The translations under genes and the position numbers were made by a program. Shown here in pieces: positions 1-64,000 of a DNA stretch of 64,000 nt (within the stretch, counting starts at the first letter, position 1; each line of letters begins with the position of its first letter). The DNA is from Saprospiraceae bacterium (GTDB lineage Bacteria; Bacteroidota; Bacteroidia; Chitinophagales; Saprospiraceae), in the NCBI GenBank assembly GCA_017987975.1, contig JAGNSQ010000002.1:7968-71967 (forward strand), read 5' to 3'. The notes below the pieces were generated by a model. That model ran no database searches. It was not told the origin of the DNA and saw only the letters and a list, made by a program, of their open reading frames with translations.

Positions 1-803
1 CTGAGAGCCAATGTTTTGAGTCCATTGTTGAGCAGCCATGCATCCCAGGCATTACAGGTACCGCCCATTAGTTTTAAAGTAGATTTGACAGCTGCACTGT
101 GAGCTTTGTTTCTTCCCAGGATAATACCGGCCAAAGAATTGCCATGTCCATTTAGGTATTTGGTTGCCGAATGGATGACAAAATCAATTCCAAATAGAAA
201 AGGTTGTTGTAAATAAGGAGTGCAAAAAGTATTATCAATGATTGTAAATATTTTGTGCTTTTGAGCTAAGCTTGCAATAGCAGAAAGATCTACACAGTCC
301 AGTGTAGGGTTTGATGGGGTTTCCAGATAAATGGCCTTAATGCCAGGGTTGCTGATTATAATTTTCTCCAATTCCTCTATTTGGTCAAAGCGGGCAAAAA
401 CAGGGCTTATACCATGTCTGGACAACACCTTGTTAAACAATTCAGTGGTGCCTCCATAGATATTGGCTTGGGTCAAAACAGCATCGCCTGCATTCAGAAT
501 TGCGTACAGCAGAGTACTGATAGCCGACATGCCACTCGAAGTGAGGAATGCAAAAGGCATGACATCACAACCCTGACCTTCCATGGCTGCTATTTTTTCA
601 GCTACTGTATCGATGGTGGGATTGCCATATCGGGAATAGACATGGCCGCTTTTATTCCCCTTAAAAATTTCGATACTTTCTTCCACTTCATCAAAAACAA
701 AGGAAGAAGTAGCATAAATGGGAAGTTGATGAGGAGGGGTAGTTTTTGTATCTTTATGCTCGATTACACATAAAGTTTTAAAATTGATGTTGCAGTTATT
801 CAT
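1..803 (-). CDS. Trans-sulfuration PLP enzyme (cystathionine gamma-synthase / methionine gamma-lyase family), 3' end outside window
   Basis: This gene reads toward the left window edge, so only the first 267 residues are seen. They have the Cys/Met-metabolism PLP fold: the phosphate-binding YSRYGNPT motif, an SSGMSAI stretch, the YLETPSNPT segment, and SATKYLNGHGNS carrying the lysine expected to hold PLP. The family makes or cleaves gamma-substituted amino acids (cystathionine, O-acetylhomoserine, methionine). The exact substrate cannot be set without the C-terminal half. I chose the ATG at 803 because the frame stays open to there and the residues before the conserved PPHQLPIYATSSF block are needed for a normal N-terminus. 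This start overlaps the start of the divergent barrel gene by about 17 bases, so one of the two true starts may lie further in. Confidence 0.85.
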   Translation of the reverse strand, partial: MNNCNINFKTLCVIEHKDTKTTPPHQLPIYATSSFVFDEVEESIEIFKGNKSGHVYSRYGNPTIDTVAEKIAAMEGQGCDVMPFAFLTSSGMSAISTLLYAILNAGDAVLTQANIYGGTTELFNKVLSRHGISPVFARFDQIEELEKIIISNPGIKAIYLETPSNPTLDCVDLSAIASLAQKHKIFTIIDNTFCTPYLQQPFLFGIDFVIHSATKYLNGHGNSLAGIILGRNKAHSAAVKSTLKLMGGTCNAWDAWLLNNGLKTLAL

Positions 804-1563
804 TTATGATCTATTTATAACTTCAAAAATAAATAAAATAACACTGGCAGTGGCAGTCCTCTTCTGTTGGGTGGTCAATGGGGCTGCCCAGGAAGAAATC
901 ATCAATGCCAGCGAGATGACGTACAAGGAACCCTCTGACAAAGTAAGTATGATCACTTTTGGATTGGGTGGAATGACGCCTCAAGGGGCTTTTTCTAGAA
1001 AGCACCCCGATCTCATTTTTCAAATCAATTTGGGTTATTTGAGACAAATAAAGCCAGAAAAGCCCTTATTTGGCGGTATAGAACTGGGATATGGTATAAT
1101 GGATCAATATACAGCGGATATTGATTTTGTTGTTGAAGGTGAAACAGAAACCTGGGAGGTTATAAGTACCAGCCAGTTTTTGACCTTCGAACTCATTGGA
1201 AGGTACTATTTGCCGCTTAAAATCAATAAACTTGAATTTTTCAGCGAGTTTAATTTTGGAGGTAATTTATTTTTCACCACCACTACTTTTACACCTCCAG
1301 ATGCTGATGACAGCAGTGACACTGAATGGGAAAAATCAGATTTTTCCATGAAGTATGGCATTGGACTGGGCTGCAATTTTCCGGTTTCTGACAACATTTA
1401 TGTGCACGGGCGGTTTAGTTATATTGCCGGTTTATCAACAGCATATTACACATTGAAACCAGAAACCATTACCCTCCAGGATAGCACCATCGAAGCCTTT
1501 GACCTTCAAAAATCCACAACAGACGTTTTAAAGTGGGATCTAGGCGTTACCTTTGCATTTTAA
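787..1563 (+). CDS. Outer-membrane beta-barrel protein (porin-like), unknown substrate
   Basis: The product has 258 residues. A signal peptide ends near WVVNGAAQ, about residue 30. The rest alternates polar and aromatic residues typical of barrel strands (for example GGIELGYGIMDQY, FELIGRYYLPL, MKYGIGLGCNF), and the chain ends in WDLGVTFAF with a C-terminal phenylalanine, as in outer-membrane barrels. No specific function can be read. The ATG at 787 is preferred over a TTG at 784. The start lies head to head with the PLP enzyme gene, and the stop is 8 bases before the RluA-family gene, so the barrel gene probably leads the operon. It could also be a T9SS-associated PorT-like barrel; I cannot distinguish these. 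Confidence 0.7.
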   Translation: MLQLFIYDLFITSKINKITLAVAVLFCWVVNGAAQEEIINASEMTYKEPSDKVSMITFGLGGMTPQGAFSRKHPDLIFQINLGYLRQIKPEKPLFGGIELGYGIMDQYTADIDFVVEGETETWEVISTSQFLTFELIGRYYLPLKINKLEFFSEFNFGGNLFFTTTTFTPPDADDSSDTEWEKSDFSMKYGIGLGCNFPVSDNIYVHGRFSYIAGLSTAYYTLKPETITLQDSTIEAFDLQKSTTDVLKWDLGVTFAF

Positions 1564-1570
1564 CACCATA

Positions 1571-2641
1571 ATGACTTCAATCAAAATTTCAGACCTCGAA
1601 AAGCAGGACGATCTCTATATCCACGAACAAATTACAGTGGACAAAGGCCAACGGCCCTTAAGAATAGATAAATTTTTAATGGATCGATTGGACCAGGTCT
1701 CCAGAAACCGGCTGCAAAATGCCATCAAGGCATCCTGCATTCTGGTCAATGAAAAGGAAGTTAAAGCCAATTACAAAATAAAGGCCGATGATGTAATCTC
1801 CCTGGTTTTGCCACGGAATCCGGATGATATTGAAGTGTTAGAACCGGAAAACATACCCCTTGAAATAGTATATGAAGATGCCGATGTATTGGTCATCAAC
1901 AAACAAGCCGGCTTGGTTGTGCATCCGGGAGTTGGCAATCCAAGAGGCACCCTTGTCAATGCCTTGTTGTACCATTTTAAAGACCAAGCATTACCTGTAA
2001 TGCAAGGTAATACAGCCTCAAGACCCGGCCTGGTGCACAGAATCGACAAAGACACATCTGGTTTGATGGTGATTGCCAAAACCGATTTTGCAATGACCCA
2101 CTTGGCAAGACAGTTTTTTTACCATACTATTGAAAGGGAATACGTAGCATTGGTATGGGGAGAGCCGGATCAGGAAGAAGGAGTCATCACCGGACACATT
2201 GGCAGACACCCTACCCTACCCAAGCGATTTTATGTTTACCCGGAAGGCGATCAGGGCAAACACGCGATAACTCATTTTAAGGTATTGGAAAAACTATATT
2301 ACGTAAGTTTGGTCCAATGCGTTTTGGAAACCGGCAGAACCCATCAAATCAGGGTACACATGAAGTACAAAGGCAATACCCTTTTTAATGATTCAAGATA
2401 TGGTGGAGATAAAATTTTAAAGGGTACCATATTTTCAAAATACAAACAATTTGTAGAAAACTGTTTTACGGTTTTATCACGACAAGGGTTACATGCAAGA
2501 TTAATTGGATTTGAACACCCTACAACGGGAGAAAAGATGAGGTTTGAATCTCCTTTACCTGCCGACATGGCCAATGTTTTGGATAAATGGAGAGGATATG
2601 TAAAAAGTAGAAAAGAGACATTGAACGAAAATGAAGAGTAA
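1571..2641 (+). CDS. RluA/RluD-family 23S rRNA pseudouridine synthase
   Basis: This 356-residue cytoplasmic enzyme converts uridine to pseudouridine in RNA. An S4 RNA-binding domain comes first (LRIDKFLMDRLDQVSRNRLQ, about residues 30-50). The catalytic domain follows with HRIDKDTSGL at residues 156-165, where Asp159 is the expected nucleophile. The later motif GRTHQIRVHM is also present. Length and order match the RluD branch, but the modified position cannot be read from sequence. I chose ATG 1571 over the upstream in-frame TTG at 1553, which lies inside the barrel gene. The 3' end overlaps the LuxC-like start by 11 bases, indicating translational coupling. Confidence 0.9.
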   Translation: MTSIKISDLEKQDDLYIHEQITVDKGQRPLRIDKFLMDRLDQVSRNRLQNAIKASCILVNEKEVKANYKIKADDVISLVLPRNPDDIEVLEPENIPLEIVYEDADVLVINKQAGLVVHPGVGNPRGTLVNALLYHFKDQALPVMQGNTASRPGLVHRIDKDTSGLMVIAKTDFAMTHLARQFFYHTIEREYVALVWGEPDQEEGVITGHIGRHPTLPKRFYVYPEGDQGKHAITHFKVLEKLYYVSLVQCVLETGRTHQIRVHMKYKGNTLFNDSRYGGDKILKGTIFSKYKQFVENCFTVLSRQGLHARLIGFEHPTTGEKMRFESPLPADMANVLDKWRGYVKSRKETLNENEE

Positions 2642-3662
2642 TTTAACATTGTCTGCCAGAATTAAAGCGCTAGCTTTATTGGATGAAAAGCTGCGCTCTT
2701 TAGATAGTGATGAATGGCAATTGGTTATGGACGATGCCAAAGCCCGAAATGGGTGGTTTACGATACCATCGCAGATCCAGGCGCTGGCTGCTATCCGCGA
2801 AGACATGTTAGATGAAAAAAAACTGGAAGAATGGGTGAGGCCTTACCAGGATTTGGCAAGTAAGGAGCAAAAAAAAATAGGTTTGATCCTGGCAGGTAAC
2901 ATTCCTGCTGTTGGGTTTCATGACGTGTTGAGCTGCCTGATCAGCGGTCATTATGCTTTGATCAAAGCTTCAGATAAAGACAGCGTTTTGATTCATTATC
3001 TATTAAAATTACTTGTTGAAATAGAACCCGCTTTTGAGCACGAATTTGAGTTTACCGAACAGCTCAAAACCATGGAGGCTGTCATCGCTACCGGTTCAAA
3101 TAATACGGGAAGATACTTTCACACCTACTTTGACAAATACCCCAATATTATAAGAAATCACCGTAATTCTGTGGCCATTCTTACCGGAATGGAGAGTGAT
3201 GAAACACTTTATGCTATCGGTGCTGACATCTTTACCTATTTTGGTTTGGGATGTCGCAATGTTAGTAAAATATATGTACCAGAGGGATATAATTTTAATC
3301 ATTTGTTGGAAGTGTTGCATCAATACAAAGAAATTGTGTTGCACCATAAATACAAAAATAATTTCGATTACAATATTGCGTTATTTTTACTCAACAAAGT
3401 TCAATACATTAACAATGGGTGTTTAATATTATTGGAAGACAAAAGACTTGCTTCCAGAATAGCTTCCCTTCACTATGAATATTACGTTGAGCCCACATTG
3501 TTAGCAGAAAGATTAAAAGAAGATGCAGAAAATATTCAGTGCATAGTGAGCAGTGTGCAGATCCCGAACTTAGCCACCCTACCCCCGGGACAAAGTCAGC
3601 GACCAGCGTTAAGTGACTATGCGGATGGAACAGACACGCTCTCCTTTTTAAATTCACTTTAA
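2631..3662 (+). CDS. LuxC-like acyl-CoA reductase
   Basis: The 343-residue protein matches the acyl-CoA reductase (LuxC) family, which reduces fatty acyl thioesters to aldehydes with NAD(P)H. Visible family signs are the LILAGNIPAVGFHDVL segment near residue 85, the nucleotide-binding-like VIATGSNNTGRYF and GLGCRNVSKIYVP, whose cysteine is the probable acyl-accepting nucleophile. No luciferase genes are nearby. The gene sits between an RluA-type synthase and endonuclease III with overlaps on both sides: 11 bases upstream, and a TAATG stop/start downstream. A LuxE-like partner lies 25 kb away on the other strand (28487-29515). In Bacteroidota these genes probably serve lipid or fatty-aldehyde metabolism rather than light production; that part is inference. 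Confidence 0.82.
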   Translation: MKSNLTLSARIKALALLDEKLRSLDSDEWQLVMDDAKARNGWFTIPSQIQALAAIREDMLDEKKLEEWVRPYQDLASKEQKKIGLILAGNIPAVGFHDVLSCLISGHYALIKASDKDSVLIHYLLKLLVEIEPAFEHEFEFTEQLKTMEAVIATGSNNTGRYFHTYFDKYPNIIRNHRNSVAILTGMESDETLYAIGADIFTYFGLGCRNVSKIYVPEGYNFNHLLEVLHQYKEIVLHHKYKNNFDYNIALFLLNKVQYINNGCLILLEDKRLASRIASLHYEYYVEPTLLAERLKEDAENIQCIVSSVQIPNLATLPPGQSQRPALSDYADGTDTLSFLNSL

Positions 3663-4297
3663 TGAAGAAGAAGGAAAAAGCAGCTGAAATAGCCACGATC
3701 CTGACAGAGTTGTTTCCCGAAACACCTATTCCCTTGGAGCATAAAGATTCTTATACCTTACTAATCGCTGTTTTATTATCTGCACAATGTACTGATGAAC
3801 GGGTAAATAAAATTACGCCCATTTTGTTTCAAAAAGCGGACACACCCTTTAAAATGGTTGCACTAACCGTGCAGGAAATTGAAGACATTGTTAGGCCGTG
3901 TGGACTAGCCCCCAGAAAAGCAAGAGCCATTTACGAACTTTCTGCCATATTAATTGAAAAGTACAATGGTGAAGTACCTGGCCAGATAGAAGCATTAGAA
4001 GCATTGCCGGGAGTAGGCCACAAAACGGCATCTGTTGTTGTATCGCAGGCATTTGGGCAGCCTGCCTTTCCAGTTGACACCCATATCCACAGGTTGGCAG
4101 AACGCTGGGGCTTAAGTGATGGTAAAAATGTAGTAAAAACTGAAAAAGACCTCAAATCCTTATTTCCCAAAGAAAGCTGGAACCAATTGCATTTGAGAAT
4201 TATCTTTTACGGTCGCAAATATTGTCCTGCCAAGGCCCACCACATAGAAAAGTGCCCTATTTGTGTAAAATTTGGTAAAAAGCCAATAAAAAAATAA
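3662..4297 (+). CDS. nth: Endonuclease III (DNA glycosylase/AP lyase)
   Basis: This base-excision repair enzyme removes oxidised pyrimidines and cuts abasic sites. It has 211 residues, the family's usual length. The helix-hairpin-helix motif LPGVGHKTA holds catalytic Lys121 (Lys120 in E. coli), and VDTHIHR holds Asp139 (Asp138 in E. coli). The C-terminal iron-sulfur region is unusual: cysteines at 188, 198 and 201 (C-X9-C-X2-C) and no fourth cysteine before the end at 211, whereas E. coli uses C-X6-C-X2-C-X5-C. A cluster may be absent or differently ligated. The start codon shares one base with the LuxC-like stop (TAATG), so translation is coupled. Confidence 0.95.
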   Translation: MKKKEKAAEIATILTELFPETPIPLEHKDSYTLLIAVLLSAQCTDERVNKITPILFQKADTPFKMVALTVQEIEDIVRPCGLAPRKARAIYELSAILIEKYNGEVPGQIEALEALPGVGHKTASVVVSQAFGQPAFPVDTHIHRLAERWGLSDGKNVVKTEKDLKSLFPKESWNQLHLRIIFYGRKYCPAKAHHIEKCPICVKFGKKPIKK

Positions 4298-4395
4298 AGA
4301 ATAAAAGGCATTGTCGGCTAAGTTTACAATTGTATTTTTAGCAGGAAAATGCAAATGAAAAAAATGGTTAATTGATACCTTGCGAAAAAAAAAAG

Positions 4396-6903
4396 ATGTT
4401 AAAAATCCAACACATTACAGGCTTCGTTTTGCTTTCATTGTTGTGGAGCTGTTCTGAATTAATAAAGCATCCACAGCCCACTGAAGTCAAAAAAGATGCA
4501 GAGGAAGGCGAACAAGGCAAATTAAGGCAGAAATGGTTTGAACTGATACATGGAGGCCCTCATTCCGGATGGCAGTCGCAAGAAATAAAAAATCAGGAAG
4601 ATCGATTGGCCTATGTAAGTAAGCTCAAAAGTGCAGATCGCGATGGAGTAGAAGATCTGGCATCAGGTAGAATCAGGGGTACCTGGATTGAGCGGGGAAG
4701 TGCCAATCAGGCTGGTTCAATTGTCAATGTATGGTATGACCAAAATAATGACTGGTTGTATGCCATTGGTGCCGGCGGCCCTATTTTCAGAGGAGGGCTC
4801 AGTGGGTTTAGCTGGGAGCTCGTTAATGATGACCTCCGTTTTGACGGAAATGTGTTAGAGGCCTTTGAAATTCAGGATGGCATCCGATTGATGGCCTTTT
4901 CAGGAGGCAGTCCCTACTATAGCGAAGACGAGGGAAAAGTGTGGCAAAAAGCCAGTGGATTTGCGCAAGCTGCCGACGGTTATCATATCCATAGCTGTGT
5001 TCGTTTGCAAAATGAAAGTTTGGTCCTTGCCAAAAAAGGATGGTCCAATAATTATGTACTTTACAAAACAGAAGATGGCAAAAAATATAACATAGTTAAA
5101 GTATTTACGACCAGTGATGGCCGAAATTTAGCTATGTGCACTACACCTGATAAAATGGCTATGATGCTGATAGAACAGCTCAATGCAGATCTTACCCAAA
5201 TCTACAGATTAGCAAACGGTGGCGGGGGACTTACAGCCATCACAACAGAATCGCCCATTGGTTTTGGAACTGATGGCAGGGCCAATATACAGAGTCATGT
5301 GTCAGCAGGTGACACTACCCTCTTTGTTTTCAATGATGAATTAAAATTTCACAAAAGTACAGACCTGGGGCAAAGTTGGCAGGTGTTAGGTATTTTACCT
5401 AGCAGTCCGTGGGACATGGCAGTGATGGTACCGCCCTCTAATGCTCAGAGACCTCTTTACGGCGAAGTGAATGCTTACCGCAGTGGAAATGGAGGCAAAA
5501 ACTGGAATATTGTCAATGAATGGTGGGAATACTACGGCCAGGTACAAAGCAAGCTCCATGCGGATATGATGGTGATGAAAGAATTTAAAGATCAGAATAA
5601 TAAAGATGTGATTATCATTGGTCATCATGGTGGCATCAGCATTACCTATGATTATGGTGCAACCACAAAAAATATTTCATTATTTGGACTCCATGTGAGT
5701 CAGTACTATGATGTACGTTCCTATCCTTCTGACCCATTGTGGATGTTTGCCGGTGCGCAGGATCAGGGCTTACAAAGGGGTTATGCCATCGATGCGAATG
5801 TTGCAGACTTTTACCAAAACATCAGTGGAGATTACGGTCACATTGAGTTTACAAACGATGGAAAACACATGTGGACCATGTATCCGGGTGGTAGTTTATC
5901 CTTTTACCTCAATCCGACAACACAAAACAATCCAACGGCCGGATACGAAATCAATTCTAAAAGAGAGTCCGTATGGATACCTCCTATAGCCGTTGATCCG
6001 CATAGTGAGAAAGACATCATTTATGTAGCAGGGGGCAGTGTAGATGCCAACAGCTCTGGCAGCCACATCCTCAAAATTGAGTATGTAAACAATGAAATAA
6101 GCGCCGGTGAACTTCCCTTTAATTTTGCTGCCAGTGGAGGAGAAATTTCAGCCATTGCCATAAGTCCTTTTGATCCAAACACCTGGTTTGTTACAACGAC
6201 CAATGGCTATGTTTACAAATCCATTGATGGTGGCATCCAATTTACATTAAAACAAAAAATGACTGCCGGTGCTCATTATCTATATGGCTCCTGCATTTTG
6301 CCTTCCGCAGTTGATCCCAATGTAATTTATCTTTCAGGAAGTGGTTATGGCTCAGTAGCACCTGTTTACGTATCACGCAACGGTGGGAATAGTTTTGAAG
6401 CCATGCGCAACGGAATGCCTTCTACCATGGCATTTCAGCTGGCTGCTAATGAAGCAGAAAATATCATATATGCAGCCACTGAAACAGGACCCTTTGTCTA
6501 TTTGGCGGATGAAAACAAATGGTACCCTTTGTCAGGAACTTCCACTCCCAATCAGACTTACTGGAGTGTAGAATATATACCATCGTTAAATACAGCCAGA
6601 TTTGCTACCTATGGACGCGGGGTTTGGGATTTTGAATTTGAGTCATTGCCCACAGCAACAGACGAGGAAAGTTTCAAAGAGGATGCAATTGCAATCTGGC
6701 CTCTGCCCGTTGTCGACGAAATCAACTGGAGACTACCTGAAAATGCTGACAGAATAACCCTTTTTCAGGCCAGTGGAATACCGGTAAAAGAAATAAGTAA
6801 TGAAACAGAAAAAGCAGACCTTGGTGACATTCCTCCGGGAGTTTATTATCTTAGGTTTCATTTTGGTAAAAAGCAAAAAGTTAAATCAATTTTAAAAATA
6901 TAG
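4396..6903 (+). CDS. Secreted VPS10/BNR-repeat beta-propeller protein with T9SS sorting tail
   Basis: The product has 835 residues. It carries sortilin/VPS10-like and BNR (Asp-box) repeats such as YYSEDEGKVWQK, FHKSTDLGQSWQVL, YRSGNGGKNWNIV and YKSIDGGIQFTL, which build beta-propellers seen in glycosidases and adhesins. The N-terminus MLKIQHITGFVLLSLLWSC resembles a lipoprotein signal with the lipid-acceptor cysteine at residue 19. The last 80 or so residues (AIWPLPVVDEINWRLP ... GVYYLRFHFGKKQKVKSILKI-like) form a type IX secretion tail. Combining a lipobox with this tail is odd; WSC may simply end a type I signal. ATG 4396 is preferred to an in-frame TTG at 4372. The substrate is unknown. 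Confidence 0.8.
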   Translation: MLKIQHITGFVLLSLLWSCSELIKHPQPTEVKKDAEEGEQGKLRQKWFELIHGGPHSGWQSQEIKNQEDRLAYVSKLKSADRDGVEDLASGRIRGTWIERGSANQAGSIVNVWYDQNNDWLYAIGAGGPIFRGGLSGFSWELVNDDLRFDGNVLEAFEIQDGIRLMAFSGGSPYYSEDEGKVWQKASGFAQAADGYHIHSCVRLQNESLVLAKKGWSNNYVLYKTEDGKKYNIVKVFTTSDGRNLAMCTTPDKMAMMLIEQLNADLTQIYRLANGGGGLTAITTESPIGFGTDGRANIQSHVSAGDTTLFVFNDELKFHKSTDLGQSWQVLGILPSSPWDMAVMVPPSNAQRPLYGEVNAYRSGNGGKNWNIVNEWWEYYGQVQSKLHADMMVMKEFKDQNNKDVIIIGHHGGISITYDYGATTKNISLFGLHVSQYYDVRSYPSDPLWMFAGAQDQGLQRGYAIDANVADFYQNISGDYGHIEFTNDGKHMWTMYPGGSLSFYLNPTTQNNPTAGYEINSKRESVWIPPIAVDPHSEKDIIYVAGGSVDANSSGSHILKIEYVNNEISAGELPFNFAASGGEISAIAISPFDPNTWFVTTTNGYVYKSIDGGIQFTLKQKMTAGAHYLYGSCILPSAVDPNVIYLSGSGYGSVAPVYVSRNGGNSFEAMRNGMPSTMAFQLAANEAENIIYAATETGPFVYLADENKWYPLSGTSTPNQTYWSVEYIPSLNTARFATYGRGVWDFEFESLPTATDEESFKEDAIAIWPLPVVDEINWRLPENADRITLFQASGIPVKEISNETEKADLGDIPPGVYYLRFHFGKKQKVKSILKI

Positions 6904-6906
6904 TTT

Positions 6907-7437
6907 ATGAGTCAAGTACTTGGAGTAGGATCTCGTGTAAAACATCCGGCTTATGGTGATGGAGTTGTAATTGGAATAGACGTTGCCGCCTACAAAATGT
7001 GTTTTATGCATTATGGCGTCAAACATGTTGGAAAAGAATATGCTGGTTGGGAAATTATTGAGGCTTTGGAGGCAGAAGAAGCTGTGACCTATAATGAGGC
7101 TGAAAAATCATTGGTCAAAATCCTGCGCGCTATGTCTGATATCTCAGAAGTTGTACCACTGGGAGATAGATGGAAGGGAGGGGTGATGATCTTGCAGCCG
7201 GAAGAAAAAAATCTTAAGCCAAAAGAAATGCCAATTGAAGCCTTTTTTCACAAAATTGTAATGGTTCGAGATCGATTGAGAGTAATGGAACAACGGATCA
7301 ATTCAAGCAAACTGGACGATGAAGAGAAGGTAAATTTACAACAATACATAACAAGGATTTATGGTAGCCTTACCAGTTTCAACGTATTGTTTAAGAATAA
7401 AGAAGAACAGTTTGTTGGTGACAAAGGAAGTGAATAA
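6907..7437 (+). CDS. Conserved-looking hypothetical protein with SH3/Tudor-like N-terminus
   Basis: I do not recognise a named family. The 176-residue, soluble, acidic protein begins with a short beta-rich module (VKHPAYGDGVVIGIDVAAYKM), similar in pattern to the small SH3-like domains of CarD or UvrD tails. It continues with charged helices (VMVRDRLRVMEQRINSSKLDDEEKVNLQQYI) that could form a coiled coil. No signal peptide or membrane segment is seen. It follows the VPS10 gene by only 3 bases, so the two are probably co-transcribed. A nucleic-acid-associated role is possible but is an inference from the fold pattern only. Confidence 0.65.
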   Translation: MSQVLGVGSRVKHPAYGDGVVIGIDVAAYKMCFMHYGVKHVGKEYAGWEIIEALEAEEAVTYNEAEKSLVKILRAMSDISEVVPLGDRWKGGVMILQPEEKNLKPKEMPIEAFFHKIVMVRDRLRVMEQRINSSKLDDEEKVNLQQYITRIYGSLTSFNVLFKNKEEQFVGDKGSE

Positions 7438-7488
7438 AAGTGGAGGAAGCCCAATTATTGGGATTGATTAGTAGTGAATCGAAAAAGA

Positions 7489-8796
7489 ATGACGAGATAC
7501 AAAAATGTAATGGCAGCCACAATGGTTGTTTTCACTCTCACCCTGTTATTATGGGCATGTGTGAGTCCGCATCATACATTTGACAAGCTACCTCCCGGTA
7601 TTTGGAGAGGAGTCCTTTACCTGGATGGAGAGCTGATCATGGCTGTTGATAAAAAAGATATTGCACAGGTCAGTGCCGTTCCCGGTGAATTGCCATTCAC
7701 CTTTGAGGTAAAATATGGCAAAGGTGATAGCCTTGAAATTATACTGCACAATGGTGATGAGCGGATAGCTGTTAAAAATATCAGATACGGGAGAGACAAG
7801 GCTACAGCAAAGGATACGATTTTTGCCAGCTTTGATGGTTATGATACCTACCTTACAGCCATCTTTGAAGAACGCATCATGGAAGGCTATTGGCACGTGA
7901 ATTACAGGGATGGATATAGGATTAAATTTAAGGCGTTTTATGGTGATGACCGGAGATTTAAACTTCCACCCGTTGCCGAAAATGCCAATTTTGGAGGAAG
8001 ATATAAAGTTACCTTTTCACAGGGAACTGAAGATGAATACCCTGGTATTGGTGACTTTGTCCAAAAAGGGACAAAGCTTAGTGGCACTTTTTTGACAGAA
8101 TCGGGAGATTATCGCTTTCTGGAAGGTAATGTAAGTGGCAATAAGGCATCATTATCTTGTTTTGATGGATCCCACGCCTTTTTATTTGAAATGAAAAAGC
8201 AAGGTGATGCCCTACTGGGAGAATTCCGTTCCGGCACTCACCACAGAGAAAGTTTTGAAGGAGTAAAGGATGAAAAAGCAAGCCTAACCAGTGGTTTTGA
8301 ATTGGTTAAAATAGTTCGACCGGACGGAGTACGATTTGTATTACCCAATACAGAAGGTAAGACGGTTGATACTCAAAATGATCCCTATAAAGGAAGAGTG
8401 AAAGTATATGAACTCATGGGTAGTTGGTGCCCTAATTGTATGGATGCCACCACATTTTTGACAGAATATCAAAAAACTCATCCGGAGGTTGTAGTTACGG
8501 CTTTGGGCTTTGAAAGGTACAAAGATCCGGACAAAGCAATGAATGCCTTAAAAACCTATGTGGATGCCAAAAAAATAAAATACCCAGTATTATTGGCGGG
8601 TCATTACGATAAAAAAACAGCATCTGCCCTGATCCCCCAAATTGAGGGTATCAAAGCCTACCCTACCTTGCTGCTGGTTGACAAAAATGACCGGTTGGTA
8701 AAAGTGTATTCCGGCTTTTATGGTCCCGCAACCAAAGAACATGCCGCTTTTATAAAAGAACTAAGTACCACCATAGATGGAATCGATAACAAATAA
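7489..8796 (+). CDS. Lipoprotein with TlpA-like thioredoxin domain
   Basis: The product has 435 residues. The signal MTRYKNVMAATMVVFTLTLLLWAC ends in a lipobox, so it is likely an envelope lipoprotein. The central part (residues about 30-270) is a beta-rich region with no motif I can name. The C-terminal third is a TlpA/AhpC-type thioredoxin fold: YELMGSWCPNCMDATTF with redox cysteines at 314 and 317, and the cis-proline segment GIKAYPTLLLVDKND. This suits a periplasmic thiol-disulfide reductase. ATG 7489 is chosen over GTG 7474 because it gives a compact signal peptide. The 3' end overlaps the next gene by 20 bases. Confidence 0.82.
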   Translation: MTRYKNVMAATMVVFTLTLLLWACVSPHHTFDKLPPGIWRGVLYLDGELIMAVDKKDIAQVSAVPGELPFTFEVKYGKGDSLEIILHNGDERIAVKNIRYGRDKATAKDTIFASFDGYDTYLTAIFEERIMEGYWHVNYRDGYRIKFKAFYGDDRRFKLPPVAENANFGGRYKVTFSQGTEDEYPGIGDFVQKGTKLSGTFLTESGDYRFLEGNVSGNKASLSCFDGSHAFLFEMKKQGDALLGEFRSGTHHRESFEGVKDEKASLTSGFELVKIVRPDGVRFVLPNTEGKTVDTQNDPYKGRVKVYELMGSWCPNCMDATTFLTEYQKTHPEVVVTALGFERYKDPDKAMNALKTYVDAKKIKYPVLLAGHYDKKTASALIPQIEGIKAYPTLLLVDKNDRLVKVYSGFYGPATKEHAAFIKELSTTIDGIDNK

Positions 8797-9574
8797 CCCA
8801 CAGGCCAAAACGGTGATGGTAACCGGAGCTACCAGTGGCATTGGTAAGGCAACCGCCAAATATTTTGCCAAAAAAGGTTACAATGTAATTCTTACGGGCA
8901 GGAGAGCTGATCAATTGGAATTGGCAAAAAACAAGCTCAATACAAAATATGGAGCCAAGGTACACTGCCTGTGTTTTGATGTATCAGACCGACAAGCCTG
9001 CGAAACAGCCATTCATAGCCTGGAAGGGGGCTGGGAAATAATTGACATTCTAATCAACAATGCCGGCGGAGCCAGAGGACTGGAGCCAATTCAGGAAGGT
9101 AGAATTGAAGACTGGGAATACATGATAGATGCCAATGTAAAAGGCTTGTTGTACATGAGTAGGCTGATATCGCCGGGTATGGTAAAAAGGGGCAAGGGGC
9201 ATATCATTAACATATGTTCAACTGCCGGCCATGAAGTGTACCCAAATGGAGCGGTTTATTGTGCCACTAAACATGCTGTTGATGCCTTGACAAAGGGGAT
9301 GAGGCATGATCTTTTCCGACATGGCATCAGAGTAAGTCAGATTTCGCCAGGTATGGTTGAAGATACTGAATTTTCACTTCGCAGATTTGGAGGCGACGAA
9401 GAAAAGGCAAAAATTTATGAAGATGTTACCCCGCTAAATGCAAAAGATGTAGCGGAACTTATTTTTTTTGTTGCTACCCGACCCAAGCATGTCAATATTC
9501 AGGATTTATTGGTGATGAGTACCCAACAAGCCTCGAGTACCAATGTGGACAGAAGTGGTAGAAAATACGAATGA
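8777..9574 (+). CDS. Short-chain dehydrogenase/reductase (YdfG-like)
   Basis: This 265-residue cytoplasmic NAD(P)-dependent oxidoreductase is of the classical SDR length. The Rossmann motif TGATSGIGKA lies at residues 16-25, and TGRR after the second strand suggests NADP preference. NNAGGARG is the structural motif. The catalytic set is Ser in NICSTAG and Tyr/Lys in YCATK. The PGMVEDTEFSLRRF segment resembles 3-hydroxy acid/serine dehydrogenases of the YdfG group, but the substrate is not certain. The start overlaps the thioredoxin gene by 20 bases. It is the last gene of this plus-strand run, with a 235-base gap before sdhC. Confidence 0.9.
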   Translation: MESITNNPQAKTVMVTGATSGIGKATAKYFAKKGYNVILTGRRADQLELAKNKLNTKYGAKVHCLCFDVSDRQACETAIHSLEGGWEIIDILINNAGGARGLEPIQEGRIEDWEYMIDANVKGLLYMSRLISPGMVKRGKGHIINICSTAGHEVYPNGAVYCATKHAVDALTKGMRHDLFRHGIRVSQISPGMVEDTEFSLRRFGGDEEKAKIYEDVTPLNAKDVAELIFFVATRPKHVNIQDLLVMSTQQASSTNVDRSGRKYE

Positions 9575-9645
9575 AATATTTTATCTATTTACACAACACA
9601 ATATTTTGTCGGCCGAACTTGATCAAAATAAAATCTGCTACAACG

Positions 9646-9675
9646 CAAATATTTCTTTAGTCAAAGAAATATTTG
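9646..9675. repeat. Perfect 13-bp inverted repeat with 4-base loop upstream of sdhC
   Basis: The arms CAAATATTTCTTT (9646-9658) and AAAGAAATATTTG (9663-9675) are exact reverse complements separated by AGTC. No T-run follows on either strand, so it is not a standard intrinsic terminator. It lies 72 bases after the SDR stop and about 105 bases before the sdhC promoter box. It could be a weak terminator or an operator. Confidence 0.7.
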
Positions 9676-9779
9676 GTAAAAAAGGTATCATCGAAATATT
9701 ATTTTAATGGCACTTATATTAGATCGATTCTAAATAAACCATAGGTGAAAACTCATTTCATTTTCATAGCATTATATTA

Positions 9780-9787
9780 TAGTTTTG
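9780..9787 (+). promoter_or_regulatory. Bacteroidota -7 promoter box for sdhCAB
   Basis: TAGTTTTG fits the Bacteroidota sigma -7 consensus TAnnTTTG. It ends 22 bases before the sdhC ATG, giving a short leader. No convincing -33 TTTG is seen at normal spacing. Confidence 0.6.
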
Positions 9788-9809
9788 TAGGTAAATAAAA
9801 TTCCCAGAT

Positions 9810-10487
9810 ATGTCTTGGTTTTCCAATTTTCTTACATCTTCGATAGGTAAGAAATTATTAATGAGCCTTACCGGACTGTTTCTCATTTTGTTTTTGAAAG
9901 TACACTTGTTGGGCAACCTTCAATTGTTGAAAAATGATGGTGGAGAATCGTTCAATGTGTATGCCCATTTTATGACACATAATCCTTTGATTATGTTAAT
10001 TTCTTACGGCAATTACTTCTTTATATTAATGCACTTTGTGCTGGGTTTGTCACTTTGGGCAAAAAACAGAGCCGCCAAGGGAAGCACCTATGCGGTGAGC
10101 AATCACAGAGACAGCACCTGGGCATCCAGAAACATGGCCTTACTTGGAATATTGGTGCTTGCTTTCCTCTTACTTCACATGGGTGATTTTTGGTGGAAAA
10201 TGAAGACTGGCCAAACGAGTATGGTAATGATTGGTGAAATGGAGGTAAAAGACCTTTACACCAAAGTTGCTGAATCGTTTAAAATTACCTGGATTGTAGT
10301 AGCCTATCTGGTAGGATTGTTGGCTTTGGCCTTCCACCTTTACCATGGCTTTGCAAGTGCCTTCCAGACCCTTGGCATTAACCACACTAAATATTCACCT
10401 GTAATCAGGTTTATAGGTATCGCCTTTAGCATACTTGTGCCATTGGCTTATGCCATCATACCCCTGGTGTTTTATTTCACCAAATAA
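9810..10487 (+). CDS. sdhC: Succinate dehydrogenase cytochrome b subunit
   Basis: The 225-residue integral membrane protein has five hydrophobic segments and histidines in or near them (KVHLLGN, LMHFVLG, LLLHMGD, FHLYHGF), suitable for two b hemes. This is the single large anchor subunit of type B succinate:menaquinone oxidoreductase and fumarate reductase, which explains the absence of sdhD. It anchors SdhA/SdhB and passes electrons between menaquinone and the iron-sulfur subunit. It is the first gene of sdhCAB; sdhA follows after 30 bases. It is preceded by a TAnnTTTG promoter box at 9780. Confidence 0.93.
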   Translation: MSWFSNFLTSSIGKKLLMSLTGLFLILFLKVHLLGNLQLLKNDGGESFNVYAHFMTHNPLIMLISYGNYFFILMHFVLGLSLWAKNRAAKGSTYAVSNHRDSTWASRNMALLGILVLAFLLLHMGDFWWKMKTGQTSMVMIGEMEVKDLYTKVAESFKITWIVVAYLVGLLALAFHLYHGFASAFQTLGINHTKYSPVIRFIGIAFSILVPLAYAIIPLVFYFTK

Positions 10488-10517
10488 TTTGAAGAACCAC
10501 AAAATCTGATCCTAATC

Positions 10518-12512
10518 ATGCAATTGGATTCAAAAATACCAGAAGGACCCTTATCAGAAAAATGGAAAAAATACAAATCTACAGTTCCTCTTGTAGCCCC
10601 CAATAATAAGCGGAGGATAGAAGTCATTGTAGTTGGAACTGGACTTGCCGGAGCTGCAGCCGCTGCTACTTTGGGAGAGTTGGGATATAAGGTGAAAGCA
10701 TTTACCTTCCACGACAGTCCCAGGAGAGCGCACAGCATTGCTGCCCAGGGCGGTATCAATGCAGCCAAAAACTACCAAAATGACGGTGACAGTGTTTACC
10801 GATTGTTTTATGACACCATCAAAGGTGGTGACTATAGAGCGCGTGAAGGCAATGTTTACAGGCTGGCTGAAGTAAGTACCCAGATCATTGACCAATGTGT
10901 GGCTCAGGGAGTGCCTTTTGCCAGAGAATATGGTGGATTGCTTGAAAACCGTTCATTTGGAGGTGTCCAGGTTTCCAGGACCTTTTATGCAAAAGGGCAA
11001 ACCGGTCAACAGTTGTTGATTGGAGCTTATCAGGCATTGTCGAGGCAAATATCTACAGGAGCTGTTAAAATGTACAACCGTCATGAGATGATGGATCTGG
11101 TTGTAGTTGATGGAAAGGCAAGAGGGATTATAGCGAGAAATTTATTAACCGGAGAATTAGAACGACATTCTGCCCACTGTGTCTTATTGGCCACAGGAGG
11201 ATATGGCAATGTGTTTTATTTATCCACCAATGCCATGGGTTCCAATACGAGTGCTGCCTGGCGTGCGGTTAAGAGAGGAGCCTTGATGGCCAATCCTTGT
11301 TTCACACAGATCCACCCCACCTGTATACCTCAGAGTGGTGACTATCAGTCGAAACTTACATTGATGTCTGAGTCATTGAGAAACGATGGTCGCGTTTGGG
11401 TTCCTAAAACTTTGGAAGATGCCAAAGCCATTAGAGAGGGTAAAAAAACGGCCCTGGACATCAAAGAAGAAGATAGAGATTATTACCTCGAAAGGAGATA
11501 TCCTGCATTTGGCAACCTGGTGCCAAGAGACGTAGCTTCAAGGGCTGCAAAAGTAGAATGTGATAAAGGTTTGGGTGTGAGCCCAACCGGACTTGCCGTT
11601 TATCTTGATTTTTCATCTGCCATCGAACGTTATGGAAAGGCAGAAGCAAATACCAGGGGGATGAAGGATGCCACACCTGCCCAAATTAAAGAAATGGGCA
11701 CCCAGGTAGTAGCAGACAAATACGGTAACCTTTTTGAGATGTACGAAAAAATTGCCGGAGAAAATCCATATATCTTCCCAATGAAAATATACCCTGCTGT
11801 ACACTATACCATGGGAGGTTTATGGGTGGACTATAATTTGGAGACCAATGTTCCGGGCTTATTTGCCTTAGGAGAAGCCAATTTTTCAGACCACGGGGCC
11901 AACCGTTTAGGTGCCTCCGCGTTGATGCAAGGTTTGGCAGATGGTTATTTTGTTGCCCCGTACACCATCGGACAATTTTTGGCCAATGAAATCAGAACCG
12001 GAGAAATCAGCACAAATCTTCCTGAATTTGAGGAAGCTGAAAAACAAACCAGAGGACGAATCAATCAGTTGATGGGTGTTAAAGGCAGCCAATCCGTTGA
12101 AAGTTTTCACAGAAAGCTGGGTAAGATCATGTGGGATCTTTGTGGTATGTCAAGACATGCTGATGGTTTGAAAGAAGGAAGGCAATTAATCAGGGCCTTG
12201 AGAGAGGAATTTTACAAAGATGTATTTGTGCCAGGAGAAGCCAACGAGTTTAATCCAGAGCTGGAAAAAGCATATAGAGTTGCGGATTTTCTAGAATTGG
12301 GTGAATTGATGATGTTGGATGCCCTGGAACGCAACGAATCATGCGGAGGCCATTTTAGAGAAGAATTTCAGACGCCTGAGGGTGAAGCTCAAAGAGACGA
12401 TGAAAACTACACGTATGTAGCTGCATGGCAATGGGACGATAACCAACCTGTGATGACCAAAGAAGATTTGGTTTTTGAAAATGTGAAGCTTATTCAAAGG
12501 AGTTACAAATAA
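10518..12512 (+). CDS. sdhA: Succinate dehydrogenase/fumarate reductase flavoprotein subunit
   Basis: This subunit oxidises succinate to fumarate through covalently bound FAD. It has 664 residues, typical of the type B flavoprotein. The FAD-binding [19 protein letters not shown] lies at about residues 36-54. [17 protein letters not shown] contains the histidine that attaches FAD. Other catalytic-site blocks are [15 protein letters not shown] and the [10 protein letters not shown] and [17 protein letters not shown] segments near the C-terminal FAD loop. It is the middle gene of sdhCAB and works at the cytoplasmic face of the inner membrane. Direction (SDH or fumarate reductase) cannot be read from sequence, though no separate frd set is present here. 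Confidence 0.95.
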
Positions 12513-12540
12513 AAAACGTTCAACAAAAAAAAGATTGATC

Positions 12541-13296
12541 ATGTCAGACATGAAATTAACGGTAAAAGTTTGGAGGCAAAAATCTGCTAAAGATGCCGGT
12601 AAATTCGAAACACATAAAGTTGATGCCAATGAGCACATGTCATTTTTGGAAATGATGGACGTACTCAATGAAAGGCTTGTTACCGAAAAAAAAGAACCTG
12701 TTGCCTTTGAGCACGATTGCCGAGAAGGCATTTGCGGAGCTTGCAGCATGGTGATCAATGGTCAGCCGCATGGTCCTCAAAAGGCCACTACTACCTGCCA
12801 GTTGCACATGCGACAGTTCAAAGATGGAGATACCATTACAGTAGAACCATTTAGAGCAAAAGCCTTTCCTGTAATCAAAGACCTGGTGGTAGACAGATCT
12901 GCTTTTGACAGGATTATCCAAAGTGGTGGTTATATTTCTGTAAACACAGGTCAGGCAGTGGATGGTAACTCCATTCCTGTTGAAAAAGATGTAGCTGTAA
13001 AGGCATTTGATGCAGCAACCTGTATTGGTTGTGGCGCTTGTGTAGCTGCTTGTCCCAACGGGTCAGCCATGTTGTTTACTTCTGCAAAAATTTCTCATTT
13101 AGGATTATTGCCTCAGGGCAAAGTGGAACACAAACACCGCACCATGAAAATGGTAGCCCAAATGGATAAAGAAGGATTTGGTATGTGTTCCAATATTGGA
13201 GCTTGCAGCGCAGAATGTCCTAAGGAAATTTCCCTGGAAAACATAGCCCGCATGAACAGAGGGTTCATTGGAGCGAGCTTGTCAACTGACAAATAA
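12541..13296 (+). CDS. sdhB: Succinate dehydrogenase iron-sulfur subunit
   Basis: The 251-residue protein carries the electron chain between FAD and quinone. The [2Fe-2S] ligands are in CREGICGAC with a fourth cysteine in TTTCQLHM. The C-terminal ferredoxin-like domain has [14 protein letters not shown] and later [14 protein letters not shown], supplying the [4Fe-4S] and [3Fe-4S] clusters. I place the start at ATG 12541 ([11 protein letters not shown]) rather than an in-frame TTG at 12535. It is 28 bases after sdhA and the last gene of the sdh operon. Confidence 0.95.
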
Positions 13297-13448
13297 GAGC
13301 CGATTTTTATTTTGGGTTTGGCCCATTGGATTTGAAGTCACATGAAAATTAAATAGATTGATTCCGGCAAAACGGAAAATGGAGGGTGTATCAAAATTTT
13401 TATAATTTTTTCGCACCTTTTTAAGTCATTTATTTGTTTTAATATACG

Positions 13449-13456
13449 TAAATTTG
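13449..13456 (+). promoter_or_regulatory. Bacteroidota -7 promoter box for the nuo operon
   Basis: TAAATTTG matches TAnnTTTG and ends 22 bases before the TTG start proposed for nuoA, the same distance as at sdhC. This supports both the promoter and the unusual start codon. The 182-base gap 13297-13478 holds nothing else I can call beyond a weak TTCCG/CGGAA hairpin. Confidence 0.6.
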
Positions 13457-13478
13457 TGCACTTCAAAATTTTATTACT

Positions 13479-13847
13479 TTGGGAGACCGTTCCGTAATCG
13501 AGTTCCTACCGATATTTCTTATGTTTTTGGTGGCCTTGGGCTTTGTTGTTTTTACTATTTGGGTTACACATAAATTGGGACCAAAGAAAAAAACCGAAGT
13601 AAAAAATGAGGCTTTTGAATGTGGTATTGAAAGTGTAGGCAATGCCAGAACCCCTTTTTCCATTAAATATTTTCTGGTAGCTATATTATTTGTTCTTTTT
13701 GATATAGAAGTGATCTTTATGTACCCGTGGGCTGTCAATTTCAGGCAGTTAGGTATCTGGGGGCTGGTAGAGATGTTTATATACGTAGCGATCTTGCTAA
13801 TTGGCTTTGCCTACATCCTCAAAAAGGATGCGCTAAAGTGGGATTAA
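13479..13847 (+). CDS. nuoA: NADH-quinone oxidoreductase subunit A
   Basis: This 122-residue complex I membrane subunit has three transmembrane helices. The family motif NEAFECGIESVGNARTPFSIKYFL surrounds the conserved cysteine loop near the quinone chamber, followed by FDIEVIFMYPWA. The reading frame has no ATG until 13518, which falls inside the first helix, so a TTG start at 13479 (MGDRSVIEFLPIF) is most likely. The promoter box 22 bases upstream agrees. First of 14 nuo genes. Confidence 0.93.
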   Translation: MGDRSVIEFLPIFLMFLVALGFVVFTIWVTHKLGPKKKTEVKNEAFECGIESVGNARTPFSIKYFLVAILFVLFDIEVIFMYPWAVNFRQLGIWGLVEMFIYVAILLIGFAYILKKDALKWD

Positions 13848-13865
13848 CAATCAAAGAAGGATGAA

Positions 13866-14417
13866 ATGTCAACAGAAATAACAATTGATCCCGCCCTTCA
13901 GCCAGAGGGTTATGAAGGCCAGGGCTTTTTTGCTACCCGATTAGAAAATCTGGTAGGAATGGCCAGAAAAAATTCTTTATGGCCTTTGCCTTTTGCCACT
14001 TCCTGTTGTGGAATTGAATTTATGGCAACAATGGGCTCAAATTACGACCTTGCCCGATTTGGGATGGAAAGATTGAGTTTTTCACCCCGGCAGGCAGATT
14101 TGCTGATAGTTGCCGGCACTGTATCCAAAAAATTGGGTCCTGTTTTGAGACAGGTATATGAACAAATGGCTGAACCCCGATGGGTCATTGCAATGGGTGC
14201 ATGTGCGAGCAGCGGGGGTGTTTTTGATACCTATTCGGTATTGCAAGGCATAGATAAAATCATTCCTGTTGATGTTTATGTGCCTGGATGCCCACCCAGA
14301 CCAGAACAGTTGATTGAAGGCATATTGCGCATACAGGAATTGGTTCAAACAGAAGGCATTGACCGCAGAAGCAGCCCGTCTCATCAGGAAAAACTGGTTA
14401 AATACAATTTACAATGA
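13866..14417 (+). CDS. nuoB: NADH-quinone oxidoreductase subunit B
   Basis: The 183-residue peripheral-arm subunit holds cluster N2, which hands electrons to quinone. Ligands are visible as the tandem cysteines in [12 protein letters not shown], the cysteine in GACASSGG and the one in [10 protein letters not shown]. The tail after residue 160 is hydrophilic. It is 18 bases after nuoA, and its stop overlaps the nuoC start by 4 bases (ATGA). Confidence 0.96.
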
Positions 14418-14932
14418 GACAGGTTGACATACAGCAAACGGCAGATAAATTGCATAAATGCCTGGAAAATCTTAGTGGCTTACCTACCATTGATATAAAA
14501 TTTGAATATGATTTTCCTGAAATTACGATTAGCCGCGATCAGGTTTATCGAGTCTTACAAGAATTAAAGGAAAATGAAGAAACAGGTTTTACTTTTTTAA
14601 CCACACTTTGCGGTATCCATTTTCCTGAAAAGGAAGGAAATGAGTTTTGGGTCATGTACCAATTACATAATCTTTTCACCAACGAGCGCGTCAGGGTGTA
14701 TAGTTCAGCGCCTGCTGCAGACCCTGTTTTTGCGTCTGTCACTCCATTGTGGGCAGCAGCCAATTGGATGGAAAGAGAAACCTTTGATTTTTATGGTTTC
14801 CAATTTGAAGGGCACCCCAATCTCACAAGAATATTAAACGTGGACGATATGGATTACCATCCCATGCGCAAAGAATATAAACTAGAAGATGATAGTCGCA
14901 CTGATAAAGATGATACCTATTTTGGTAGATAA
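14414..14932 (+). CDS. nuoC: NADH-quinone oxidoreductase subunit C
   Basis: The 172-residue 30-kDa subunit has the family block [33 protein letters not shown]-like (about residues 110-145), with the conserved ERE-x-YD/FDFYG region that contacts NuoD. It is separate from nuoD, not fused as in E. coli. The ATG overlaps the nuoB stop (ATGA). Confidence 0.94.
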
Positions 14933-14944
14933 GGCAAAAAAGGC

Positions 14945-16156
14945 ATGAGTTATTTAAAAGACAAAGGCATAGAGGTAGAATACAAAGAGATTTCAAATCT
15001 TAATACTCTCAATCTGGGACCAACACACCCGGCTACCCATGGCATCTTCCAAAATGTATTGACCATGAACGGTGAGATCATCGAAGATTCTCAACAGACC
15101 ATCGGTTACATACACAGAGCTTTTGAAAAAATTGCTGAAAGGAGGCCCTACAATCAAATTACGGTATTAACAGACCGAATGAATTACTGTTCATCTCCCA
15201 TCAACAATCTGGGATGGCACATGACAGTAGAAAAACTCATTGGTGTAGAAATTCCCAAACGAGCCCAATACCTGAGGGTAATTATAATGGAATTGGCAAG
15301 GATCTCAGACCACATCATTTGTGACTCTGTCATAGCGGTTGACACGGGTGCTTTGACAGGTTTTACTTATTTATTTCAATGGCGTGAGCTGATTTATGAA
15401 ATCTATGAAGAAATATGTGGAGCGAGACTGACGACTAATCTTGGAAGGATTGGTGGATTGGAGAGAGATTTTTCAATGACCGCCTGGAAAAAACTGGATA
15501 AGTTTTTAACAGGATTTCCAGCAGTCTTAACAGAATTTGAAAATCTGGTAAAAAGAAACCGGATATTCATGGATCGCACCGTCAATGTTGGTCCTATCAG
15601 CGGTGCAAGGGCGTTGGAATATGGTTTTACTGGTCCTAATCTTCGCGCTGCCGGTGTAGATTATGATGTCAGGGTTGCCCTTCCTTATAGTAGCTATGAA
15701 GATTTTGAATTTGCTATTCCTGTGGGAGAGCATGGCGATACCTATGATCGGTTTATGGTTAGGTTGGAAGAAATGAAAGAAAGTCTCCGAATCATTCAAC
15801 AAGCCAAAGAAGGGTTACCAGAGGGTCCTTACCATGCAGATGTACCTGCCTTTTATCTGCCTCCCAAAGAGGATGTTTACAACAAAATGGAAGCTTTGAT
15901 TTACCATTTTAAAATTGTAATGGGTGAAACGGATGTTCCCAAGGGTACGGTCTATCACAGTGTTGAAGGAGGAAATGGAGAAGTTGGATTTTACCTGATA
16001 AGTGATGGTGGCAGGTCGCCTTACCGTTTGCATTTGCGCAGGCCTTGTTTTATCTATTATCAGGCATATCCGGAAATGATAAAAGGAAGCATGCTTTCAG
16101 ATGCCATTTTGACCTTGAGTAGTATGAATGTCATTGCAGGCGAATTGGATGCATAG
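14945..16156 (+). CDS. nuoD: NADH-quinone oxidoreductase subunit D
   Basis: This 403-residue 49-kDa subunit, related to [NiFe] hydrogenase large subunits, forms the quinone-binding cavity with NuoB. Visible blocks include LGPTHPATHGIFQ near the N-terminus, with the histidine that contacts quinone, YIHRAFEKIAE, and the C-terminal SVEGGNGEVGFYLISDGG and PYRLHLRRPCF. It lies 12 bases after nuoC. Confidence 0.96.
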   Translation: MSYLKDKGIEVEYKEISNLNTLNLGPTHPATHGIFQNVLTMNGEIIEDSQQTIGYIHRAFEKIAERRPYNQITVLTDRMNYCSSPINNLGWHMTVEKLIGVEIPKRAQYLRVIIMELARISDHIICDSVIAVDTGALTGFTYLFQWRELIYEIYEEICGARLTTNLGRIGGLERDFSMTAWKKLDKFLTGFPAVLTEFENLVKRNRIFMDRTVNVGPISGARALEYGFTGPNLRAAGVDYDVRVALPYSSYEDFEFAIPVGEHGDTYDRFMVRLEEMKESLRIIQQAKEGLPEGPYHADVPAFYLPPKEDVYNKMEALIYHFKIVMGETDVPKGTVYHSVEGGNGEVGFYLISDGGRSPYRLHLRRPCFIYYQAYPEMIKGSMLSDAILTLSSMNVIAGELDA

Positions 16157-16180
16157 TCAATCAGATTAAGCAAAAGAAAA

Positions 16181-16693
16181 ATGAGAGAAATAAAATTTTC
16201 AGAGGCTACAATGGTGAAGGTGAGAGAGATCATCTCCCGCTATCCGGAAGGCAGACATAAGTCGGCCCTTATCCCTGTTTTACATCTGGCACAGGCAGAA
16301 TTTGATGGCTGGTTAAGTCCTGAGGTAATGCAATACATTGCTGAGATTCTGCATATACAGCCTATTGAGGTGTATGAAGTTGCCTCCTTTTATTCAATGT
16401 TTAATCTTCAACCTAGAGGTAAATGCCTGATTGAGGTTTGTCGGACCAGCTCGTGTTGGTTAAATGGGGCCTACGACATTATTTCATATCTGGAAGAGAA
16501 GTTAAACATAAAAGTAGGAGAAACAACACCCGATGGAAAATACACGCTTAAAGCTGTAGAATGTCTTGGTTCATGTGGAACAGCTCCAATGCTCCAGATA
16601 GGCGATCAATATCATGAAAACCTGACTTTCGAAAAAGTAGATAAATTGTTGGAACATTTCCAAAAGGGAGAAAAGATGAGCAATTACTGTTGA
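16181..16693 (+). CDS. nuoE: NADH-quinone oxidoreductase subunit E
   Basis: The 170-residue 24-kDa subunit has a thioredoxin-like fold with one [2Fe-2S] cluster (N1a). Ligands appear as EVCRTSSCW (C-X4-C) and ECLGSCGTAP (C-X3-C). It pairs with NuoF in the NADH-oxidising module. It sits 24 bases after nuoD and 4 bases before nuoF. Confidence 0.95.
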   Translation: MREIKFSEATMVKVREIISRYPEGRHKSALIPVLHLAQAEFDGWLSPEVMQYIAEILHIQPIEVYEVASFYSMFNLQPRGKCLIEVCRTSSCWLNGAYDIISYLEEKLNIKVGETTPDGKYTLKAVECLGSCGTAPMLQIGDQYHENLTFEKVDKLLEHFQKGEKMSNYC

Positions 16694-16697
16694 ACAT

Positions 16698-18053
16698 ATG
16701 AAGGAAGGAAAAAAAATATTATTTGAACACATTGATGTCCCTGGTATAGAGAGCATTGAAACCTACCGTGCCAACGGGGGTTATCAGTCGGTAGAAAAAG
16801 CTTTGTCATCAATGACAGCAGCAGAGGTGGTGCATGATGTCATTGTCTCCGGCCTTCGGGGACGAGGAGGTGCAGGGTTTCAAACCGGTACGAAGTGGAA
16901 TTTTTTAGCAAAGCCTGAAGGCGTGCCACGTTATCTGGTGTGTAATGCAGATGAGTCTGAGCCAGGTACTTTTAAAGACCGGTATTTGATGGAAAAAATT
17001 CCTCATCTTTTGATAGAAGGAATGATTGTGTCATCCTATGCCCTGGGCGTCAACAAAGCCTATATTTATATACGCGGAGAGTATTTTTATCTTTATAAAA
17101 TATTAGAGAAGGCCATTGAAGAAGCATATAAAGCGGGGTGGTTGGGGCAAAACATTATGAATAGCCAGTACCATCTTGATTTGCATATGCACATCGGAGC
17201 CGGAGCTTACATCTGCGGTGAGGAGACTGCTCTATTAGAAAGTTTGGAAGGTAAAAGAGGAAATCCCCGGATCAAACCTCCCTTTCCCGCTGTAGCCGGA
17301 TTGTATGGATGTCCAACAGTAGTTAATAATGTAGAAACGATTGCCGCTGTTCCCTACATTGTCCTACACGGAGGAGAACATTATGCCAGTTTGGGTACTG
17401 AAAAAAGTACTGGAACCAAACTCATTTCTGCCAGCGGACATATCAACAAGCCTGGAGTTTACGAGATAGAGTTAGGACTGCCAGTAGAAGAATTTATCTA
17501 CAGCGATACCTATTGTGGGGGAATCAGAAATGGCAATGAACTGAAGGCCGTAGTTGCAGGTGGATCTTCAGTACCTATATTACCCAAACACCTGATTTTA
17601 CAAACTCCGGATGGGCAGCCCCGATTGATGAGTTATGAGAGCCTTTCAGAAGGTGGCTTTGCCGCCGGTACCATGCTGGGTTCAGGCGGATTCATAGTGA
17701 TGGATGAAACCACTTCCATCGTAATGAACCTGCACACCTTTGCCCGTTTCTACCACCACGAGAGTTGTGGACAATGCAGCCCGTGCAGAGAAGGAACCGG
17801 TTGGATGGAAAAAATACTACACAAAATCCTGGATGGTCAAGGTACTTTAGCCGATATAGACTTGCTTTGGGATATTCAATCAAAAATTGAAGGTAAAACC
17901 ATTTGTGCACTTGGCGATGCCGCTGCATGGCCTGTGGCAAGTGCAATAAGACATTTCAGGCCAGAATTTGAAGCTTATATTAAAGACCCAATAGCCATAA
18001 GAAAATTCAGTCATTATAATGAAAAATACAAAATAGCTGAATCAGCTGTTTGA
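16698..18053 (+). CDS. nuoF: NADH-quinone oxidoreductase subunit F
   Basis: The 451-residue 51-kDa subunit binds NADH and FMN. The nucleotide-binding GLRGRGGAGFQTGTKW lies near residue 52. CNADESEPGTFKDR is part of the FMN site. SCGQCSPCREGT near residue 357 supplies the N3 [4Fe-4S] cluster together with a later cysteine in TICALGDAA. It is the entry point of electrons from NADH. Confidence 0.96.
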   Translation: MKEGKKILFEHIDVPGIESIETYRANGGYQSVEKALSSMTAAEVVHDVIVSGLRGRGGAGFQTGTKWNFLAKPEGVPRYLVCNADESEPGTFKDRYLMEKIPHLLIEGMIVSSYALGVNKAYIYIRGEYFYLYKILEKAIEEAYKAGWLGQNIMNSQYHLDLHMHIGAGAYICGEETALLESLEGKRGNPRIKPPFPAVAGLYGCPTVVNNVETIAAVPYIVLHGGEHYASLGTEKSTGTKLISASGHINKPGVYEIELGLPVEEFIYSDTYCGGIRNGNELKAVVAGGSSVPILPKHLILQTPDGQPRLMSYESLSEGGFAAGTMLGSGGFIVMDETTSIVMNLHTFARFYHHESCGQCSPCREGTGWMEKILHKILDGQGTLADIDLLWDIQSKIEGKTICALGDAAAWPVASAIRHFRPEFEAYIKDPIAIRKFSHYNEKYKIAESAV

Positions 18054-18070
18054 AATATAAATAAGTAGCA

Positions 18071-19075
18071 ATGCCAGAAATAACCATAGACGGACATAAA
18101 ATTGAATTTAATCAGGGCATGACCATATTGGAAGCAGCCCGTACCAAAGGTGGCGACCTGGTACCACCCACTATGTGTTATTATTCAAAATTGAAAGACA
18201 CCGGAGGATTTTGCAGAACATGCATTGTAAAAGTTGAGTCAGAATCTGTGAAGAACCCAAGAGCCCTGCCCAAACCTGTAGCTAGTTGCAGAACCCTGGC
18301 CCAGGATGGAATGGTGGTTAAAAACCAAACTTCTCCGGAAGTAATAGAGGCCCGTGCCGGGGTTGTTGAATTTTTATTGATCAATCATCCACTTGACTGT
18401 CCGGTGTGTGATCAAGCTGGTGAGTGCAGTCTACAAGATCTAGGGTATGAACACGGCAAAATGGATACCCGATACGAATTTAAACGAAGAGAATTTGAAC
18501 AGAGAGATATTGGAGATAAAATTAAACTCCATATGAATCGATGTATACTGTGCTATCGCTGTGTAAAGACTGCAGAACAAATAACCGACGGAAGGGTCCA
18601 TGGTGTTTGCAGCCGTGGTGATGTAGCAGAGATCAGTACTTACATAGAACAAGCCATTGACAACGATTTTTCTGGAAATGTTATTGATGTTTGTCCGGTA
18701 GGTGCTTTGACCGACAAGACCTTTCGATTTAAAAACAGAGTATGGTTTACCAAGCCCGTTGATGCTCACCGGGACTGCCAAAAATGCAGTGGAAAAGTAA
18801 GACTTTGGTACAAGGGTGAAGACATATTGAGGGTCACCGCGCGCAAAGATCAATATGGTGAAGTAGAAAGCTGGATTTGTAATGAATGCCGCTTTGAAAA
18901 GAAAAAAACGGCAGATTGGGTGATAGAGGGACCATCAAAGGTGGATAAACACTCTGTCATTTCAGCCAACCATTACCTGGCACCAGAAATGAAAAATGAT
19001 TTGAGCAAGCTCATTCTTAATCCGAATGCAGTCAGTAACCCAAGCTCTTCACCTTTATCAAAAGAACAAGAGTAA
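18071..19075 (+). CDS. nuoG: NADH-quinone oxidoreductase subunit G, short form
   Basis: The 334-residue protein carries the N-terminal ferredoxin part of NuoG: CYYSKLKDTGGFCRTC plus a cysteine in ASCRTL for [2Fe-2S], HPLDCPVCDQAGEC for the His/Cys cluster, and CILCYRC with VCPVGALTDK for a further [4Fe-4S]. A last CQKC ... CNEC pair marks the start of the molybdopterin-like domain, but the chain then ends. The large C-terminal oxidoreductase-like domain of E. coli NuoG (about 900 residues) is missing. The natural stop and the direct run into nuoH argue against a frameshift. Confidence 0.9.
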   Translation: MPEITIDGHKIEFNQGMTILEAARTKGGDLVPPTMCYYSKLKDTGGFCRTCIVKVESESVKNPRALPKPVASCRTLAQDGMVVKNQTSPEVIEARAGVVEFLLINHPLDCPVCDQAGECSLQDLGYEHGKMDTRYEFKRREFEQRDIGDKIKLHMNRCILCYRCVKTAEQITDGRVHGVCSRGDVAEISTYIEQAIDNDFSGNVIDVCPVGALTDKTFRFKNRVWFTKPVDAHRDCQKCSGKVRLWYKGEDILRVTARKDQYGEVESWICNECRFEKKKTADWVIEGPSKVDKHSVISANHYLAPEMKNDLSKLILNPNAVSNPSSSPLSKEQE

Positions 19076-19076
19076 G

Positions 19077-20108
19077 ATGGCAACCTATATTCTTATAAAG
19101 TTCATTTTAGTTCTATTTGTGTTTTTGCTGGCGCTCACTGTTGCAGCATACTCTACCTATGGAGAAAGAAAAGTATCAGCTTTAATGCAAGACAGGATAG
19201 GGCCAGACAGAGCGGGGCCCTACGGCCTCTTACAACCTTTGGCAGACGGCATTAAAATGTTTACCAAAGAAGAATTGATACCAAGCAATTCTAGTAAATA
19301 TCTTTTTGTTCTGGGGCCTTCCATAGCTATGCTCACAGCATTAATGGCAGGAGTTGTTATTCCGTGGGCCGGCCCAATTGAGGCATTCGGGCAGCAGCTC
19401 ACTTTTCAGGTTTCAGATATAAATATAGGTATCTTATACATTTTTAGTGTTGTTTCGATCGGGGTATATGGGATTATGATTGGGGGTTGGGCCTCCAACA
19501 ATAAGTATAGTTTGTTGGGTGCCTTGAGAGCCAGTTCTCAAATGATAAGTTATGAAATAGCAATGGGCCTTGCCATTGTGGCTTTGGTGATGAAATCGGG
19601 TACACTGAGTCTTGGTGAAATTGTTACACAGCAACAGGGAGACTGGATCAATGCATTGTATCAGCCTTTGGGTTTTTTAATATTTCTGATCTGCGCTTTT
19701 GCAGAAACAAATAGAGCCCCTTTTGATTTACCGGAATGCGAAACAGAATTGATCGGAGGTTACCATACAGAATATAGTTCGATGAAGCTCGGTTTATTTT
19801 TATTTGCTGAATACATCAATATGTTTGTTTCATCAGCGGTGATCAGTGCTTTGTATTTTGGAGGATACAATCTCCCTTTTCAAGCCGCACTTGGATTAGA
19901 AGGAGTTTGGCTTGCGGTCTTACAATTTGGTTTTTTCTTTCTAAAGATCGTATTTTTTATTTTCTTTTTTATGTGGGTTCGTTGGACCATACCCAGATTT
20001 CGTTATGACCAATTATTGCATTTGGGTTGGAAAATATTATTGCCATTGGCAATTTTAAATATAATTATCACAGGTCTTGTAATGTGGGCCAATGGTAGCC
20101 TAGCTTAA
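19077..20108 (+). CDS. nuoH: NADH-quinone oxidoreductase subunit H
   Basis: The 343-residue membrane subunit has about eight helices and links the peripheral arm to the proton-pumping arm. Conserved loops are visible: YGERKVSALMQDRIGPDRAG near residue 25, ETNRAPFDLPECETELIGGY near 205, and WVRWTIPRFRYDQLL near 300. ATG 19077 follows the nuoG stop by one base, so no upstream extension is needed. Confidence 0.96.
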   Translation: MATYILIKFILVLFVFLLALTVAAYSTYGERKVSALMQDRIGPDRAGPYGLLQPLADGIKMFTKEELIPSNSSKYLFVLGPSIAMLTALMAGVVIPWAGPIEAFGQQLTFQVSDINIGILYIFSVVSIGVYGIMIGGWASNNKYSLLGALRASSQMISYEIAMGLAIVALVMKSGTLSLGEIVTQQQGDWINALYQPLGFLIFLICAFAETNRAPFDLPECETELIGGYHTEYSSMKLGLFLFAEYINMFVSSAVISALYFGGYNLPFQAALGLEGVWLAVLQFGFFFLKIVFFIFFFMWVRWTIPRFRYDQLLHLGWKILLPLAILNIIITGLVMWANGSLA

Positions 20109-20117
20109 ATTATAAAC

Positions 20118-20708
20118 ATGCTTACAAACAGATCTAAACAGGTAGTAAAAAGAGAAATGAGTTTGGCGGAAAAACTCTATTTGCCTGCCATTTTTAGCGG
20201 CATGGCCATTACTTTTAAACACATGTTTAAAAAACCTGCTACCGTGAAATATCCTGAAGAAAAGCGCGAAATGGCTCCAATCTACAGGGGACATCATGTG
20301 TTAAAAAGGGATAATGCCGGGGCAGAAAGGTGTACCGCCTGTGGCTTGTGCGCTGTGGCGTGTCCGGCAGAGGCTATCACAATGGACGCGGCAGAAAGAA
20401 AACCGGGAGAAGAGACAATGTACCGCGAAGAAAAGTATGCGGCAAAATATGAGATCAATATGTTGCGATGTATTTTCTGTGGTTTGTGCGAAGAAGCTTG
20501 TCCCAAAGAAGCGATTTTTTTAACAGACACGATTGTTAATCCGGAGTATACGAGAACAGGATTTGTCTATGGCAAAGAAAAATTGGTGGAAAGAATGGAT
20601 GCAAGAATTGATGTGTCCAAAAGACAAACTGCTGACGTAGCCATGTTTAAAATGGGAGAATCAGCAGCTAAACACAATCAATTGTACAACCAAAAAAGAG
20701 ATCAGTAA
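20118..20708 (+). CDS. nuoI: NADH-quinone oxidoreductase subunit I
   Basis: The 196-residue ferredoxin-like subunit has two [4Fe-4S] clusters (N6a, N6b), shown by CTACGLCAVACPAEAI and CIFCGLCEEACPKEAI. It passes electrons from NuoG to NuoB. The stop shares a base with the nuoJ start (TAATG), so translation is coupled. Confidence 0.96.
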   Translation: MLTNRSKQVVKREMSLAEKLYLPAIFSGMAITFKHMFKKPATVKYPEEKREMAPIYRGHHVLKRDNAGAERCTACGLCAVACPAEAITMDAAERKPGEETMYREEKYAAKYEINMLRCIFCGLCEEACPKEAIFLTDTIVNPEYTRTGFVYGKEKLVERMDARIDVSKRQTADVAMFKMGESAAKHNQLYNQKRDQ

Positions 20709-21196
20709 TGGTTACAGAGTTGATGTTTTATTTTCTTTCATTCGTGGCTATACTCAGTGCAATTATGATGATATCTACCAAAAATCCGGTGCATAGCATT
20801 TTATATCTCATTGTGACCTTTTTTGCCATTGCAGGACACTATTTTCTGCTCAATGCGCAATTTTTGGGAATGGTACACATCATTGTATATGCTGGCGCCA
20901 TCATGGTTTTGTTTTTGTATGTGATCATGATGTTGAATCTCAATGAAGATGCAGAACCTGTAAAATCAAAATATCAAAAAATATCTGCTACCCTATCCGG
21001 TGGTATATTTATGTTGGTCATGGTGGCCGGTTTGAGATCGGCAGATGTCAGCCTTGAAAAAGCCAAAAACACTGACATAGGACTGGTAAATCAATTGGGC
21101 AAAGTGTTGTTTCACGATTACCTATTGCCTTTTGAATTGTCATCTATATTGTTGTTATCTGCCATGATTGGCGCTGTCTTTTTAAGTAAAAAATAA
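20708..21196 (+). CDS. nuoJ: NADH-quinone oxidoreductase subunit J
   Basis: The 162-residue membrane subunit has five helices. The conserved third helix contains VHIIVYAGAIMVLFLYVIMM with the flexible glycine that takes part in the complex I conformational switch. The ATG overlaps the nuoI stop by one base, and nuoK follows after 5 bases. Confidence 0.94.
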   Translation: MVTELMFYFLSFVAILSAIMMISTKNPVHSILYLIVTFFAIAGHYFLLNAQFLGMVHIIVYAGAIMVLFLYVIMMLNLNEDAEPVKSKYQKISATLSGGIFMLVMVAGLRSADVSLEKAKNTDIGLVNQLGKVLFHDYLLPFELSSILLLSAMIGAVFLSKK

Positions 21197-21201
21197 GAAG
21201 A

Positions 21202-21519
21202 ATGGAAATTTTACCTAACATATCAATTTATCATTATGTAATTGTTTCTATTCTTCTTTTTGGAATAGGGGTAGTTGGTGTCATGTTGAGAAGAAATGCA
21301 CTCATTATTTTTATGTGCATAGAGTTAATGCTGAATGCCGTGAATCTGCTTATGGTAGGGTTCTCCAATATGTGGGGCGATGGCAAGGCCCAGGTATTTG
21401 TCTTTTTTATCATGGCAGTTGCAGCAGCAGAGGTTGTCATTGGATTGGCCATCTTAATGATGGTGTATAGAAACCAGGAGACAACAGATATTAATATTTT
21501 GAATAAAATGAAATGGTAA
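21202..21519 (+). CDS. nuoK: NADH-quinone oxidoreductase subunit K
   Basis: The 105-residue MrpC-like subunit has three helices. Conserved acidic residues sit in the membrane, in CIELMLNAVNLL and AAAEVVIGLAIL, and form part of the proton path. The 3' end overlaps nuoL by 7 bases. Confidence 0.95.
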   Translation: MEILPNISIYHYVIVSILLFGIGVVGVMLRRNALIIFMCIELMLNAVNLLMVGFSNMWGDGKAQVFVFFIMAVAAAEVVIGLAILMMVYRNQETTDINILNKMKW

Positions 21520-23411
21520 GTCCGGTTATGGAAAAATTACTCCTCGTCATATTATTGTTTCCCCTACTGGGTGCTGGTCTGAATCTTTTGTTTGGCAACA
21601 AGGTAGGTGAAAAAGGAATTGGATGGATTGCCAATGCAGCCATAGGGTTTTCTTTTCTGACAGCCCTCTCCCTATTTTTTCTCAGCGGAGGTTGTCAGAA
21701 AGGCCTTACGTTTTCTTTGTTTGAATGGTTTCACTTTGGTAACGTTAACATTCCTTTTAGCTTTTATCTGGACGGCTTATCCGGTGTATTTGTGTTAATA
21801 ATCACTGGTATTGGATCTTTAATCCATTTGTTTAGTATAGGTTATATGCATGGTGATAAAGAAATAAAAAGATATTTTATTTATCTCAACCTGTTTATCT
21901 TTTTTATGCTTACGTTGGTGATGGCTTCCAATTACCTACTTATGTTTGTAGGTTGGGAAGGCGTAGGTTTATGTTCCTATTTACTGATAGGGTTCTGGTA
22001 CCAAAATAATTCATATAGTGAAGCAGCCAATAAAGCATTCATTATGAATCGCATTGGTGATCTTGGCTTTTTGTTAGGTGCCATGATGATGGCGTATCAC
22101 TTTGGCAGTTTAAGTTTTGGTGATGTCTTTCCTCAGTTAAATCAGTTTTCAGACACCCGTGTTCTTACCACAATTGGTATTTTATTTTTTATTGGTGCAA
22201 TGGGAAAAAGCGCTCAACTTCCACTGTTTACCTGGCTACCTGATGCCATGGCAGGACCTACCCCTGTTTCTGCCCTCATCCACGCTGCTACCATGGTAAC
22301 AGCAGGCATCTACCTTCTGGCTCGTACAAGCGCCTTATATGTCTTAGCTCCAATGGCTTTAGATTTTGTATTATATACAGGTTTAGCAACTGCTTTGATG
22401 GCAGCATTGATAGCTGTTTATCAAAATGATATTAAAAAAATCCTGGCTTACTCTACAGTTAGTCAATTGGGACTCATGTTTGCTGCGGTAGGTGCGGGTG
22501 GTTTTGGTGCAGGCGTTTTTCATGTTTTGACCCATGCTGCCTTTAAGGCATTGTTGTTTTTAGGTGCCGGTAGTGTCATTCATGGCTTACACGGTGAGCA
22601 AAATATATTTAAAATGGGTGGCCTGAAAAAAAATATGCCTGTCACCTATATGACATTTTTAATCGCCACTTTAGCCATCTCGGGCATTCCGCCGTTTGCA
22701 GGTTTTTTTTCAAAAGATCTGATCTTGGTAACTTTGTATGAAGCTAAAGGCCCACTTTTTTTTGGAATAGCACTATTGATCAGCTTACTGACTGCTTTTT
22801 ACATGTTTAGGTTATTTTTCCTCACTTTTCATGGCGAACCGAGAAATGAAAATGAGGCTCACGAATCACCTGCTGGTATGAAAACTGCTTTGTTAACACT
22901 TGCATTCTTATCTGTTGTTTTAGGATTTTTGGGACTTCCCCATATTATCGCTCACCCATTGGGACTTAGCAATTTATTAGAAGGACAGCTTAAATCAGCT
23001 ATGGTTATAAATGCACCTCACCTAAGCGCTACTACAGAAATTATACTCATGGCAATTACTCTGACAGCTGTAGTAATAACCATAATGTTGGGCAAACGAA
23101 AATATGGATCCGTCCGATCTATGACGGCAGAAGAAAGAAATCTCACACTTGTTGAAAAATGGGCATTCCATAAATTTTACCTGGATGAACTGTATGCTAT
23201 GGTGGTTACTAATAATATGGATCGACTGGCTCAGTTTACCCAAAGATGGGCTGATGAATTGGTATTCCAAAATATTTCTTCATTGAGTGGGAGAAGTGTA
23301 AGGGAGTTGGGTTTGGTGATGAGGAAAATACAAAATGGTAATGTAGGCAGTTACTTCACTGCTATGGTCCTTGCCATGAGTTTAATTTTAATTTATTTTA
23401 TCTTTCAATAA
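21513..23411 (+). CDS. nuoL: NADH-quinone oxidoreductase subunit L
   Basis: The 632-residue antiporter-like proton-pumping subunit has about 16 helices. Key charged residues are recognisable: FVGWEGVGLCSYLLIGFWY (helix 5 Glu), MGKSAQLPLFTWLPDAMAGPTPVSALIHAATMVTAG (helix 7-8 Lys and His) and the HVLTHAAFKALLFLGAG segment. The C-terminal amphipathic piston helix region is present. Start ATG 21513 overlaps nuoK; a second in-frame ATG at 21528 is possible. Confidence 0.95.
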   Translation: MVSPVMEKLLLVILLFPLLGAGLNLLFGNKVGEKGIGWIANAAIGFSFLTALSLFFLSGGCQKGLTFSLFEWFHFGNVNIPFSFYLDGLSGVFVLIITGIGSLIHLFSIGYMHGDKEIKRYFIYLNLFIFFMLTLVMASNYLLMFVGWEGVGLCSYLLIGFWYQNNSYSEAANKAFIMNRIGDLGFLLGAMMMAYHFGSLSFGDVFPQLNQFSDTRVLTTIGILFFIGAMGKSAQLPLFTWLPDAMAGPTPVSALIHAATMVTAGIYLLARTSALYVLAPMALDFVLYTGLATALMAALIAVYQNDIKKILAYSTVSQLGLMFAAVGAGGFGAGVFHVLTHAAFKALLFLGAGSVIHGLHGEQNIFKMGGLKKNMPVTYMTFLIATLAISGIPPFAGFFSKDLILVTLYEAKGPLFFGIALLISLLTAFYMFRLFFLTFHGEPRNENEAHESPAGMKTALLTLAFLSVVLGFLGLPHIIAHPLGLSNLLEGQLKSAMVINAPHLSATTEIILMAITLTAVVITIMLGKRKYGSVRSMTAEERNLTLVEKWAFHKFYLDELYAMVVTNNMDRLAQFTQRWADELVFQNISSLSGRSVRELGLVMRKIQNGNVGSYFTAMVLAMSLILIYFIFQ

Positions 23412-23417
23412 TCGGGA

Positions 23418-24863
23418 ATGCTTACCAATATTTTGATCTTATTCCCTCTGATTTTTGCCTTGCTGGTGAAATTGGTACCAAGAAACCTGGTTTGGAGTTT
23501 TTCTCTGGGTGCTTCCTTCCTGCAGATTATTGTTACCGCATTGGCTATCTTCAATTTTATGGATAGTGCCTCACACCCCAGCCTTTCCAGCAGCGTTTCA
23601 TGGATTAAAAGTATAGGGGCTGAGTGGAGTGTAGCCTTAGATGGCTTATCGCTTGTACTTGTAGGATTAATATCCTTGCTGCTACCCTTTGTTTTGGTGG
23701 TTCGCAGAAATGCCATTGCTGAGGTTCACAATTTACATTCTCTTATATGGTGGATGGCTGGAGCTATGTACGGGGTTTTTATGGCCCAGGATGGATTATT
23801 GTTCTACACATTTTGGGAATTTTCATTGATTCCAATTTACTTTATTTGCCTGAAGTGGGGTGATCGAGATAAAATCAAAACAACTTTAAAATTTTTCCTC
23901 TTCACACTTACCGGGAGTTTAGCCATGCTTGCTGCTCTGATATATCTCTACTTAAAAGGAAGTGGCAGTTGGGATATCAAAGCCTTATATGAAGCAGGAG
24001 CATCTTTGGATGGCACAGCACAGCAATGGGTTTTCTGGGGATTGTTCTTGGCCTTTGCCATTAAAATTCCAATTGTTCCATTTCACAATTGGCAACCTGA
24101 TACCTACGTAAGTGCCCCTCTGCAAGGCACTCTATTGTTGTCCACCCTTATGGGTAAAATGGGTTTATGGGGCTTAATAAAATGGCTTGTTCCAATGACC
24201 CCTCTTGCTTTTAATGTCAACCAATATGGAATTGTGATTTTAAGTGTGATTTCGGTTGTTTATGCTTCGGTTATTGCATTGAAACAAGATGAGCTGAAAA
24301 GGCTGCTGGCCTGGTCCTCAATGGCACACGTTTCTCTGATGGCTGCTGGCATCTTTGTTGGAAATATAAGTGGTCTTGAAGGAGCAGTTCAGCAAATGTT
24401 TAATCATGGCATCATTACACTAGGTTTGTTCTACAGTGCTGCTTTGATCATCAATAAGACAGGTGAAACTAAAATTTCTGCTTTAGGAGGCTTGAGAGGG
24501 CAACTACCTGCATTTGCCGGATTTTTTATTTGGATTATAATGGCTTCCATTGGCCTGCCCCTGACGAGTGGTTTTCCAGGAGAATTTTCATTGCTAAACG
24601 GATTGTTTCAATTTGCCCCCTGGCTCGCAGTAGTTGCTGGCTTAGGCACAATCCTAGGCGCTGTTTACATGCTGAGAGCTTACCACCAAATGATGCATGG
24701 AGAAACAAAATATTTCGTTCACGACATTCATCAAAACAACAAAGCTCTGCTGGCAGTAGGCGCGTTCATGATATTGATTTTCGGAATTGGTCCTACATTA
24801 CTCACCACCCTGTTTGATGCGACATTATTAGACCACATTTCTTATTTTACTAACCCACAATAA
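23418..24863 (+). CDS. nuoM: NADH-quinone oxidoreductase subunit M
   Basis: The 481-residue antiporter-like proton-pumping subunit has 14 helices. Typical blocks are FYTFWEFSLIPIYFICLKWG, KIPIVPFHNWQPDTYVSAPLQGTLLLS and LLAWSSMAHVSLMAAGIF with the conserved Glu, Lys and His positions. It begins 6 bases after nuoL and 9 bases before nuoN. Confidence 0.95.
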   Translation: MLTNILILFPLIFALLVKLVPRNLVWSFSLGASFLQIIVTALAIFNFMDSASHPSLSSSVSWIKSIGAEWSVALDGLSLVLVGLISLLLPFVLVVRRNAIAEVHNLHSLIWWMAGAMYGVFMAQDGLLFYTFWEFSLIPIYFICLKWGDRDKIKTTLKFFLFTLTGSLAMLAALIYLYLKGSGSWDIKALYEAGASLDGTAQQWVFWGLFLAFAIKIPIVPFHNWQPDTYVSAPLQGTLLLSTLMGKMGLWGLIKWLVPMTPLAFNVNQYGIVILSVISVVYASVIALKQDELKRLLAWSSMAHVSLMAAGIFVGNISGLEGAVQQMFNHGIITLGLFYSAALIINKTGETKISALGGLRGQLPAFAGFFIWIIMASIGLPLTSGFPGEFSLLNGLFQFAPWLAVVAGLGTILGAVYMLRAYHQMMHGETKYFVHDIHQNNKALLAVGAFMILIFGIGPTLLTTLFDATLLDHISYFTNPQ

Positions 24864-24872
24864 AAGTATAGT

Positions 24873-26261
24873 ATGCTTCAACTTATGATCTTTGGAGGTA
24901 TCGGTTTACTGGCAATGGTATCAGAAGTACTTGGTTTTTCAAGGATCATGTCGTTGTTATTCCGCTTGGGCACACTGGTGTGTATTGCCTCCCTCTTTAT
25001 CAATTATGGGCTTGATATAACTTGGTTTGGAAATATGATGGCTGAAGACAGGTTTAGCCAGGCTTTTATTCTGACTACCTGTTTGATGCTGGCCACATGG
25101 ACCTTTGGCTTTGGTAGAAAAATTGGAGAGGACGAATATAGAAATGATTATATCGCTTTGTTTTCTTTTTCGATGGTTGGCGGTGTGATGATGTTGAGTT
25201 ATACCAATTTAGTGATGTTATTTCTTGGTTTAGAAATTTTATCTATCCCACTTTATGTGTTAGTGGGTTCAAACAAACGAAATCTAAAATCCAATGAAAG
25301 TGCTTTTAAGTATTTTCTAATGGGTGCTTTTGCAAGCGGTATTATGTTGTTTGGCATTGCCTTTTTGTATGGAGCAACCGGCACCTTCGACTTGCACCAA
25401 ATGTCAATTCAGGCAAAGACAGGGGGCAGTTTTCCTGTATTTTTTAATGTGGGCATGGTATTACTGATCTTTGCATTTGCTTTTAAAATGGCGGTTGTAC
25501 CTTTTCATTTTTGGGCGCCTGATGTGTATGAAGGAGCACCAAATGCAATGACCGTATATATGGCAGCCCTTGTAAAAACATTTGCTGTTGCATCCGCCTT
25601 CAGGTTTTTTTTCCTGGTTTTTGGCGGAGAAGCAGGCATCTATACCACGTTGCTCATAGGAATGAGTGCAGTGTCTATGTTACTGGGTAATATCATTGGA
25701 GCAGTGCAAGACAATCCTAAACGACTACTGGCATATTCGGGAGTGGGACATGCAGGCTTTATGCTCATGGCTGTGATTGTCAATGGTGAAGTGGGAGCAA
25801 ACGCCTTGCTATATTATTCTGTGGTTTACAGCCTCTCCCTTTTCCTCGCTTTTTTTGTACTTGATAAGGTCTTGATACACGATGACTTTTACTGGAGTAT
25901 TGGAGATTTTAAGGGACTTGCCAAACGAAATCCCTGGTTGGCTATGAGTATGACAGTGGCTCTCTTATCAATGGCCGGAATACCCCCTTTGGGTGGTTTT
26001 TACGCAAAACTATTTATGCTCAAAGCCGCTTTTACCAATGGACACTATTTATTGATTTGGGCAGGATTGATAGGATCAATAGTAGCAGTGTACTATTATT
26101 TAAAATTTATCATAAATATGTATTCCAGAAATCCTGATAATGATGTAAGTCATAAGGTCACTCTTAATTATTGGGACAAGCTGGTCATGGGTTTTATTGG
26201 TAGCACCTTACTAATACTGGGCTTATTCCCGGATTTGGTATCCGCACTTATTAGATTTTAA
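24873..26261 (+). CDS. nuoN: NADH-quinone oxidoreductase subunit N
   Basis: The 462-residue antiporter-like subunit is the last of the nuo operon. Conserved segments include FLGLEILSIPLYVLVG, FAFKMAVVPFHFWAPDVYEGAPNAMTVY and KRLLAYSGVGHAGFMLMA. The gene ends only 5 bases from the convergent recF stop, and no terminator hairpin fits between them, so the two transcripts probably overlap. Confidence 0.95.
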   Translation: MLQLMIFGGIGLLAMVSEVLGFSRIMSLLFRLGTLVCIASLFINYGLDITWFGNMMAEDRFSQAFILTTCLMLATWTFGFGRKIGEDEYRNDYIALFSFSMVGGVMMLSYTNLVMLFLGLEILSIPLYVLVGSNKRNLKSNESAFKYFLMGAFASGIMLFGIAFLYGATGTFDLHQMSIQAKTGGSFPVFFNVGMVLLIFAFAFKMAVVPFHFWAPDVYEGAPNAMTVYMAALVKTFAVASAFRFFFLVFGGEAGIYTTLLIGMSAVSMLLGNIIGAVQDNPKRLLAYSGVGHAGFMLMAVIVNGEVGANALLYYSVVYSLSLFLAFFVLDKVLIHDDFYWSIGDFKGLAKRNPWLAMSMTVALLSMAGIPPLGGFYAKLFMLKAAFTNGHYLLIWAGLIGSIVAVYYYLKFIINMYSRNPDNDVSHKVTLNYWDKLVMGFIGSTLLILGLFPDLVSALIRF

Positions 26262-26266
26262 AACTG

Positions 26267-27364
26267 TCAACCGGTTATTTTACCTCCTGCAATTGTAAAA
26301 TGGTCTGCTTCTTCTGTGCCATTGATTAATTTAGCTGTTCTACCAACATGGGTATCTGTAATAAAAATTTGACCAAAATCTTTATCCCCCATTAAGGAAA
26401 GCAACCGCTCTACCCTGCCCTGGTCTAATTTATCAAAAACATCGTCCAATAACAAAATTGGTTCTTTATGGGTTTGGGCTTTCAAATAAGCATATTGAGA
26501 CAACTTTAATCCAAAAATATAGGACTTCAATTGGCCCTGCGATGCAAAATCTTTTAATGGCTTGTTGTTCATAAAAAAATTGATTTCATCTTTGTGTATG
26601 CCCACTGTTGACCTTTGGGTAATTCTGTCCTTCTGACTGTTTTTTATTGAAAGGTCTTTAAAATCATTCGCATCCAGCTGGGAGGTGTAAATCAAAGAAA
26701 CGGTTTCCCGTCCCTGAGAAATGTGTTGATAATACGTCTGTAAAAATGGATTAAAATGGTTGATAAGAGAAGTTCTGACCCTATGGATAAAATGAGCCGG
26801 GGCATACATAGCATCTGTAATCACATCCAACAAATCCTGGTCCCAGTATTGCCTGTCCGCGAAGTCCTTGAGCAGGGCATTTCTTTGTTTAAGATTTCTA
26901 TTGTACACCGCGAGGGCTTCAAGATATTGGGGATTGAGTTGGACCAGGGTATTGTTCACAAACACTCTCCTTTCTTCATTTCCAGATAACAATGAATGGA
27001 CATCATCTGGGGTAATAAAAACCACGGGTATCAAGCCAATATGATCAGCCAAACGAGCAATCCGCACTCCGTTTAACTCAATTTCTTTTCCCTGGCCTTG
27101 CCTGTTTTTGATAACCAGGTGGTATTTTTCATCCCCCTGCTCCAATTTAGCATCAACTCTGAAAAATTCCTGATCGGTGTGGATGAGATTGCGGTCTGAC
27201 CCGACAAAATAACTTTTGCCCATTGCCAGAAAATAAATGGCATCAAGAGCATTCGTCTTACCCATGCCGTTGTCACCTGATATGGTTATCAGCCTGTGGC
27301 TAAACCGGAATTTTTCTTCTTCGTAATTTTTAAAGTTGACTAACGTCAGTTCTTTTAATATCAT
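26267..27364 (-). CDS. recF: DNA replication/repair protein RecF
   Basis: This 365-residue SMC-like ATPase loads RecA at gaps with RecO/RecR. Walker A is ISGDNGMGKTN (about residues 28-38). Walker B is LLLDDVFDKLD near residue 305, preceded by the signature-like DFASQGQLKSYIFGLKLSQ. The N-terminal MILKELTLVNFKNYEE is the usual RecF opening. It is 28 bases downstream of pdhA on the same strand, so it is probably expressed with it rather than with dnaA/dnaN/gyrB. Confidence 0.95.
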   Translation of the reverse strand: MILKELTLVNFKNYEEEKFRFSHRLITISGDNGMGKTNALDAIYFLAMGKSYFVGSDRNLIHTDQEFFRVDAKLEQGDEKYHLVIKNRQGQGKEIELNGVRIARLADHIGLIPVVFITPDDVHSLLSGNEERRVFVNNTLVQLNPQYLEALAVYNRNLKQRNALLKDFADRQYWDQDLLDVITDAMYAPAHFIHRVRTSLINHFNPFLQTYYQHISQGRETVSLIYTSQLDANDFKDLSIKNSQKDRITQRSTVGIHKDEINFFMNNKPLKDFASQGQLKSYIFGLKLSQYAYLKAQTHKEPILLLDDVFDKLDQGRVERLLSLMGDKDFGQIFITDTHVGRTAKLINGTEEADHFTIAGGKITG

Positions 27365-27392
27365 TTAGCCGGCCCCAATACCTCAGTTGAAC

Positions 27393-28421
27393 TTAATCTG
27401 TGATGTAAGGATAATCTTGCTGCACATAATTGTCGTCATACAGCTCAGAACCAAGTGGATAAGGTGACTGCTCTGCAAAATCCAAAGCTTCATCAACCTC
27501 TGCGTCAATTTTGGCTATGATGGCCTCAATTTCTTCCTGACTTGCAATATTTTCCGAGATTATTTTATTTTGGGTTACAAAAACCGGATCAAGTTCTTTG
27601 TATTCTTCCAATTCTTCTTTGCTCCTGTATTTGGCAGGATCAGAAACAGAATGGCCACGATATCTATACGTTTGGATTTCCAGATAGTATGGCCCCAGAC
27701 CCGCTCTGATGTGTTTGGCAGCCCTTAAAAAAGCCTCATGTACAGCTTCGACACTCATACCATCTACTTGTTCAGAGGGCATGTCATAAGAAAGTCCCAG
27801 CTTCACCATATCCACCACATTGGATGTTCTGGTTACTGCAGTACCCATGGCATATTTGTTGTTTTCACAGATGTACAAAACAGGTAATTTCCATGTCATT
27901 GCCATATTAAAAGCTTCGTGGAGGGCTCCCTGACGGGCAGCACCATCGCCAAACATGGTAACACAAAAATTGTCAGTACCCTTGTATTTTTCTGCAAAAC
28001 CAATACCCGTACCAATTGGAATCTGTGCACCCACGATGCCATTTCCTCCAAAATAATTGTGTGCTGCAGAGAAAAAATGCATTGATCCCCCTTTTCCCTT
28101 CACACAGCCGGTTGATTTTCCGTAGAGCTCTGCCATGCAAGAGCTGGAATCCATACCTCTGGCAAGGGCAACGCCGTGCTGTCTGTAGGCAGTAACAACT
28201 TTATCTTCAGGCCTAATGCCCGTGGCCAATGCTCCTGCAATGGCTTCCTGACCTATATACACATGGCAAAATCCTCTGATTTTCTGCTGGCTATAGGCAA
28301 AAAGCGTTTTTTCTTCAAACCTCCTTACCCTGTACATGGTTTCAAACCATGTTAGATAAGTTGTTTTGTCATATTTTACTATGCTTTTTTTAGACTTTGG
28401 TGGGCTCGCTACTTCTGACAT
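27393..28421 (-). CDS. pdhA: Pyruvate dehydrogenase E1 component, alpha subunit
   Basis: The 342-residue thiamine-diphosphate enzyme decarboxylates pyruvate for acetyl-CoA formation. The ThDP motif MFGDGAARQGALHEAFNMA ... ENNKYAMGT is clear (about residues 155-195). GFCHVYIGQEAIAGALA and the phosphorylation-loop-like RYRGHSVSDPAKYRSKEE are also present. Length and sequence fit PdhA rather than branched-chain or acetoin E1, although that cannot be excluded without the beta subunit, which is not in this window. The N-terminal extension is basic (PPKSKKSIVKYDKTTY). Confidence 0.92.
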   Translation of the reverse strand: MSEVASPPKSKKSIVKYDKTTYLTWFETMYRVRRFEEKTLFAYSQQKIRGFCHVYIGQEAIAGALATGIRPEDKVVTAYRQHGVALARGMDSSSCMAELYGKSTGCVKGKGGSMHFFSAAHNYFGGNGIVGAQIPIGTGIGFAEKYKGTDNFCVTMFGDGAARQGALHEAFNMAMTWKLPVLYICENNKYAMGTAVTRTSNVVDMVKLGLSYDMPSEQVDGMSVEAVHEAFLRAAKHIRAGLGPYYLEIQTYRYRGHSVSDPAKYRSKEELEEYKELDPVFVTQNKIISENIASQEEIEAIIAKIDAEVDEALDFAEQSPYPLGSELYDDNYVQQDYPYITD

Positions 28422-28440
28422 TTCTCCGAAATTTGGTAGG

Positions 28441-28472
28441 CAAATTTATTGTAAAATGGTGAAAAAACCAAA
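28441..28472 (-). promoter_or_regulatory. Promoter of pdhA-recF (-33 TTTG, -7 TAAATTTG)
   Basis: On the minus strand TTTG (28472-28469) is followed after 20 bases by TAAATTTG (28448-28441), which fits the Bacteroidota -33/-7 pattern. The -7 box ends 19 bases before the pdhA ATG. Confidence 0.65.
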
Positions 28473-28486
28473 AAGTTCACGAGTTG

Positions 28487-29515
28487 CTATGCAAACATTA
28501 GATTACAGCCCCTGATATCGGCCTGATCAAGCCTTCCCTGGACCAAAAAATTTTCGTTTTTCAGGTCAATTCCCAGGTCTTCGGTAGCTATAAAACTACA
28601 AGTTTCGATATTGGCCAGATCTATTATGTGAATTATGCCTGTTTTGCCCTGCTTCTCCAGTTCAAATGGGTCTGTTGCCTCCCTGATTGAAATTTTCATG
28701 GTCTGGGATGGTGTAAAAATGCCATCACCTTTTGACCACGCTTGGGACAACAATTCTGTCATACCATATTCAGAATGAACACTTTGAATATTAAATCCCT
28801 TTTTAATATGAAAATGCAATGCTTCTCTCGTCATTTCTTCCCTCCTGCCTTTCATCCCCCCGGTTTCCATAACTATCAATTCAGGAAAATCCATTTGAAA
28901 TTCTGCTACAAAGTCGAGCAAAGCAAAACTGACCCCAAACAGAATGGTAGGAGTGCCAGCCATTTTATTTGCCTGTAATATATGATAGACCTTTTTGGTA
29001 TCGTGAAGAAAAAAACCACTTTGTTGATTTCCACTTTTTGAAATAAAAAACCTTACCATTTCGACAAGAGAAGAATGTTGCCTCTCCAGGTAGTGGGGCA
29101 AAAGGGCCAGGATGCTGTAGTTTGATAGGCTACCATATTGATTTTCAAAACCTTTCATTGACATTTGCAGGTAAAACTCCACATCTTTCAAGTAATGACG
29201 TGAGTTGATAGTGCCGGTTGTACCGCTTGACTCAAAAAAGAAAGTTGGTAAGGATGCCGAAGTTGTTACAATATTCGATTTAAATGCAGAAATGGGTAAA
29301 TAAAAAGGTGGTTTTCTCCAGGGTGCGGTAGCTGTTATAGAATCACAAAATTGCTGATAAATGGGGTTATAGCGGTACTGGTATTGGAAAATTTCATTTG
29401 CTATATCATCAAACTCAGAAGGCTTCATTTGGGCCACCTTCGATTTAAGATGATGTTCAGCTTGCCTTTCTTCGGTTAAACTCAATGAATAAAAATTTGT
29501 CTGCAAAAATACCAC
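28487..29515 (-). CDS. LuxE-like acyl-protein synthetase/acyl transferase
   Basis: The product has up to 342 residues and belongs to the acyl-protein synthetase (LuxE) family, which activates fatty acids with ATP and holds them as acyl-enzyme. Visible motifs are FFFESSGTTGTINSRHY (adenylation P-loop-like, about residues 91-107), HSEYGMTELLSQAW near 240 and the C-terminal FLVQGRLDQADIRGCNLM. The start is uncertain: GTG 29515, TTG 29485 or ATG 29428 are all in frame. A -7-like TATTTTTG at 29511-29504 lies inside the longest version and would favour TTG 29485. The LuxC-like partner is at 2631-3662. Confidence 0.8.
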   Translation of the reverse strand: MVFLQTNFYSLSLTEERQAEHHLKSKVAQMKPSEFDDIANEIFQYQYRYNPIYQQFCDSITATAPWRKPPFYLPISAFKSNIVTTSASLPTFFFESSGTTGTINSRHYLKDVEFYLQMSMKGFENQYGSLSNYSILALLPHYLERQHSSLVEMVRFFISKSGNQQSGFFLHDTKKVYHILQANKMAGTPTILFGVSFALLDFVAEFQMDFPELIVMETGGMKGRREEMTREALHFHIKKGFNIQSVHSEYGMTELLSQAWSKGDGIFTPSQTMKISIREATDPFELEKQGKTGIIHIIDLANIETCSFIATEDLGIDLKNENFLVQGRLDQADIRGCNLMFA

Positions 29516-29562
29516 ATTCCACAGAGAAGGAGAAGGAACGGTTTAATATTGGAAAAAACTTG

Positions 29563-29570
29563 TAATTTTG
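29563..29570 (+). promoter_or_regulatory. -7 promoter box directly before a lipoprotein gene
   Basis: TAATTTTG (TAnnTTTG) ends only 8 bases before ATG 29579. If used, the mRNA would have a leader of very few bases or none. Confidence 0.45.
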
Positions 29571-29578
29571 AGATCGAC

Positions 29579-30064
29579 ATGAAAATCAATTTAATAAATA
29601 TATTCTTTATTACCTCTCTGGCAATTTGCTCTTGTGCAAAGGCACCAGAACTCTCAGAAACACCTGCGCTAACCCTGAACGGGATATCTAAGGAAAAAAT
29701 GAAAGCGGGATCGGTCAATCAAGACAGTGTCATACTCGATATCAAGCTTACAGATGGAGATGGTGACATTGGTTATGTAGATAAGGACAGCCGAAAGCCC
29801 GATATGTTTATCATAGATAAAAGGACCCAGCAACCCTATGATTCTTACATTCTCCCCTCCATACCCCAACAAGGCATCAACAACGGCATCATTGCTCAAA
29901 TGAAGGTCAAACTTTATACCCAATGTTGTGTGGTTAACCCTTGTGATCCAGATCCGGGTCAGGCAGATGAGGCACTACCCCTTGAACTTTATCTGGTTGA
30001 CAGGGCAGGTCATCGGAGTAACAGTCTGGAAATCAACCTTGTTTTAGAGTGTAAGAGGCAGTAG
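29579..30064 (+). CDS. Hypothetical lipoprotein
   Basis: The product has 161 residues. The signal MKINLINIFFITSLAICSC ends in a lipobox, giving an envelope lipoprotein. The mature part contains VILDIKLTDGDGDIGYVDKD, an acidic calcium-loop-like stretch common in small Bacteroidota lipoproteins, and a CCVVNPCDPDPG cysteine cluster. I do not recognise a function. ATG 29579 is chosen over TTG 29549 because it starts the signal peptide cleanly. It is divergent from the LuxE-like gene and lies upstream of the inorganic-carbon locus, but a functional link is not shown. Confidence 0.75.
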   Translation: MKINLINIFFITSLAICSCAKAPELSETPALTLNGISKEKMKAGSVNQDSVILDIKLTDGDGDIGYVDKDSRKPDMFIIDKRTQQPYDSYILPSIPQQGINNGIIAQMKVKLYTQCCVVNPCDPDPGQADEALPLELYLVDRAGHRSNSLEINLVLECKRQ

Positions 30065-30155
30065 TAAAACCAAATTATATTCTGTTTAATTGTCATTATT
30101 GGTTTTTTAACAAATAATTATCAATAAAAATGGTGGAAAACCAATACTTTGATAA

Positions 30156-30163
30156 TACATTTG
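30156..30163 (+). promoter_or_regulatory. -7 promoter box (TACATTTG) of the left small exported gene
   Basis: TACATTTG matches TAnnTTTG and is identical to the box of the right-hand small gene (38725-38718, minus). It ends 15 bases before TTG 30179 and 48 bases before ATG 30212. No -33 TTTG is visible at normal spacing. Confidence 0.5.
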
Positions 30164-30178
30164 TAAAGATTCACGATT

Positions 30179-30571
30179 TTGAGATTAAACGATCTACACG
30201 GTCATAGGGTAATGAGAGGACTCTTGTTGAGTCTTGCTCTCTTTTTGACGCTTGGTAATACGATCAAGCTGGTCAATCATTCCAAATCTGTTTTTGAATA
30301 TACCCAATATGCCAGTCACCCCCTTAAACATGCGGATAATAATCCTGTAAAGGGAATCCAGGGAGCGAAATACATCGAAATATCAGAAGTTGAAGTTGAG
30401 GCAGAAAATGAAGACCAACTCCATGATCTGCCGGGGTGGTTACCTCAAAATTCAACTCCATCCATACTACTATTATCTACAGGATTCAAATCAATAGTAG
30501 CAAGTGAAAGGGACATTCCTTCCCGTCCTCTTTTCCTACTTTACTGCCAACGCAAATATCATTTAGGATAA
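30179..30571 (+). CDS. Small exported protein heading the SulP side of the DAB locus
   Basis: The product has 130 residues from TTG 30179 or 119 from ATG 30212. A hydrophobic segment (MRGLLLSLALFLTLG) acts as signal or anchor. The C-terminal 60 residues contain KYIEISEVEVEAE, then an acidic stretch, and end with RPLFLLYCQRKYHLG. The protein encoded at 38315-38698 shows the same order (EYIELDESV ... LPLYTLFCQWRF), so the two appear to be diverged relatives. No known domain is recognised. It lies 87 bases upstream of the plus-strand SulP gene and is probably co-transcribed with it. I list the TTG start because the promoter distance and the partner's TTG-AGR start agree; ATG 30212 remains possible. 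Confidence 0.6.
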   Translation: MRLNDLHGHRVMRGLLLSLALFLTLGNTIKLVNHSKSVFEYTQYASHPLKHADNNPVKGIQGAKYIEISEVEVEAENEDQLHDLPGWLPQNSTPSILLLSTGFKSIVASERDIPSRPLFLLYCQRKYHLG

Positions 30572-30658
30572 TGTGATAACATCAGCCGCTTGAATATCAA
30601 GGGCTAAAATCTGAATTGGGCATTTACCCAAATTAATCACATTTATCATAATTTATAT

Positions 30659-32308
30659 ATGAGTACAAATCATAATATATCCAATCATGCCATGCCCAAA
30701 GACGGCTGGGAAGGCTTTAAAGAAAATTTTTCTACAGATGCAGTTTCCGGATTCATTGTCTTTTTATTGGCTTTGCCCTTAAGTTTAGGAATTGCCAAAG
30801 CATCTGATTTTCCCCCACTAATGGGGGTTCTCTCGGCCATCATCGGAGGTTTGGTAGTTAGTTTTTTAGCAGGATCCAGACTTACCATCAAAGGTCCTGC
30901 AGCAGGATTGATTGTTATTGTTGCAGGTGCTGTTTCTGAATTTGGAGGTGGAGAAAAAGGTTGGCATCTGGCTCTAGGGGCGATGGTGGTAGCAGGATTG
31001 ATCCAAATACTTTTTGGCATCTTCAAATTAGGGAAATTATCTGATTTTTTTCCACTATCGGCCATTCACGGGATGTTGGCTGCCATAGGTATCATCATAA
31101 TTGCCAAACAAATTCCAGTTCTATTGGGAGTTGATCCTGCCTTGAGTGCCGGTAAAGATCCTTTGGAGTTGATAGCAGAAATACCTCAATTCATAAAATC
31201 TATGCATCTCCAAGCTACATCTATTGGCGTCATTAGTTTGATAATAATGATGGGGCTGCCGATGTTAAGTAACAAATTACTAAAAAAAGTTCCTCTACCC
31301 CTGCTTGCTTTAGCGATAGCCATGCCATTGGCAGCTTATTATGGATTAAAGTACCAGGGACCCAGCTATTTAATGGTAAAGCTTGGGGATTTTATTGGAA
31401 GTATTCATCTCAATGCATCCATGGCAGGTATTTCGCAGCCAGGTATATTTGTAAAATATGTCATCATGTTTGCACTGGTTGGATCTTTAGAAAGTCTTCT
31501 TACAGTTAAAGCCGTCGATATGTTGGACCCTTATAAAAGGAAATCAAATAGCAATAAAGACTTGATTGCTGTTGGTATAGGAAATACTCTTGCGGCCCTA
31601 TTGGGTGGGCTTCCCATGATTTCAGAGGTAGCAAGGAGTAGTGCCAATGTCAACAGTGGCGCCAAGACCAGATGGGCAAATTTTTTCCATGGTGTTTTCA
31701 TACTTACATTTGTTCTACTGGCTAGCCCTTTAATAGAAATGATACCAAATTCAGCTCTTGCGGCCATGTTAATTACAGTAGGTATAAAGTTGGCGCATCC
31801 AAAAGAATTTGTGCAAACTTTCAAAATCGGAAAAGAGCAATTGGCCATTTTTCTTGTGACCATATTTTTTACTTTGTTAGAAGATTTATTGTTAGGAATT
31901 GCCGCCGGAATCACCTTAAAGCTAATTCTTCACCTATTCAGAGGAGCCCCCATTTCAGCATTATTTAAGGCCCCCATCGAGGTATCATTTGAAGGAGATG
32001 ATTACCTGGTATCTATTGAAAAGGCCGCTGTATTTTCCAATTTCATAGGCATTAAAAATCGTTTGCAGGAAATTCCACCAGGTTTCAATATTACCATTGA
32101 TTTGCATAAAACAAGATTTGTAGATCACTCTGTATTAGAGAATTTACATCATATTCAGCACGATTATGAAAACAGTGGAGGAAGGTTTCAGATTGTAGGG
32201 CTTTCAGATCACAAACCTATTTCAGAACACACTTTTGCAGCAAGAAAAAAAATCATGCAACACATCAGTCACAGAAAAAAAAGAACTAAATTTTTCAGCA
32301 AAATGTAA
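30659..32308 (+). CDS. SulP-family anion transporter with STAS domain
   Basis: The 549-residue inner-membrane transporter begins with a short cytoplasmic stretch, then has the SulP core (VSGFIVFLLALPLSLGIAKAS at about 30-50, and LAGSRLTIKGPAAGLIVIVAG) and about 12 to 14 helices. A C-terminal STAS domain (about residues 435-540) contains FNITIDLHKTRFVDHSVLENL. SulP members carry sulfate, bicarbonate or other anions; members near carbonic anhydrases or DabA are thought to move bicarbonate. Here the dabAB genes on the opposite strand make bicarbonate plausible, but the substrate is inferred. It converges with the second SulP gene across a bidirectional terminator. Confidence 0.88.
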   Translation: MSTNHNISNHAMPKDGWEGFKENFSTDAVSGFIVFLLALPLSLGIAKASDFPPLMGVLSAIIGGLVVSFLAGSRLTIKGPAAGLIVIVAGAVSEFGGGEKGWHLALGAMVVAGLIQILFGIFKLGKLSDFFPLSAIHGMLAAIGIIIIAKQIPVLLGVDPALSAGKDPLELIAEIPQFIKSMHLQATSIGVISLIIMMGLPMLSNKLLKKVPLPLLALAIAMPLAAYYGLKYQGPSYLMVKLGDFIGSIHLNASMAGISQPGIFVKYVIMFALVGSLESLLTVKAVDMLDPYKRKSNSNKDLIAVGIGNTLAALLGGLPMISEVARSSANVNSGAKTRWANFFHGVFILTFVLLASPLIEMIPNSALAAMLITVGIKLAHPKEFVQTFKIGKEQLAIFLVTIFFTLLEDLLLGIAAGITLKLILHLFRGAPISALFKAPIEVSFEGDDYLVSIEKAAVFSNFIGIKNRLQEIPPGFNITIDLHKTRFVDHSVLENLHHIQHDYENSGGRFQIVGLSDHKPISEHTFAARKKIMQHISHRKKRTKFFSKM

Positions 32309-32391
32309 ATTGTAACATCACTCAATCCAGATGTTCACCACATAAAAATTATCCATAGCCTACTAAATAATAGTTGTTGTGGTTCACAAAA

Positions 32392-32455
32392 AAAAGGAAG
32401 AGAACAATACTCTATCAATAAACTTTTTCCAACAGAGTCTTGTTTTCTTCCTTTT
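32392..32455. terminator. Bidirectional terminator between two convergent SulP genes
   Basis: The arms 32392-32413 and 32434-32455 are reverse complements at 20 of 22 positions, with a 20-base loop. An A-run precedes the left arm and a T-run ends the right arm, so the hairpin could stop transcripts from both directions. It occupies most of the gap between the two SulP stops. Confidence 0.75.
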
Positions 32456-32470
32456 AAAGATAAAAATTAT

Positions 32471-33781
32471 TTATCCGGAAATTTCATCACTTTGCACCAC
32501 TTCAAACTCCTCTTCAGCATCCACCATATTGACATATTTTTTAGCAAGGAAGAAAAAGATGGTTCCTGTCACAACAGCGATGTTCAAATCCCATAAAATG
32601 GTAACAAGGGTTGAGTAAATAATAAATATCAATTGTAAGTTTCTGTTTTTAACAGCTGACCAATTGTTTTTGAAATAAGCATTTACAAAGTCCCTATCAA
32701 TTACATCCAGACCCGCTTTAAACAGAACCCCAACAAATACAGCTGAGGTAATCAGGGTAATATAGTGACTGAAGACAAGGAAGCCAAGTAAAGCAAATAA
32801 ACCAACTAAAACACCCGCCAATCTTGTTTTTGCACCTTCTTTCAAAAGTAAAACACTACGGATTGTTGCTTGCGCACCCGGAATGCCTTGAAGCAATGCA
32901 GAAGCACCATTGGCCATGCCCTGAGCTATAAGTTCTTGTTCTTGTTTTGTTTTTTCACCTGTCATTTTATCGATTACCAAACTCGTTAATAATGAATCGA
33001 GATAGGCAAGCAGGGTTAACTGTAGAGCATAGGGTAATGCCAGTTTTATATTTTCACTTGTCAACAATTCTGGGCTGGAAGGAAAATAGTTTTTGAGCAT
33101 AGCCACAAATTCCCCAAAACTTCCGACAGTATTACCAAGACTCACATGTTCAACATCAAGATGCATAGCTGTTGTTAGTACTGTGCCCAAAATGATAGTG
33201 ACAAACATAGATGGAACAAATTTTCGCACTTTCTCAGGCAATCCGATCCATTTTAGAATATGAGGTATCAGATAAATTGTGCCCAGTGTTATTAAAGCTA
33301 CTGCAACATTAGTAGTCAGGCTACCACTTATTTGCGTTTTATCTCCCAAGCCAAAAAGCCTTTTGATCTGATCCGCCCAAATCAATAAGCCAATACCATT
33401 CATAAATCCAAGAATGATAACTTGAGGAACAAATCGGATGAGCTTACCCAGTCGCAATAAGCCGGTCAAAACGAGTATTGCGGCATTGAGAAGAAATATT
33501 AAAGTAATAAATTGTTCCGCTATTGTCTTGTCAGGGAAATGTTCATAGGCAAAAGCAACTACTAAGGCAGATACAGCCGTCATAGGTGCAGTCGGGCCTG
33601 AGGCCTGAATTCTGGTTCCTCCAAAAGTGGATGTAATCAAAGGTATGATTGCCGCACCAATCATGCCCGCAAAAGCTCCCCTCCCAGACATAGTGCCAAA
33701 TGCAGCTCCTAAGCTCAAAGCCGCAAAGCTTACAGTAAGGCCACTGATCAAATCATAAATAAACGTATTTTTTGTTTGCAT
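32471..33781 (-). CDS. SulP-family anion transporter without STAS domain
   Basis: The 436-residue inner-membrane transporter has the SulP opening LISGLTVSFAALSLGAAFG and the substrate-site block GGTRIQASGPTAPMTAVSAL. About 12 helices follow, and the chain ends with a short acidic tail (VDAEEEFEVVQSDEISG) in place of a STAS domain. It lies 29 bases downstream of dabB on the same strand, so dabA-dabB-SulP form one operon. Bicarbonate, sulfate or sodium-coupled transport are all possible; the context favours inorganic carbon. It is only distantly similar to the 30659 SulP, so it is not a recent duplicate. Confidence 0.85.
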   Translation of the reverse strand: MQTKNTFIYDLISGLTVSFAALSLGAAFGTMSGRGAFAGMIGAAIIPLITSTFGGTRIQASGPTAPMTAVSALVVAFAYEHFPDKTIAEQFITLIFLLNAAILVLTGLLRLGKLIRFVPQVIILGFMNGIGLLIWADQIKRLFGLGDKTQISGSLTTNVAVALITLGTIYLIPHILKWIGLPEKVRKFVPSMFVTIILGTVLTTAMHLDVEHVSLGNTVGSFGEFVAMLKNYFPSSPELLTSENIKLALPYALQLTLLAYLDSLLTSLVIDKMTGEKTKQEQELIAQGMANGASALLQGIPGAQATIRSVLLLKEGAKTRLAGVLVGLFALLGFLVFSHYITLITSAVFVGVLFKAGLDVIDRDFVNAYFKNNWSAVKNRNLQLIFIIYSTLVTILWDLNIAVVTGTIFFFLAKKYVNMVDAEEEFEVVQSDEISG

Positions 33782-33810
33782 AAAGATTGATTTACTAAGT
33801 GATTACATTA

Positions 33811-35679
33811 TTATGAGGATCTTAGTGAGGTTTCATGGTATGTTTTAATATGGGGCCCCAGAAAAATTCTTGCATATAGTCGTACCAATGAAATACCTGT
33901 AACCACAAAACTTAAGGTTACACATATTGCCAGGAAAAGCTGTTGATATTGAATATGGGAGAAAACAAGATCAACTCCAATAAACGTTGGTGTAATCGGA
34001 AAGCCCATCAATCCGAGACATGCCAGTAGGAAAAGTAATGCCTTACCGGGATATTCATGAATATGGCCATAAAAGCCATTTAGATCAATCTTCCCTTCCT
34101 TATTCTTTAGCATGTTCAAAATGATGTATCCCAAAATTCCGGCAAAGACAGCTCCACTTACATAAATGATGGATTCTTTAAAAGAAAAGGTTCCGTTGAA
34201 AGCAACAGCAAGCGTTGTCCATAGATATTGCATAATAATTAACACCCATGATAAGAGAGGGCTTTTTCTCTCGGAAAAAGATTTAAAGACCATCAGCAGA
34301 CCTATAAAAGCACAAATTCCAGGCAAGTAGGCATGCGCCAACTGAGATTGTATACCAAAATACCAAATATACAGCCCCCCCAAATACAAGGGAATAAAAA
34401 TTGAAATCACCACATTAACAGAAAGAAAATCCAGTTTCTTCCCGATATTTTTTAAAGTTTGCCAAACTAAAATATCCATGACCTTATCCAGCATAAATTC
34501 TTTCATGCTTAACAAAAACAATGCATACTCTACTCTCTTAGGCCATGAATCTTCGAAAGTGTCTTTTCTGGGAGAAAAATTATAAAATTGCTCTTTTATC
34601 AAGTAACTAACTACGGATGGAGATACCAACAATTGATAAGTTCGGAGGAAGGCATTACCCGCAAAATGGAAAAGTGCTAGGTATTCAAAACCGAGGGAGA
34701 TCTCAATAAACATAATACCTATCTGGGCTGCAGAACTGTACGCTATCTGGCTTTTTACGGATGCCTGGACCCTGGCAATCAAAGTGCAAATGACAGCGGT
34801 AAAAACACCACAAAGGGCAATAAGGATGCGAATCAAAATCTGGTGCTCCCAAAATGGAAAAGTGCGCAGTAAAAGAAAGACGCCTAAATGAACTGAAAGA
34901 GATCCATAAAAAATTGCGGATGAAGGCGTAGGACCTTCCATGGCCCGAGGAAGCCAAGACGAAAAAGGCAGTTGTGCAGACTTAGCCGCTGCCGCCAATA
35001 AAAACATTATTGATATAAATAAACCTATTGCACTTTGGCTTTCTAAATGATGATGCACCAGTTCATTCTGCTGCAGCAGGATAAAAGGTATGTTTTCGTG
35101 CCATAATAAATGACTTGCCCACATGGCAAGAACGATACCTACATCCCCAATCCGATAGACTGAAAAGACCTTAAGCGCATTTTTAACCGGGAGATATCTG
35201 TCGCGATAAAAGGCAATTAGTAAAAAGGATGAAAGTCCTAAAATTTCCCAACCAATAAACATTGTTTCCAGATTACCAGAGATGACAATGATATTGTACC
35301 CTGTAAAAAAGAACAAAATCGTATTAAAAAAGCGTTTATATCCCTTATCTCTATGCAGATATACTCTACTATAAATTGTGACTAAAAAAGTTAAAAAAGA
35401 GCCTACCATTAAAAAAGTTGCTCCCACTTCATCAAAATATAAATCTATATAAAACTCGTATCCACTATTTGCATAAATAACAAATTCTTTTATGTTAAAA
35501 GAATTGGCACCACTATACAGCCACCAAAAAATAAAAATTAAACTAGAGGCAAAATGCAAGCCGGAAGTTAAAAAAGTAATACCTGAAATTACCTTTTCTC
35601 GCTCTGAAGGGATGAAAAGACTTAAAATAAAACCTGTCAACGGGCCTATAATAAAAAGGGGCAATAGTTGATATAACAT
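33811..35679 (-). CDS. dabB: DabB, membrane subunit of the DAB inorganic-carbon uptake system
   Basis: The 622-residue protein is related to NuoL/MrpA antiporter subunits: FIGWEILGLSSFLLIAFYRDR, AKSAQLPFSSWLPRAMEGPTPSSAIFYGSL and KSQIAYSSAAQIGIMFIEI are the equivalents of the nuoL blocks at 21513. It is not a second complex I gene, because it is directly fused in an operon with dabA and far from nuo. In the DAB system DabB is thought to use the proton gradient to drive DabA-catalysed conversion of CO2 to bicarbonate inside the cell. The ATG overlaps the dabA stop by one base (TAATG), indicating coupled translation. Confidence 0.88.
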   Translation of the reverse strand: MLYQLLPLFIIGPLTGFILSLFIPSEREKVISGITFLTSGLHFASSLIFIFWWLYSGANSFNIKEFVIYANSGYEFYIDLYFDEVGATFLMVGSFLTFLVTIYSRVYLHRDKGYKRFFNTILFFFTGYNIIVISGNLETMFIGWEILGLSSFLLIAFYRDRYLPVKNALKVFSVYRIGDVGIVLAMWASHLLWHENIPFILLQQNELVHHHLESQSAIGLFISIMFLLAAAAKSAQLPFSSWLPRAMEGPTPSSAIFYGSLSVHLGVFLLLRTFPFWEHQILIRILIALCGVFTAVICTLIARVQASVKSQIAYSSAAQIGIMFIEISLGFEYLALFHFAGNAFLRTYQLLVSPSVVSYLIKEQFYNFSPRKDTFEDSWPKRVEYALFLLSMKEFMLDKVMDILVWQTLKNIGKKLDFLSVNVVISIFIPLYLGGLYIWYFGIQSQLAHAYLPGICAFIGLLMVFKSFSERKSPLLSWVLIIMQYLWTTLAVAFNGTFSFKESIIYVSGAVFAGILGYIILNMLKNKEGKIDLNGFYGHIHEYPGKALLFLLACLGLMGFPITPTFIGVDLVFSHIQYQQLFLAICVTLSFVVTGISLVRLYARIFLGPHIKTYHETSLRSS

Positions 35680-38195
35680 TATAATTCTTCTTTTAACAAA
35701 TAGACTGGGAATGAATTTTCACTAGATTCAATTAAGGCAGTTAGGTTATTGGATATAAGAGGTTGGGTGTATAAGCTTTCATACACTTCAAACTTACCTT
35801 TGTTGTACAAATACTGGATGCCATTGTCAGGATCGACGACAACCAGAAATATCCATTTATTGAAAAACCACTGACGGGTAGCAGGATTTGCCAGCAAAAC
35901 TTTATTAACGATTTCAGGTTTTTGCTCTACAATGACCAATAATCGCATTGGGTCATGAATTTCTATCATTTGTTCCGGTAAGCCAGGCCTCAAATCACCA
36001 TCAATGCCGTTGGCTACCCCAAAAAGTCCCATCACATTGTGCGCCAGTTTGGTGCCTGCTCCCAACCGTAAATTATCCATCCTTGAAAAATAGTATTCCA
36101 AATTGATACCCCCACAAACCGGGGCCACTGCATTTAAAATATTGGTAAGGTACTTGCCATCCGGGTCAATCCTATAATCATATGAATTCATAAAAGCGCG
36201 GCGATCCAGAAACAAGCCTCTGCTGAGTGAACGTCTGCCAACAATGCACAAACAGTTGGTGGCATGATTGAGTTCTGGTCTTGGCTCGAACAAGCTAACA
36301 GAGCGCCTTTTAACCTTTTCATGGATTTGTGCCGGAGATTGTTTTGTATTGATTAATTCAAACCTTCTCGACCTCTCTTTCGCATTTAAGTGCAGTGCAG
36401 TTTGAAAGGTTTTTTTATTCTTATCATGTAAGAGTGCCTGAGATTGTGACAGCAATTGTTCATCATAAAATACAATTTCATCTCTTGACGTATCATGCAA
36501 AGCACCCATAAAAAGAGTGGTTTCCGGAATATTTAACCCTCTTTCTGACAACAACTTTCTCACCTCTTTGTGATTGGCCATTTTGCAAATTACTCTGGCA
36601 TTAACTGAGCCCGGTCGACCACTACAGGCACCACAATCGTATCCAGCATAATGGGTATTGTTCACGCTGGTAGAACCATGTCCAACAACATACACCAAGG
36701 GAGCAAAATTATACGTCAGTCCTATACTTTTAAGTAACCCTTCTACTCTGTCGGCCATTTCAACCGGTTTGAATCCAAGCTGCAGATGATCTTCTATTGG
36801 ATTATTTTCATCAAATTCATAACACAAATCTGCTTCTTTATCCATATGCCTGAATGATAAACTTGTGGCGGGGCTTACGGATGGTTTTAGTATATTGGCT
36901 GCCAGTCGCAAAGCAGACCAAAATCCCAATGTCTGGGATATAAGCCAGCCCCAAAGAAAAGAGTGGCTGTGTTTCGTAAAATGCACATCCGTTTTGCGGT
37001 TAACTTTTTGACTAATTTCTTTGACCAGAAATTTAGGTGATAAAGGGGCAGGGCAAACTTTTGTATGAAACTTACCACCTTCCGGCTTAAAATAAAATTC
37101 AACATTAAAGAAACCGGCAGTGCCATAGGTTCTTGAATATTGATCGAGTTGTTCAATGTATCGCCTTAAGGAACACTCTCTATCATCTATACAAAACAAT
37201 GCCTGAAACGAGGACAAATCGGGTCTGTTTTCTGATACCTTTTTCAAGTAATTGAGTCCTCCTAACACCTGGTCAAAGTAAGACCATTCAAATGCCATTT
37301 GCCACAACCTTAAAATTTCCTGAACTTCAGTGTGTTCTGTCTTTTCGAACAAATGTTCTTTTCCAGCAGGCAGGTGATGAACCAAAGGGGCCCAGATAGG
37401 GCCAAATTTGTTATCAAGAGCATCAATTTCAAGCAGCAATTCAAATAAAATCAAGCCTCTTAAACGAATCTTTTTATAACTTATAAGTGTTTCCGGGCTT
37501 TCTTCCACTTTTGCAACCAGGCCTGACCAACCTGGATGCGCAAACTGTTGGTCGAAAAGATAATGTTCATACCATCTTTCATCTCCTACGAGTATTTTCA
37601 AAAGATCTGCAATAGATGTTTCTTGTGCCAACAACAGGTTTCTGGCTCTCTCTGTTTTAAAAATACTTACAAGACCATTCTTTTCAATTTCACGCACTGA
37701 GTCGATAAACCCTTTTTCAGTGTTGGGGAAATGCCTAATGGCAATACCCTGATCTAAATAGCTGCAAAGGATCCTAAAAAGCACCGGATGAATTTCCAAA
37801 TCCAGATCAATACGATATGATTTCTTCCAAAAAGATCTGATCTCACCGATGCGTTGAGTTAATTCAAACTTATAATTACCATTAATCATGGCATTTTTCC
37901 AAAAATCACCATCAGCTACTTTCTCTCTTTGAAGAATCTGGGCAATTACGTCTTCATTGATTCTTCCCTCTTTGAACATCTTTCGATACTCTTCCAATGA
38001 AAAAGTAACCTTGTATCCAAAAATCTGGGAAGCCATTTGAATGCCTTCAAAAAAGTCAGAATCCTGAAAGGCATGCAAAGTATTGTGATGAATAAAGTCC
38101 TTTAAGGGTGCCTGTGAGGGCAAAAAGTGTTTTAATTTGTGCAAAGTATCTTCCTCCGAAAATACAACACCGGGTGCTAATGCATCTCTTACCAT
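35679..38195 (-). CDS. dabA: DabA (DUF2309), carbonic-anhydrase-like subunit of the DAB inorganic-carbon uptake system
   Basis: The 838-residue protein belongs to the DUF2309/DabA family. Zinc-site residues match the published pattern: Cys335 and Asp337 in FCIDDREC, His506 in VVGHGSTS and Cys521 in GYDCGACSG. The spacings (2, 169 and 15) are close to those recalled for Halothiobacillus DabA (C351, D353, H524, C539). No signal peptide or clear membrane helices are seen, fitting a cytoplasmic subunit bound to DabB. It acts in vectorial CO2 hydration to bicarbonate. The gene lies 119 bases downstream of the right-hand small exported gene. Confidence 0.9.
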   Translation of the reverse strand: MVRDALAPGVVFSEEDTLHKLKHFLPSQAPLKDFIHHNTLHAFQDSDFFEGIQMASQIFGYKVTFSLEEYRKMFKEGRINEDVIAQILQREKVADGDFWKNAMINGNYKFELTQRIGEIRSFWKKSYRIDLDLEIHPVLFRILCSYLDQGIAIRHFPNTEKGFIDSVREIEKNGLVSIFKTERARNLLLAQETSIADLLKILVGDERWYEHYLFDQQFAHPGWSGLVAKVEESPETLISYKKIRLRGLILFELLLEIDALDNKFGPIWAPLVHHLPAGKEHLFEKTEHTEVQEILRLWQMAFEWSYFDQVLGGLNYLKKVSENRPDLSSFQALFCIDDRECSLRRYIEQLDQYSRTYGTAGFFNVEFYFKPEGGKFHTKVCPAPLSPKFLVKEISQKVNRKTDVHFTKHSHSFLWGWLISQTLGFWSALRLAANILKPSVSPATSLSFRHMDKEADLCYEFDENNPIEDHLQLGFKPVEMADRVEGLLKSIGLTYNFAPLVYVVGHGSTSVNNTHYAGYDCGACSGRPGSVNARVICKMANHKEVRKLLSERGLNIPETTLFMGALHDTSRDEIVFYDEQLLSQSQALLHDKNKKTFQTALHLNAKERSRRFELINTKQSPAQIHEKVKRRSVSLFEPRPELNHATNCLCIVGRRSLSRGLFLDRRAFMNSYDYRIDPDGKYLTNILNAVAPVCGGINLEYYFSRMDNLRLGAGTKLAHNVMGLFGVANGIDGDLRPGLPEQMIEIHDPMRLLVIVEQKPEIVNKVLLANPATRQWFFNKWIFLVVVDPDNGIQYLYNKGKFEVYESLYTQPLISNNLTALIESSENSFPVYLLKEEL

Positions 38196-38314
38196 AATTT
38201 ATAGCAATAAAAAAAGAATTGAATCCTTTAAAGTAAAAAACGGAAAATCGTAAAATTGTGAAAAAGTCAAACCAGAAACAGCATGACTTAATGTATACTC
38301 AATACGAGCATAAT

Positions 38315-38698
38315 TTATGTGAGAGAGGTACTATCGAATCGCCATTGACAAAAGAGAGTATACAATGGCAATTGCAAAAATTGATCAATAGATAAATAAC
38401 ATCTATGATAATCTGAAAGTGGGATTAAGGTACTTGTAACAACAGATGTTAGCTTACTGTGAGGAAGTTCATCATCTACTGATTCGTCAAGTTCAATATA
38501 TTCACATAATGAAGCAAATGCATCCAGCTTCGTGTTAGGAAAAAGGCAATCAGATCCTTTTTTCAGTAAAATTTCTGAACCTCCTGTAAGAGAACCACCA
38601 TTGGTAAATTCTAAATGGCTCCCGGATGCAGCAGCGCTTTGAATCCCTATTAGTAGAAATAAGAAATATTTAAAAATAATATTTATCAATACCCTCAA
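38315..38698 (-). CDS. Small exported protein heading the dabAB operon
   Basis: The 127-residue protein has an N-terminal signal/anchor (MRVLINIIFKYFLFLLIGIQSAAA). Its mature part carries SLCEYIELDESVDDELPHSK and ends with QLPLYTLFCQWRFDSTSLT. The YIE-acidic-...-PL-LFCQ order is shared with the small protein at 30179-30571. No named domain is recognised. A stop codon lies immediately upstream in frame, so the gene must start at TTG 38698 or later; there is no ATG near the signal peptide. A complete -33/-7 promoter lies just upstream, supporting real expression. The two small genes bracket the dabAB/SulP locus, suggesting a shared envelope role. Confidence 0.6.
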   Translation of the reverse strand: MRVLINIIFKYFLFLLIGIQSAAASGSHLEFTNGGSLTGGSEILLKKGSDCLFPNTKLDAFASLCEYIELDESVDDELPHSKLTSVVTSTLIPLSDYHRCYLSIDQFLQLPLYTLFCQWRFDSTSLT

Positions 38699-38717
38699 CT
38701 AATGAAATTTCATTGGG

Positions 38718-38746
38718 CAAATGTAATTAAATTTAAATATATCAAA
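38718..38746 (-). promoter_or_regulatory. Promoter of the small exported gene/dabAB (TTTG-N17-TACATTTG)
   Basis: On the minus strand TTTG (38746-38743) precedes TACATTTG (38725-38718) by 17 bases, an exact fit to the Bacteroidota -33/-7 pattern. The -7 box ends 19 bases before TTG 38698. The surrounding 38699-38830 gap is very A/T-rich with nothing else called. Confidence 0.7.
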
Positions 38747-38863
38747 ATAATATTTTGTAGTAAAAAAACTTAACCAACTGTTAATAATTCAAAAATCGCA
38801 TAAGGGTCAAAACAAAATTTTGCTTCACTCATGCCATTTTGTTTGGAAAAAAAGAAAAAAAAA

Positions 38864-38885
38864 GGCGCTGATTGGAGTCAGCGCC
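38864..38885 (-). terminator. Intrinsic terminator after mscL
   Basis: GGCGCTGA (38864-38871) and TCAGCGCC (38878-38885) form a perfect 8-bp stem with a 6-base loop. On the minus strand a T-rich run follows (the A-run at 38850-38863), 8 bases past the mscL stop. T's on the other side make it potentially bidirectional. Confidence 0.88.
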
Positions 38886-38892
38886 TTTTTTA

Positions 38893-39291
38893 TTACTTTT
38901 TCAATAAATCTCGAATCTCCGTCAAAAGATCAATATCACTGGGACCGGCCGGAGGTGCTTCTGCAGGCTTCCTGGCGGCATTCATTGCTTTAACCACAAT
39001 AAATAAAACAGCACCTATGGTAACCAAACTAATAATGGATGTAATCCAACGACCATAAAAGATGGCCACTTCTGGTTTGATTTCTTTACCATCGGCACCC
39101 ATTTCTGCGGCAGCCAAGACCATTTTCATGTGTGAAAAGTCTATACCTCCGGATAAGTATCCTACTATGGGCATCGCAATGTCAGCCACAAAGCCATTAA
39201 CTACAGCGCCAACCGCTCCAGCTAAAATAACACCAACGGCAAAGTCGATAACATTGCCAGTCATGATAAATTTTTTAAATTCTTTCCACAT
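38893..39291 (-). CDS. mscL: Large-conductance mechanosensitive channel
   Basis: The 132-residue inner-membrane channel opens under hypo-osmotic stress. The amphipathic N-terminal helix MWKEFKKFIMTGNVIDFAVGVI runs into TM1 with the conserved GVILAGAVGAVVNGFVADIAMP. A short periplasmic loop precedes TM2 (ISLVTIGAVLFIVVKAMN). The C-terminal bundle LLTEIRDLLKK is present. Monocistronic appearance: the preceding gene is 46 bases away and a strong terminator follows. Confidence 0.96.
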   Translation of the reverse strand: MWKEFKKFIMTGNVIDFAVGVILAGAVGAVVNGFVADIAMPIVGYLSGGIDFSHMKMVLAAAEMGADGKEIKPEVAIFYGRWITSIISLVTIGAVLFIVVKAMNAARKPAEAPPAGPSDIDLLTEIRDLLKK

Positions 39292-39337
39292 GGTTTATGA
39301 TTTAATTATTAAAAGTGAAAGCTAATATATTAAAAAA

Positions 39338-40534
39338 TTACCATTTAATACTCACTTCAAATTTATCCGTATTGTCGGTTGGAGTAACAGTGACCTTGTC
39401 TATTTGCAAAAAGTAGTATCTGTCTTCCTTTTTTACAACAAAAATATCATTGACCAATACTTTATTGGGAGTAGGTCCACTTACAGGGCTACCCAGATTC
39501 CAGTAATTGAGAATTTGTTCCTTTACGTAGATATCGGAAATATCTATGACCTGAATTACACGTCTTAGCTCAGCAGATCCTGCGGCAGAAATCTTTTGTT
39601 TCCAATTGTTTGCCAAAGGTAAGGCGGCATCAATGCCTTCGTCTTTTATCTCGGCTTCAGCATCGTCACTACCGGTACTGATGCCCATATCCAGATCAAG
39701 TCCCCCGGTACCTTGCGGGCCTGCTGCATTTAAAAGAACACCGGTAGCAACAAAATCCAGTTTAGTTCCCACATAGGCAACCACATCATATTCCGTAAAG
39801 CCACCTAAGGTGTCAGTAAACGTAAATGTATATTGCCATTTTCCTATAGTAGCCGGCAAAACCACAGAAACTACATTACTTACAAATCCATCTATTTTAT
39901 TTGAAGGTAAAAATTCAGGATTGCTAAAAAAAGGAATACCATCAAATTTCAAGCGGGAAACATCTGTAATGATCACCCCATTTTCTTTTACCGAAATTGT
40001 GCTTAAAGGGGCAGATCCTGTTGTTACAGAAAATCTAAAACCATAATCAGTACCAGGTGCAACTGCGTTAACCGGATTGACAGCACTGTAACCTATAACA
40101 GGTCCTTGCTTGGTTGCCTTAATCATTCGTGATACAGATACCCGATTCCCATCATTGTCAATCAATGTAATGGTGATTTTTGTGACGATGTCTGCATAAA
40201 GAGTGCGCAACCTTACTTCCGCTGTGAACCCCTGGCGGTCATTGGTCAGTAATAAGATGGGATTTGCGGCTACTGCAGTGCCTTTGAACCTTATTCTGTC
40301 AAAAGAAACCTTTACGTCATTCTCAAATACCTCAATGCCATTAAGCTCAGCACTGCCCTTAATTCCACTAATATTGATGCTGGCAAATTGATTGGCGACC
40401 GCTTTTAAAGTATCATTGGCAGCTGTTGTAGTCGTCAGGTTGGGATCCATTTGCACTATTGGCTCATCCCCACATGCTGACAGGAAAAGAGTAAAACAGA
40501 TAATGACAATCGAAAAAGAAAACAAGGGTTTCAT
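39338..40534 (-). CDS. Hypothetical lipoprotein with internal beta-domain repeat
   Basis: The product has 398 residues. The signal MKPLFSFSIVIICFTLFLSAC ends in a lipobox. Two similar modules follow, each with SVKENGVIITDVSRLKFDG- or ELNGIEVFENDVKVSFDRIRF-like strands and then a YTFTFTDTLGG- or ITITLIDNDGN-like strand, suggesting two Ig-like beta-sandwich domains. The C-terminal 130 residues (DLDMGISTGSDDAEAEIKDEG ... DRYYFLQIDKV) are different and may bind an external ligand. No family name can be given. It lies 54 bases downstream of the DUF5606 gene. Confidence 0.72.
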   Translation of the reverse strand: MKPLFSFSIVIICFTLFLSACGDEPIVQMDPNLTTTTAANDTLKAVANQFASINISGIKGSAELNGIEVFENDVKVSFDRIRFKGTAVAANPILLLTNDRQGFTAEVRLRTLYADIVTKITITLIDNDGNRVSVSRMIKATKQGPVIGYSAVNPVNAVAPGTDYGFRFSVTTGSAPLSTISVKENGVIITDVSRLKFDGIPFFSNPEFLPSNKIDGFVSNVVSVVLPATIGKWQYTFTFTDTLGGFTEYDVVAYVGTKLDFVATGVLLNAAGPQGTGGLDLDMGISTGSDDAEAEIKDEGIDAALPLANNWKQKISAAGSAELRRVIQVIDISDIYVKEQILNYWNLGSPVSGPTPNKVLVNDIFVVKKEDRYYFLQIDKVTVTPTDNTDKFEVSIKW

Positions 40535-40588
40535 AGATGGATTTTTTAGTTGATACTTCTATAACGTATTTCGCTTCAATTTAGGGTG

Positions 40589-40996
40589 TTATTCTTCCTC
40601 ATCTTCTTCCTTTGCCGTAAGGAAGCCAATATCGTTGAGGTTGTTAAACCACTTGATTACTTTTTTCACATCTCCCGGATAAACCCTGTCTTTATCATAG
40701 TCAGGCAAAATATTGGCAAAATAAGACATTAACTCAGGGCCTGAAGATTTTACAGAAATTGGGGGCAGATCTGCCATTTTATCCATCATAATCTGAAAGA
40801 TATCTTTGAGATCAACGGTATCTTTCATGGTGTAAATACCAACCGTTTCCAAAGGCGTAAACTGGTGGGTACGCACCGAAAAGAAAGAGGATTTACCGGA
40901 TACCGGGTCTTTAAGAATTAAGCCATTGTTACGAGATGAAACAAGGGTCATTAAACCCGGATGACCGCTTACGGCTACTACATTTTTTAACTTCAT
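40589..40996 (-). CDS. DUF5606-family protein
   Basis: The 135-residue cytoplasmic protein is of a Bacteroidota-restricted type: MKLKNVVAVSGHPGLMTLVSSRNNGLILKD opens a beta-rich module, then SVRTHQFTPLETVGIYT, and a helical C-terminus ends in an acidic tail KEEDEEE. The function is unknown. The ATG at 40996 is preferred to upstream in-frame codons (to 41050) because the family begins with MKLK-like residues. Confidence 0.8.
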   Translation of the reverse strand: MKLKNVVAVSGHPGLMTLVSSRNNGLILKDPVSGKSSFFSVRTHQFTPLETVGIYTMKDTVDLKDIFQIMMDKMADLPPISVKSSGPELMSYFANILPDYDKDRVYPGDVKKVIKWFNNLNDIGFLTAKEEDEEE

Positions 40997-41047
40997 GGTT
41001 TTGCTGTGCTTTCTGAGGAAGATTGGTAAAAATTTATTTTGAGGCCG

Positions 41048-41055
41048 CAAAGATA
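41048..41055 (-). promoter_or_regulatory. -7 promoter box (TATCTTTG) upstream of the DUF5606 gene
   Basis: The minus strand reads TATCTTTGCGGCCTCAAAAT from 41055. The box fits TAnnTTTG, and the bases after it match those after the ychF box (52148). It lies 51 bases before the chosen ATG. Confidence 0.5.
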
Positions 41056-41141
41056 TTTACCCTGTATTGAATATCAATCAAATCTATTGGCTAAATGTTA
41101 TTAAAAGACAACAAATAACGCAATTCATTAAAAATCAACAT

Positions 41142-42458
41142 CTAAACCTTTGCAATTCTGACCGAGAGTTTTTTAATTTTGTGATTACCTTCAGAAATTA
41201 AGGTACATGCCTCTTCTTTAAGAGCTATGAGTGCCTGGTGTTCGCCCAAATCAATTGATCCAATTTGACCTGCTTCTATCTGACAGCTTTGGGTTAGAAA
41301 ACCGACAATATCTGACTTGCTTATTTTATCCTTCCTACCTTTATTGATTTGCCAGGTTGTCATGGATTCTGCAATTTCCAAATTTTTCTCCAACGAAGGA
41401 AAATATTCAGCGGGAATGGGTGAAAGAAAACCAGGTAGGTCTTCTCCTTCAAATCTGATAAAGTAGATATCACCATCACTGCCCATCCTGCCTGTTCTCC
41501 CATTTCTGTGTACCATTTCTTCTGCTTTGTGCGGAAAATGGTAGTGAACTACAAAACGGGCCAACGGAATATCCAGTCCCCTTGCTGCCAGATCCGTTGC
41601 CACTAAAATATTGACGGTGCCATTCCTAAACTTTGAAATTACGGTCTCCCGTTCAAATTGATCGAGGCCCCCATGAAAAACAGCTGCATTAAAATGTGCC
41701 CTTTGTAAAGAATCACCTACTCTGTCGGCCGATTCTTTGTGATTGACAAATACGATTACTTTTTGTCCCCCAATGTCGTTCAACAGATGACTAACTATTT
41801 CCAGCTTGTCCTTTGAAGTAGAATTGACCATCCATGTCTTCACCCTTCCTCTTTTCTCGAGGGTATCAAACTCAAAATTTTGCCAGTCAGTTCTTTTTTC
41901 AAGCAAGGGAAGCTGACTGTCTTTGGTAGCTGATGTCAATACCACTTGATTTTGTTCGGATGTAAATGCATCTATGAGTGCTTTCATTTCTTCTTTAAAA
42001 CCGATCTCAAGAGATTTATCATATTCATCCAGGACAACAGTGGCGAAAACCCCATTTAACACGGAATTTCTATGGTGATCACTCAATCTACCCGGGGTTC
42101 CTATAATAAGGTCGGGATTTCGCTGCATGGCTAAAATTTCACGGTGTCTGTTGTTACCTCCATAACTCAAAACCACCGATAGTCCGGAACCCAGATTTCT
42201 GGCTACCTGTGCGGTTTGGATGGCAAGTTCGCGTGTAGGCACGATGATGAGTGCTCTCTGTTTTTGTTGGCTGATACGCAAAACCAAGGGAAGTAAAAAA
42301 GCCAATGTCTTCCCAGAACCTGTTGGTGCCGTAAGCCAGACATCCTCGCCCGAGAATAGCGGATCAAAAACTTTTTGCTGCATTCCCGTCAAAGAGCTAT
42401 GTCCCAGCTTTGTCAGGAGTCGGTCAATTTCGTTTTTATATTGGTCGTAGTGAGACAA
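41142..42458 (-). CDS. DEAD-box RNA helicase with DbpA-type RNA-binding tail
   Basis: The 438-residue ATP-dependent RNA helicase has motif I APTGSGKTL, motif Ia PTRELA, TPGR, motif II DEYD (instead of DEAD), motif III TSAT and motif VI HRNGRTGRMG. The last 70 residues (KISKSDIVGFLTQSC ... KIKKLSVRI) resemble the DbpA C-terminal domain that binds 23S rRNA hairpin 92, which suggests a role in large-subunit assembly. The family link is by eye. The gene lies 15 bases downstream of mqnB, so both are probably co-transcribed. Confidence 0.9.
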   Translation of the reverse strand: MSHYDQYKNEIDRLLTKLGHSSLTGMQQKVFDPLFSGEDVWLTAPTGSGKTLAFLLPLVLRISQQKQRALIIVPTRELAIQTAQVARNLGSGLSVVLSYGGNNRHREILAMQRNPDLIIGTPGRLSDHHRNSVLNGVFATVVLDEYDKSLEIGFKEEMKALIDAFTSEQNQVVLTSATKDSQLPLLEKRTDWQNFEFDTLEKRGRVKTWMVNSTSKDKLEIVSHLLNDIGGQKVIVFVNHKESADRVGDSLQRAHFNAAVFHGGLDQFERETVISKFRNGTVNILVATDLAARGLDIPLARFVVHYHFPHKAEEMVHRNGRTGRMGSDGDIYFIRFEGEDLPGFLSPIPAEYFPSLEKNLEIAESMTTWQINKGRKDKISKSDIVGFLTQSCQIEAGQIGSIDLGEHQALIALKEEACTLISEGNHKIKKLSVRIAKV

Positions 42459-42473
42459 ATTGAATATGCAATT

Positions 42474-43145
42474 TTATTTTTGTTGAATAAGACGAATCAC
42501 TTCATCATTTAAATTATCGATGGCCTTGGCTAATTCCCATGCAGCCCTGTTTCTGGGTTCTACTTTGTTGGAGATTGCTCTGATTTGCAGGCACCTTTTA
42601 TCCATTTGTCGACAGGCATAAAAAAAGGCCGCTCCTTCCATACTTTCAATATCCGCATTGTATTTTTTTACAATTCGGTCAATCGAATCTGCATATCCAT
42701 GCACTTTGTTGACAGTTATTGACCGGACTTCTTTCAAGCCAGTTTTTAATACCTGCTTACCCGGCTTTAACCACCCATCTTCGAAGGGGTAGCCGTCTTT
42801 TTCACATAGATCCATTTCATACACATCTGTGAAACTGCCATCGGCTTCTTCGACCCCCAGATCTGCAAAACGATCAGAAACCACTTCTACAACAGCACCT
42901 AAGGCCAAATCTGACTTAAAACTGCCTGCCACCCCGATCTGAATAGCAAGGTCAACTTCTTTTATGAATTCACTTCTTGCTAAAGCCAATGCTGTATTGA
43001 CCATGCCAACTCCGGTTACCAGCGGATGAATGGTATGTTGATTGTATTCAAAATGAAAGAAAGAATGCCGCACAGCATTTTCCTCCAAAAATTGAAGGAG
43101 GGGGGCCATTTCATAGGTAGTGGCGCTCACCATAAGCAACCGCAT
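42474..43145 (-). CDS. mqnB: Futalosine hydrolase
   Basis: The 223-residue nucleosidase releases hypoxanthine from futalosine in the alternative menaquinone pathway. It has the purine-nucleoside phosphorylase/MTA nucleosidase fold: GVGMVNTALALARSE, QIGVAGSFKSDLALGAVV and the substrate site ADIESMEGAAFFYAC, with a final AISNKVEPRNRAAW. Its presence indicates that the organism makes menaquinone by the futalosine route, consistent with the type B SDH and complex I in this window. Other mqn genes are not here. Confidence 0.85.
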   Translation of the reverse strand: MRLLMVSATTYEMAPLLQFLEENAVRHSFFHFEYNQHTIHPLVTGVGMVNTALALARSEFIKEVDLAIQIGVAGSFKSDLALGAVVEVVSDRFADLGVEEADGSFTDVYEMDLCEKDGYPFEDGWLKPGKQVLKTGLKEVRSITVNKVHGYADSIDRIVKKYNADIESMEGAAFFYACRQMDKRCLQIRAISNKVEPRNRAAWELAKAIDNLNDEVIRLIQQK

Positions 43146-43236
43146 ATCAAAAAGTTTTGAGCAAGATAGGAAATAGTTTTATACTTTATTAACAAAATAA
43201 TATTCCGTTTAGGAGTTAAGTCAATGCCGCATACCG

Positions 43237-43244
43237 TATTTTTG
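43237..43244 (+). promoter_or_regulatory. -7 promoter box upstream of the ABC-F gene
   Basis: TATTTTTG matches TAnnTTTG and ends 32 bases before ATG 43277. It lies in the 131-base divergent gap with mqnB; no clear minus-strand box is seen there. Confidence 0.45.
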
Positions 43245-43276
43245 TCACTTGATTTTGAATTTCAAAAAATTATTAC

Positions 43277-44899
43277 ATGATTTCTGTTTCTAACCTTTCC
43301 CTCCGGTATGGCAAGCGCACGCTTTTTGAAGACGTCAATATTAAATTTACAGAAGGCAATTGTTATGGCATTATTGGAGCAAATGGAGCCGGAAAAAGTA
43401 CCTTTTTAAAAATTCTTTCCGGAGAAATAGACCCTACTACGGGTTCTGTTGAAATTGGCAAGGATCTAAGGATGAGTGTATTGAAACAGAATCACTACGA
43501 GTTTGATGACTTTCCTGTATTGGAAACCGTAATTATGGGTAATCGTAGGCTGTATGACATCATGAAAGAAAAAGATGCCATTTATCTAAAACCGGATTTT
43601 TCAGATGCTGATGGACTCAAAGCAGGGGAACTCGAGGCTCAATTTGCTGAAATGGATGGATGGAATGCAGAAAGTGATGCAGCTACCCTATTGTCTAACC
43701 TGGGCATAGCTGAGGATCTTCATTATAAATTGTTGAACGAATTGGACTCAAAAGACAAGGTAAGGGTTTTGCTGGCTCAGGCTTTATTTGGGCATCCTGA
43801 TATCTTATTGTTGGATGAGCCGACCAACGATCTTGACTTCTCTACTATAGCATGGCTTGAAGAATTTTTGGCCGATTATGATAAAATCGTTTTGGTGGTG
43901 AGTCACGACCGTCACTTTCTGGATGCAGTATGTACCCACGTAGCGGATATTGATTTTGGAAAGATCACCATTTTTTCAGGAAACTATTCTTTCTGGTATG
44001 AAAGTTCACAGCTGTTGTTGAAACAGCGAGCAGATCAAAATAAAAAAGCAGAAGAAAAAATTGCTGAATTGAAGGCCTTCATCGCCCGATTCTCAGCCAA
44101 TGCCTCAAAATCCAAGCAGGCAACGAGTAGAAAAAAAGCATTGGACAAGATCAATCTAAATGACATGCGACCTTCCAACAGGAGGTATCCGGGCATAATT
44201 TTCAACAATCAGGGCAGAGAAGCAGGAGATCAAATCCTGGATGTTAGCATCAATGAAAAAGTAAGCGGAGATATGGTGCTTCTGAAAAATGTAAAATTTG
44301 ATGTTAGAAAAGGGCAAAAAATTGCAATCTATTCAGAAAATTCATTGGCTACTTCTGCCCTATATAAAATCCTGGCTGGTGAAGACACTGATTATGATGG
44401 GACATTCAAATGGGGAATTACCATAACCAGTGCCTATCTTCCTTCTGATAATGGCGAATACTTTGTAAACAAGGATATGAATTTAGTGGATTGGCTGAGA
44501 CAGTATACCACCAACATGGATGAAACAGATCTTCGCGGATTTTTAGGAAGAATGCTATTCAGCGGTGAAGAAACCCAGAAAAACTGTACTGTTTTGAGTG
44601 GAGGTGAAAAAATGAGGTGTATGCTAAGTCGACTGATGACCGCCAATGCTAACGTAATCCTGTTAGATGAGCCTACCAACCACCTTGACCTCGAATCCAT
44701 TACCGCATTGAACAATGGACTCAACGATTACAGGGGTACCGTATTGTTTACAACCCGTGACCATGCTCTGGCTCAATCTGTAGCAGACAGGGTAATTGAA
44801 ATAACACCTTTTGGAATAGTAGACCGAGAAACCAGTTTTGATGATTACCTGAATGACGAAAGAATAAAGACGGCAAAAGATGCCCTGGTAAATGCCTAG
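43277..44899 (+). CDS. ABC-F family ATPase (YbiT-like)
   Basis: The 540-residue soluble protein has two ATP-binding cassettes joined by a charged linker (KKAEEKIAELKAFIARF, about residues 256-275), the ABC-F plan for ribosome-binding translation factors. Cassette 1 has an intact Walker A GANGAGKST and Walker B LLLDEPTNDLD, but its signature is degenerate (NELDSKDKVR). Cassette 2 has an intact signature LSGGEKMR and Walker B LLLDEPTNHLD, but its Walker A is YSENSLATSA, lacking the GKS/T lysine. The two composite ATP sites are therefore unequal. It converges with the AsmA-like gene with a 5-base gap. Confidence 0.88.
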   Translation: MISVSNLSLRYGKRTLFEDVNIKFTEGNCYGIIGANGAGKSTFLKILSGEIDPTTGSVEIGKDLRMSVLKQNHYEFDDFPVLETVIMGNRRLYDIMKEKDAIYLKPDFSDADGLKAGELEAQFAEMDGWNAESDAATLLSNLGIAEDLHYKLLNELDSKDKVRVLLAQALFGHPDILLLDEPTNDLDFSTIAWLEEFLADYDKIVLVVSHDRHFLDAVCTHVADIDFGKITIFSGNYSFWYESSQLLLKQRADQNKKAEEKIAELKAFIARFSANASKSKQATSRKKALDKINLNDMRPSNRRYPGIIFNNQGREAGDQILDVSINEKVSGDMVLLKNVKFDVRKGQKIAIYSENSLATSALYKILAGEDTDYDGTFKWGITITSAYLPSDNGEYFVNKDMNLVDWLRQYTTNMDETDLRGFLGRMLFSGEETQKNCTVLSGGEKMRCMLSRLMTANANVILLDEPTNHLDLESITALNNGLNDYRGTVLFTTRDHALAQSVADRVIEITPFGIVDRETSFDDYLNDERIKTAKDALVNA

Positions 44900-44904
44900 G
44901 CCAT

Positions 44905-47900
44905 CTACCCTCCCCCTTTTTTCTTTTTAAACGGATTCCAGTCTTTCACTTTGTTTTTAAGGTCTTCAACGTCCTTACCCGTTTTATTTTTAAGCACTTC
45001 CTCCGCTTTCTTCTTGAGAGTGTCGGAAACCGTTTTGCCTACAAGGGTATCTATTTTATTTTCTACTTCCTTTTTTACCTTGTCTTTTGCCTCGTTTAAA
45101 ACCTCATTAGCCTTTTCTTCTGCTTTCTGTTTTACTTTGTCTACTTCCTCTTCAGCACGGGAGCGCAATGTATCTTTTAACTCTTCCTTTTTCTGTTGAA
45201 CAACTTTGGTGATTGAATCTCTGGCTTGAGCAGCTTTCAATTTTACCTCATCTTTAAGCTCCTGCTCCATCGACTTACCGGATGTTCCCAAAGGTTTGAT
45301 ACCAATTTTTGGATCCTTGATGCGACCACCCAAGGTAAGTCTGACATCAATAAATTCTCCCTGCGCCAGACTGAGTCCTACTTTAGATGCCTCCTTCTCC
45401 AACAAACCAAGCCCTTTCATGGCTGTTCCTGTGACTACATTTTTAGACAACATCTTCCTTGGGATTCTCAAATCAAACTGATAATCCATATCACCACTCA
45501 GCTTGTGGTTGCCCAAACCTTTGACATCAATGCCTGAGATGTTTTTGGTAAATTCTTTTATTTCAACAACACCGTTTTTAACCTCAAACCAATTTCGGGT
45601 ATCTTTAATTTCCATCTGTGATACCTCTTTAAGTCCCAACTTATCTCCTGCTGCTGCAAGAGGTGCAAATCCTTTAATCAGTCCGTTGATCGTTTCAATA
45701 AAACCAGAAACGGTGAGTGAAGACAGATCGGGCAGCATGCCCTTTCCAAGTTTACCCTCCATGACCAGCGTGGTGTTAAATACCCCATTGATGTACTGAG
45801 CCACTGGTGCCAATGCCTTCATGGTAATAAATTGGTTGAATGCTTTGTTGAATTCCATTTTATCAAGGTTCAACTTTACATTAAAAGCAGGGCTTTCTGT
45901 AGAAGTATCATACAAGCCATCAAAACCAATCTTTCCGCCCAGCGTGCCGGCTTGTAATCCTGTCATATAAATTACCTGATTTTGGACCAAAACCTTGCCT
46001 GAAAAGTGATCCAGGGTCATATTGGTATATTTTAATTGTTCTATATCGGCATTCATTTGCAGGTTAACATCGGCAGGCACCTTAAATAAAACCTCTTCTT
46101 CCTGCACAGGGATGTCTGATGACTTTGTCATAAAAGCATTGGCATCCAATTTTCCGGCTTTTACGTTGAGATCGCCATTCAGCATACCCTGACCTGTCAT
46201 CCACGAATATACGTTGGCCAGCTTTCCATTAAAAGCAACATCACTGCCATCCATATTCATGCTGAAGGATTTAACATCCACATTTTCTATTCCAAGAGTA
46301 GCTACCCCTTTAAGGTTTTTTACCGTATGGTTGCCATAGAGAATTTCCTTAAAATCAACATCAGCATCAATGTGACTATAGCTGTAGGCACTTAGATCGG
46401 GCATAAAAGCAGAGCTGGCATCATTTGAAGGGGCAGCAGATTGTGTACTATTCCATTCGTTCATATCCATCAAAGCAGAGACCACTTTTACCCTTCCAGA
46501 AATATTTTTATTGTCAGAAAAATAGGCCATTGGATGTAAGACTTCACCATTCAGACTGAGGTCACTTTTGCCAATTTGAATGGCACTGGTTTGCAAACTG
46601 ATCTTTTGTGGATTGGCGGTCATCATAGCACTACCCACTTTCACAGAAGGACTGTCTTTTGATTTGTAATGCAATTGATTGGCCGAGGCGGTACCATTAA
46701 AACCAATGGCTGCATAATTTTCTTTATCTATATCGGATTGCCTTGCATCAAACGAAAGATTGGCACTGATAGAACCAGACAATTGTTCGACACCTTCAAG
46801 CGGCAGGGCTTTTTTCCAATTTTCCAGTTTAATACCACCTTTAATATTACCCGTAACCCTGGCATTGGTGAGCCCATCTCTGATTCTAAAATTTCCCGTT
46901 ATTCGTTCTTGGTTAACTGAAAGTCCGGCATTATCAATGGTCACTTCAAGGTCTTTCATATCCTGACGTGTCGATTTTATATTGACCAAAGCTGAAACAC
47001 CAGAAATGGAGGCCTCCAGCCCCTGGTACGTGGCCGAGCCATTTTTGATATCCAGTGTAAGATTAAAAGCCGGATAAATGGATTTCAAACCATTGTAATC
47101 TCCATTGATCACAGCAGAAAATGCGGCACTTCCTTTGGCGTTGACTGTATTGTATGCAGACAAATAAGGAAAGATGGATATTAATTCTCCAAAACTGTTG
47201 CCAAGGGTTTTTAGATTGGCATTGATGCGCATGGTTTCATCATCCACAAACTGTACAGATCCATCGCCACGAGCTTTCAATTTATTGATATAAATTTCAT
47301 TGTCTTTTAGTTCAAAAAGCAACTTATCCATATCAATGTGAAAATCGGCGTCTAACCCTGCTTTTACGTTTTTAAGGTAAGTGAAGCCATCGAAAACAAC
47401 TGATAAGCTATCCGCCTGGGTAGAAGTTTCTAAATCGTATACAGCAGAGGCAATATCGCCACTTCCTTTATGGGTCACACCGCGAAGGTACATTTCCACA
47501 GGGAGGGTTAGGTCTCTGTAGCTCAGATTACAGTTATTGAGTTCATATCCTTCCAGCGCAAATTCTACACCTGTAGTGTCTTCAGAAGGTTTGGAGATAA
47601 GATAATTGGCCAGACTGTCATTTAGTACAAGTAAATCGATATCTGCATCAGTGAGTCCAATGTATTTGATTGACTTGGGAGCGGATTTATTAAAAAGAGG
47701 GATCAATGAAAAATCCAATGCAAGGGATTTGGCCCGAACGAGATTTTGTCCATAAAAAGTATCAATGCCAACCACCTTTAGGTCTTGGATTTCAACAGAA
47801 ACCTCAGGAAAGGATCTCAAAAACGAAACATCAACATCTTTAAAATCAATTTCTGCGTTGACACTTTCATTGGCAAATTTTTTGATTTCCTCCAAAATCT

Positions 47901-48006
47901 GATCTTTAAAAACAAAGGGCGCAATTAGTAATGCAATAATTAAGCCCAGGATTAAAAAGCCCAGGTATTTGAAAACTCTTTTCAATTTATTCATTGGTAT
48001 ATTCAT
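44905..48006 (-). CDS. AsmA-like envelope protein
   Basis: The 1033-residue protein has an N-terminal membrane helix (YLGFLILGLIIALLIAPFVF) and the AsmA opening (VNAEIDFKDVDVSFLRSFPEVSVEIQDLKV). A very long region of repeating beta-strands then spans the periplasm, as in AsmA/TamB bridge proteins thought to carry lipids to the outer membrane. The last 120 residues are highly charged coiled coil (KVKQKAEEKANEVLNEAKDKVKKEVENK), unusual for AsmA. Start ATG 48006 or 47994 (MNKLKRVF). The role is inferred from family architecture. Confidence 0.82.
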   Translation of the reverse strand: MNIPMNKLKRVFKYLGFLILGLIIALLIAPFVFKDQILEEIKKFANESVNAEIDFKDVDVSFLRSFPEVSVEIQDLKVVGIDTFYGQNLVRAKSLALDFSLIPLFNKSAPKSIKYIGLTDADIDLLVLNDSLANYLISKPSEDTTGVEFALEGYELNNCNLSYRDLTLPVEMYLRGVTHKGSGDIASAVYDLETSTQADSLSVVFDGFTYLKNVKAGLDADFHIDMDKLLFELKDNEIYINKLKARGDGSVQFVDDETMRINANLKTLGNSFGELISIFPYLSAYNTVNAKGSAAFSAVINGDYNGLKSIYPAFNLTLDIKNGSATYQGLEASISGVSALVNIKSTRQDMKDLEVTIDNAGLSVNQERITGNFRIRDGLTNARVTGNIKGGIKLENWKKALPLEGVEQLSGSISANLSFDARQSDIDKENYAAIGFNGTASANQLHYKSKDSPSVKVGSAMMTANPQKISLQTSAIQIGKSDLSLNGEVLHPMAYFSDNKNISGRVKVVSALMDMNEWNSTQSAAPSNDASSAFMPDLSAYSYSHIDADVDFKEILYGNHTVKNLKGVATLGIENVDVKSFSMNMDGSDVAFNGKLANVYSWMTGQGMLNGDLNVKAGKLDANAFMTKSSDIPVQEEEVLFKVPADVNLQMNADIEQLKYTNMTLDHFSGKVLVQNQVIYMTGLQAGTLGGKIGFDGLYDTSTESPAFNVKLNLDKMEFNKAFNQFITMKALAPVAQYINGVFNTTLVMEGKLGKGMLPDLSSLTVSGFIETINGLIKGFAPLAAAGDKLGLKEVSQMEIKDTRNWFEVKNGVVEIKEFTKNISGIDVKGLGNHKLSGDMDYQFDLRIPRKMLSKNVVTGTAMKGLGLLEKEASKVGLSLAQGEFIDVRLTLGGRIKDPKIGIKPLGTSGKSMEQELKDEVKLKAAQARDSITKVVQQKKEELKDTLRSRAEEEVDKVKQKAEEKANEVLNEAKDKVKKEVENKIDTLVGKTVSDTLKKKAEEVLKNKTGKDVEDLKNKVKDWNPFKKKKGGG

Positions 48007-48020
48007 TCGACTATAATACG

Positions 48021-48049
48021 GGATAAAGGGTACAAACTATCCCTTATCC
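48021..48049 (-). terminator. Hairpin between the carboxylase and AsmA-like genes
   Basis: GGATAAAGGG (48021-48030) pairs with CCCTTATCC (48041-48049) with one bulged A and a 10-base loop. No T-run follows on the minus strand, so it may be a weak terminator after the carboxylase gene or a leader hairpin of the AsmA-like gene. Confidence 0.45.
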
Positions 48050-48086
48050 TATATATTTAACAAAATCTTTTGATAGAACGTTTTAA

Positions 48087-49628
48087 CTACAGCGGAATAT
48101 TGCCGTGTTTTTTAAATGGTCTTACCACTTTTTTATTGGCCAACATTTCAAATGCTCGAATGAGTTTCTTTCTGGTTTCAGAAGGGGCAATTACTTCATC
48201 CACAAAACCTCTACCTGCTGCTCTGTATGGGTTGGCAAACTTCTGTTGGTATTCTGCTTCCTTCTCAAGAAGTTTTGCCTCAGGGTTTTCAGCACTTAAA
48301 ATTTCTTTCTTAAAGATAATTTCACTGGCTCCTTTAGCTCCCATCACAGCAATTTCTGCGCTTGGCCAGGCATAGTTAAGGTCTGCCTTAATGTGTTTGC
48401 TGTTCATTACATCATAGGCACCCCCATAGGCCTTTCGGGTGATTACCGTGACTCTGGGTACGGTTGCCTCACTAAACGCATATAACAATTTAGCCCCATT
48501 TGTGATAATAGCATTCCACTCCTGGTCGGTACCTGGCAAGAATCCGGGAACGTCAACCAACACCAATAACGGGATATTAAAACAATCACAAAACCTCACA
48601 AATCTGGCTGCCTTTTTACTGGCATTTACATCCAAAACGCCAGCCAGATCCTGGGGTTGATTGGCTACAATACCTATGCTTCTGCCGGCCAACCGGGCGA
48701 AACCCACCACAATATTTTCAGCATAATGTTCGTGCACTTCAAAAAATGAATCCTTATCGCTTAGTTCTACAATTACTTCTTTAATATCATATGGAGTTTG
48801 GGATGAAGCCGGTATGATTTTATTCAAAGCAGGCCTACATTCATCTGCAACGGTATAGGGAACTAAAGGGGTAGTTTCTTTGTTGTTTTGCGGAATGTAG
48901 GATAGAAGCGTCCTGATTTTTCGGATGGCATCCAGATCATTATAGGCCGTCAAATGGGCCACCCCACTCTTTTTTGCGTGGGTCATGGCTCCTCCTAATT
49001 CCTCAGAAGTTACATCCTCGTTGGTCACCGTTTTTACCACATTGGGACCCGTCACAAACATGTATGAAGTATTTTCCACCATCATAATAAAATCAGTGAT
49101 GGCAGGCGAATAGACAGCACCTCCTGCACAAGGTCCCATAATAGCGCTGATCTGAGGGATTACTCCTGATGCAACGGTATTTCTGAAAAAAATATCGGCA
49201 TAGCCCCCCAAAGAATTGACCCCTTCCTGGATCCTGGCTCCTCCCGAATCGTTGAGTCCGATGACCGGAGCGCCGTTTTCCATGGCCAAATCCATTATTT
49301 TACAAATTTTTTCGGCATGGGTTTCGGACAGCGAACCTCCAAAAACAGTGAAATCCTGGGCAAAAACATAAGCCAGCCGACCATGAATCTTGCCATAGCC
49401 CGTTATGACCCCATCGCCCGGAAATTGCTGGGTTTCCATTCCAAAGTCAAAGGAGCGATGCTCTTTGAGCATATCCAGTTCTTCAAACGACCCGGCATCA
49501 AGTAAGAGTTCCAAACGCTCTCGTGCCGTTAGTTTTCCTTTTTTATGCTCTTTGTCAATTCTTTCCGTTCCTCCTCCTAATTGGGCGAGTTCTTTTTTGT
49601 CCCGAAGGGCATTCAGCAGGTCTTGCAT
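48087..49628 (-). CDS. Acyl-CoA carboxylase beta (carboxyltransferase) subunit, propionyl-CoA type
   Basis: The 513-residue crotonase-fold carboxyltransferase moves CO2 from biotin to an acyl-CoA. The biotin/CoA-site blocks are [37 protein letters not shown] and, in the C-terminal half, [26 protein letters not shown] and [14 protein letters not shown]. Length and sequence fit the propionyl-CoA carboxylase beta group rather than bacterial AccD. The biotinylated alpha partner is not in the window. It uses bicarbonate, as do other anaplerotic carboxylases, a possible consumer of the DAB product (inference only). Confidence 0.92.
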
Positions 49629-49945
49629 GGTCTAAAATTAGATGGTAAAGATAAAAAAAAGACGGAAAATGTGCGGCTAAATGAGACCTATCAGATCACA
49701 TTCTGATGTTGATATGCAATAAGACTAAATTGAGAAATGGAAGTATTTTTTAGGCTTCCTCTAAAATTGAAATTCAAACCCTCCAAAGTGATAAAAACCA
49801 CTCAAAACACAGTCACAATTCACCAATAAATGTCTTTATAAAAAGAAAAAAGACGGATTGCCCGGAAAATAGTACCCGGATAAATAATTTGGAAAAAAAT
49901 CTTCAATACATATTATTACTTTTGTAGATAACTTTAATCTGGTTT
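49629..49945. other. 317-base divergent intergenic region
   Basis: This gap separates the carboxylase gene (minus) from the aminotransferase gene (plus). I find only the plus-strand promoter box at 49917. No small reading frame, RNA structure or repeat is convincing. The region is A/T-rich. Confidence 0.6.
49917..49924 (+). promoter_or_regulatory. -7 promoter box of the aspartate aminotransferase gene
   Basis: TACTTTTG matches TAnnTTTG and ends 21 bases before ATG 49946. A TTTG at 49888-49891 lies 25 bases upstream, somewhat long for a -33. Confidence 0.6.
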
Positions 49946-51169
49946 ATGGCATTTGATCTAAAAATAATGGTGGCAGACAAAATTCAGGAAATGACCGAGT
50001 CTGCTACAATACGTATGGCGCAAAAAGCGAGAGAACTGGCTTCCAAAGGAGTCAATGTAATTTCCCTGAGCTTAGGAGAACCCGATTTTGATACTCCTGA
50101 GCACATCAAAGATGCTGCCATCGATGGTCTGCACAAGGGTATGACCAAGTACACTCCCGTTTCCGGAACACTGGAATTGAAAAATGCCATCATCCGCAAG
50201 ATGAAACGCGACAGTGGACTCGACTATCAGGGCAATCAAATTGTGATTTCAAATGGTGCGAAACAGAGTATATTTAATATCTGCACCGCTGTCATTGATC
50301 CGGGAGATGAGGTTATTATTTTTGCTCCTTACTGGGTTTCTTATTTCGAAATCGTAAAATTTTGTCATGGCACTCCGGTAATTGTTTCTGCCGGTATTGA
50401 AGATGAGTTTAAAGTTAGCGCAGCACAAGTAGCAGCAGCCATCACATCGAAGACCAGGATGATCATTTTTTCATCACCTTGTAACCCAACCGGCAGCGTT
50501 TTTACCGGTGACGAGTTGGCAGCCATAGCTGAGGTTATCAAATCACATGACAACATAGTGGTGGTCTCGGATGAAATTTATGAATACATCAATTTTCAAT
50601 CAAAACATGCCAGCATTGCCTCTGTACCGGGTATGCAGGAGATAACCGCTGTGGTGAATGGCTTCTCGAAAGGATTTTCCATGACCGGCTGGAGACTGGG
50701 TTTTATGGCGGGTCCCGCATGGCTTGCTTCAGCCTGCGACAAGGTACAGGGACAAGTTACCTCTGGTGCAGCATCCTTTAGCCAACATGCCGCAGCAGTG
50801 GGTCTTGATAGCGATATGGAGCCGACCTCCGAAATGACAAGAGCTTTCAAAAAAAGACGAGATTTGGTCATTGATCAGCTAAAACAAATTCCCGGCTTAA
50901 TTGTCAATAACCCACAGGGTGCTTTTTACGTATTTCCGGATGTGAGTTATTACTTCGGAAAAAGTGATGGCACCAACACCATTCATAATGCAGATGATTT
51001 TTCTGAAATTATGCTGGCAGAAGCACATGTGGGCTTAGTGAGTGGTTCTGCATTCGGTGCTGATCAATGCATAAGAATATCCTATGCTGCTTCTGAAGAA
51101 GATTTGACGGAAGCCATTAAAAGATTAAAAAACTGTTTGTCAAAATTTAAAGAAAATATTGTCACATGA
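49946..51169 (+). CDS. Aspartate aminotransferase (class I PLP aminotransferase)
   Basis: The 407-residue PLP enzyme exchanges amino groups between aspartate/glutamate and their 2-oxo acids. Typical class I blocks are SLGEPDFDTPEHIKDAA, SNGAKQSIFN, SPCNPTGSVF, VVSDEIYEYINF and NGFSKGFSMTGWRLGF, with the PLP lysine in FSKGFSMTGWR. This is the gamma-type (AspB-like) aminotransferase. The 3' end overlaps the next gene by 4 bases (ATGA). Confidence 0.93.
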   Translation: MAFDLKIMVADKIQEMTESATIRMAQKARELASKGVNVISLSLGEPDFDTPEHIKDAAIDGLHKGMTKYTPVSGTLELKNAIIRKMKRDSGLDYQGNQIVISNGAKQSIFNICTAVIDPGDEVIIFAPYWVSYFEIVKFCHGTPVIVSAGIEDEFKVSAAQVAAAITSKTRMIIFSSPCNPTGSVFTGDELAAIAEVIKSHDNIVVVSDEIYEYINFQSKHASIASVPGMQEITAVVNGFSKGFSMTGWRLGFMAGPAWLASACDKVQGQVTSGAASFSQHAAAVGLDSDMEPTSEMTRAFKKRRDLVIDQLKQIPGLIVNNPQGAFYVFPDVSYYFGKSDGTNTIHNADDFSEIMLAEAHVGLVSGSAFGADQCIRISYAASEEDLTEAIKRLKNCLSKFKENIVT

Positions 51170-51597
51170 AATTGAAAGATGTAATCAAAATGGAGGACAA
51201 GGCCAAAGAAGTTTGGGTCATTACACCAGGCCTTCATTACGATCTAGAAAATAAAAATTTTACAGAACTGGTCAGCGTCAACCTCGGACAAAAAACGAAG
51301 TACCGCTATATTGTACCTGCATCCAAAGAGATCAGAACCAATATTGAAAAGTACAAAAAGGCCTTTGGAGTAACCGAAGAAGAGGTTAAAAACATGTTTT
51401 GTTTTATCCAGGAAACCGATTTTATGCCGTTTGTCAATGAATTGGCCATATACAATGGTTCTACCAACCCTGTTTCTGTTTCTACCCCACCCACAGAAGA
51501 TCCCAATGAAGTGATTCAATACAATGAAAAAACTTCGACGATGCATGCAAAGGCCTTTGTCGATGTGTGGAAAAAATACAAAAGGACAAAACCGTAA
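51166..51597 (+). CDS. Hypothetical cytoplasmic protein
   Basis: I cannot assign this 143-residue protein. It has an N-terminal alternating strand/helix region (AKEVWVITPGLHYDLENKNFTELV ... TKYRYIVPAS, split here for brevity), then helices with KYKKAFGVTEEEVKNMFCFI, and a C-terminal HAKAFVDVWKKYK. No signal peptide, membrane helix or catalytic motif is evident. The VWVITPxL and YRYIVP segments recall small sensor domains attached to bacterial regulators, but no DNA-binding part is present. It is translationally coupled to the aminotransferase gene (ATGA overlap). Confidence 0.62.
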   Translation: MKLKDVIKMEDKAKEVWVITPGLHYDLENKNFTELVSVNLGQKTKYRYIVPASKEIRTNIEKYKKAFGVTEEEVKNMFCFIQETDFMPFVNELAIYNGSTNPVSVSTPPTEDPNEVIQYNEKTSTMHAKAFVDVWKKYKRTKP

Positions 51598-51614
51598 CCC
51601 TGATTATTAACGAA

Positions 51615-52043
51615 ATGATCTGGAAAGTTAGTGCTGATATAGGGATGCTCAACCTAATCAATCAAAACACCCTGGGTTCTCATCTGGGTATTGATTTTAT
51701 TGAGATTGGCACCGATTATATCAAAGCAACCATGCCGGTTGACAAACGAACCATTCAGCCAATGGGTCTGCTTCACGGTGGCGCTTCTGTTGTTTTGTCA
51801 GAAACCCTGGGTTCCGTTGCCTCATTGCTGGCCGCAGGTCCCGTAGGTCAATACAGCGCGGTAGGGCTAGAAGTGAATGCCAACCACCTCAAATCAGCCC
51901 GGTCAGGTTGGGTCACCGGAACCGTCAGACCCATTAAATGCAGTGGTTCCATCCATGTCTGGAATACAGAAATCAGAGATGAAGAAGGCCAATTGTTGTG
52001 TACTTCCAGGCTCACGGTCATGGTGAGGCCCAATAAACCCTGA
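51615..52043 (+). CDS. Hot-dog fold acyl-CoA thioesterase (PaaI-like)
   Basis: The 142-residue protein has the hot-dog thioesterase pattern: the catalytic-site helix segment MGLLHGGASVVLSETLGS, then VGLEVNANHLKSARSGWVTGTV and the ending LCTSRLTVMVRPNK. It probably hydrolyses a short or aromatic acyl-CoA. Since the menaquinone route here appears to be futalosine-based, a DHNA-CoA thioesterase (MenI) role is unlikely. ATG 51615 is preferred to a TTG at 51567 inside the preceding gene; the two genes are 17 bases apart. Confidence 0.85.
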   Translation: MIWKVSADIGMLNLINQNTLGSHLGIDFIEIGTDYIKATMPVDKRTIQPMGLLHGGASVVLSETLGSVASLLAAGPVGQYSAVGLEVNANHLKSARSGWVTGTVRPIKCSGSIHVWNTEIRDEEGQLLCTSRLTVMVRPNKP

Positions 52044-52147
52044 AAACTGGCGGTAATTAAAGTCTGGTAGCGTTAACTCCCACCTTTTGGACCCTATAAG
52101 GCCGTCTTAAGTTTTGCAGATTCAGCTGTTTTTATGCGCAAAATGTT

Positions 52148-52155
52148 TACTTTTG
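52148..52155 (+). promoter_or_regulatory. -7 promoter box of ychF
   Basis: TACTTTTG matches TAnnTTTG and is followed by CGGCCTAAAATAAATT, nearly the same bases as at 41055-41030 (minus). It ends 17 bases before ATG 52173. Confidence 0.6.
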
Positions 52156-52172
52156 CGGCCTAAAATAAATTC

Positions 52173-53270
52173 ATGGCATTACAGTGCGGCATCGTGGGAC
52201 TTCCCAATGTAGGAAAATCAACCCTATTTAATGCGTTGACTTCAGCAAAAGCTTTAGCAGCCAACTATCCATTTGCAACCAAAGACCCCAATTTGGGCGT
52301 AATTACCGTTCCCGATGAAAGGCTGGATCGATTGTCTGACATCGTAAAGCCACAAAGGGTGCAGCCTACAACCGTGGAAATAGTGGATATTGCCGGTCTG
52401 ATCAAAGGAGCGAGTAAAGGTGAAGGTTTGGGTAACCAGTTTTTAGCCAATATTCGCGAAGTAGATGCTATTGTCCATGTAGTTCGATGCTTTGATGACG
52501 ACAATGTAGTGCACGTTGAAGGAGGTGTTGATCCATTGAGAGACAAGGGCATAATTGACAATGAGCTCATCTTAAAAGACCTGGAGACCCTGGAAAAAAG
52601 GATAGATAGACAGAAAAAGCAAGCTAAATCAGGAACTAAGGATGATGCTGCCAAAGTAGAATTTTTAGAGAAGTTGTATAACTTTTTGGAAGCGGGCAAT
52701 TGTGCCAGAGCTTTTACTTTTAGTGACGATGAAAAAGAGTTTATCAGAGATACCTGGTTACTGACCGACAAACCGGTTTTATATGTTTGCAATGTAGACG
52801 AAGGCAGTGTAAAAACCGGCAATGCGCATACTGAGAAATTTAAGGAGAGTGTAAAGGATGAAAGTGCAGAAGTCATCCTCGTATCTGCAGCCATTGAAGC
52901 GGATATAGCAGAGTTGGAAAGCAAAGAAGAAAGGATGGAATTTGTGAGAGACATGGGCCTGGATGAACCGGGTGTCAACAGAGTAATCCGAGCCTGCTAC
53001 AAACTACTCAACCTGATCACCTATTTCACAGCAGGTGAAAAAGAAGTACGTGCCTGGACCATCCACAGGGGCGATAAAGCTCCTCAGGCAGCAGGCGTTA
53101 TTCACACTGATTTTGAGAAAGGATTCATCAGGGCTGAAGTGATCAAATATGAAGATTTTATTCATTATGGCTCAGAAGCATCTGTAAAAGAGGCAGGTAA
53201 GATGGGCGTTGAAGGCAAGGAGTACGTAGTCAATGATGGAGATATTATGCACTTTAGGTTTAATGTTTAA
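52173..53270 (+). CDS. ychF: Ribosome-associated GTPase/ATPase YchF (Obg family)
   Basis: The 365-residue protein has G1 [16 protein letters not shown]3 [19 protein letters not shown] and a C-terminal TGS domain ending in [16 protein letters not shown]. The G4 position is NVDE in place of NKxD, the known feature that lets YchF prefer ATP. It binds ribosomes and is linked to stress regulation. The middle coiled coil (about residues 125-175) is present. It has its own promoter box. Confidence 0.95.
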
Positions 53271-53419
53271 TACCTCTCGTTGTAGGTTTTAAATAATTGC
53301 CGGCTGATTTTAAAATAGGCCGTAAGTTATATTTAGGCTTGGCAATTTAAAGACACTAGATACCAATCTGACATATAATTCTATTTTTTATTAAATCAAA
53401 AAATTGAGACTTTGGTCTG

Positions 53420-54220
53420 TCACAACTGAGCCATTACCACCCTATCCTTGCCCTGCAAATCTTTGTAAATAACCACATTTTCATAGCCTGCCGAAACAAA
53501 ACAGGCTTTCGTTTCAGCACCCCACCTTTCATTGATTTCACAAATTACCGGTGTATGGGAAGCTCCTCCATAGGCAGCTATCGCCTTGTAAAAAATAAGT
53601 GGGTCGTCATCGGCAAAAAGAGCCATATGGGGCTCATAAGATATAACATTGGCAGCCATTGAAGTCTCTTCTTCTCTTCCGATGTAGGGAGGATTGCTAA
53701 CTATGAGGTCTACAGCTATCAGCGTTTTTCGATCCTGTTCTAAAAGAAAATCACAACGTTTCAAATCGATTTCCAAGTCAAGGTCGACAGCATTTTTGCG
53801 GGCAATGGCAAGTGCCTCTTCACTCTTGTCAATAGCTGTTACTTTGACGTCTGGCAGCTTTTTCTTTAATGCCAGTGCAATACAGCCACTTCCTGTTCCG
53901 ATGTCAAGGATGTGGCTTATTTTGCGATTTTGGGCATATTCCAATGCAAAATTGACCAATTCTTCGGTTTCCGGACGAGGAATCAGGACACCAGGGGCTA
54001 CATACAAAAGCAGGTCTCTAAAATAGGCCTTACCTGTAATGTATTGCAAGGGTTCTTGCTTCAACAAACGGTGAAAAGCAGCTTCCAGAATGGATGTTTC
54101 AGCCGGAGAAAGTTGATTTCTGCCATCAAATAAATCCTGGTATAAGTAGTTAATTAAAGTACTTGCTTCCCGGGGCTCATATACTTCAGCCAGGGCAGAA
54201 ATCATTGCCTGCCGATCCAT
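53420..54220 (-). CDS. prmC: Peptide chain release factor glutamine methyltransferase
   Basis: This 266-residue SAM-dependent enzyme methylates the GGQ glutamine of release factors. Motif I is ILDIGTGSGCIALALKK near residue 117. The substrate motif NPPYIG near residue 185 is the N5-glutamine signature. The N-terminal helical domain contacts the release factor. ATG 54220 is preferred over TTG 54223. It is downstream of the LOG gene by 3 bases on the same strand, and converges with ychF across a 149-base gap in which I see no strong hairpin. Confidence 0.94.
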   Translation of the reverse strand: MDRQAMISALAEVYEPREASTLINYLYQDLFDGRNQLSPAETSILEAAFHRLLKQEPLQYITGKAYFRDLLLYVAPGVLIPRPETEELVNFALEYAQNRKISHILDIGTGSGCIALALKKKLPDVKVTAIDKSEEALAIARKNAVDLDLEIDLKRCDFLLEQDRKTLIAVDLIVSNPPYIGREEETSMAANVISYEPHMALFADDDPLIFYKAIAAYGGASHTPVICEINERWGAETKACFVSAGYENVVIYKDLQGKDRVVMAQL

Positions 54221-54223
54221 CAA

Positions 54224-54958
54224 TTAAAGTTCGAGATTGGGCTTGATGGCATGGCCGTCTGTACCCATGTTGTAAAAGTCTGATATGAGTTTAACTACCT
54301 CATCCGGATCATCGGTTACAGGCAGTAAGTCAAGGTCTTTTTCTGACACATTGTGAAATTGTTGGAGCATCACTTCTCTGATCCAATGTTTGAGACCCGA
54401 CCAAAATTCTACTCCCATAAGTATGACAGGTACCTTCGAAATTTTTTTAGTTTGTATCAAAGTTAACACTTCAAACATTTCGTCCAGGGTACCAAAGCCT
54501 CCCGGCATAACAACAAAGGCCTGTGCATATTTGACAAACATCACTTTTCGTACAAAAAAGTAGCGGTGGTCCAGGTTTTTATCGGGATCGATGTAAGCAT
54601 TGTGCGATTGTTCAAAAGGGAGATTGATATTGAGACCAACGCTTAGTCCGCCTTGTGTATAAGCACCTTTGTTGGCTGCTTCCATGATGCCGGGGCCACC
54701 TCCGGTAATCACTCCAAATCCTTCTTCGGTTATTCTTTTGGCCACATCAACCGTCAGTTGATAATATTTGTTGTCAGCCTGCGTACGAGCTGATCCAAAA
54801 ATAGAAACACATGGCCCAATACGGTTGAGTTTTTCAAAACCTTCCACAAATTCAGCTACCACCTTAAACATGGTCCAGGAGTTTTCTCCTTTCAGTTCTG
54901 ACCATTGTTTCATCTGACGGGTGGGTACAGCGGCGGCTTTTAATTTTCTTTCTTCCAT
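54224..54958 (-). CDS. LOG family protein (possible cytokinin riboside 5'-monophosphate phosphoribohydrolase)
   Basis: The 244-residue Rossmann-fold protein was formerly called a lysine decarboxylase. The motifs GGGPGIMEAANKGAY and PGGFGTLDEMFE are the family's nucleotide-binding and catalytic signatures. SIFGSART at the first strand is typical. Members cleave nucleoside monophosphates; the bacterial substrate may be AMP or similar. It begins 66 bases after the regulator's terminator. Confidence 0.9.
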   Translation of the reverse strand: MEERKLKAAAVPTRQMKQWSELKGENSWTMFKVVAEFVEGFEKLNRIGPCVSIFGSARTQADNKYYQLTVDVAKRITEEGFGVITGGGPGIMEAANKGAYTQGGLSVGLNINLPFEQSHNAYIDPDKNLDHRYFFVRKVMFVKYAQAFVVMPGGFGTLDEMFEVLTLIQTKKISKVPVILMGVEFWSGLKHWIREVMLQQFHNVSEKDLDLLPVTDDPDEVVKLISDFYNMGTDGHAIKPNLEL

Positions 54959-55023
54959 TTGATAAAAATATTTAGTAAAAACCCAAGGCTTTCATTGAAT
55001 AGATGGAAGGAAAACATTGGGCG

Positions 55024-55055
55024 AAAAAAAAGCCCGCCACACGACTATGACGGGC
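55024..55055 (-). terminator. Intrinsic terminator after the NtrC-type regulator gene
   Basis: GCCCGCCA (55032-55039) pairs with TGACGGGC (55048-55055) with one mismatch and an 8-base loop. On the minus strand eight T's follow (A-run 55024-55031), 31 bases after the regulator stop. Confidence 0.85.
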
Positions 55056-55086
55056 AAATCCTATAAACACAAAAATAAAAAAAAAG

Positions 55087-56361
55087 TTAGACAAGGATGC
55101 CCTTGTATGCTTCGTATTCTTTGAGAATGTACTTCTGTAGTTTTTCAGAATTATCGAATTGATCAAATATTTCCTGCAGTTTTGATCGCTCAGAGCTGGA
55201 GGTATTGACGTAATTTTCAATATCTGTTTTTGTTATCTTTTCCTTGCTGAGTATAATAAGTCTTTCTACAACGTTGCGCAATTCGCGAATGTTGCCAGTC
55301 CAATTGTATTGCTGCAACAGTTTTAAGGCTGCTGCATCAATGGTCTTTTTGTTCATGCCATACTCATCGCAAATCCTGACCATAAAATGTTCAACCAGAG
55401 CCGGTATATCTTCTTTTCGCTCATTGAGAGATGGCACCTCTATGACAATAACGGCAAGTCTGTGATAAAGATCCTCTCTGAATAATCCTTTGTTGATTTC
55501 TGCTCTCAAATCCTTGTTGGTAGCAGCTATGACCCGGACGTCGACCGACAATTCCTTTTCACCCCCTACCCTGGTTATCCTGCTTTCCTGCAAGGCCCTT
55601 AATACTTTGGCCTGGGCAGAAAGGCTCATATCTCCTATTTCGTCCAAAAAGAGGGTTCCTCCATGGGCTTGTTCAAACTTGCCCAATCGCATTTTGTGTG
55701 CTGAGGTAAAAGACCCCTTTTCATGGCCAAAAAGTTCACTTTCAATTAATTCCGACGGAATGGCAGCGCAGTTGACTTCCACTATGGGACCATCGGCGCG
55801 GTTAGATTTGTCGTGGATCCAGCGGGCCACCAGCTCTTTACCGGTTCCGTTTTTTCCATTGATAAGAACTCTCGCGTCTGTGGGTGCTATTCTGTCAACC
55901 GTTTGTTTGATCAATTCCAGGGCCTTGCTCTCACCTATCATCTCTTGTACCATAGACTTGTGGACCCTCTTCTGCAACACCTTTTTTTCTGTGATGAGCG
56001 AAGATTTGTCCATGGCATTACGGATGGTGATCAGCAGCCTGTTGAGATCGGGGGGTTTCTGAATAAAATCAAAAGCTCCCTTTTTCACAGCTTCTACTGC
56101 GGTATCAATATTGGCGTGGCCCGAAATCATTACAATTGGCACATCCGGACAAAGGATCTGGATGCGTTCAATGGCTTCCATGCCGTCCATTTTGGGCATC
56201 TTGATGTCCAGAATGATTACATCAAAGGCCTGCTGTTTTACCTTGACAAGTGCATCCAGACCATCAGGCGACTCATCTACCTGATAGCTCTCAAACTCAA
56301 GGATCTCTCTGAGGGTCCTTCGGATGCTCGCATCATCGTCAACAATTAATATTCTTGCCAT
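55087..56361 (-). CDS. NtrC-type response regulator (receiver plus AAA+), lacking a C-terminal Fis HTH
   Basis: The 424-residue protein has a receiver domain with phospho-acceptor Asp52 (ILDIKMPKMDG) and the acidic pair VDDD at residues 7-10. An AAA+ domain follows, with Walker A NGKNGTGKE (168-176), Walker B GGTLFLDEIGDM and the arginine-finger LYHRLAVIVIEVPSL region. The sigma-54 contact loop reads GSFTSA (216-221) instead of GAFTGA. After the AAA+ lid the chain ends with LQEIFDQFDNSEKLQKYILKE; no Fis-type helix-turn-helix is visible. It may act without direct DNA binding. It is monocistronic by the terminator after it. A partner histidine kinase is not in the window. Confidence 0.88.
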   Translation of the reverse strand: MARILIVDDDASIRRTLREILEFESYQVDESPDGLDALVKVKQQAFDVIILDIKMPKMDGMEAIERIQILCPDVPIVMISGHANIDTAVEAVKKGAFDFIQKPPDLNRLLITIRNAMDKSSLITEKKVLQKRVHKSMVQEMIGESKALELIKQTVDRIAPTDARVLINGKNGTGKELVARWIHDKSNRADGPIVEVNCAAIPSELIESELFGHEKGSFTSAHKMRLGKFEQAHGGTLFLDEIGDMSLSAQAKVLRALQESRITRVGGEKELSVDVRVIAATNKDLRAEINKGLFREDLYHRLAVIVIEVPSLNERKEDIPALVEHFMVRICDEYGMNKKTIDAAALKLLQQYNWTGNIRELRNVVERLIILSKEKITKTDIENYVNTSSSERSKLQEIFDQFDNSEKLQKYILKEYEAYKGILV

Positions 56362-56494
56362 GGGCTAATACAGACTTTAGTAATTATCAGGTAAAATTAC
56401 ATTAATTTTTTCAATAATATGAAAAGCGCTGAAAAAAAAATGCGCTTCAGTCATCCGGGGATCAAAAAGAGGCTAAAATGCAGATTCTCCATAA

Positions 56495-56518
56495 CATATT
56501 AGTTTTTAGTGTAATATG
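56495..56518. promoter_or_regulatory. Candidate operator, exact CATATTA-N10-TAATATG
   Basis: The perfect inverted repeat can be extended by one base on each side (ACATATTA ... TAATATGT), with a 10-base spacer. Centre-to-centre arm spacing (17 bases) is close to 1.6 helical turns. Confidence 0.55.
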
Positions 56519-56614
56519 TGTCAAAAAAAAGTAAAAAAAAAGTGGCCCCATAAAATCGCTGCTTATTTCTGAGTAAAAACTGCTTACATATTATCAATTT
56601 TCATAATGTCTTTT

Positions 56615-56638
56615 CATATTAAAAATGCTACTAATATG
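56615..56638. promoter_or_regulatory. Candidate operator, exact CATATTA-N10-TAATATG
   Basis: This second exact copy, extendable to TCATATTA ... TAATATGA with a spacer of the same 10 bases in length but different sequence, shows that the arms rather than the spacer are conserved. It lies 28 bases (start to start) from the imperfect copy at 56587. Confidence 0.55.
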
Positions 56639-56761
56639 ATTTTCCTTTTGGTGTAGAATTTGGCATTAGGTATCACAAATGAGGGAAAGGTGTGTAATTC
56701 ATGTACCCAACCTGTTAAAATCATTGTAGTGAAACGAATATTACAAAAAACACAAAATTCG

Positions 56762-59700
56762 ATGAAGAACTTTTTACATTCACTGAAATCGGATCTCAGT
56801 AGAAAACACCAAAGGCCACTTTATATGGTTGCCTTGTTGTTGTGTTTAAACTGGATTACGGCATCTGCACAAGCTCCGACATTTACCCGGAATGAATGTG
56901 GGTGTATGAACAACGAGACTTCGTGGGGCAACGGCCAGTTTACTGAGACCATTACCATTACCAGTGCGCCGGGATTGACCTGGACCATTGTAGCGGCAAA
57001 TGGCCTGTACAGCACTGCCTCACCAGCTCCCCCTGCTGCACCACTTGTCATTCCGGCAGGAACGGTCATTACAGAAGGCCCCGCGGGCAGCTACGTTTTA
57101 AATGCCAGAAGAGTTGACAACTCTAATTATTCACTGATCGTGACCAACGGTACCACTGAATATACAGTCAACTCACTTCGCACTTGCCGGTATCCAAGAA
57201 ATGAAATCCTCGGAGATATCGGTGCCTGCGTTGATAGCGATAACAAGACTTATCGAATTGATGTTGCCAATAGCATGTTGCCCTCTGTTGCCTGGACAAT
57301 CAGCGGAGGAGGATCAACAGTTGGCCCTTTGACTACCAATACCCTTGTGGTCAATTGGGGAGCTGTAGTTGGCTCTTATGATGTACGGGTCAATGGTACC
57401 GCAAGAGCCTTTGCCGGACAGACATCCGGATTTTGTAATATCAGTGATACTATTACGGTAGACATTGCAGATGAGTTGCCCATTGCACTTGCCTGCAATA
57501 ACCTCATTCACCTCTCCATGAATGGCAGGTGTGAATTGAGTGTGACTCCTGAAATGGTGTTAGAAACCATTCTTTTCCCAACAACGGCTTCATCGTATGA
57601 TGTAGTGCTAAGAGATATGGAAAAGGATACCATCATACCCAATACCAGAATTTCTCAGAAATACATTGGTAAAACCATCGAAGCAAAAGTTGTACAGGAA
57701 TGTAGTACCAACTCCTGCTGGGGTTTGATCAAGTTGGAGGACAAATCAATTCCTTCACTTATTTGCAATCCGGATGTAACCATCGATTGTAATCAGTTGA
57801 CAGGGCCACAGGTCACTGGCTATCCACTTAGGCCAGACGCCATAGTCACTCCATTAACAGGGAACAAATTCCTGGTTAAAAATTTCGATTATTGTTCTGA
57901 TGTTATTTTAGAATATTATGATCAAATAACCAAAAGTGATTGTGTTGGAGATTTCAGTTCCGTGGTCACACGCACCTGGGTTGTAACTGACATTTCGGGC
58001 AACTCAAGCACTTGTTCATCTGATATTTACATTAGAAAGGCCGATAGCGCAGACATAGTATTTCCTAGTAACTGGGATGATGTTTTAGGCCCTAACCCTT
58101 CTATTCCAGCCTGTGGCAACTGGCCTAAACTGGCCAATGGTCATCCAGATCCTATTTATACCGGCAGTCCACAAGGTGTATTTTGTTTAAATGTAACCGT
58201 TGATTTCCAGGATACCAAAATACCTAAGTGTAGAGGTGATAAAACCTTCAAACTGTTGAGAAAATGGATCGTTACAGATTTGTGTAATGCTACTCAAATC
58301 ATCAGAAATCAAACCATTACCGTTATGGATAAAGATGCTCCCGTGATCGTTGCACCAGCCGATTTTACGGTAGGAACAACGGGTCTTACCTGCGCATCTC
58401 AAATAAAATTGCCACATCCTACCATTACAGATTGTAGCAACACTCAGTACTATGTATCCTACAATGTACCTGATCTAACTGGCGCTCCGTCACCGGGTCC
58501 CGGAAGTACAGATGGCGTAATTAAAAATTCAGATGGTACCTTTACCATTCAAACTCTGCCTGCAGGTGTTACTACCATTTGGGTAACTTATCTGGCAGTT
58601 GACGATTGCGACAATGCAAGCGAAGACATCACCAGAGTTGACATCAAAGATGGCACCCCTCCGGTTCCTGTTTGTGATCAATTTTCATTTGCCGGACTTA
58701 ATGATGATGGTCTTGGTTATGTAACTGTGGAATCATTGGATGATGGTTCTTGGGACAACTGTGGAATTGATTATTTGGAAGCCAGGAGAATGGAGACTTC
58801 TTCATGTAGCATCACCAATGAATGGGGACCAAAAATCAAATTCTGTTGTGAAGATGCCGGAAAATCATTCATGGTTCAATTAAGAGTGGTAGATAAAGCC
58901 GGTAATTCCAACACCTGTATGGTAGAAGTAAGAGTTCAGGACAACGTACCTCCTACCCTTACCAACTGCCCTGCAAACATTACCGTTGATTGTAACGCAG
59001 ATCTATTAAGTCTGGGTCAATATGGCAAGCCAACAGCAAGTGATGTTTGTGGAGCAAATCTTACAGAAGAAGTAAAAGACAATGGCTTTGACGACTGTGG
59101 TCGCGGATCTATTTCAAGAATTTTTACGGCTACAGACAACTTTGGTAATAAAACAACTTGTGTACAAGTGATCACAGTTAGACCTACCAATCCGTTTAAT
59201 GCCAACAACATAACCTGGCCACAGGATCATACATTTACCAATGGCTGTTTGGCCACCGGTATTGCTCCTGAAAATATGCCAGCTGGTAAACAAAAACCTA
59301 CATGGGCAACCCGTCCATGCAGTCAGATTGCCATAGAACATGAAGACATCGTTTTCCAATATGTAGAAGGATTTTGTTTCAAAGTATTGAGAAAATGGAC
59401 CGTAATCGACTGGTGCCAATTCAATCCACTGATTCCATCAGCCGGTAAGTGGACCTATACACAGGTCATCAAAGGACAAAACAATACAGCTCCTACCATT
59501 ACAAAAGGATGTCTGCCTGCAGATGTGAAGATTACCCAGGTGGACAATTGCCAGGCATTGATCGAAGCTACAGCTACTGCTACCGACGATTGTACCCAGG
59601 GTGATAAATTTGTTTGGTCGTATGTCCTGGATGTGGATAACAACGGAACTAAAGATTTTACCGGAAACACCAATACAGTAAGCAGAACAGTAAGTTTCGG

Positions 59701-61366
59701 AAAACACACCATTACCTGGACAGTAACAGACGAATGTGGAAACAGCAAAACATGCTCAAACACCTTTGAAGTAAAAGACCAGAAAAAACCAACACCTTAC
59801 TGTTTGTCAGAAATTACAACCGTAATTATGGAGCAGGATGGCACCGTTGAAATTTGGGCTTCTGATTTTAATGCTGGAAGTTATGACAACTGTTCACCCA
59901 ATCCTAATTTGAAGTATTCATTTACCAGCAATGTTTTAGACGCAGCCAGGACCTTCAGATGTGCTGACATGACAGATAATACCACAAGATTTGAATTGAA
60001 GATCTATGTAACTGACCTTGCAGGCAATCAGGACTTCTGTACAACCCACATCAACATACAGGACAATAACAATACCTGTGGATTTGGCAATATCGATGAA
60101 GGAGAAGGCGAAGGCGAAGAATCTAAAAAAGTATCGGTTTCAGGAGCCATCAGAATGGAATCAAATGAGTCCGTTGAAAATGTGGCTTTGATGTTGGAAT
60201 CACAACAACCTGAATTTCCAAAATATATTTACAGCAATGAGCAAGGTGAATATACATTTAACGACCTAATTACACAAAACGACTATACCATTACGCCATC
60301 AAAAAATGATGACTATCTTAACGGACTTTCAACCTTGGATTTAATCCTGATCCAGCGCCACATTTTAGGTGTTAAAAAACTAGAAAGTCCATACAAGATC
60401 ATTGCTTGTGACGCCAATTCTGACGACAAAGTAACGGCATCTGACCTGGTAGCATTAAGAAAACTGATCCTTGGTTTGACCGACAAACTTGCCAATAGCG
60501 ATAGCTGGAAATTTGTAGACAAATCACATGTATTTGCTGATCCAACAAAGCCATTCCCTTATCAATCCAGCATTGGAATGGGAACATTGGAACACAATGT
60601 AAGCAACGGCGACTTTGTAGCAGTTAAAGTAGGTGACATCAATGCATCCTACCAGCGCAACGCACAGTCAAATGAAGCAGAAAACAGAACAAGGACCAGC
60701 ATGATGTATGCAGCAACGGCTCTAAAAGCAGGAGAATCAATCACTGTTCCGTTTGAAGTTGCTGAAGCTAAAAACATTGCCGGCATTCAGTTTTCAATGG
60801 TGTTTGATCAGGATAAATTTGAATTCAAGGGCATCGAGCAAGGGGCTGCCAATGTAACAGAAGATGATATCTATGTTGTGGACAACACCTTACTGATGAG
60901 TTGGGCAAATAGCAAAAAAGACAACGAGGAAAACGGTAAATTATTTGGTTTGACCTTTGTGGCCAAACAGGATATTGCTGCCGGTGAGTGGTTTAACCTC
61001 AATGACAGAATGTTGAAGTCAGAAGTATATTTCAATGAAGACGAAAACATTACGGCAAGCTCAATGGATCTGGAATTGAGAGGTAAGAGCAACTATGCCA
61101 ATTCAACCTTTGAACTGTACCAAAACACACCCAATCCATTCAATCATACAACGACCATTGGCTTTACTATTCCTGAAGCAGGCGAAGTATCATTCAAAGT
61201 GTATGATTACAATGGAACCGTGTTGAAACAATTCAGAAAAAATTATGACAAAGGTTATAATACAATAGAACTCAATGTTTCTGAATTCAACAAAGCGGGC
61301 ATACTCTTTTACCAACTAGACTCAAAAACTCATTCAGCCAATAAAAAAATGATTGTTATAAAATAA
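56762..61366 (+). CDS. Giant HYR-repeat surface protein with dockerin-like, cohesin-like and T9SS domains
   Basis: The product has 1534 residues. The signal peptide (LYMVALLLCLNWITASAQA) is followed by a very cysteine-rich region of HYR/Ig-like repeats with paired motifs such as NITVDCNADL, FKVLRKWTVIDWC and KDAPVIVAPADF. An acidic GEGEGEE linker near residue 1115 leads to a carboxypeptidase-regulatory-like domain. A dockerin-like pair follows at about 1185-1242 (STLDLILIQRHILGV and ACDANSDDKVTASDLVALRK), then a cohesin-like beta domain at about 1318-1440 and a T9SS tail at about 1450-1534 (YQNTPNPFN ... KKMIVIK). It is probably a secreted, cell-surface structural or adhesive protein. ATG 56762 is chosen to give the signal peptide. 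Confidence 0.87.
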   Translation: MKNFLHSLKSDLSRKHQRPLYMVALLLCLNWITASAQAPTFTRNECGCMNNETSWGNGQFTETITITSAPGLTWTIVAANGLYSTASPAPPAAPLVIPAGTVITEGPAGSYVLNARRVDNSNYSLIVTNGTTEYTVNSLRTCRYPRNEILGDIGACVDSDNKTYRIDVANSMLPSVAWTISGGGSTVGPLTTNTLVVNWGAVVGSYDVRVNGTARAFAGQTSGFCNISDTITVDIADELPIALACNNLIHLSMNGRCELSVTPEMVLETILFPTTASSYDVVLRDMEKDTIIPNTRISQKYIGKTIEAKVVQECSTNSCWGLIKLEDKSIPSLICNPDVTIDCNQLTGPQVTGYPLRPDAIVTPLTGNKFLVKNFDYCSDVILEYYDQITKSDCVGDFSSVVTRTWVVTDISGNSSTCSSDIYIRKADSADIVFPSNWDDVLGPNPSIPACGNWPKLANGHPDPIYTGSPQGVFCLNVTVDFQDTKIPKCRGDKTFKLLRKWIVTDLCNATQIIRNQTITVMDKDAPVIVAPADFTVGTTGLTCASQIKLPHPTITDCSNTQYYVSYNVPDLTGAPSPGPGSTDGVIKNSDGTFTIQTLPAGVTTIWVTYLAVDDCDNASEDITRVDIKDGTPPVPVCDQFSFAGLNDDGLGYVTVESLDDGSWDNCGIDYLEARRMETSSCSITNEWGPKIKFCCEDAGKSFMVQLRVVDKAGNSNTCMVEVRVQDNVPPTLTNCPANITVDCNADLLSLGQYGKPTASDVCGANLTEEVKDNGFDDCGRGSISRIFTATDNFGNKTTCVQVITVRPTNPFNANNITWPQDHTFTNGCLATGIAPENMPAGKQKPTWATRPCSQIAIEHEDIVFQYVEGFCFKVLRKWTVIDWCQFNPLIPSAGKWTYTQVIKGQNNTAPTITKGCLPADVKITQVDNCQALIEATATATDDCTQGDKFVWSYVLDVDNNGTKDFTGNTNTVSRTVSFGKHTITWTVTDECGNSKTCSNTFEVKDQKKPTPYCLSEITTVIMEQDGTVEIWASDFNAGSYDNCSPNPNLKYSFTSNVLDAARTFRCADMTDNTTRFELKIYVTDLAGNQDFCTTHINIQDNNNTCGFGNIDEGEGEGEESKKVSVSGAIRMESNESVENVALMLESQQPEFPKYIYSNEQGEYTFNDLITQNDYTITPSKNDDYLNGLSTLDLILIQRHILGVKKLESPYKIIACDANSDDKVTASDLVALRKLILGLTDKLANSDSWKFVDKSHVFADPTKPFPYQSSIGMGTLEHNVSNGDFVAVKVGDINASYQRNAQSNEAENRTRTSMMYAATALKAGESITVPFEVAEAKNIAGIQFSMVFDQDKFEFKGIEQGAANVTEDDIYVVDNTLLMSWANSKKDNEENGKLFGLTFVAKQDIAAGEWFNLNDRMLKSEVYFNEDENITASSMDLELRGKSNYANSTFELYQNTPNPFNHTTTIGFTIPEAGEVSFKVYDYNGTVLKQFRKNYDKGYNTIELNVSEFNKAGILFYQLDSKTHSANKKMIVIK

Positions 61367-61367
61367 A

Positions 61368-61460
61368 CGGTTTTTTAGGATACGAGGGGTGCACATTGTG
61401 AGGTGTGCACTCCCACTCTCCTGCCGCGACAAATAACTTTCATAATAAAATAAAAAACCG
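61368..61460 (+). other. Nested inverted repeats between the two giant genes
   Basis: CGGTTTTTTA (61368-61377) and TAAAAAACCG (61451-61460) are exact 10-base reverse complements. Between them GTGCACA (61389-61395) and TGTGCAC (61404-61410) form a second perfect stem with an 8-base loop. The outer right arm ends 17 bases before the second giant gene. It could act as a transcription attenuator or terminator, or shape the mRNA between tandem paralogues. Confidence 0.55.
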
Positions 61461-61477
61461 ATTTAAATCTTATCAAG

Positions 61478-64000
61478 ATGAACAAATCCTTACTCATTCA
61501 ACAATTCAACGGTTTCATCAGCTTGAAACACCTGAGAAATTTGTTGACACTGGCCATTCTGGTTGTGATGAATACCCAGTCAAAAGCACAGACAGTGGAT
61601 TGCAACGCCATTTTAGCATGCAATGACCTTGTCCAGATTTCATTGGGTACCAACTGTACTGAAGTGGTAGTGGCAGATATGATCCTGGAAGGCCAGGCTT
61701 ATCCCAATTCGTTTTACAATGTAGTGGTATCTACTGCCAATGGAACGCCCATTACCAACAACCTGCTAACCAAAGCAAATATTGGTAAAACCTACAATGT
61801 TGTGGTAACCTTAAGCGGTTGCGACTTATCATGCTGGGGCAACATCACAGTGGAAGACAAATTGCCACCCGTGATTACCAATTGTCCAAGTGTGACCTTA
61901 CAATGTGGTCAGCCTACAACACCGGGAACTTCAGTGCCCAGGCCCTCAGCTTCAGACGCCTGTTCATCTGTAACCCTTACTTCTATTGATAAAGAAGTAG
62001 TGTCTCAGTGTAGTGCCCAGTATGTAAAAGTTATTACCAGAACCTGGACAGCTACAGACGCTTATGGCAATAAAACCACCTGTGAGCAGATCATCAACAT
62101 TACCAGGCCTACCATCGATGATGTAGTATTTCCACCCAACTATGATGATCACGACAAGCCTGTTTTTTCTTGTACAACCAACCTGAAATTATTACCAAAC
62201 GGTGCTCCGCACCCTGATGTAACAGGTTACCCGGGAGGAACCGATTGTCCGAACATCATGTATTTTTACAATGATGTTATTTTCCCTATCTGCGGTGCTT
62301 CTAAAAAAGTGTTGCGTCAGTGGACCGTTATTGACTGGTGTACTGGAAGAGATACCGTGAGTGCGCAGATCATCAAAATAGTTGATACAGACCCTCCGGT
62401 ATGTGTTTCTCCTCCTGATTTTGCATTCAATGTTACAACCGATGAGGGCAAATGCACAGGTACTTTTGTTGTGCCGGCACCCAATGTTGTATTTGAATGC
62501 AGCAACTGGGATTACATTGTAGGCTATAAGCTGAGAGATGCCAATGGACAGCCTTTTGTAAATCCTGTTTACGACAATGTCAAAAAAACAACCCGTGCTG
62601 ATGGCAGTTACTTCTATACCATCAGTGGTTTGCCAGCTGACACTTCATGGATAGTATACACCATCACTGATGGTTGTGGAAATAGCACCCAATGTTTTAC
62701 AGAGGTAATTGTAAAAGATACCGAGGCACCTACCCCTGTTTGTGAAGGCTTTACCGTAGTATCATTAGAAGATGCCGGATGGGCAGATTTATTTGCTACC
62801 TCCATAGATGACGGAAGCTCTGACAACTGTGGAATTGAAAAATTTGAAATCAGAAGACAGGTAAATAATTGTAACAGACCAGAAGACCTGTTATTTAAAA
62901 ATAAGGTCAACTTCTGTTGCGAAGACGTGAGCAGTGATCCTACTGTATACCAAAAAGTGGTATTAAGAGTGTATGACAAAGCCGGAAATTTCGCTGACTG
63001 TGTAGCCAACGTAAAAACACAGGATAAAAAACCACCGGTTATCACCGTACCTCCTGCCATCACCATTGATTGCGATGTTGATTATAAAAACGTGGCAAAT
63101 ACAGGTGGATCTGCAACAGCAGTAGACAATTGTAGTGTAACGATTACATCAACAGATGCTGGTACATTAAAGTGTGGTTTAGGTACCATCACCAGAACAT
63201 GGAGAGCTACTGACAAACAAGGATTGACTGATTCAAAAACACAGATCATTGTAATTAAAGATTCAAACCCATTTGATGCAACAGACATTGTATGGCCTTT
63301 AGACCTCGAAATCAATGGTTGTGATAAAGCAGATGCAACTCCAGATCTTTTAAACAGCAAACCAACCTATACCAATTCAAACTGTGCAGATATTGCCATC
63401 TCATGGGATGATGAGGTATTCAGTATACCTGGTGCATGTCTGAAAATATTGAGAACATGGAGAGTCGTAAACTGGTGCGATGCCAATCCACAAAATCCAC
63501 AGTTCATTACCTATGTACAAAAAATTGTTTTGAACAACTCTGAAAGACCTGTTTTTGTAGCAGGTTGCAGTAACAAGACTATTAACTCAATCAATAGTGA
63601 TTGTGAAGAATACGTTGAGCACTCAGTTACAGCTACAGATGATTGTACAGCTCCTGCCTTGTTGAGATATACCTGGCAGTACGATGAAGACAACAATGGT
63701 ACGATAGATCAGACAGGTACAGGATCATTTTATGCAAGGGTTTACCCTGCAGGTAGACACAAGATGACTTTTACCGTAAAAGATTTGTGTGAAAACACAA
63801 CCAGCTGTTCTTATACCTTCCATGTGAAGGACAACAAACCACCTACCCCTATCTGTAATTCAGAAGTAGTATGGGTGTTGGATGAAGCAGGAAAAGCAGA
63901 AGTATGGGCAAGCGACTTTGACCTAAAATCAGAAGACCTTTGCGATGGCGATGATTTGAAATTCTCTTTCAATGCGAGCGGAAGTCAACCTGCCAAAACC
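61478..64000 (+). CDS. Second giant HYR-repeat surface protein, 3' end outside window
   Basis: The frame is open from ATG 61478 to the window end (841 residues seen). The signal peptide ends near LVVMNTQSKAQ. The cysteine-rich HYR-like repeats have the same order as the upstream paralogue: LPPVITNCPSVTLQC, LRQWTVIDWCTGRD, CCEDVSSDP, RTWRVVNWCDANPQNP and PPTPICNSEVVWVLDEAGKAE with WASDF. The last pair corresponds to PTPYCLSEI ... IWASDF at about 59.8 kb of the first gene, so if collinear the gene should go on with linker, dockerin-like and T9SS parts. It was probably produced by tandem duplication followed by divergence. Confidence 0.88.
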   Translation, partial: MNKSLLIQQFNGFISLKHLRNLLTLAILVVMNTQSKAQTVDCNAILACNDLVQISLGTNCTEVVVADMILEGQAYPNSFYNVVVSTANGTPITNNLLTKANIGKTYNVVVTLSGCDLSCWGNITVEDKLPPVITNCPSVTLQCGQPTTPGTSVPRPSASDACSSVTLTSIDKEVVSQCSAQYVKVITRTWTATDAYGNKTTCEQIINITRPTIDDVVFPPNYDDHDKPVFSCTTNLKLLPNGAPHPDVTGYPGGTDCPNIMYFYNDVIFPICGASKKVLRQWTVIDWCTGRDTVSAQIIKIVDTDPPVCVSPPDFAFNVTTDEGKCTGTFVVPAPNVVFECSNWDYIVGYKLRDANGQPFVNPVYDNVKKTTRADGSYFYTISGLPADTSWIVYTITDGCGNSTQCFTEVIVKDTEAPTPVCEGFTVVSLEDAGWADLFATSIDDGSSDNCGIEKFEIRRQVNNCNRPEDLLFKNKVNFCCEDVSSDPTVYQKVVLRVYDKAGNFADCVANVKTQDKKPPVITVPPAITIDCDVDYKNVANTGGSATAVDNCSVTITSTDAGTLKCGLGTITRTWRATDKQGLTDSKTQIIVIKDSNPFDATDIVWPLDLEINGCDKADATPDLLNSKPTYTNSNCADIAISWDDEVFSIPGACLKILRTWRVVNWCDANPQNPQFITYVQKIVLNNSERPVFVAGCSNKTINSINSDCEEYVEHSVTATDDCTAPALLRYTWQYDEDNNGTIDQTGTGSFYARVYPAGRHKMTFTVKDLCENTTSCSYTFHVKDNKPPTPICNSEVVWVLDEAGKAEVWASDFDLKSEDLCDGDDLKFSFNASGSQPAKT

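Follow-up and report, generated by a model that had tools for sequence, protein, structure and literature searches.

The two small genes at the outer ends of an inorganic-carbon uptake locus in a Saprospiraceae genome seem to belong to an undescribed class of self-regulating leaders, located in Bacteroidota upstream of genes for CO2 uptake and metal efflux. The locus lies within the window (the whole 64,000-nt stretch of DNA that was analysed) and consists of two converging units, each headed by one of the small genes (Table 1). The CO2/bicarbonate uptake genes themselves are confirmed, but their kind is familiar from non-photosynthetic bacteria; they are not a new headline, because DAB-type genes in heterotrophs have already been described, as the available parts of two reports state (PMC13144422; PMC6689103). 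The new part is the small exported genes, which the preliminary description of this DNA left unexplained.

Table 1. Features of the locus, in window coordinates
Feature	Positions	Strand	Basis
Putative -7 type promoter core TACATTTG upstream of left leader	30155..30162	+	Sequence; core enriched before leaders
Left leader ORF (sm1), 119 aa from ATG 30212	30212..30571	+	Hydrophobic N-terminus, acidic middle, class-1 tail
Class-1 tail PLFLLYCQRKY in sm1; three residues, then stop	30527..30559	+	Leave-one-out score 15.8
SulP1, 549 aa, weak STAS-like C-terminal part	30659..32308	+	PF00916, 219.5 bits
Terminator-like stem-loop, bidirectional, 16 + 5 pairs	32392..32455	.	Sequence
SulP2, 436 aa, BicA-like membrane domain, without STAS	32471..33781	-	PF00916, 173.6 bits; 6ki1_A, E 5.5e-40
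dabB, 622 aa, NuoL-like membrane subunit	33811..35679	-	Pfam and solved-chain matches
dabA, 838 aa	35679..38195	-	PF10070; solved DabA2 chain; aligned residues
Right leader ORF (sm2), 127 aa from TTG 38698	38315..38698	-	Hydrophobic N-terminus, acidic middle, class-1 tail
Class-1 tail PLYTLFCQWRF in sm2; six residues, then stop	38336..38368	-	Leave-one-out score 7.1
Putative -7 type promoter core TACATTTG upstream of right leader	38718..38725	-	Sequence; core enriched before leaders

The preliminary description had placed here a dabA with four zinc-site residues, coupled to a NuoL-like dabB, and both genes hold up. DabA matches PF10070 over profile positions 2-747 of 747 (718.9 bits, Pfam search) and the solved DabA2 chain 9rd0_A (E 1.7e-60, phmmer); C335, D337, H506 and C521, which we take to be the zinc ligands, are invariant among 10 aligned Bacteroidota DabA proteins. 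A TAATG overlap joins dabA to dabB, whose product has Proton_antipo_M/N domains (Pfam) and matches the solved DabB2 chain 9rd0_B (E 4.4e-29), a chain outscored by those of NuoL/NdhF (best, 6hum_F, 1.9e-43). As had been described, the SulP that follows dabB (SulP2) has a Sulfate_transp domain alone, with no STAS match in Pfam, and a second SulP (SulP1) converges on it; the STAS domain attributed to SulP1 comes down to a weak STAS_2 match beside its Sulfate_transp domain (21.4 bits, below the 29.2 cut-off). The bidirectional terminator proposed between the two SulP genes stands as a prediction: folding of the whole 162-nt gap gives -38.6 kcal/mol for one strand and -42.2 kcal/mol for the other, and the stem is bordered by A and T runs. 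Small ORFs are present at both outer ends, one heading each unit, and their export, also part of the earlier claim, is predicted from an N-terminal hydrophobic segment followed by a spacer of more than 30 residues (hydropathy).

For sm1, the in-frame ATG is a likelier start than the TTG at 30179, from which the ORF would have 130 aa; for sm2, which lacks a nearby ATG, translation has to be taken to begin at a TTG. Neither ORF has a Pfam or NCBIfam match, and the HYC_CC_PP model NF047658 has no match to either up to E 0.1, and none in their own genome. Their translations contain no CxxC or CxxxC metal site and no proline-rich or RAPP end. What both do have is a recognisable tail: in leave-one-out scoring against the ends of 727 background ORFs, sm1 exceeds the 99th percentile (9.3), and sm2 scores moderately, between the 95th (4.9) and the 99th.

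Across Bacteroidota, predicted-exported ORFs some 90-160 aa long stand first in dab and SulP units, where the next gene is dabA, a SulP or an associated outer-membrane gene. The part that they share is an 11-residue tail, P[LI][YF][LI]xx[RC]x[LF]R[IV], at or near the stop codon (class 1); the remainder is hard to align. In 64 of 78 scored leaders, the stop codon directly follows the motif. By the same leave-one-out scoring, and ignoring kinship, 34 of 37 leaders exceed the 95th percentile of the background ORF ends and 28 of 37 the 99th; the 37 come from 49 rows, from which we dropped L032, L034 and L035 (before dabB, without a hydrophobic segment), L078, L079 (duplicate of L077) and seven class-2 ORFs. 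At other named loci the corresponding fractions are 41/66 and 19/66, again ignoring kinship and somewhat inflated by our taking the best-scoring candidate per locus, against a background that may itself include more leaders. These 66 are what remains of 80 named loci once 6 duplicates and 8 with an unparsed dabA are left out, and 21 of them have no leader candidate. No leader was found upstream of the 10 highest-scoring SulP genes (L224-L233). We asked whether leaders also serve the sodium-bicarbonate transporter SbtA and rejected the idea: the 30 Sbt loci read gave no clear leader and one weak candidate (L256), and an early hint at L078, which is the same place, was dropped for that reason.

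The tail of these leaders is conserved as a peptide. Across 22 leaders (34 non-independent pairs), pN/pS is 0.25 in the tail, compared with 0.64 and 0.74 elsewhere in the ORF. We also considered, and discarded, the idea that the leaders are one alignable protein family, since BLASTP at 1e-5 kept most of them apart and the tail alone is shared; one cluster comprises four class-2 members. At the DNA level, the tail pattern gave 24 true and 18 reversed matches among the matches listed, so the raw count is not evidence. Fifteen of the 24 true-pattern matches listed end a long exported ORF, in a check that covered true-pattern matches alone, and four of these 15 ORFs (L167, L168, L182 and L186) belong to loci that had served for training.

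The motif trained on dab/SulP leaders exceeds the 95th percentile in 18 of 29 HYC_CC_PP proteins, which precede metal-type genes (kinship ignored; 30 loci less one unparsed, with L218, which gave an evidently wrong ORF, scored as a miss). A second class of tail, PP[EDPN], ends 7 of 15 small ORFs before SulP, as against 4 of 1450 background ends; this class (PPE/PPD/PPP) precedes some SulP genes, including a third SulP of the window's genome.

Both window units have TACATTTG upstream of the leader, which we read as an instance of TAnnTTTG, presumably the Bacteroidota -7 type promoter core. Such a core lies before the leader in 56 of 85 cases (reversed control, 5/85) and between the leader and the next gene in 1 of 84 (control, 6/84). 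With the promoter ahead of the leader, a single transcript would carry the leader and the transporter genes. Junctions between leader and gene have more structure than ordinary ones, and pairing of the downstream start with the end of the leader is greater in them, although the difference is not significant in one gap-size bin (p 0.057, kinship ignored). At the window's own two junctions there is almost no such pairing (0.05 and 0.00), and unmasking of the downstream start is unsupported by the window's own RNA junctions. Attenuation by intrinsic terminators was considered and rejected: terminators occur in 11 of 84 leader gaps and 52 of 280 ordinary gaps, and so are not enriched.

We lean, with moderate confidence, towards a reading in which the locus is a carbon-supply module whose inorganic-carbon uptake is controlled by cis-acting, exported nascent-peptide leaders of CutF/CruR/SecM-like anatomy; the sequence shows the gene content, a recurrent leader, a tail conserved as peptide and the placement of promoters, while export, stalling, the signal and the direction of control are all inferred. 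Powered by ion flow through DabB, DabAB would convert CO2 to cytosolic bicarbonate; the SulP proteins, or at any rate the BicA-like SulP2, would carry bicarbonate or a similar anion. A cis-acting leader gene, its promoter upstream, would open both transcription units, and the leader peptide would be exported during its own translation, its acidic, freely evolving middle spanning the distance from translocon to ribosome. On reaching the stop codon, the ribosome may be slowed by the 11-residue tail in the exit tunnel, and a ribosome slowed there could allow expression of the downstream gene, through an open start or blocked termination; rapid export, or some condition that is sensed, would set the ribosome free. 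A broader proposition, on which we consider the case evenly balanced, is that the Bacteroidota tail is an exchangeable module behind different exported heads and a new class of ribosome arrest, through which a nascent exported protein gates its own transporter operon. The heads would be acidic before CO2/bicarbonate transporters and Cys/His-containing before metal-type genes.

Alternatively, the products of the small genes could be stable proteins of the periplasm or membrane that assist the transporters, with the tail as a contact strand or C-terminal recognition signal (e.g., for a PDZ protein), a possible but unlikely reading. The available part of one report describes an additional small hypothetical membrane protein in DAB1 (PMC13144422), and the motif stops at the stop codon in most leaders, as a C-terminal ligand would. 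Nonetheless, the ORF precedes whichever gene heads the unit, be it dabA, SulP or an outer-membrane gene; the same tail also ends proteins upstream of metal-type genes; there is little constraint in the leader outside the tail; promoters are placed ahead of the leader and hardly ever behind it; and the residues that follow the motif in the window leaders, three and six, are a misfit with recognition of a free C-terminus. Cis-acting leaders are a better reading of the small genes than transport subunits. That the leader RNA regulates rather than the peptide, as a riboswitch or a structured 5' region that happens to contain an ORF, would agree with the structured leader-gene junctions but is very improbable, given that synonymous changes in the tail are saturated while its amino acids are kept (pS 0.68, pN 0.17), and that the tail is absent from background ORF ends.

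Recurrence supports the DAB and SulP genes as one inorganic-carbon module, a reading that stays predictive as to the anion carried. SulP is far commoner than DabA (85 of 99 genomes, against 56 of the 247 genomes of the host's class); a SulP ORF of at least 400 aa occurs in 36 of the 53 dab neighbourhoods read (52 of which have a dabB match), and a SulP nearby is an ordinary part of a DAB locus. The SulPs might also carry sulfate or some other anion and be no more than neighbours of dabAB, with no joint carbon module, which we regard as quite unlikely: SulP substrates are unreadable from sequence, the nearest solved chains to SulP1 are sulfate and mixed anion carriers, and neither SulP2 (174.2 bits) nor SulP1 (135.6 bits) reaches the NCBIfam BicA equivalog cut-off (NF050096, 880 bits), but the best solved relative of SulP2, aligned over residues 10-392, is 6ki1_A, the BicA membrane domain, and a beta-carbonic anhydrase follows SulP both in the third SulP unit of this genome and at another locus (L058). 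Some SulP-containing dab neighbourhoods include a carbonic anhydrase, one of them Pfam-confirmed, and two other genomes (L069, L076) have SulP2 counterparts, about 60% identical, directly after dabB. The preliminary description's single carbon module is thus upheld as to recurrence, with the carried anion predicted; its further suggestion, that the locus could feed anaplerotic carboxylases such as the one at 48087, gains no support: that protein is a carboxyl-transferase subunit (PF01039), not clearly anaplerotic, and we found no link to this locus. The draft genome, 90.85% complete, has no match for the RuBisCO large subunit and three for beta-carbonic anhydrase, two with identical scores.

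To our knowledge, how inorganic carbon is sensed and its uptake set outside cyanobacteria is a largely open question. If our proposal is true, nascent-peptide gating would be the first such control of inorganic-carbon uptake, as far as we have searched, and DAB and SulP expression in many Bacteroidota would be set by a nascent exported peptide instead of, or besides, a transcription factor. A common tail before metal-type genes would unite scattered, unnamed small proteins as one readable signal class, which could be tested with short reporters and would quickly locate transport operons under such control in Bacteroidota genomes. We know of no stalling sequence that the class-1 tail resembles.

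Like DAB/MpsAB systems, the window locus has a full-length DabA Pfam domain, a NuoL-like DabB, a translational overlap and the presumed zinc residues; it differs in adding SulP2 right after dabB, a converging second SulP and a predicted exported leader for each unit. SulP2 aligns with 6ki1_A and retains an Asp and a Thr that we take to be BicA sodium-site residues, whereas what is presumably the sodium-site glycine is Arg; it also differs from BicA in having no STAS domain and in scoring far under the NCBIfam BicA cut-off. HYC_CC_PP proteins (NCBIfam NF047658) are exported, of similar length and in many members have the stop-proximal tail, but their middle contains Cys/His and a PP precedes their tail, and the window leaders do not match their model. 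Published search criteria for arrest peptides, as far as the available part of the source gives them, include a small unannotated upstream ORF, an N-terminal signal or membrane segment, a spacer of more than 30 residues and a conserved C-terminus (PMC10987492); the leaders have all four by anatomy, and arrest itself would be by analogy. They share this anatomy with SecM, VemP, MifM and other Sec/YidC arrest peptides, including the Bacteroidota NAP-stop and NSP-stop groups, which, in the same partial source, likewise end at or near the stop codon (PMC10987492). Unlike the SecM/VemP/MifM-type peptides described there, the leaders have another tail, without an R-A-P-P-like end in class 1 (class 2 has PPE/PPD/PPP), and precede genes for ion and metal transport rather than protein localisation. 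CutF and CruR, exported copper-responsive upstream ORFs in the available parts of two papers (PMC9973294; PMC9426467), are likewise small exported first ORFs of a transport operon, with a spacer and a conserved C-terminal end; the window leaders differ from these DUF2946 proteins, as described there, in having no CxxC/CxxxC and no proline-rich or RAPP end, and in standing before CO2/bicarbonate transporters.

The genes that the preliminary description assigned to this block (dabA, dabB, two SulP genes and small outer ORFs) are borne out by Pfam and structure matches and by sequence reading. The window sits on a 107-kb contig of a 3.63-Mb draft genome that is 90.85% complete. The dabA product matches the solved DabA2 chain 9rd0_A (E 1.7e-60) and keeps C335, D337, H506 and C521, which we take to be the zinc ligands and which are invariant across ten aligned Bacteroidota DabA proteins. 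dabA overlaps dabB at TAATG, and the dabB product is NuoL-like in Pfam and solved-chain searches. SulP2, which has no STAS domain, begins 29 bp past dabB; its best solved relative is 6ki1_A, named "Low affinity sulfate transporter" by its depositors and presumably the BicA membrane domain. SulP1 is convergent to SulP2 and has a weak STAS-like end (21.4 bits, under the curated Pfam cut-off); in the gap between them lies a stem of 16 plus 5 pairs with A and T runs at its flanks. Both outer ends of the block carry a small ORF, predicted to be exported. Just upstream of the left one, an ORF at 29549-30064 (+) is by eye exported and lipoprotein-like, with no Pfam match.

Coordinates of the principal features (in the window unless a locus is named)
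Feature	Position	Strand	Remark
Promoter core TACATTTG	30155-30162		upstream of left leader
Promoter core TACATTTG	38725-38718		upstream of right leader
dabA	35679-38195	minus	PF10070 full length, 718.9 bits (Pfam search)
Third SulP unit, leader	L085:999-1289 (locus on contig C2)		own genome, locus L085
Third SulP unit, SulP	L085:1480-3093 (locus on contig C2)		own genome, locus L085
Third SulP unit, beta-carbonic anhydrase	L085:3119-3796 (locus on contig C2)		own genome, locus L085

DabA was found in 56 of 247 genomes sampled across the class and is absent from the genomes listed in that sample for the same family (two) and the same order (five), so its presence here is patchy. We fetched 53 dab neighbourhoods, the long DabA matches among the class-wide matches listed; 52 have a dabB match and 36 a SulP ORF of at least 400 aa (38 counting partial tblastn matches). 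Counterparts of SulP2, ~60% identical, lie immediately downstream of dabB at loci L069 and L076. With this co-occurrence and gene order, the proposal that the block is one inorganic-carbon module is well supported, and bicarbonate is the likely SulP substrate. Carbonic-anhydrase-size ORFs that cluster with the SulP-carbonic anhydrase group occur at nine dab loci (Pfam-confirmed at L058); the one at L038 is really a SulP truncated at a contig end. Three SulP proteins in dab loci measure 721-734 aa, a size compatible with a putative carbonic anhydrase fusion. No RuBisCO large subunit match was found in the draft genome. Heterotrophs with DAB are known already: the available text of PMC13144422 and PMC6689103 describes DAC/MpsAB in heterotrophs, and that of the latter lists Bacteroidetes among the phyla with homologues. 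A DAB and SulP module is thus not surprising.

Two clusters of outer-membrane-type proteins also occur in these neighbourhoods, one at 16 of the 53 loci (C3, e.g. L040:11262-12614; one member scanned, no Pfam match) and one at 12 (C4, e.g. L037:6159-7037; one member scanned, DUF2490), and it is possible that they are porins for inorganic carbon. A Bacteroidota-like DabA, 57% identical to the window's, stands at a contig start in a record titled Azotobacter chroococcum (NZ_SMMU01000006.1), reflecting contamination or transfer.

The small ORFs of the window have no match in Pfam or NCBIfam, and they have equivalents across the 53 neighbourhoods: same-strand ORFs of 87-160 aa (mostly 105-147) lie immediately 5' of transporter-unit genes, 28 before dabA and 15 before SulP (the window included in both) and three before an accompanying outer-membrane gene. 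Three more, before dabB, are of another kind, with no hydrophobic segment. In most of the leader ORFs the N-terminus is hydrophobic and the middle net-acidic; the majority stay ungrouped in BLAST, and what they have in common is the C-terminus. Training on 37 of them yielded a gapless 11-residue motif, P-[LI]-[YF]-[LI]-x-x-[RC]-x-[LF]-[RK]-[IV], here called the class-1 tail. Scored leave-one-out against 727 other ORF ends taken at these loci, 34 of the 37 exceed the 95th percentile and 28 the 99th. For the window's own leaders the scores are 15.8 on the left, past the 99th percentile, and 7.1 on the right, past the 95th only. At 66 named loci outside the training set, an exported upstream ORF exceeds the 95th percentile in 41 and the 99th in 19, and 21 have no leader candidate. 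Flavobacterium loci carry PLYDLFCNWKFHLS or a tail near it, similar to PLYTLFCQWRF and PLFLLYCQRKY in the window. Of 78 leaders scored, 64 have the motif running right up to the stop codon.

The tail is selected as peptide. Across 22 leaders in seven sets of closely related sequences (34 non-independent pairs), pN/pS is 0.25 at a pS of 0.68 over the last 16 codons; the first 40 codons give 0.64 and the middle 0.74. With an export signal and an 11-residue end as its constrained parts, such a protein resembles an arrest peptide and not a structural subunit. The Bacteroidota promoter core, TAnnTTTG, lies within 150 nt upstream of 56 of 85 leader starts, often 12-35 nt from the start codon (reversed-pattern control, 5/85), but in only one of 84 leader-transporter gaps (control, 6/84); for ordinary co-directional genes at the same loci the figures are 118/616 and 60/616. 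With the core before the leader and scarcely in the gap, the transporter genes appear to be transcribed as part of the leader transcript.

Class-1 tails extend beyond CO2 genes. A DNA pattern for tail plus stop gave 24 matches in 20 genomes when run over the 247 genomes, and the reversed pattern 18 among the matches listed, so the raw count alone means little. Fifteen of the 24 terminate an exported-type ORF of 111-195 aa: two precede SulP and two dabA (all four in the training set), three (L172, L173 and L189; 126-138 aa) precede genes that by eye are RND periplasmic adaptor-like, and eight are Cys-rich proteins. Two of the Cys-rich proteins were scanned and match NCBIfam HYC_CC_PP (NF047658; E 9.6e-15 and 1e-10), a family found in 76 of 119 class genomes, with no match in the window's own. 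Among 29 HYC_CC_PP members read (L191-L220), 18 score beyond the 95th percentile under the dab/SulP-trained motif; by eye, many of the genes precede CusA/CzcA pump-like genes and some others TonB receptors. At L076, near the dab locus, a second class-1 leader precedes a CitMHS-type gene (by eye NhaD-like).

A different ending, PPE, PPD or PPP (class-2 tail), terminates seven of the 15 small ORFs before SulP in the first set, none of the 28 before dabA, and four of 1450 background ends. Another SulP sample gave class-2-type leaders at seven of 29 loci read (L234, L238, L239, L241, L244, L247 and L250, the last at a site that the first set had covered), all of them small exported-type ORFs preceding SulP, with TPPPE-, TPPPN- or CPPD-type tails. 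The third SulP of the window's own genome follows a 96-aa exported-type leader with terminal QPPELA. PPP, PPE and PPD strongly stall ribosomes, which supports a nascent-chain reading for class-2 leaders. Elsewhere in this genome, beta-carbonic anhydrase matches with identical scores (C2:59472-59927 and C203:12613-13068) are perhaps an assembly duplicate.

In the systems described in the available portions of PMC10987492, PMC12992588, PMC9973294 and PMC9426467, the anatomy is that of an exported first ORF, a spacer and a conserved end; a ribosome that slows there opens the next start site in the case of SecM and CutF, and blocks Rho in that of CruR. Leader-gene junctions are more structured than sampled ordinary junctions (mean z -2.28, n = 75, vs -1.27, n = 90; p 1.1e-4), the window's own having z of -2.36 and -0.89. 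Downstream starts pair more with the leader end (0.167, n = 80, vs 0.097, n = 245; p 3.6e-4; p 0.057 within the 70-120-nt gap bin), and their overall pairing is not raised (0.500 vs 0.494). At the window's two junctions this pairing is almost nil (0.05 and 0.00), so start unmasking is not supported there. Intrinsic terminators are not enriched in leader gaps (11/84, compared with 52/280 ordinary and 32/77 convergent gaps). The leaders may use a Rho-based or other mechanism.

A literature search, with most subscription journals outside it, returned in the text available no account of a leader or arrest peptide associated with DAB or SulP, and no mention of HYC_CC_PP. DAB itself is already known, and RAPP arrest peptides ahead of functionally diverse genes are already published (PMC12992588, as available); new are the class-1 tail itself, its occurrence in both CO2 and metal-type leaders, and the presence of leaders ahead of inorganic-carbon operons. 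CutF-like proteins are common in Bacteroidota according to the available text of PMC9973294, and may include HYC_CC_PP proteins. The leaders described here share the anatomy of SecM, MifM, VemP, the RAPP group, CutF and CruR.
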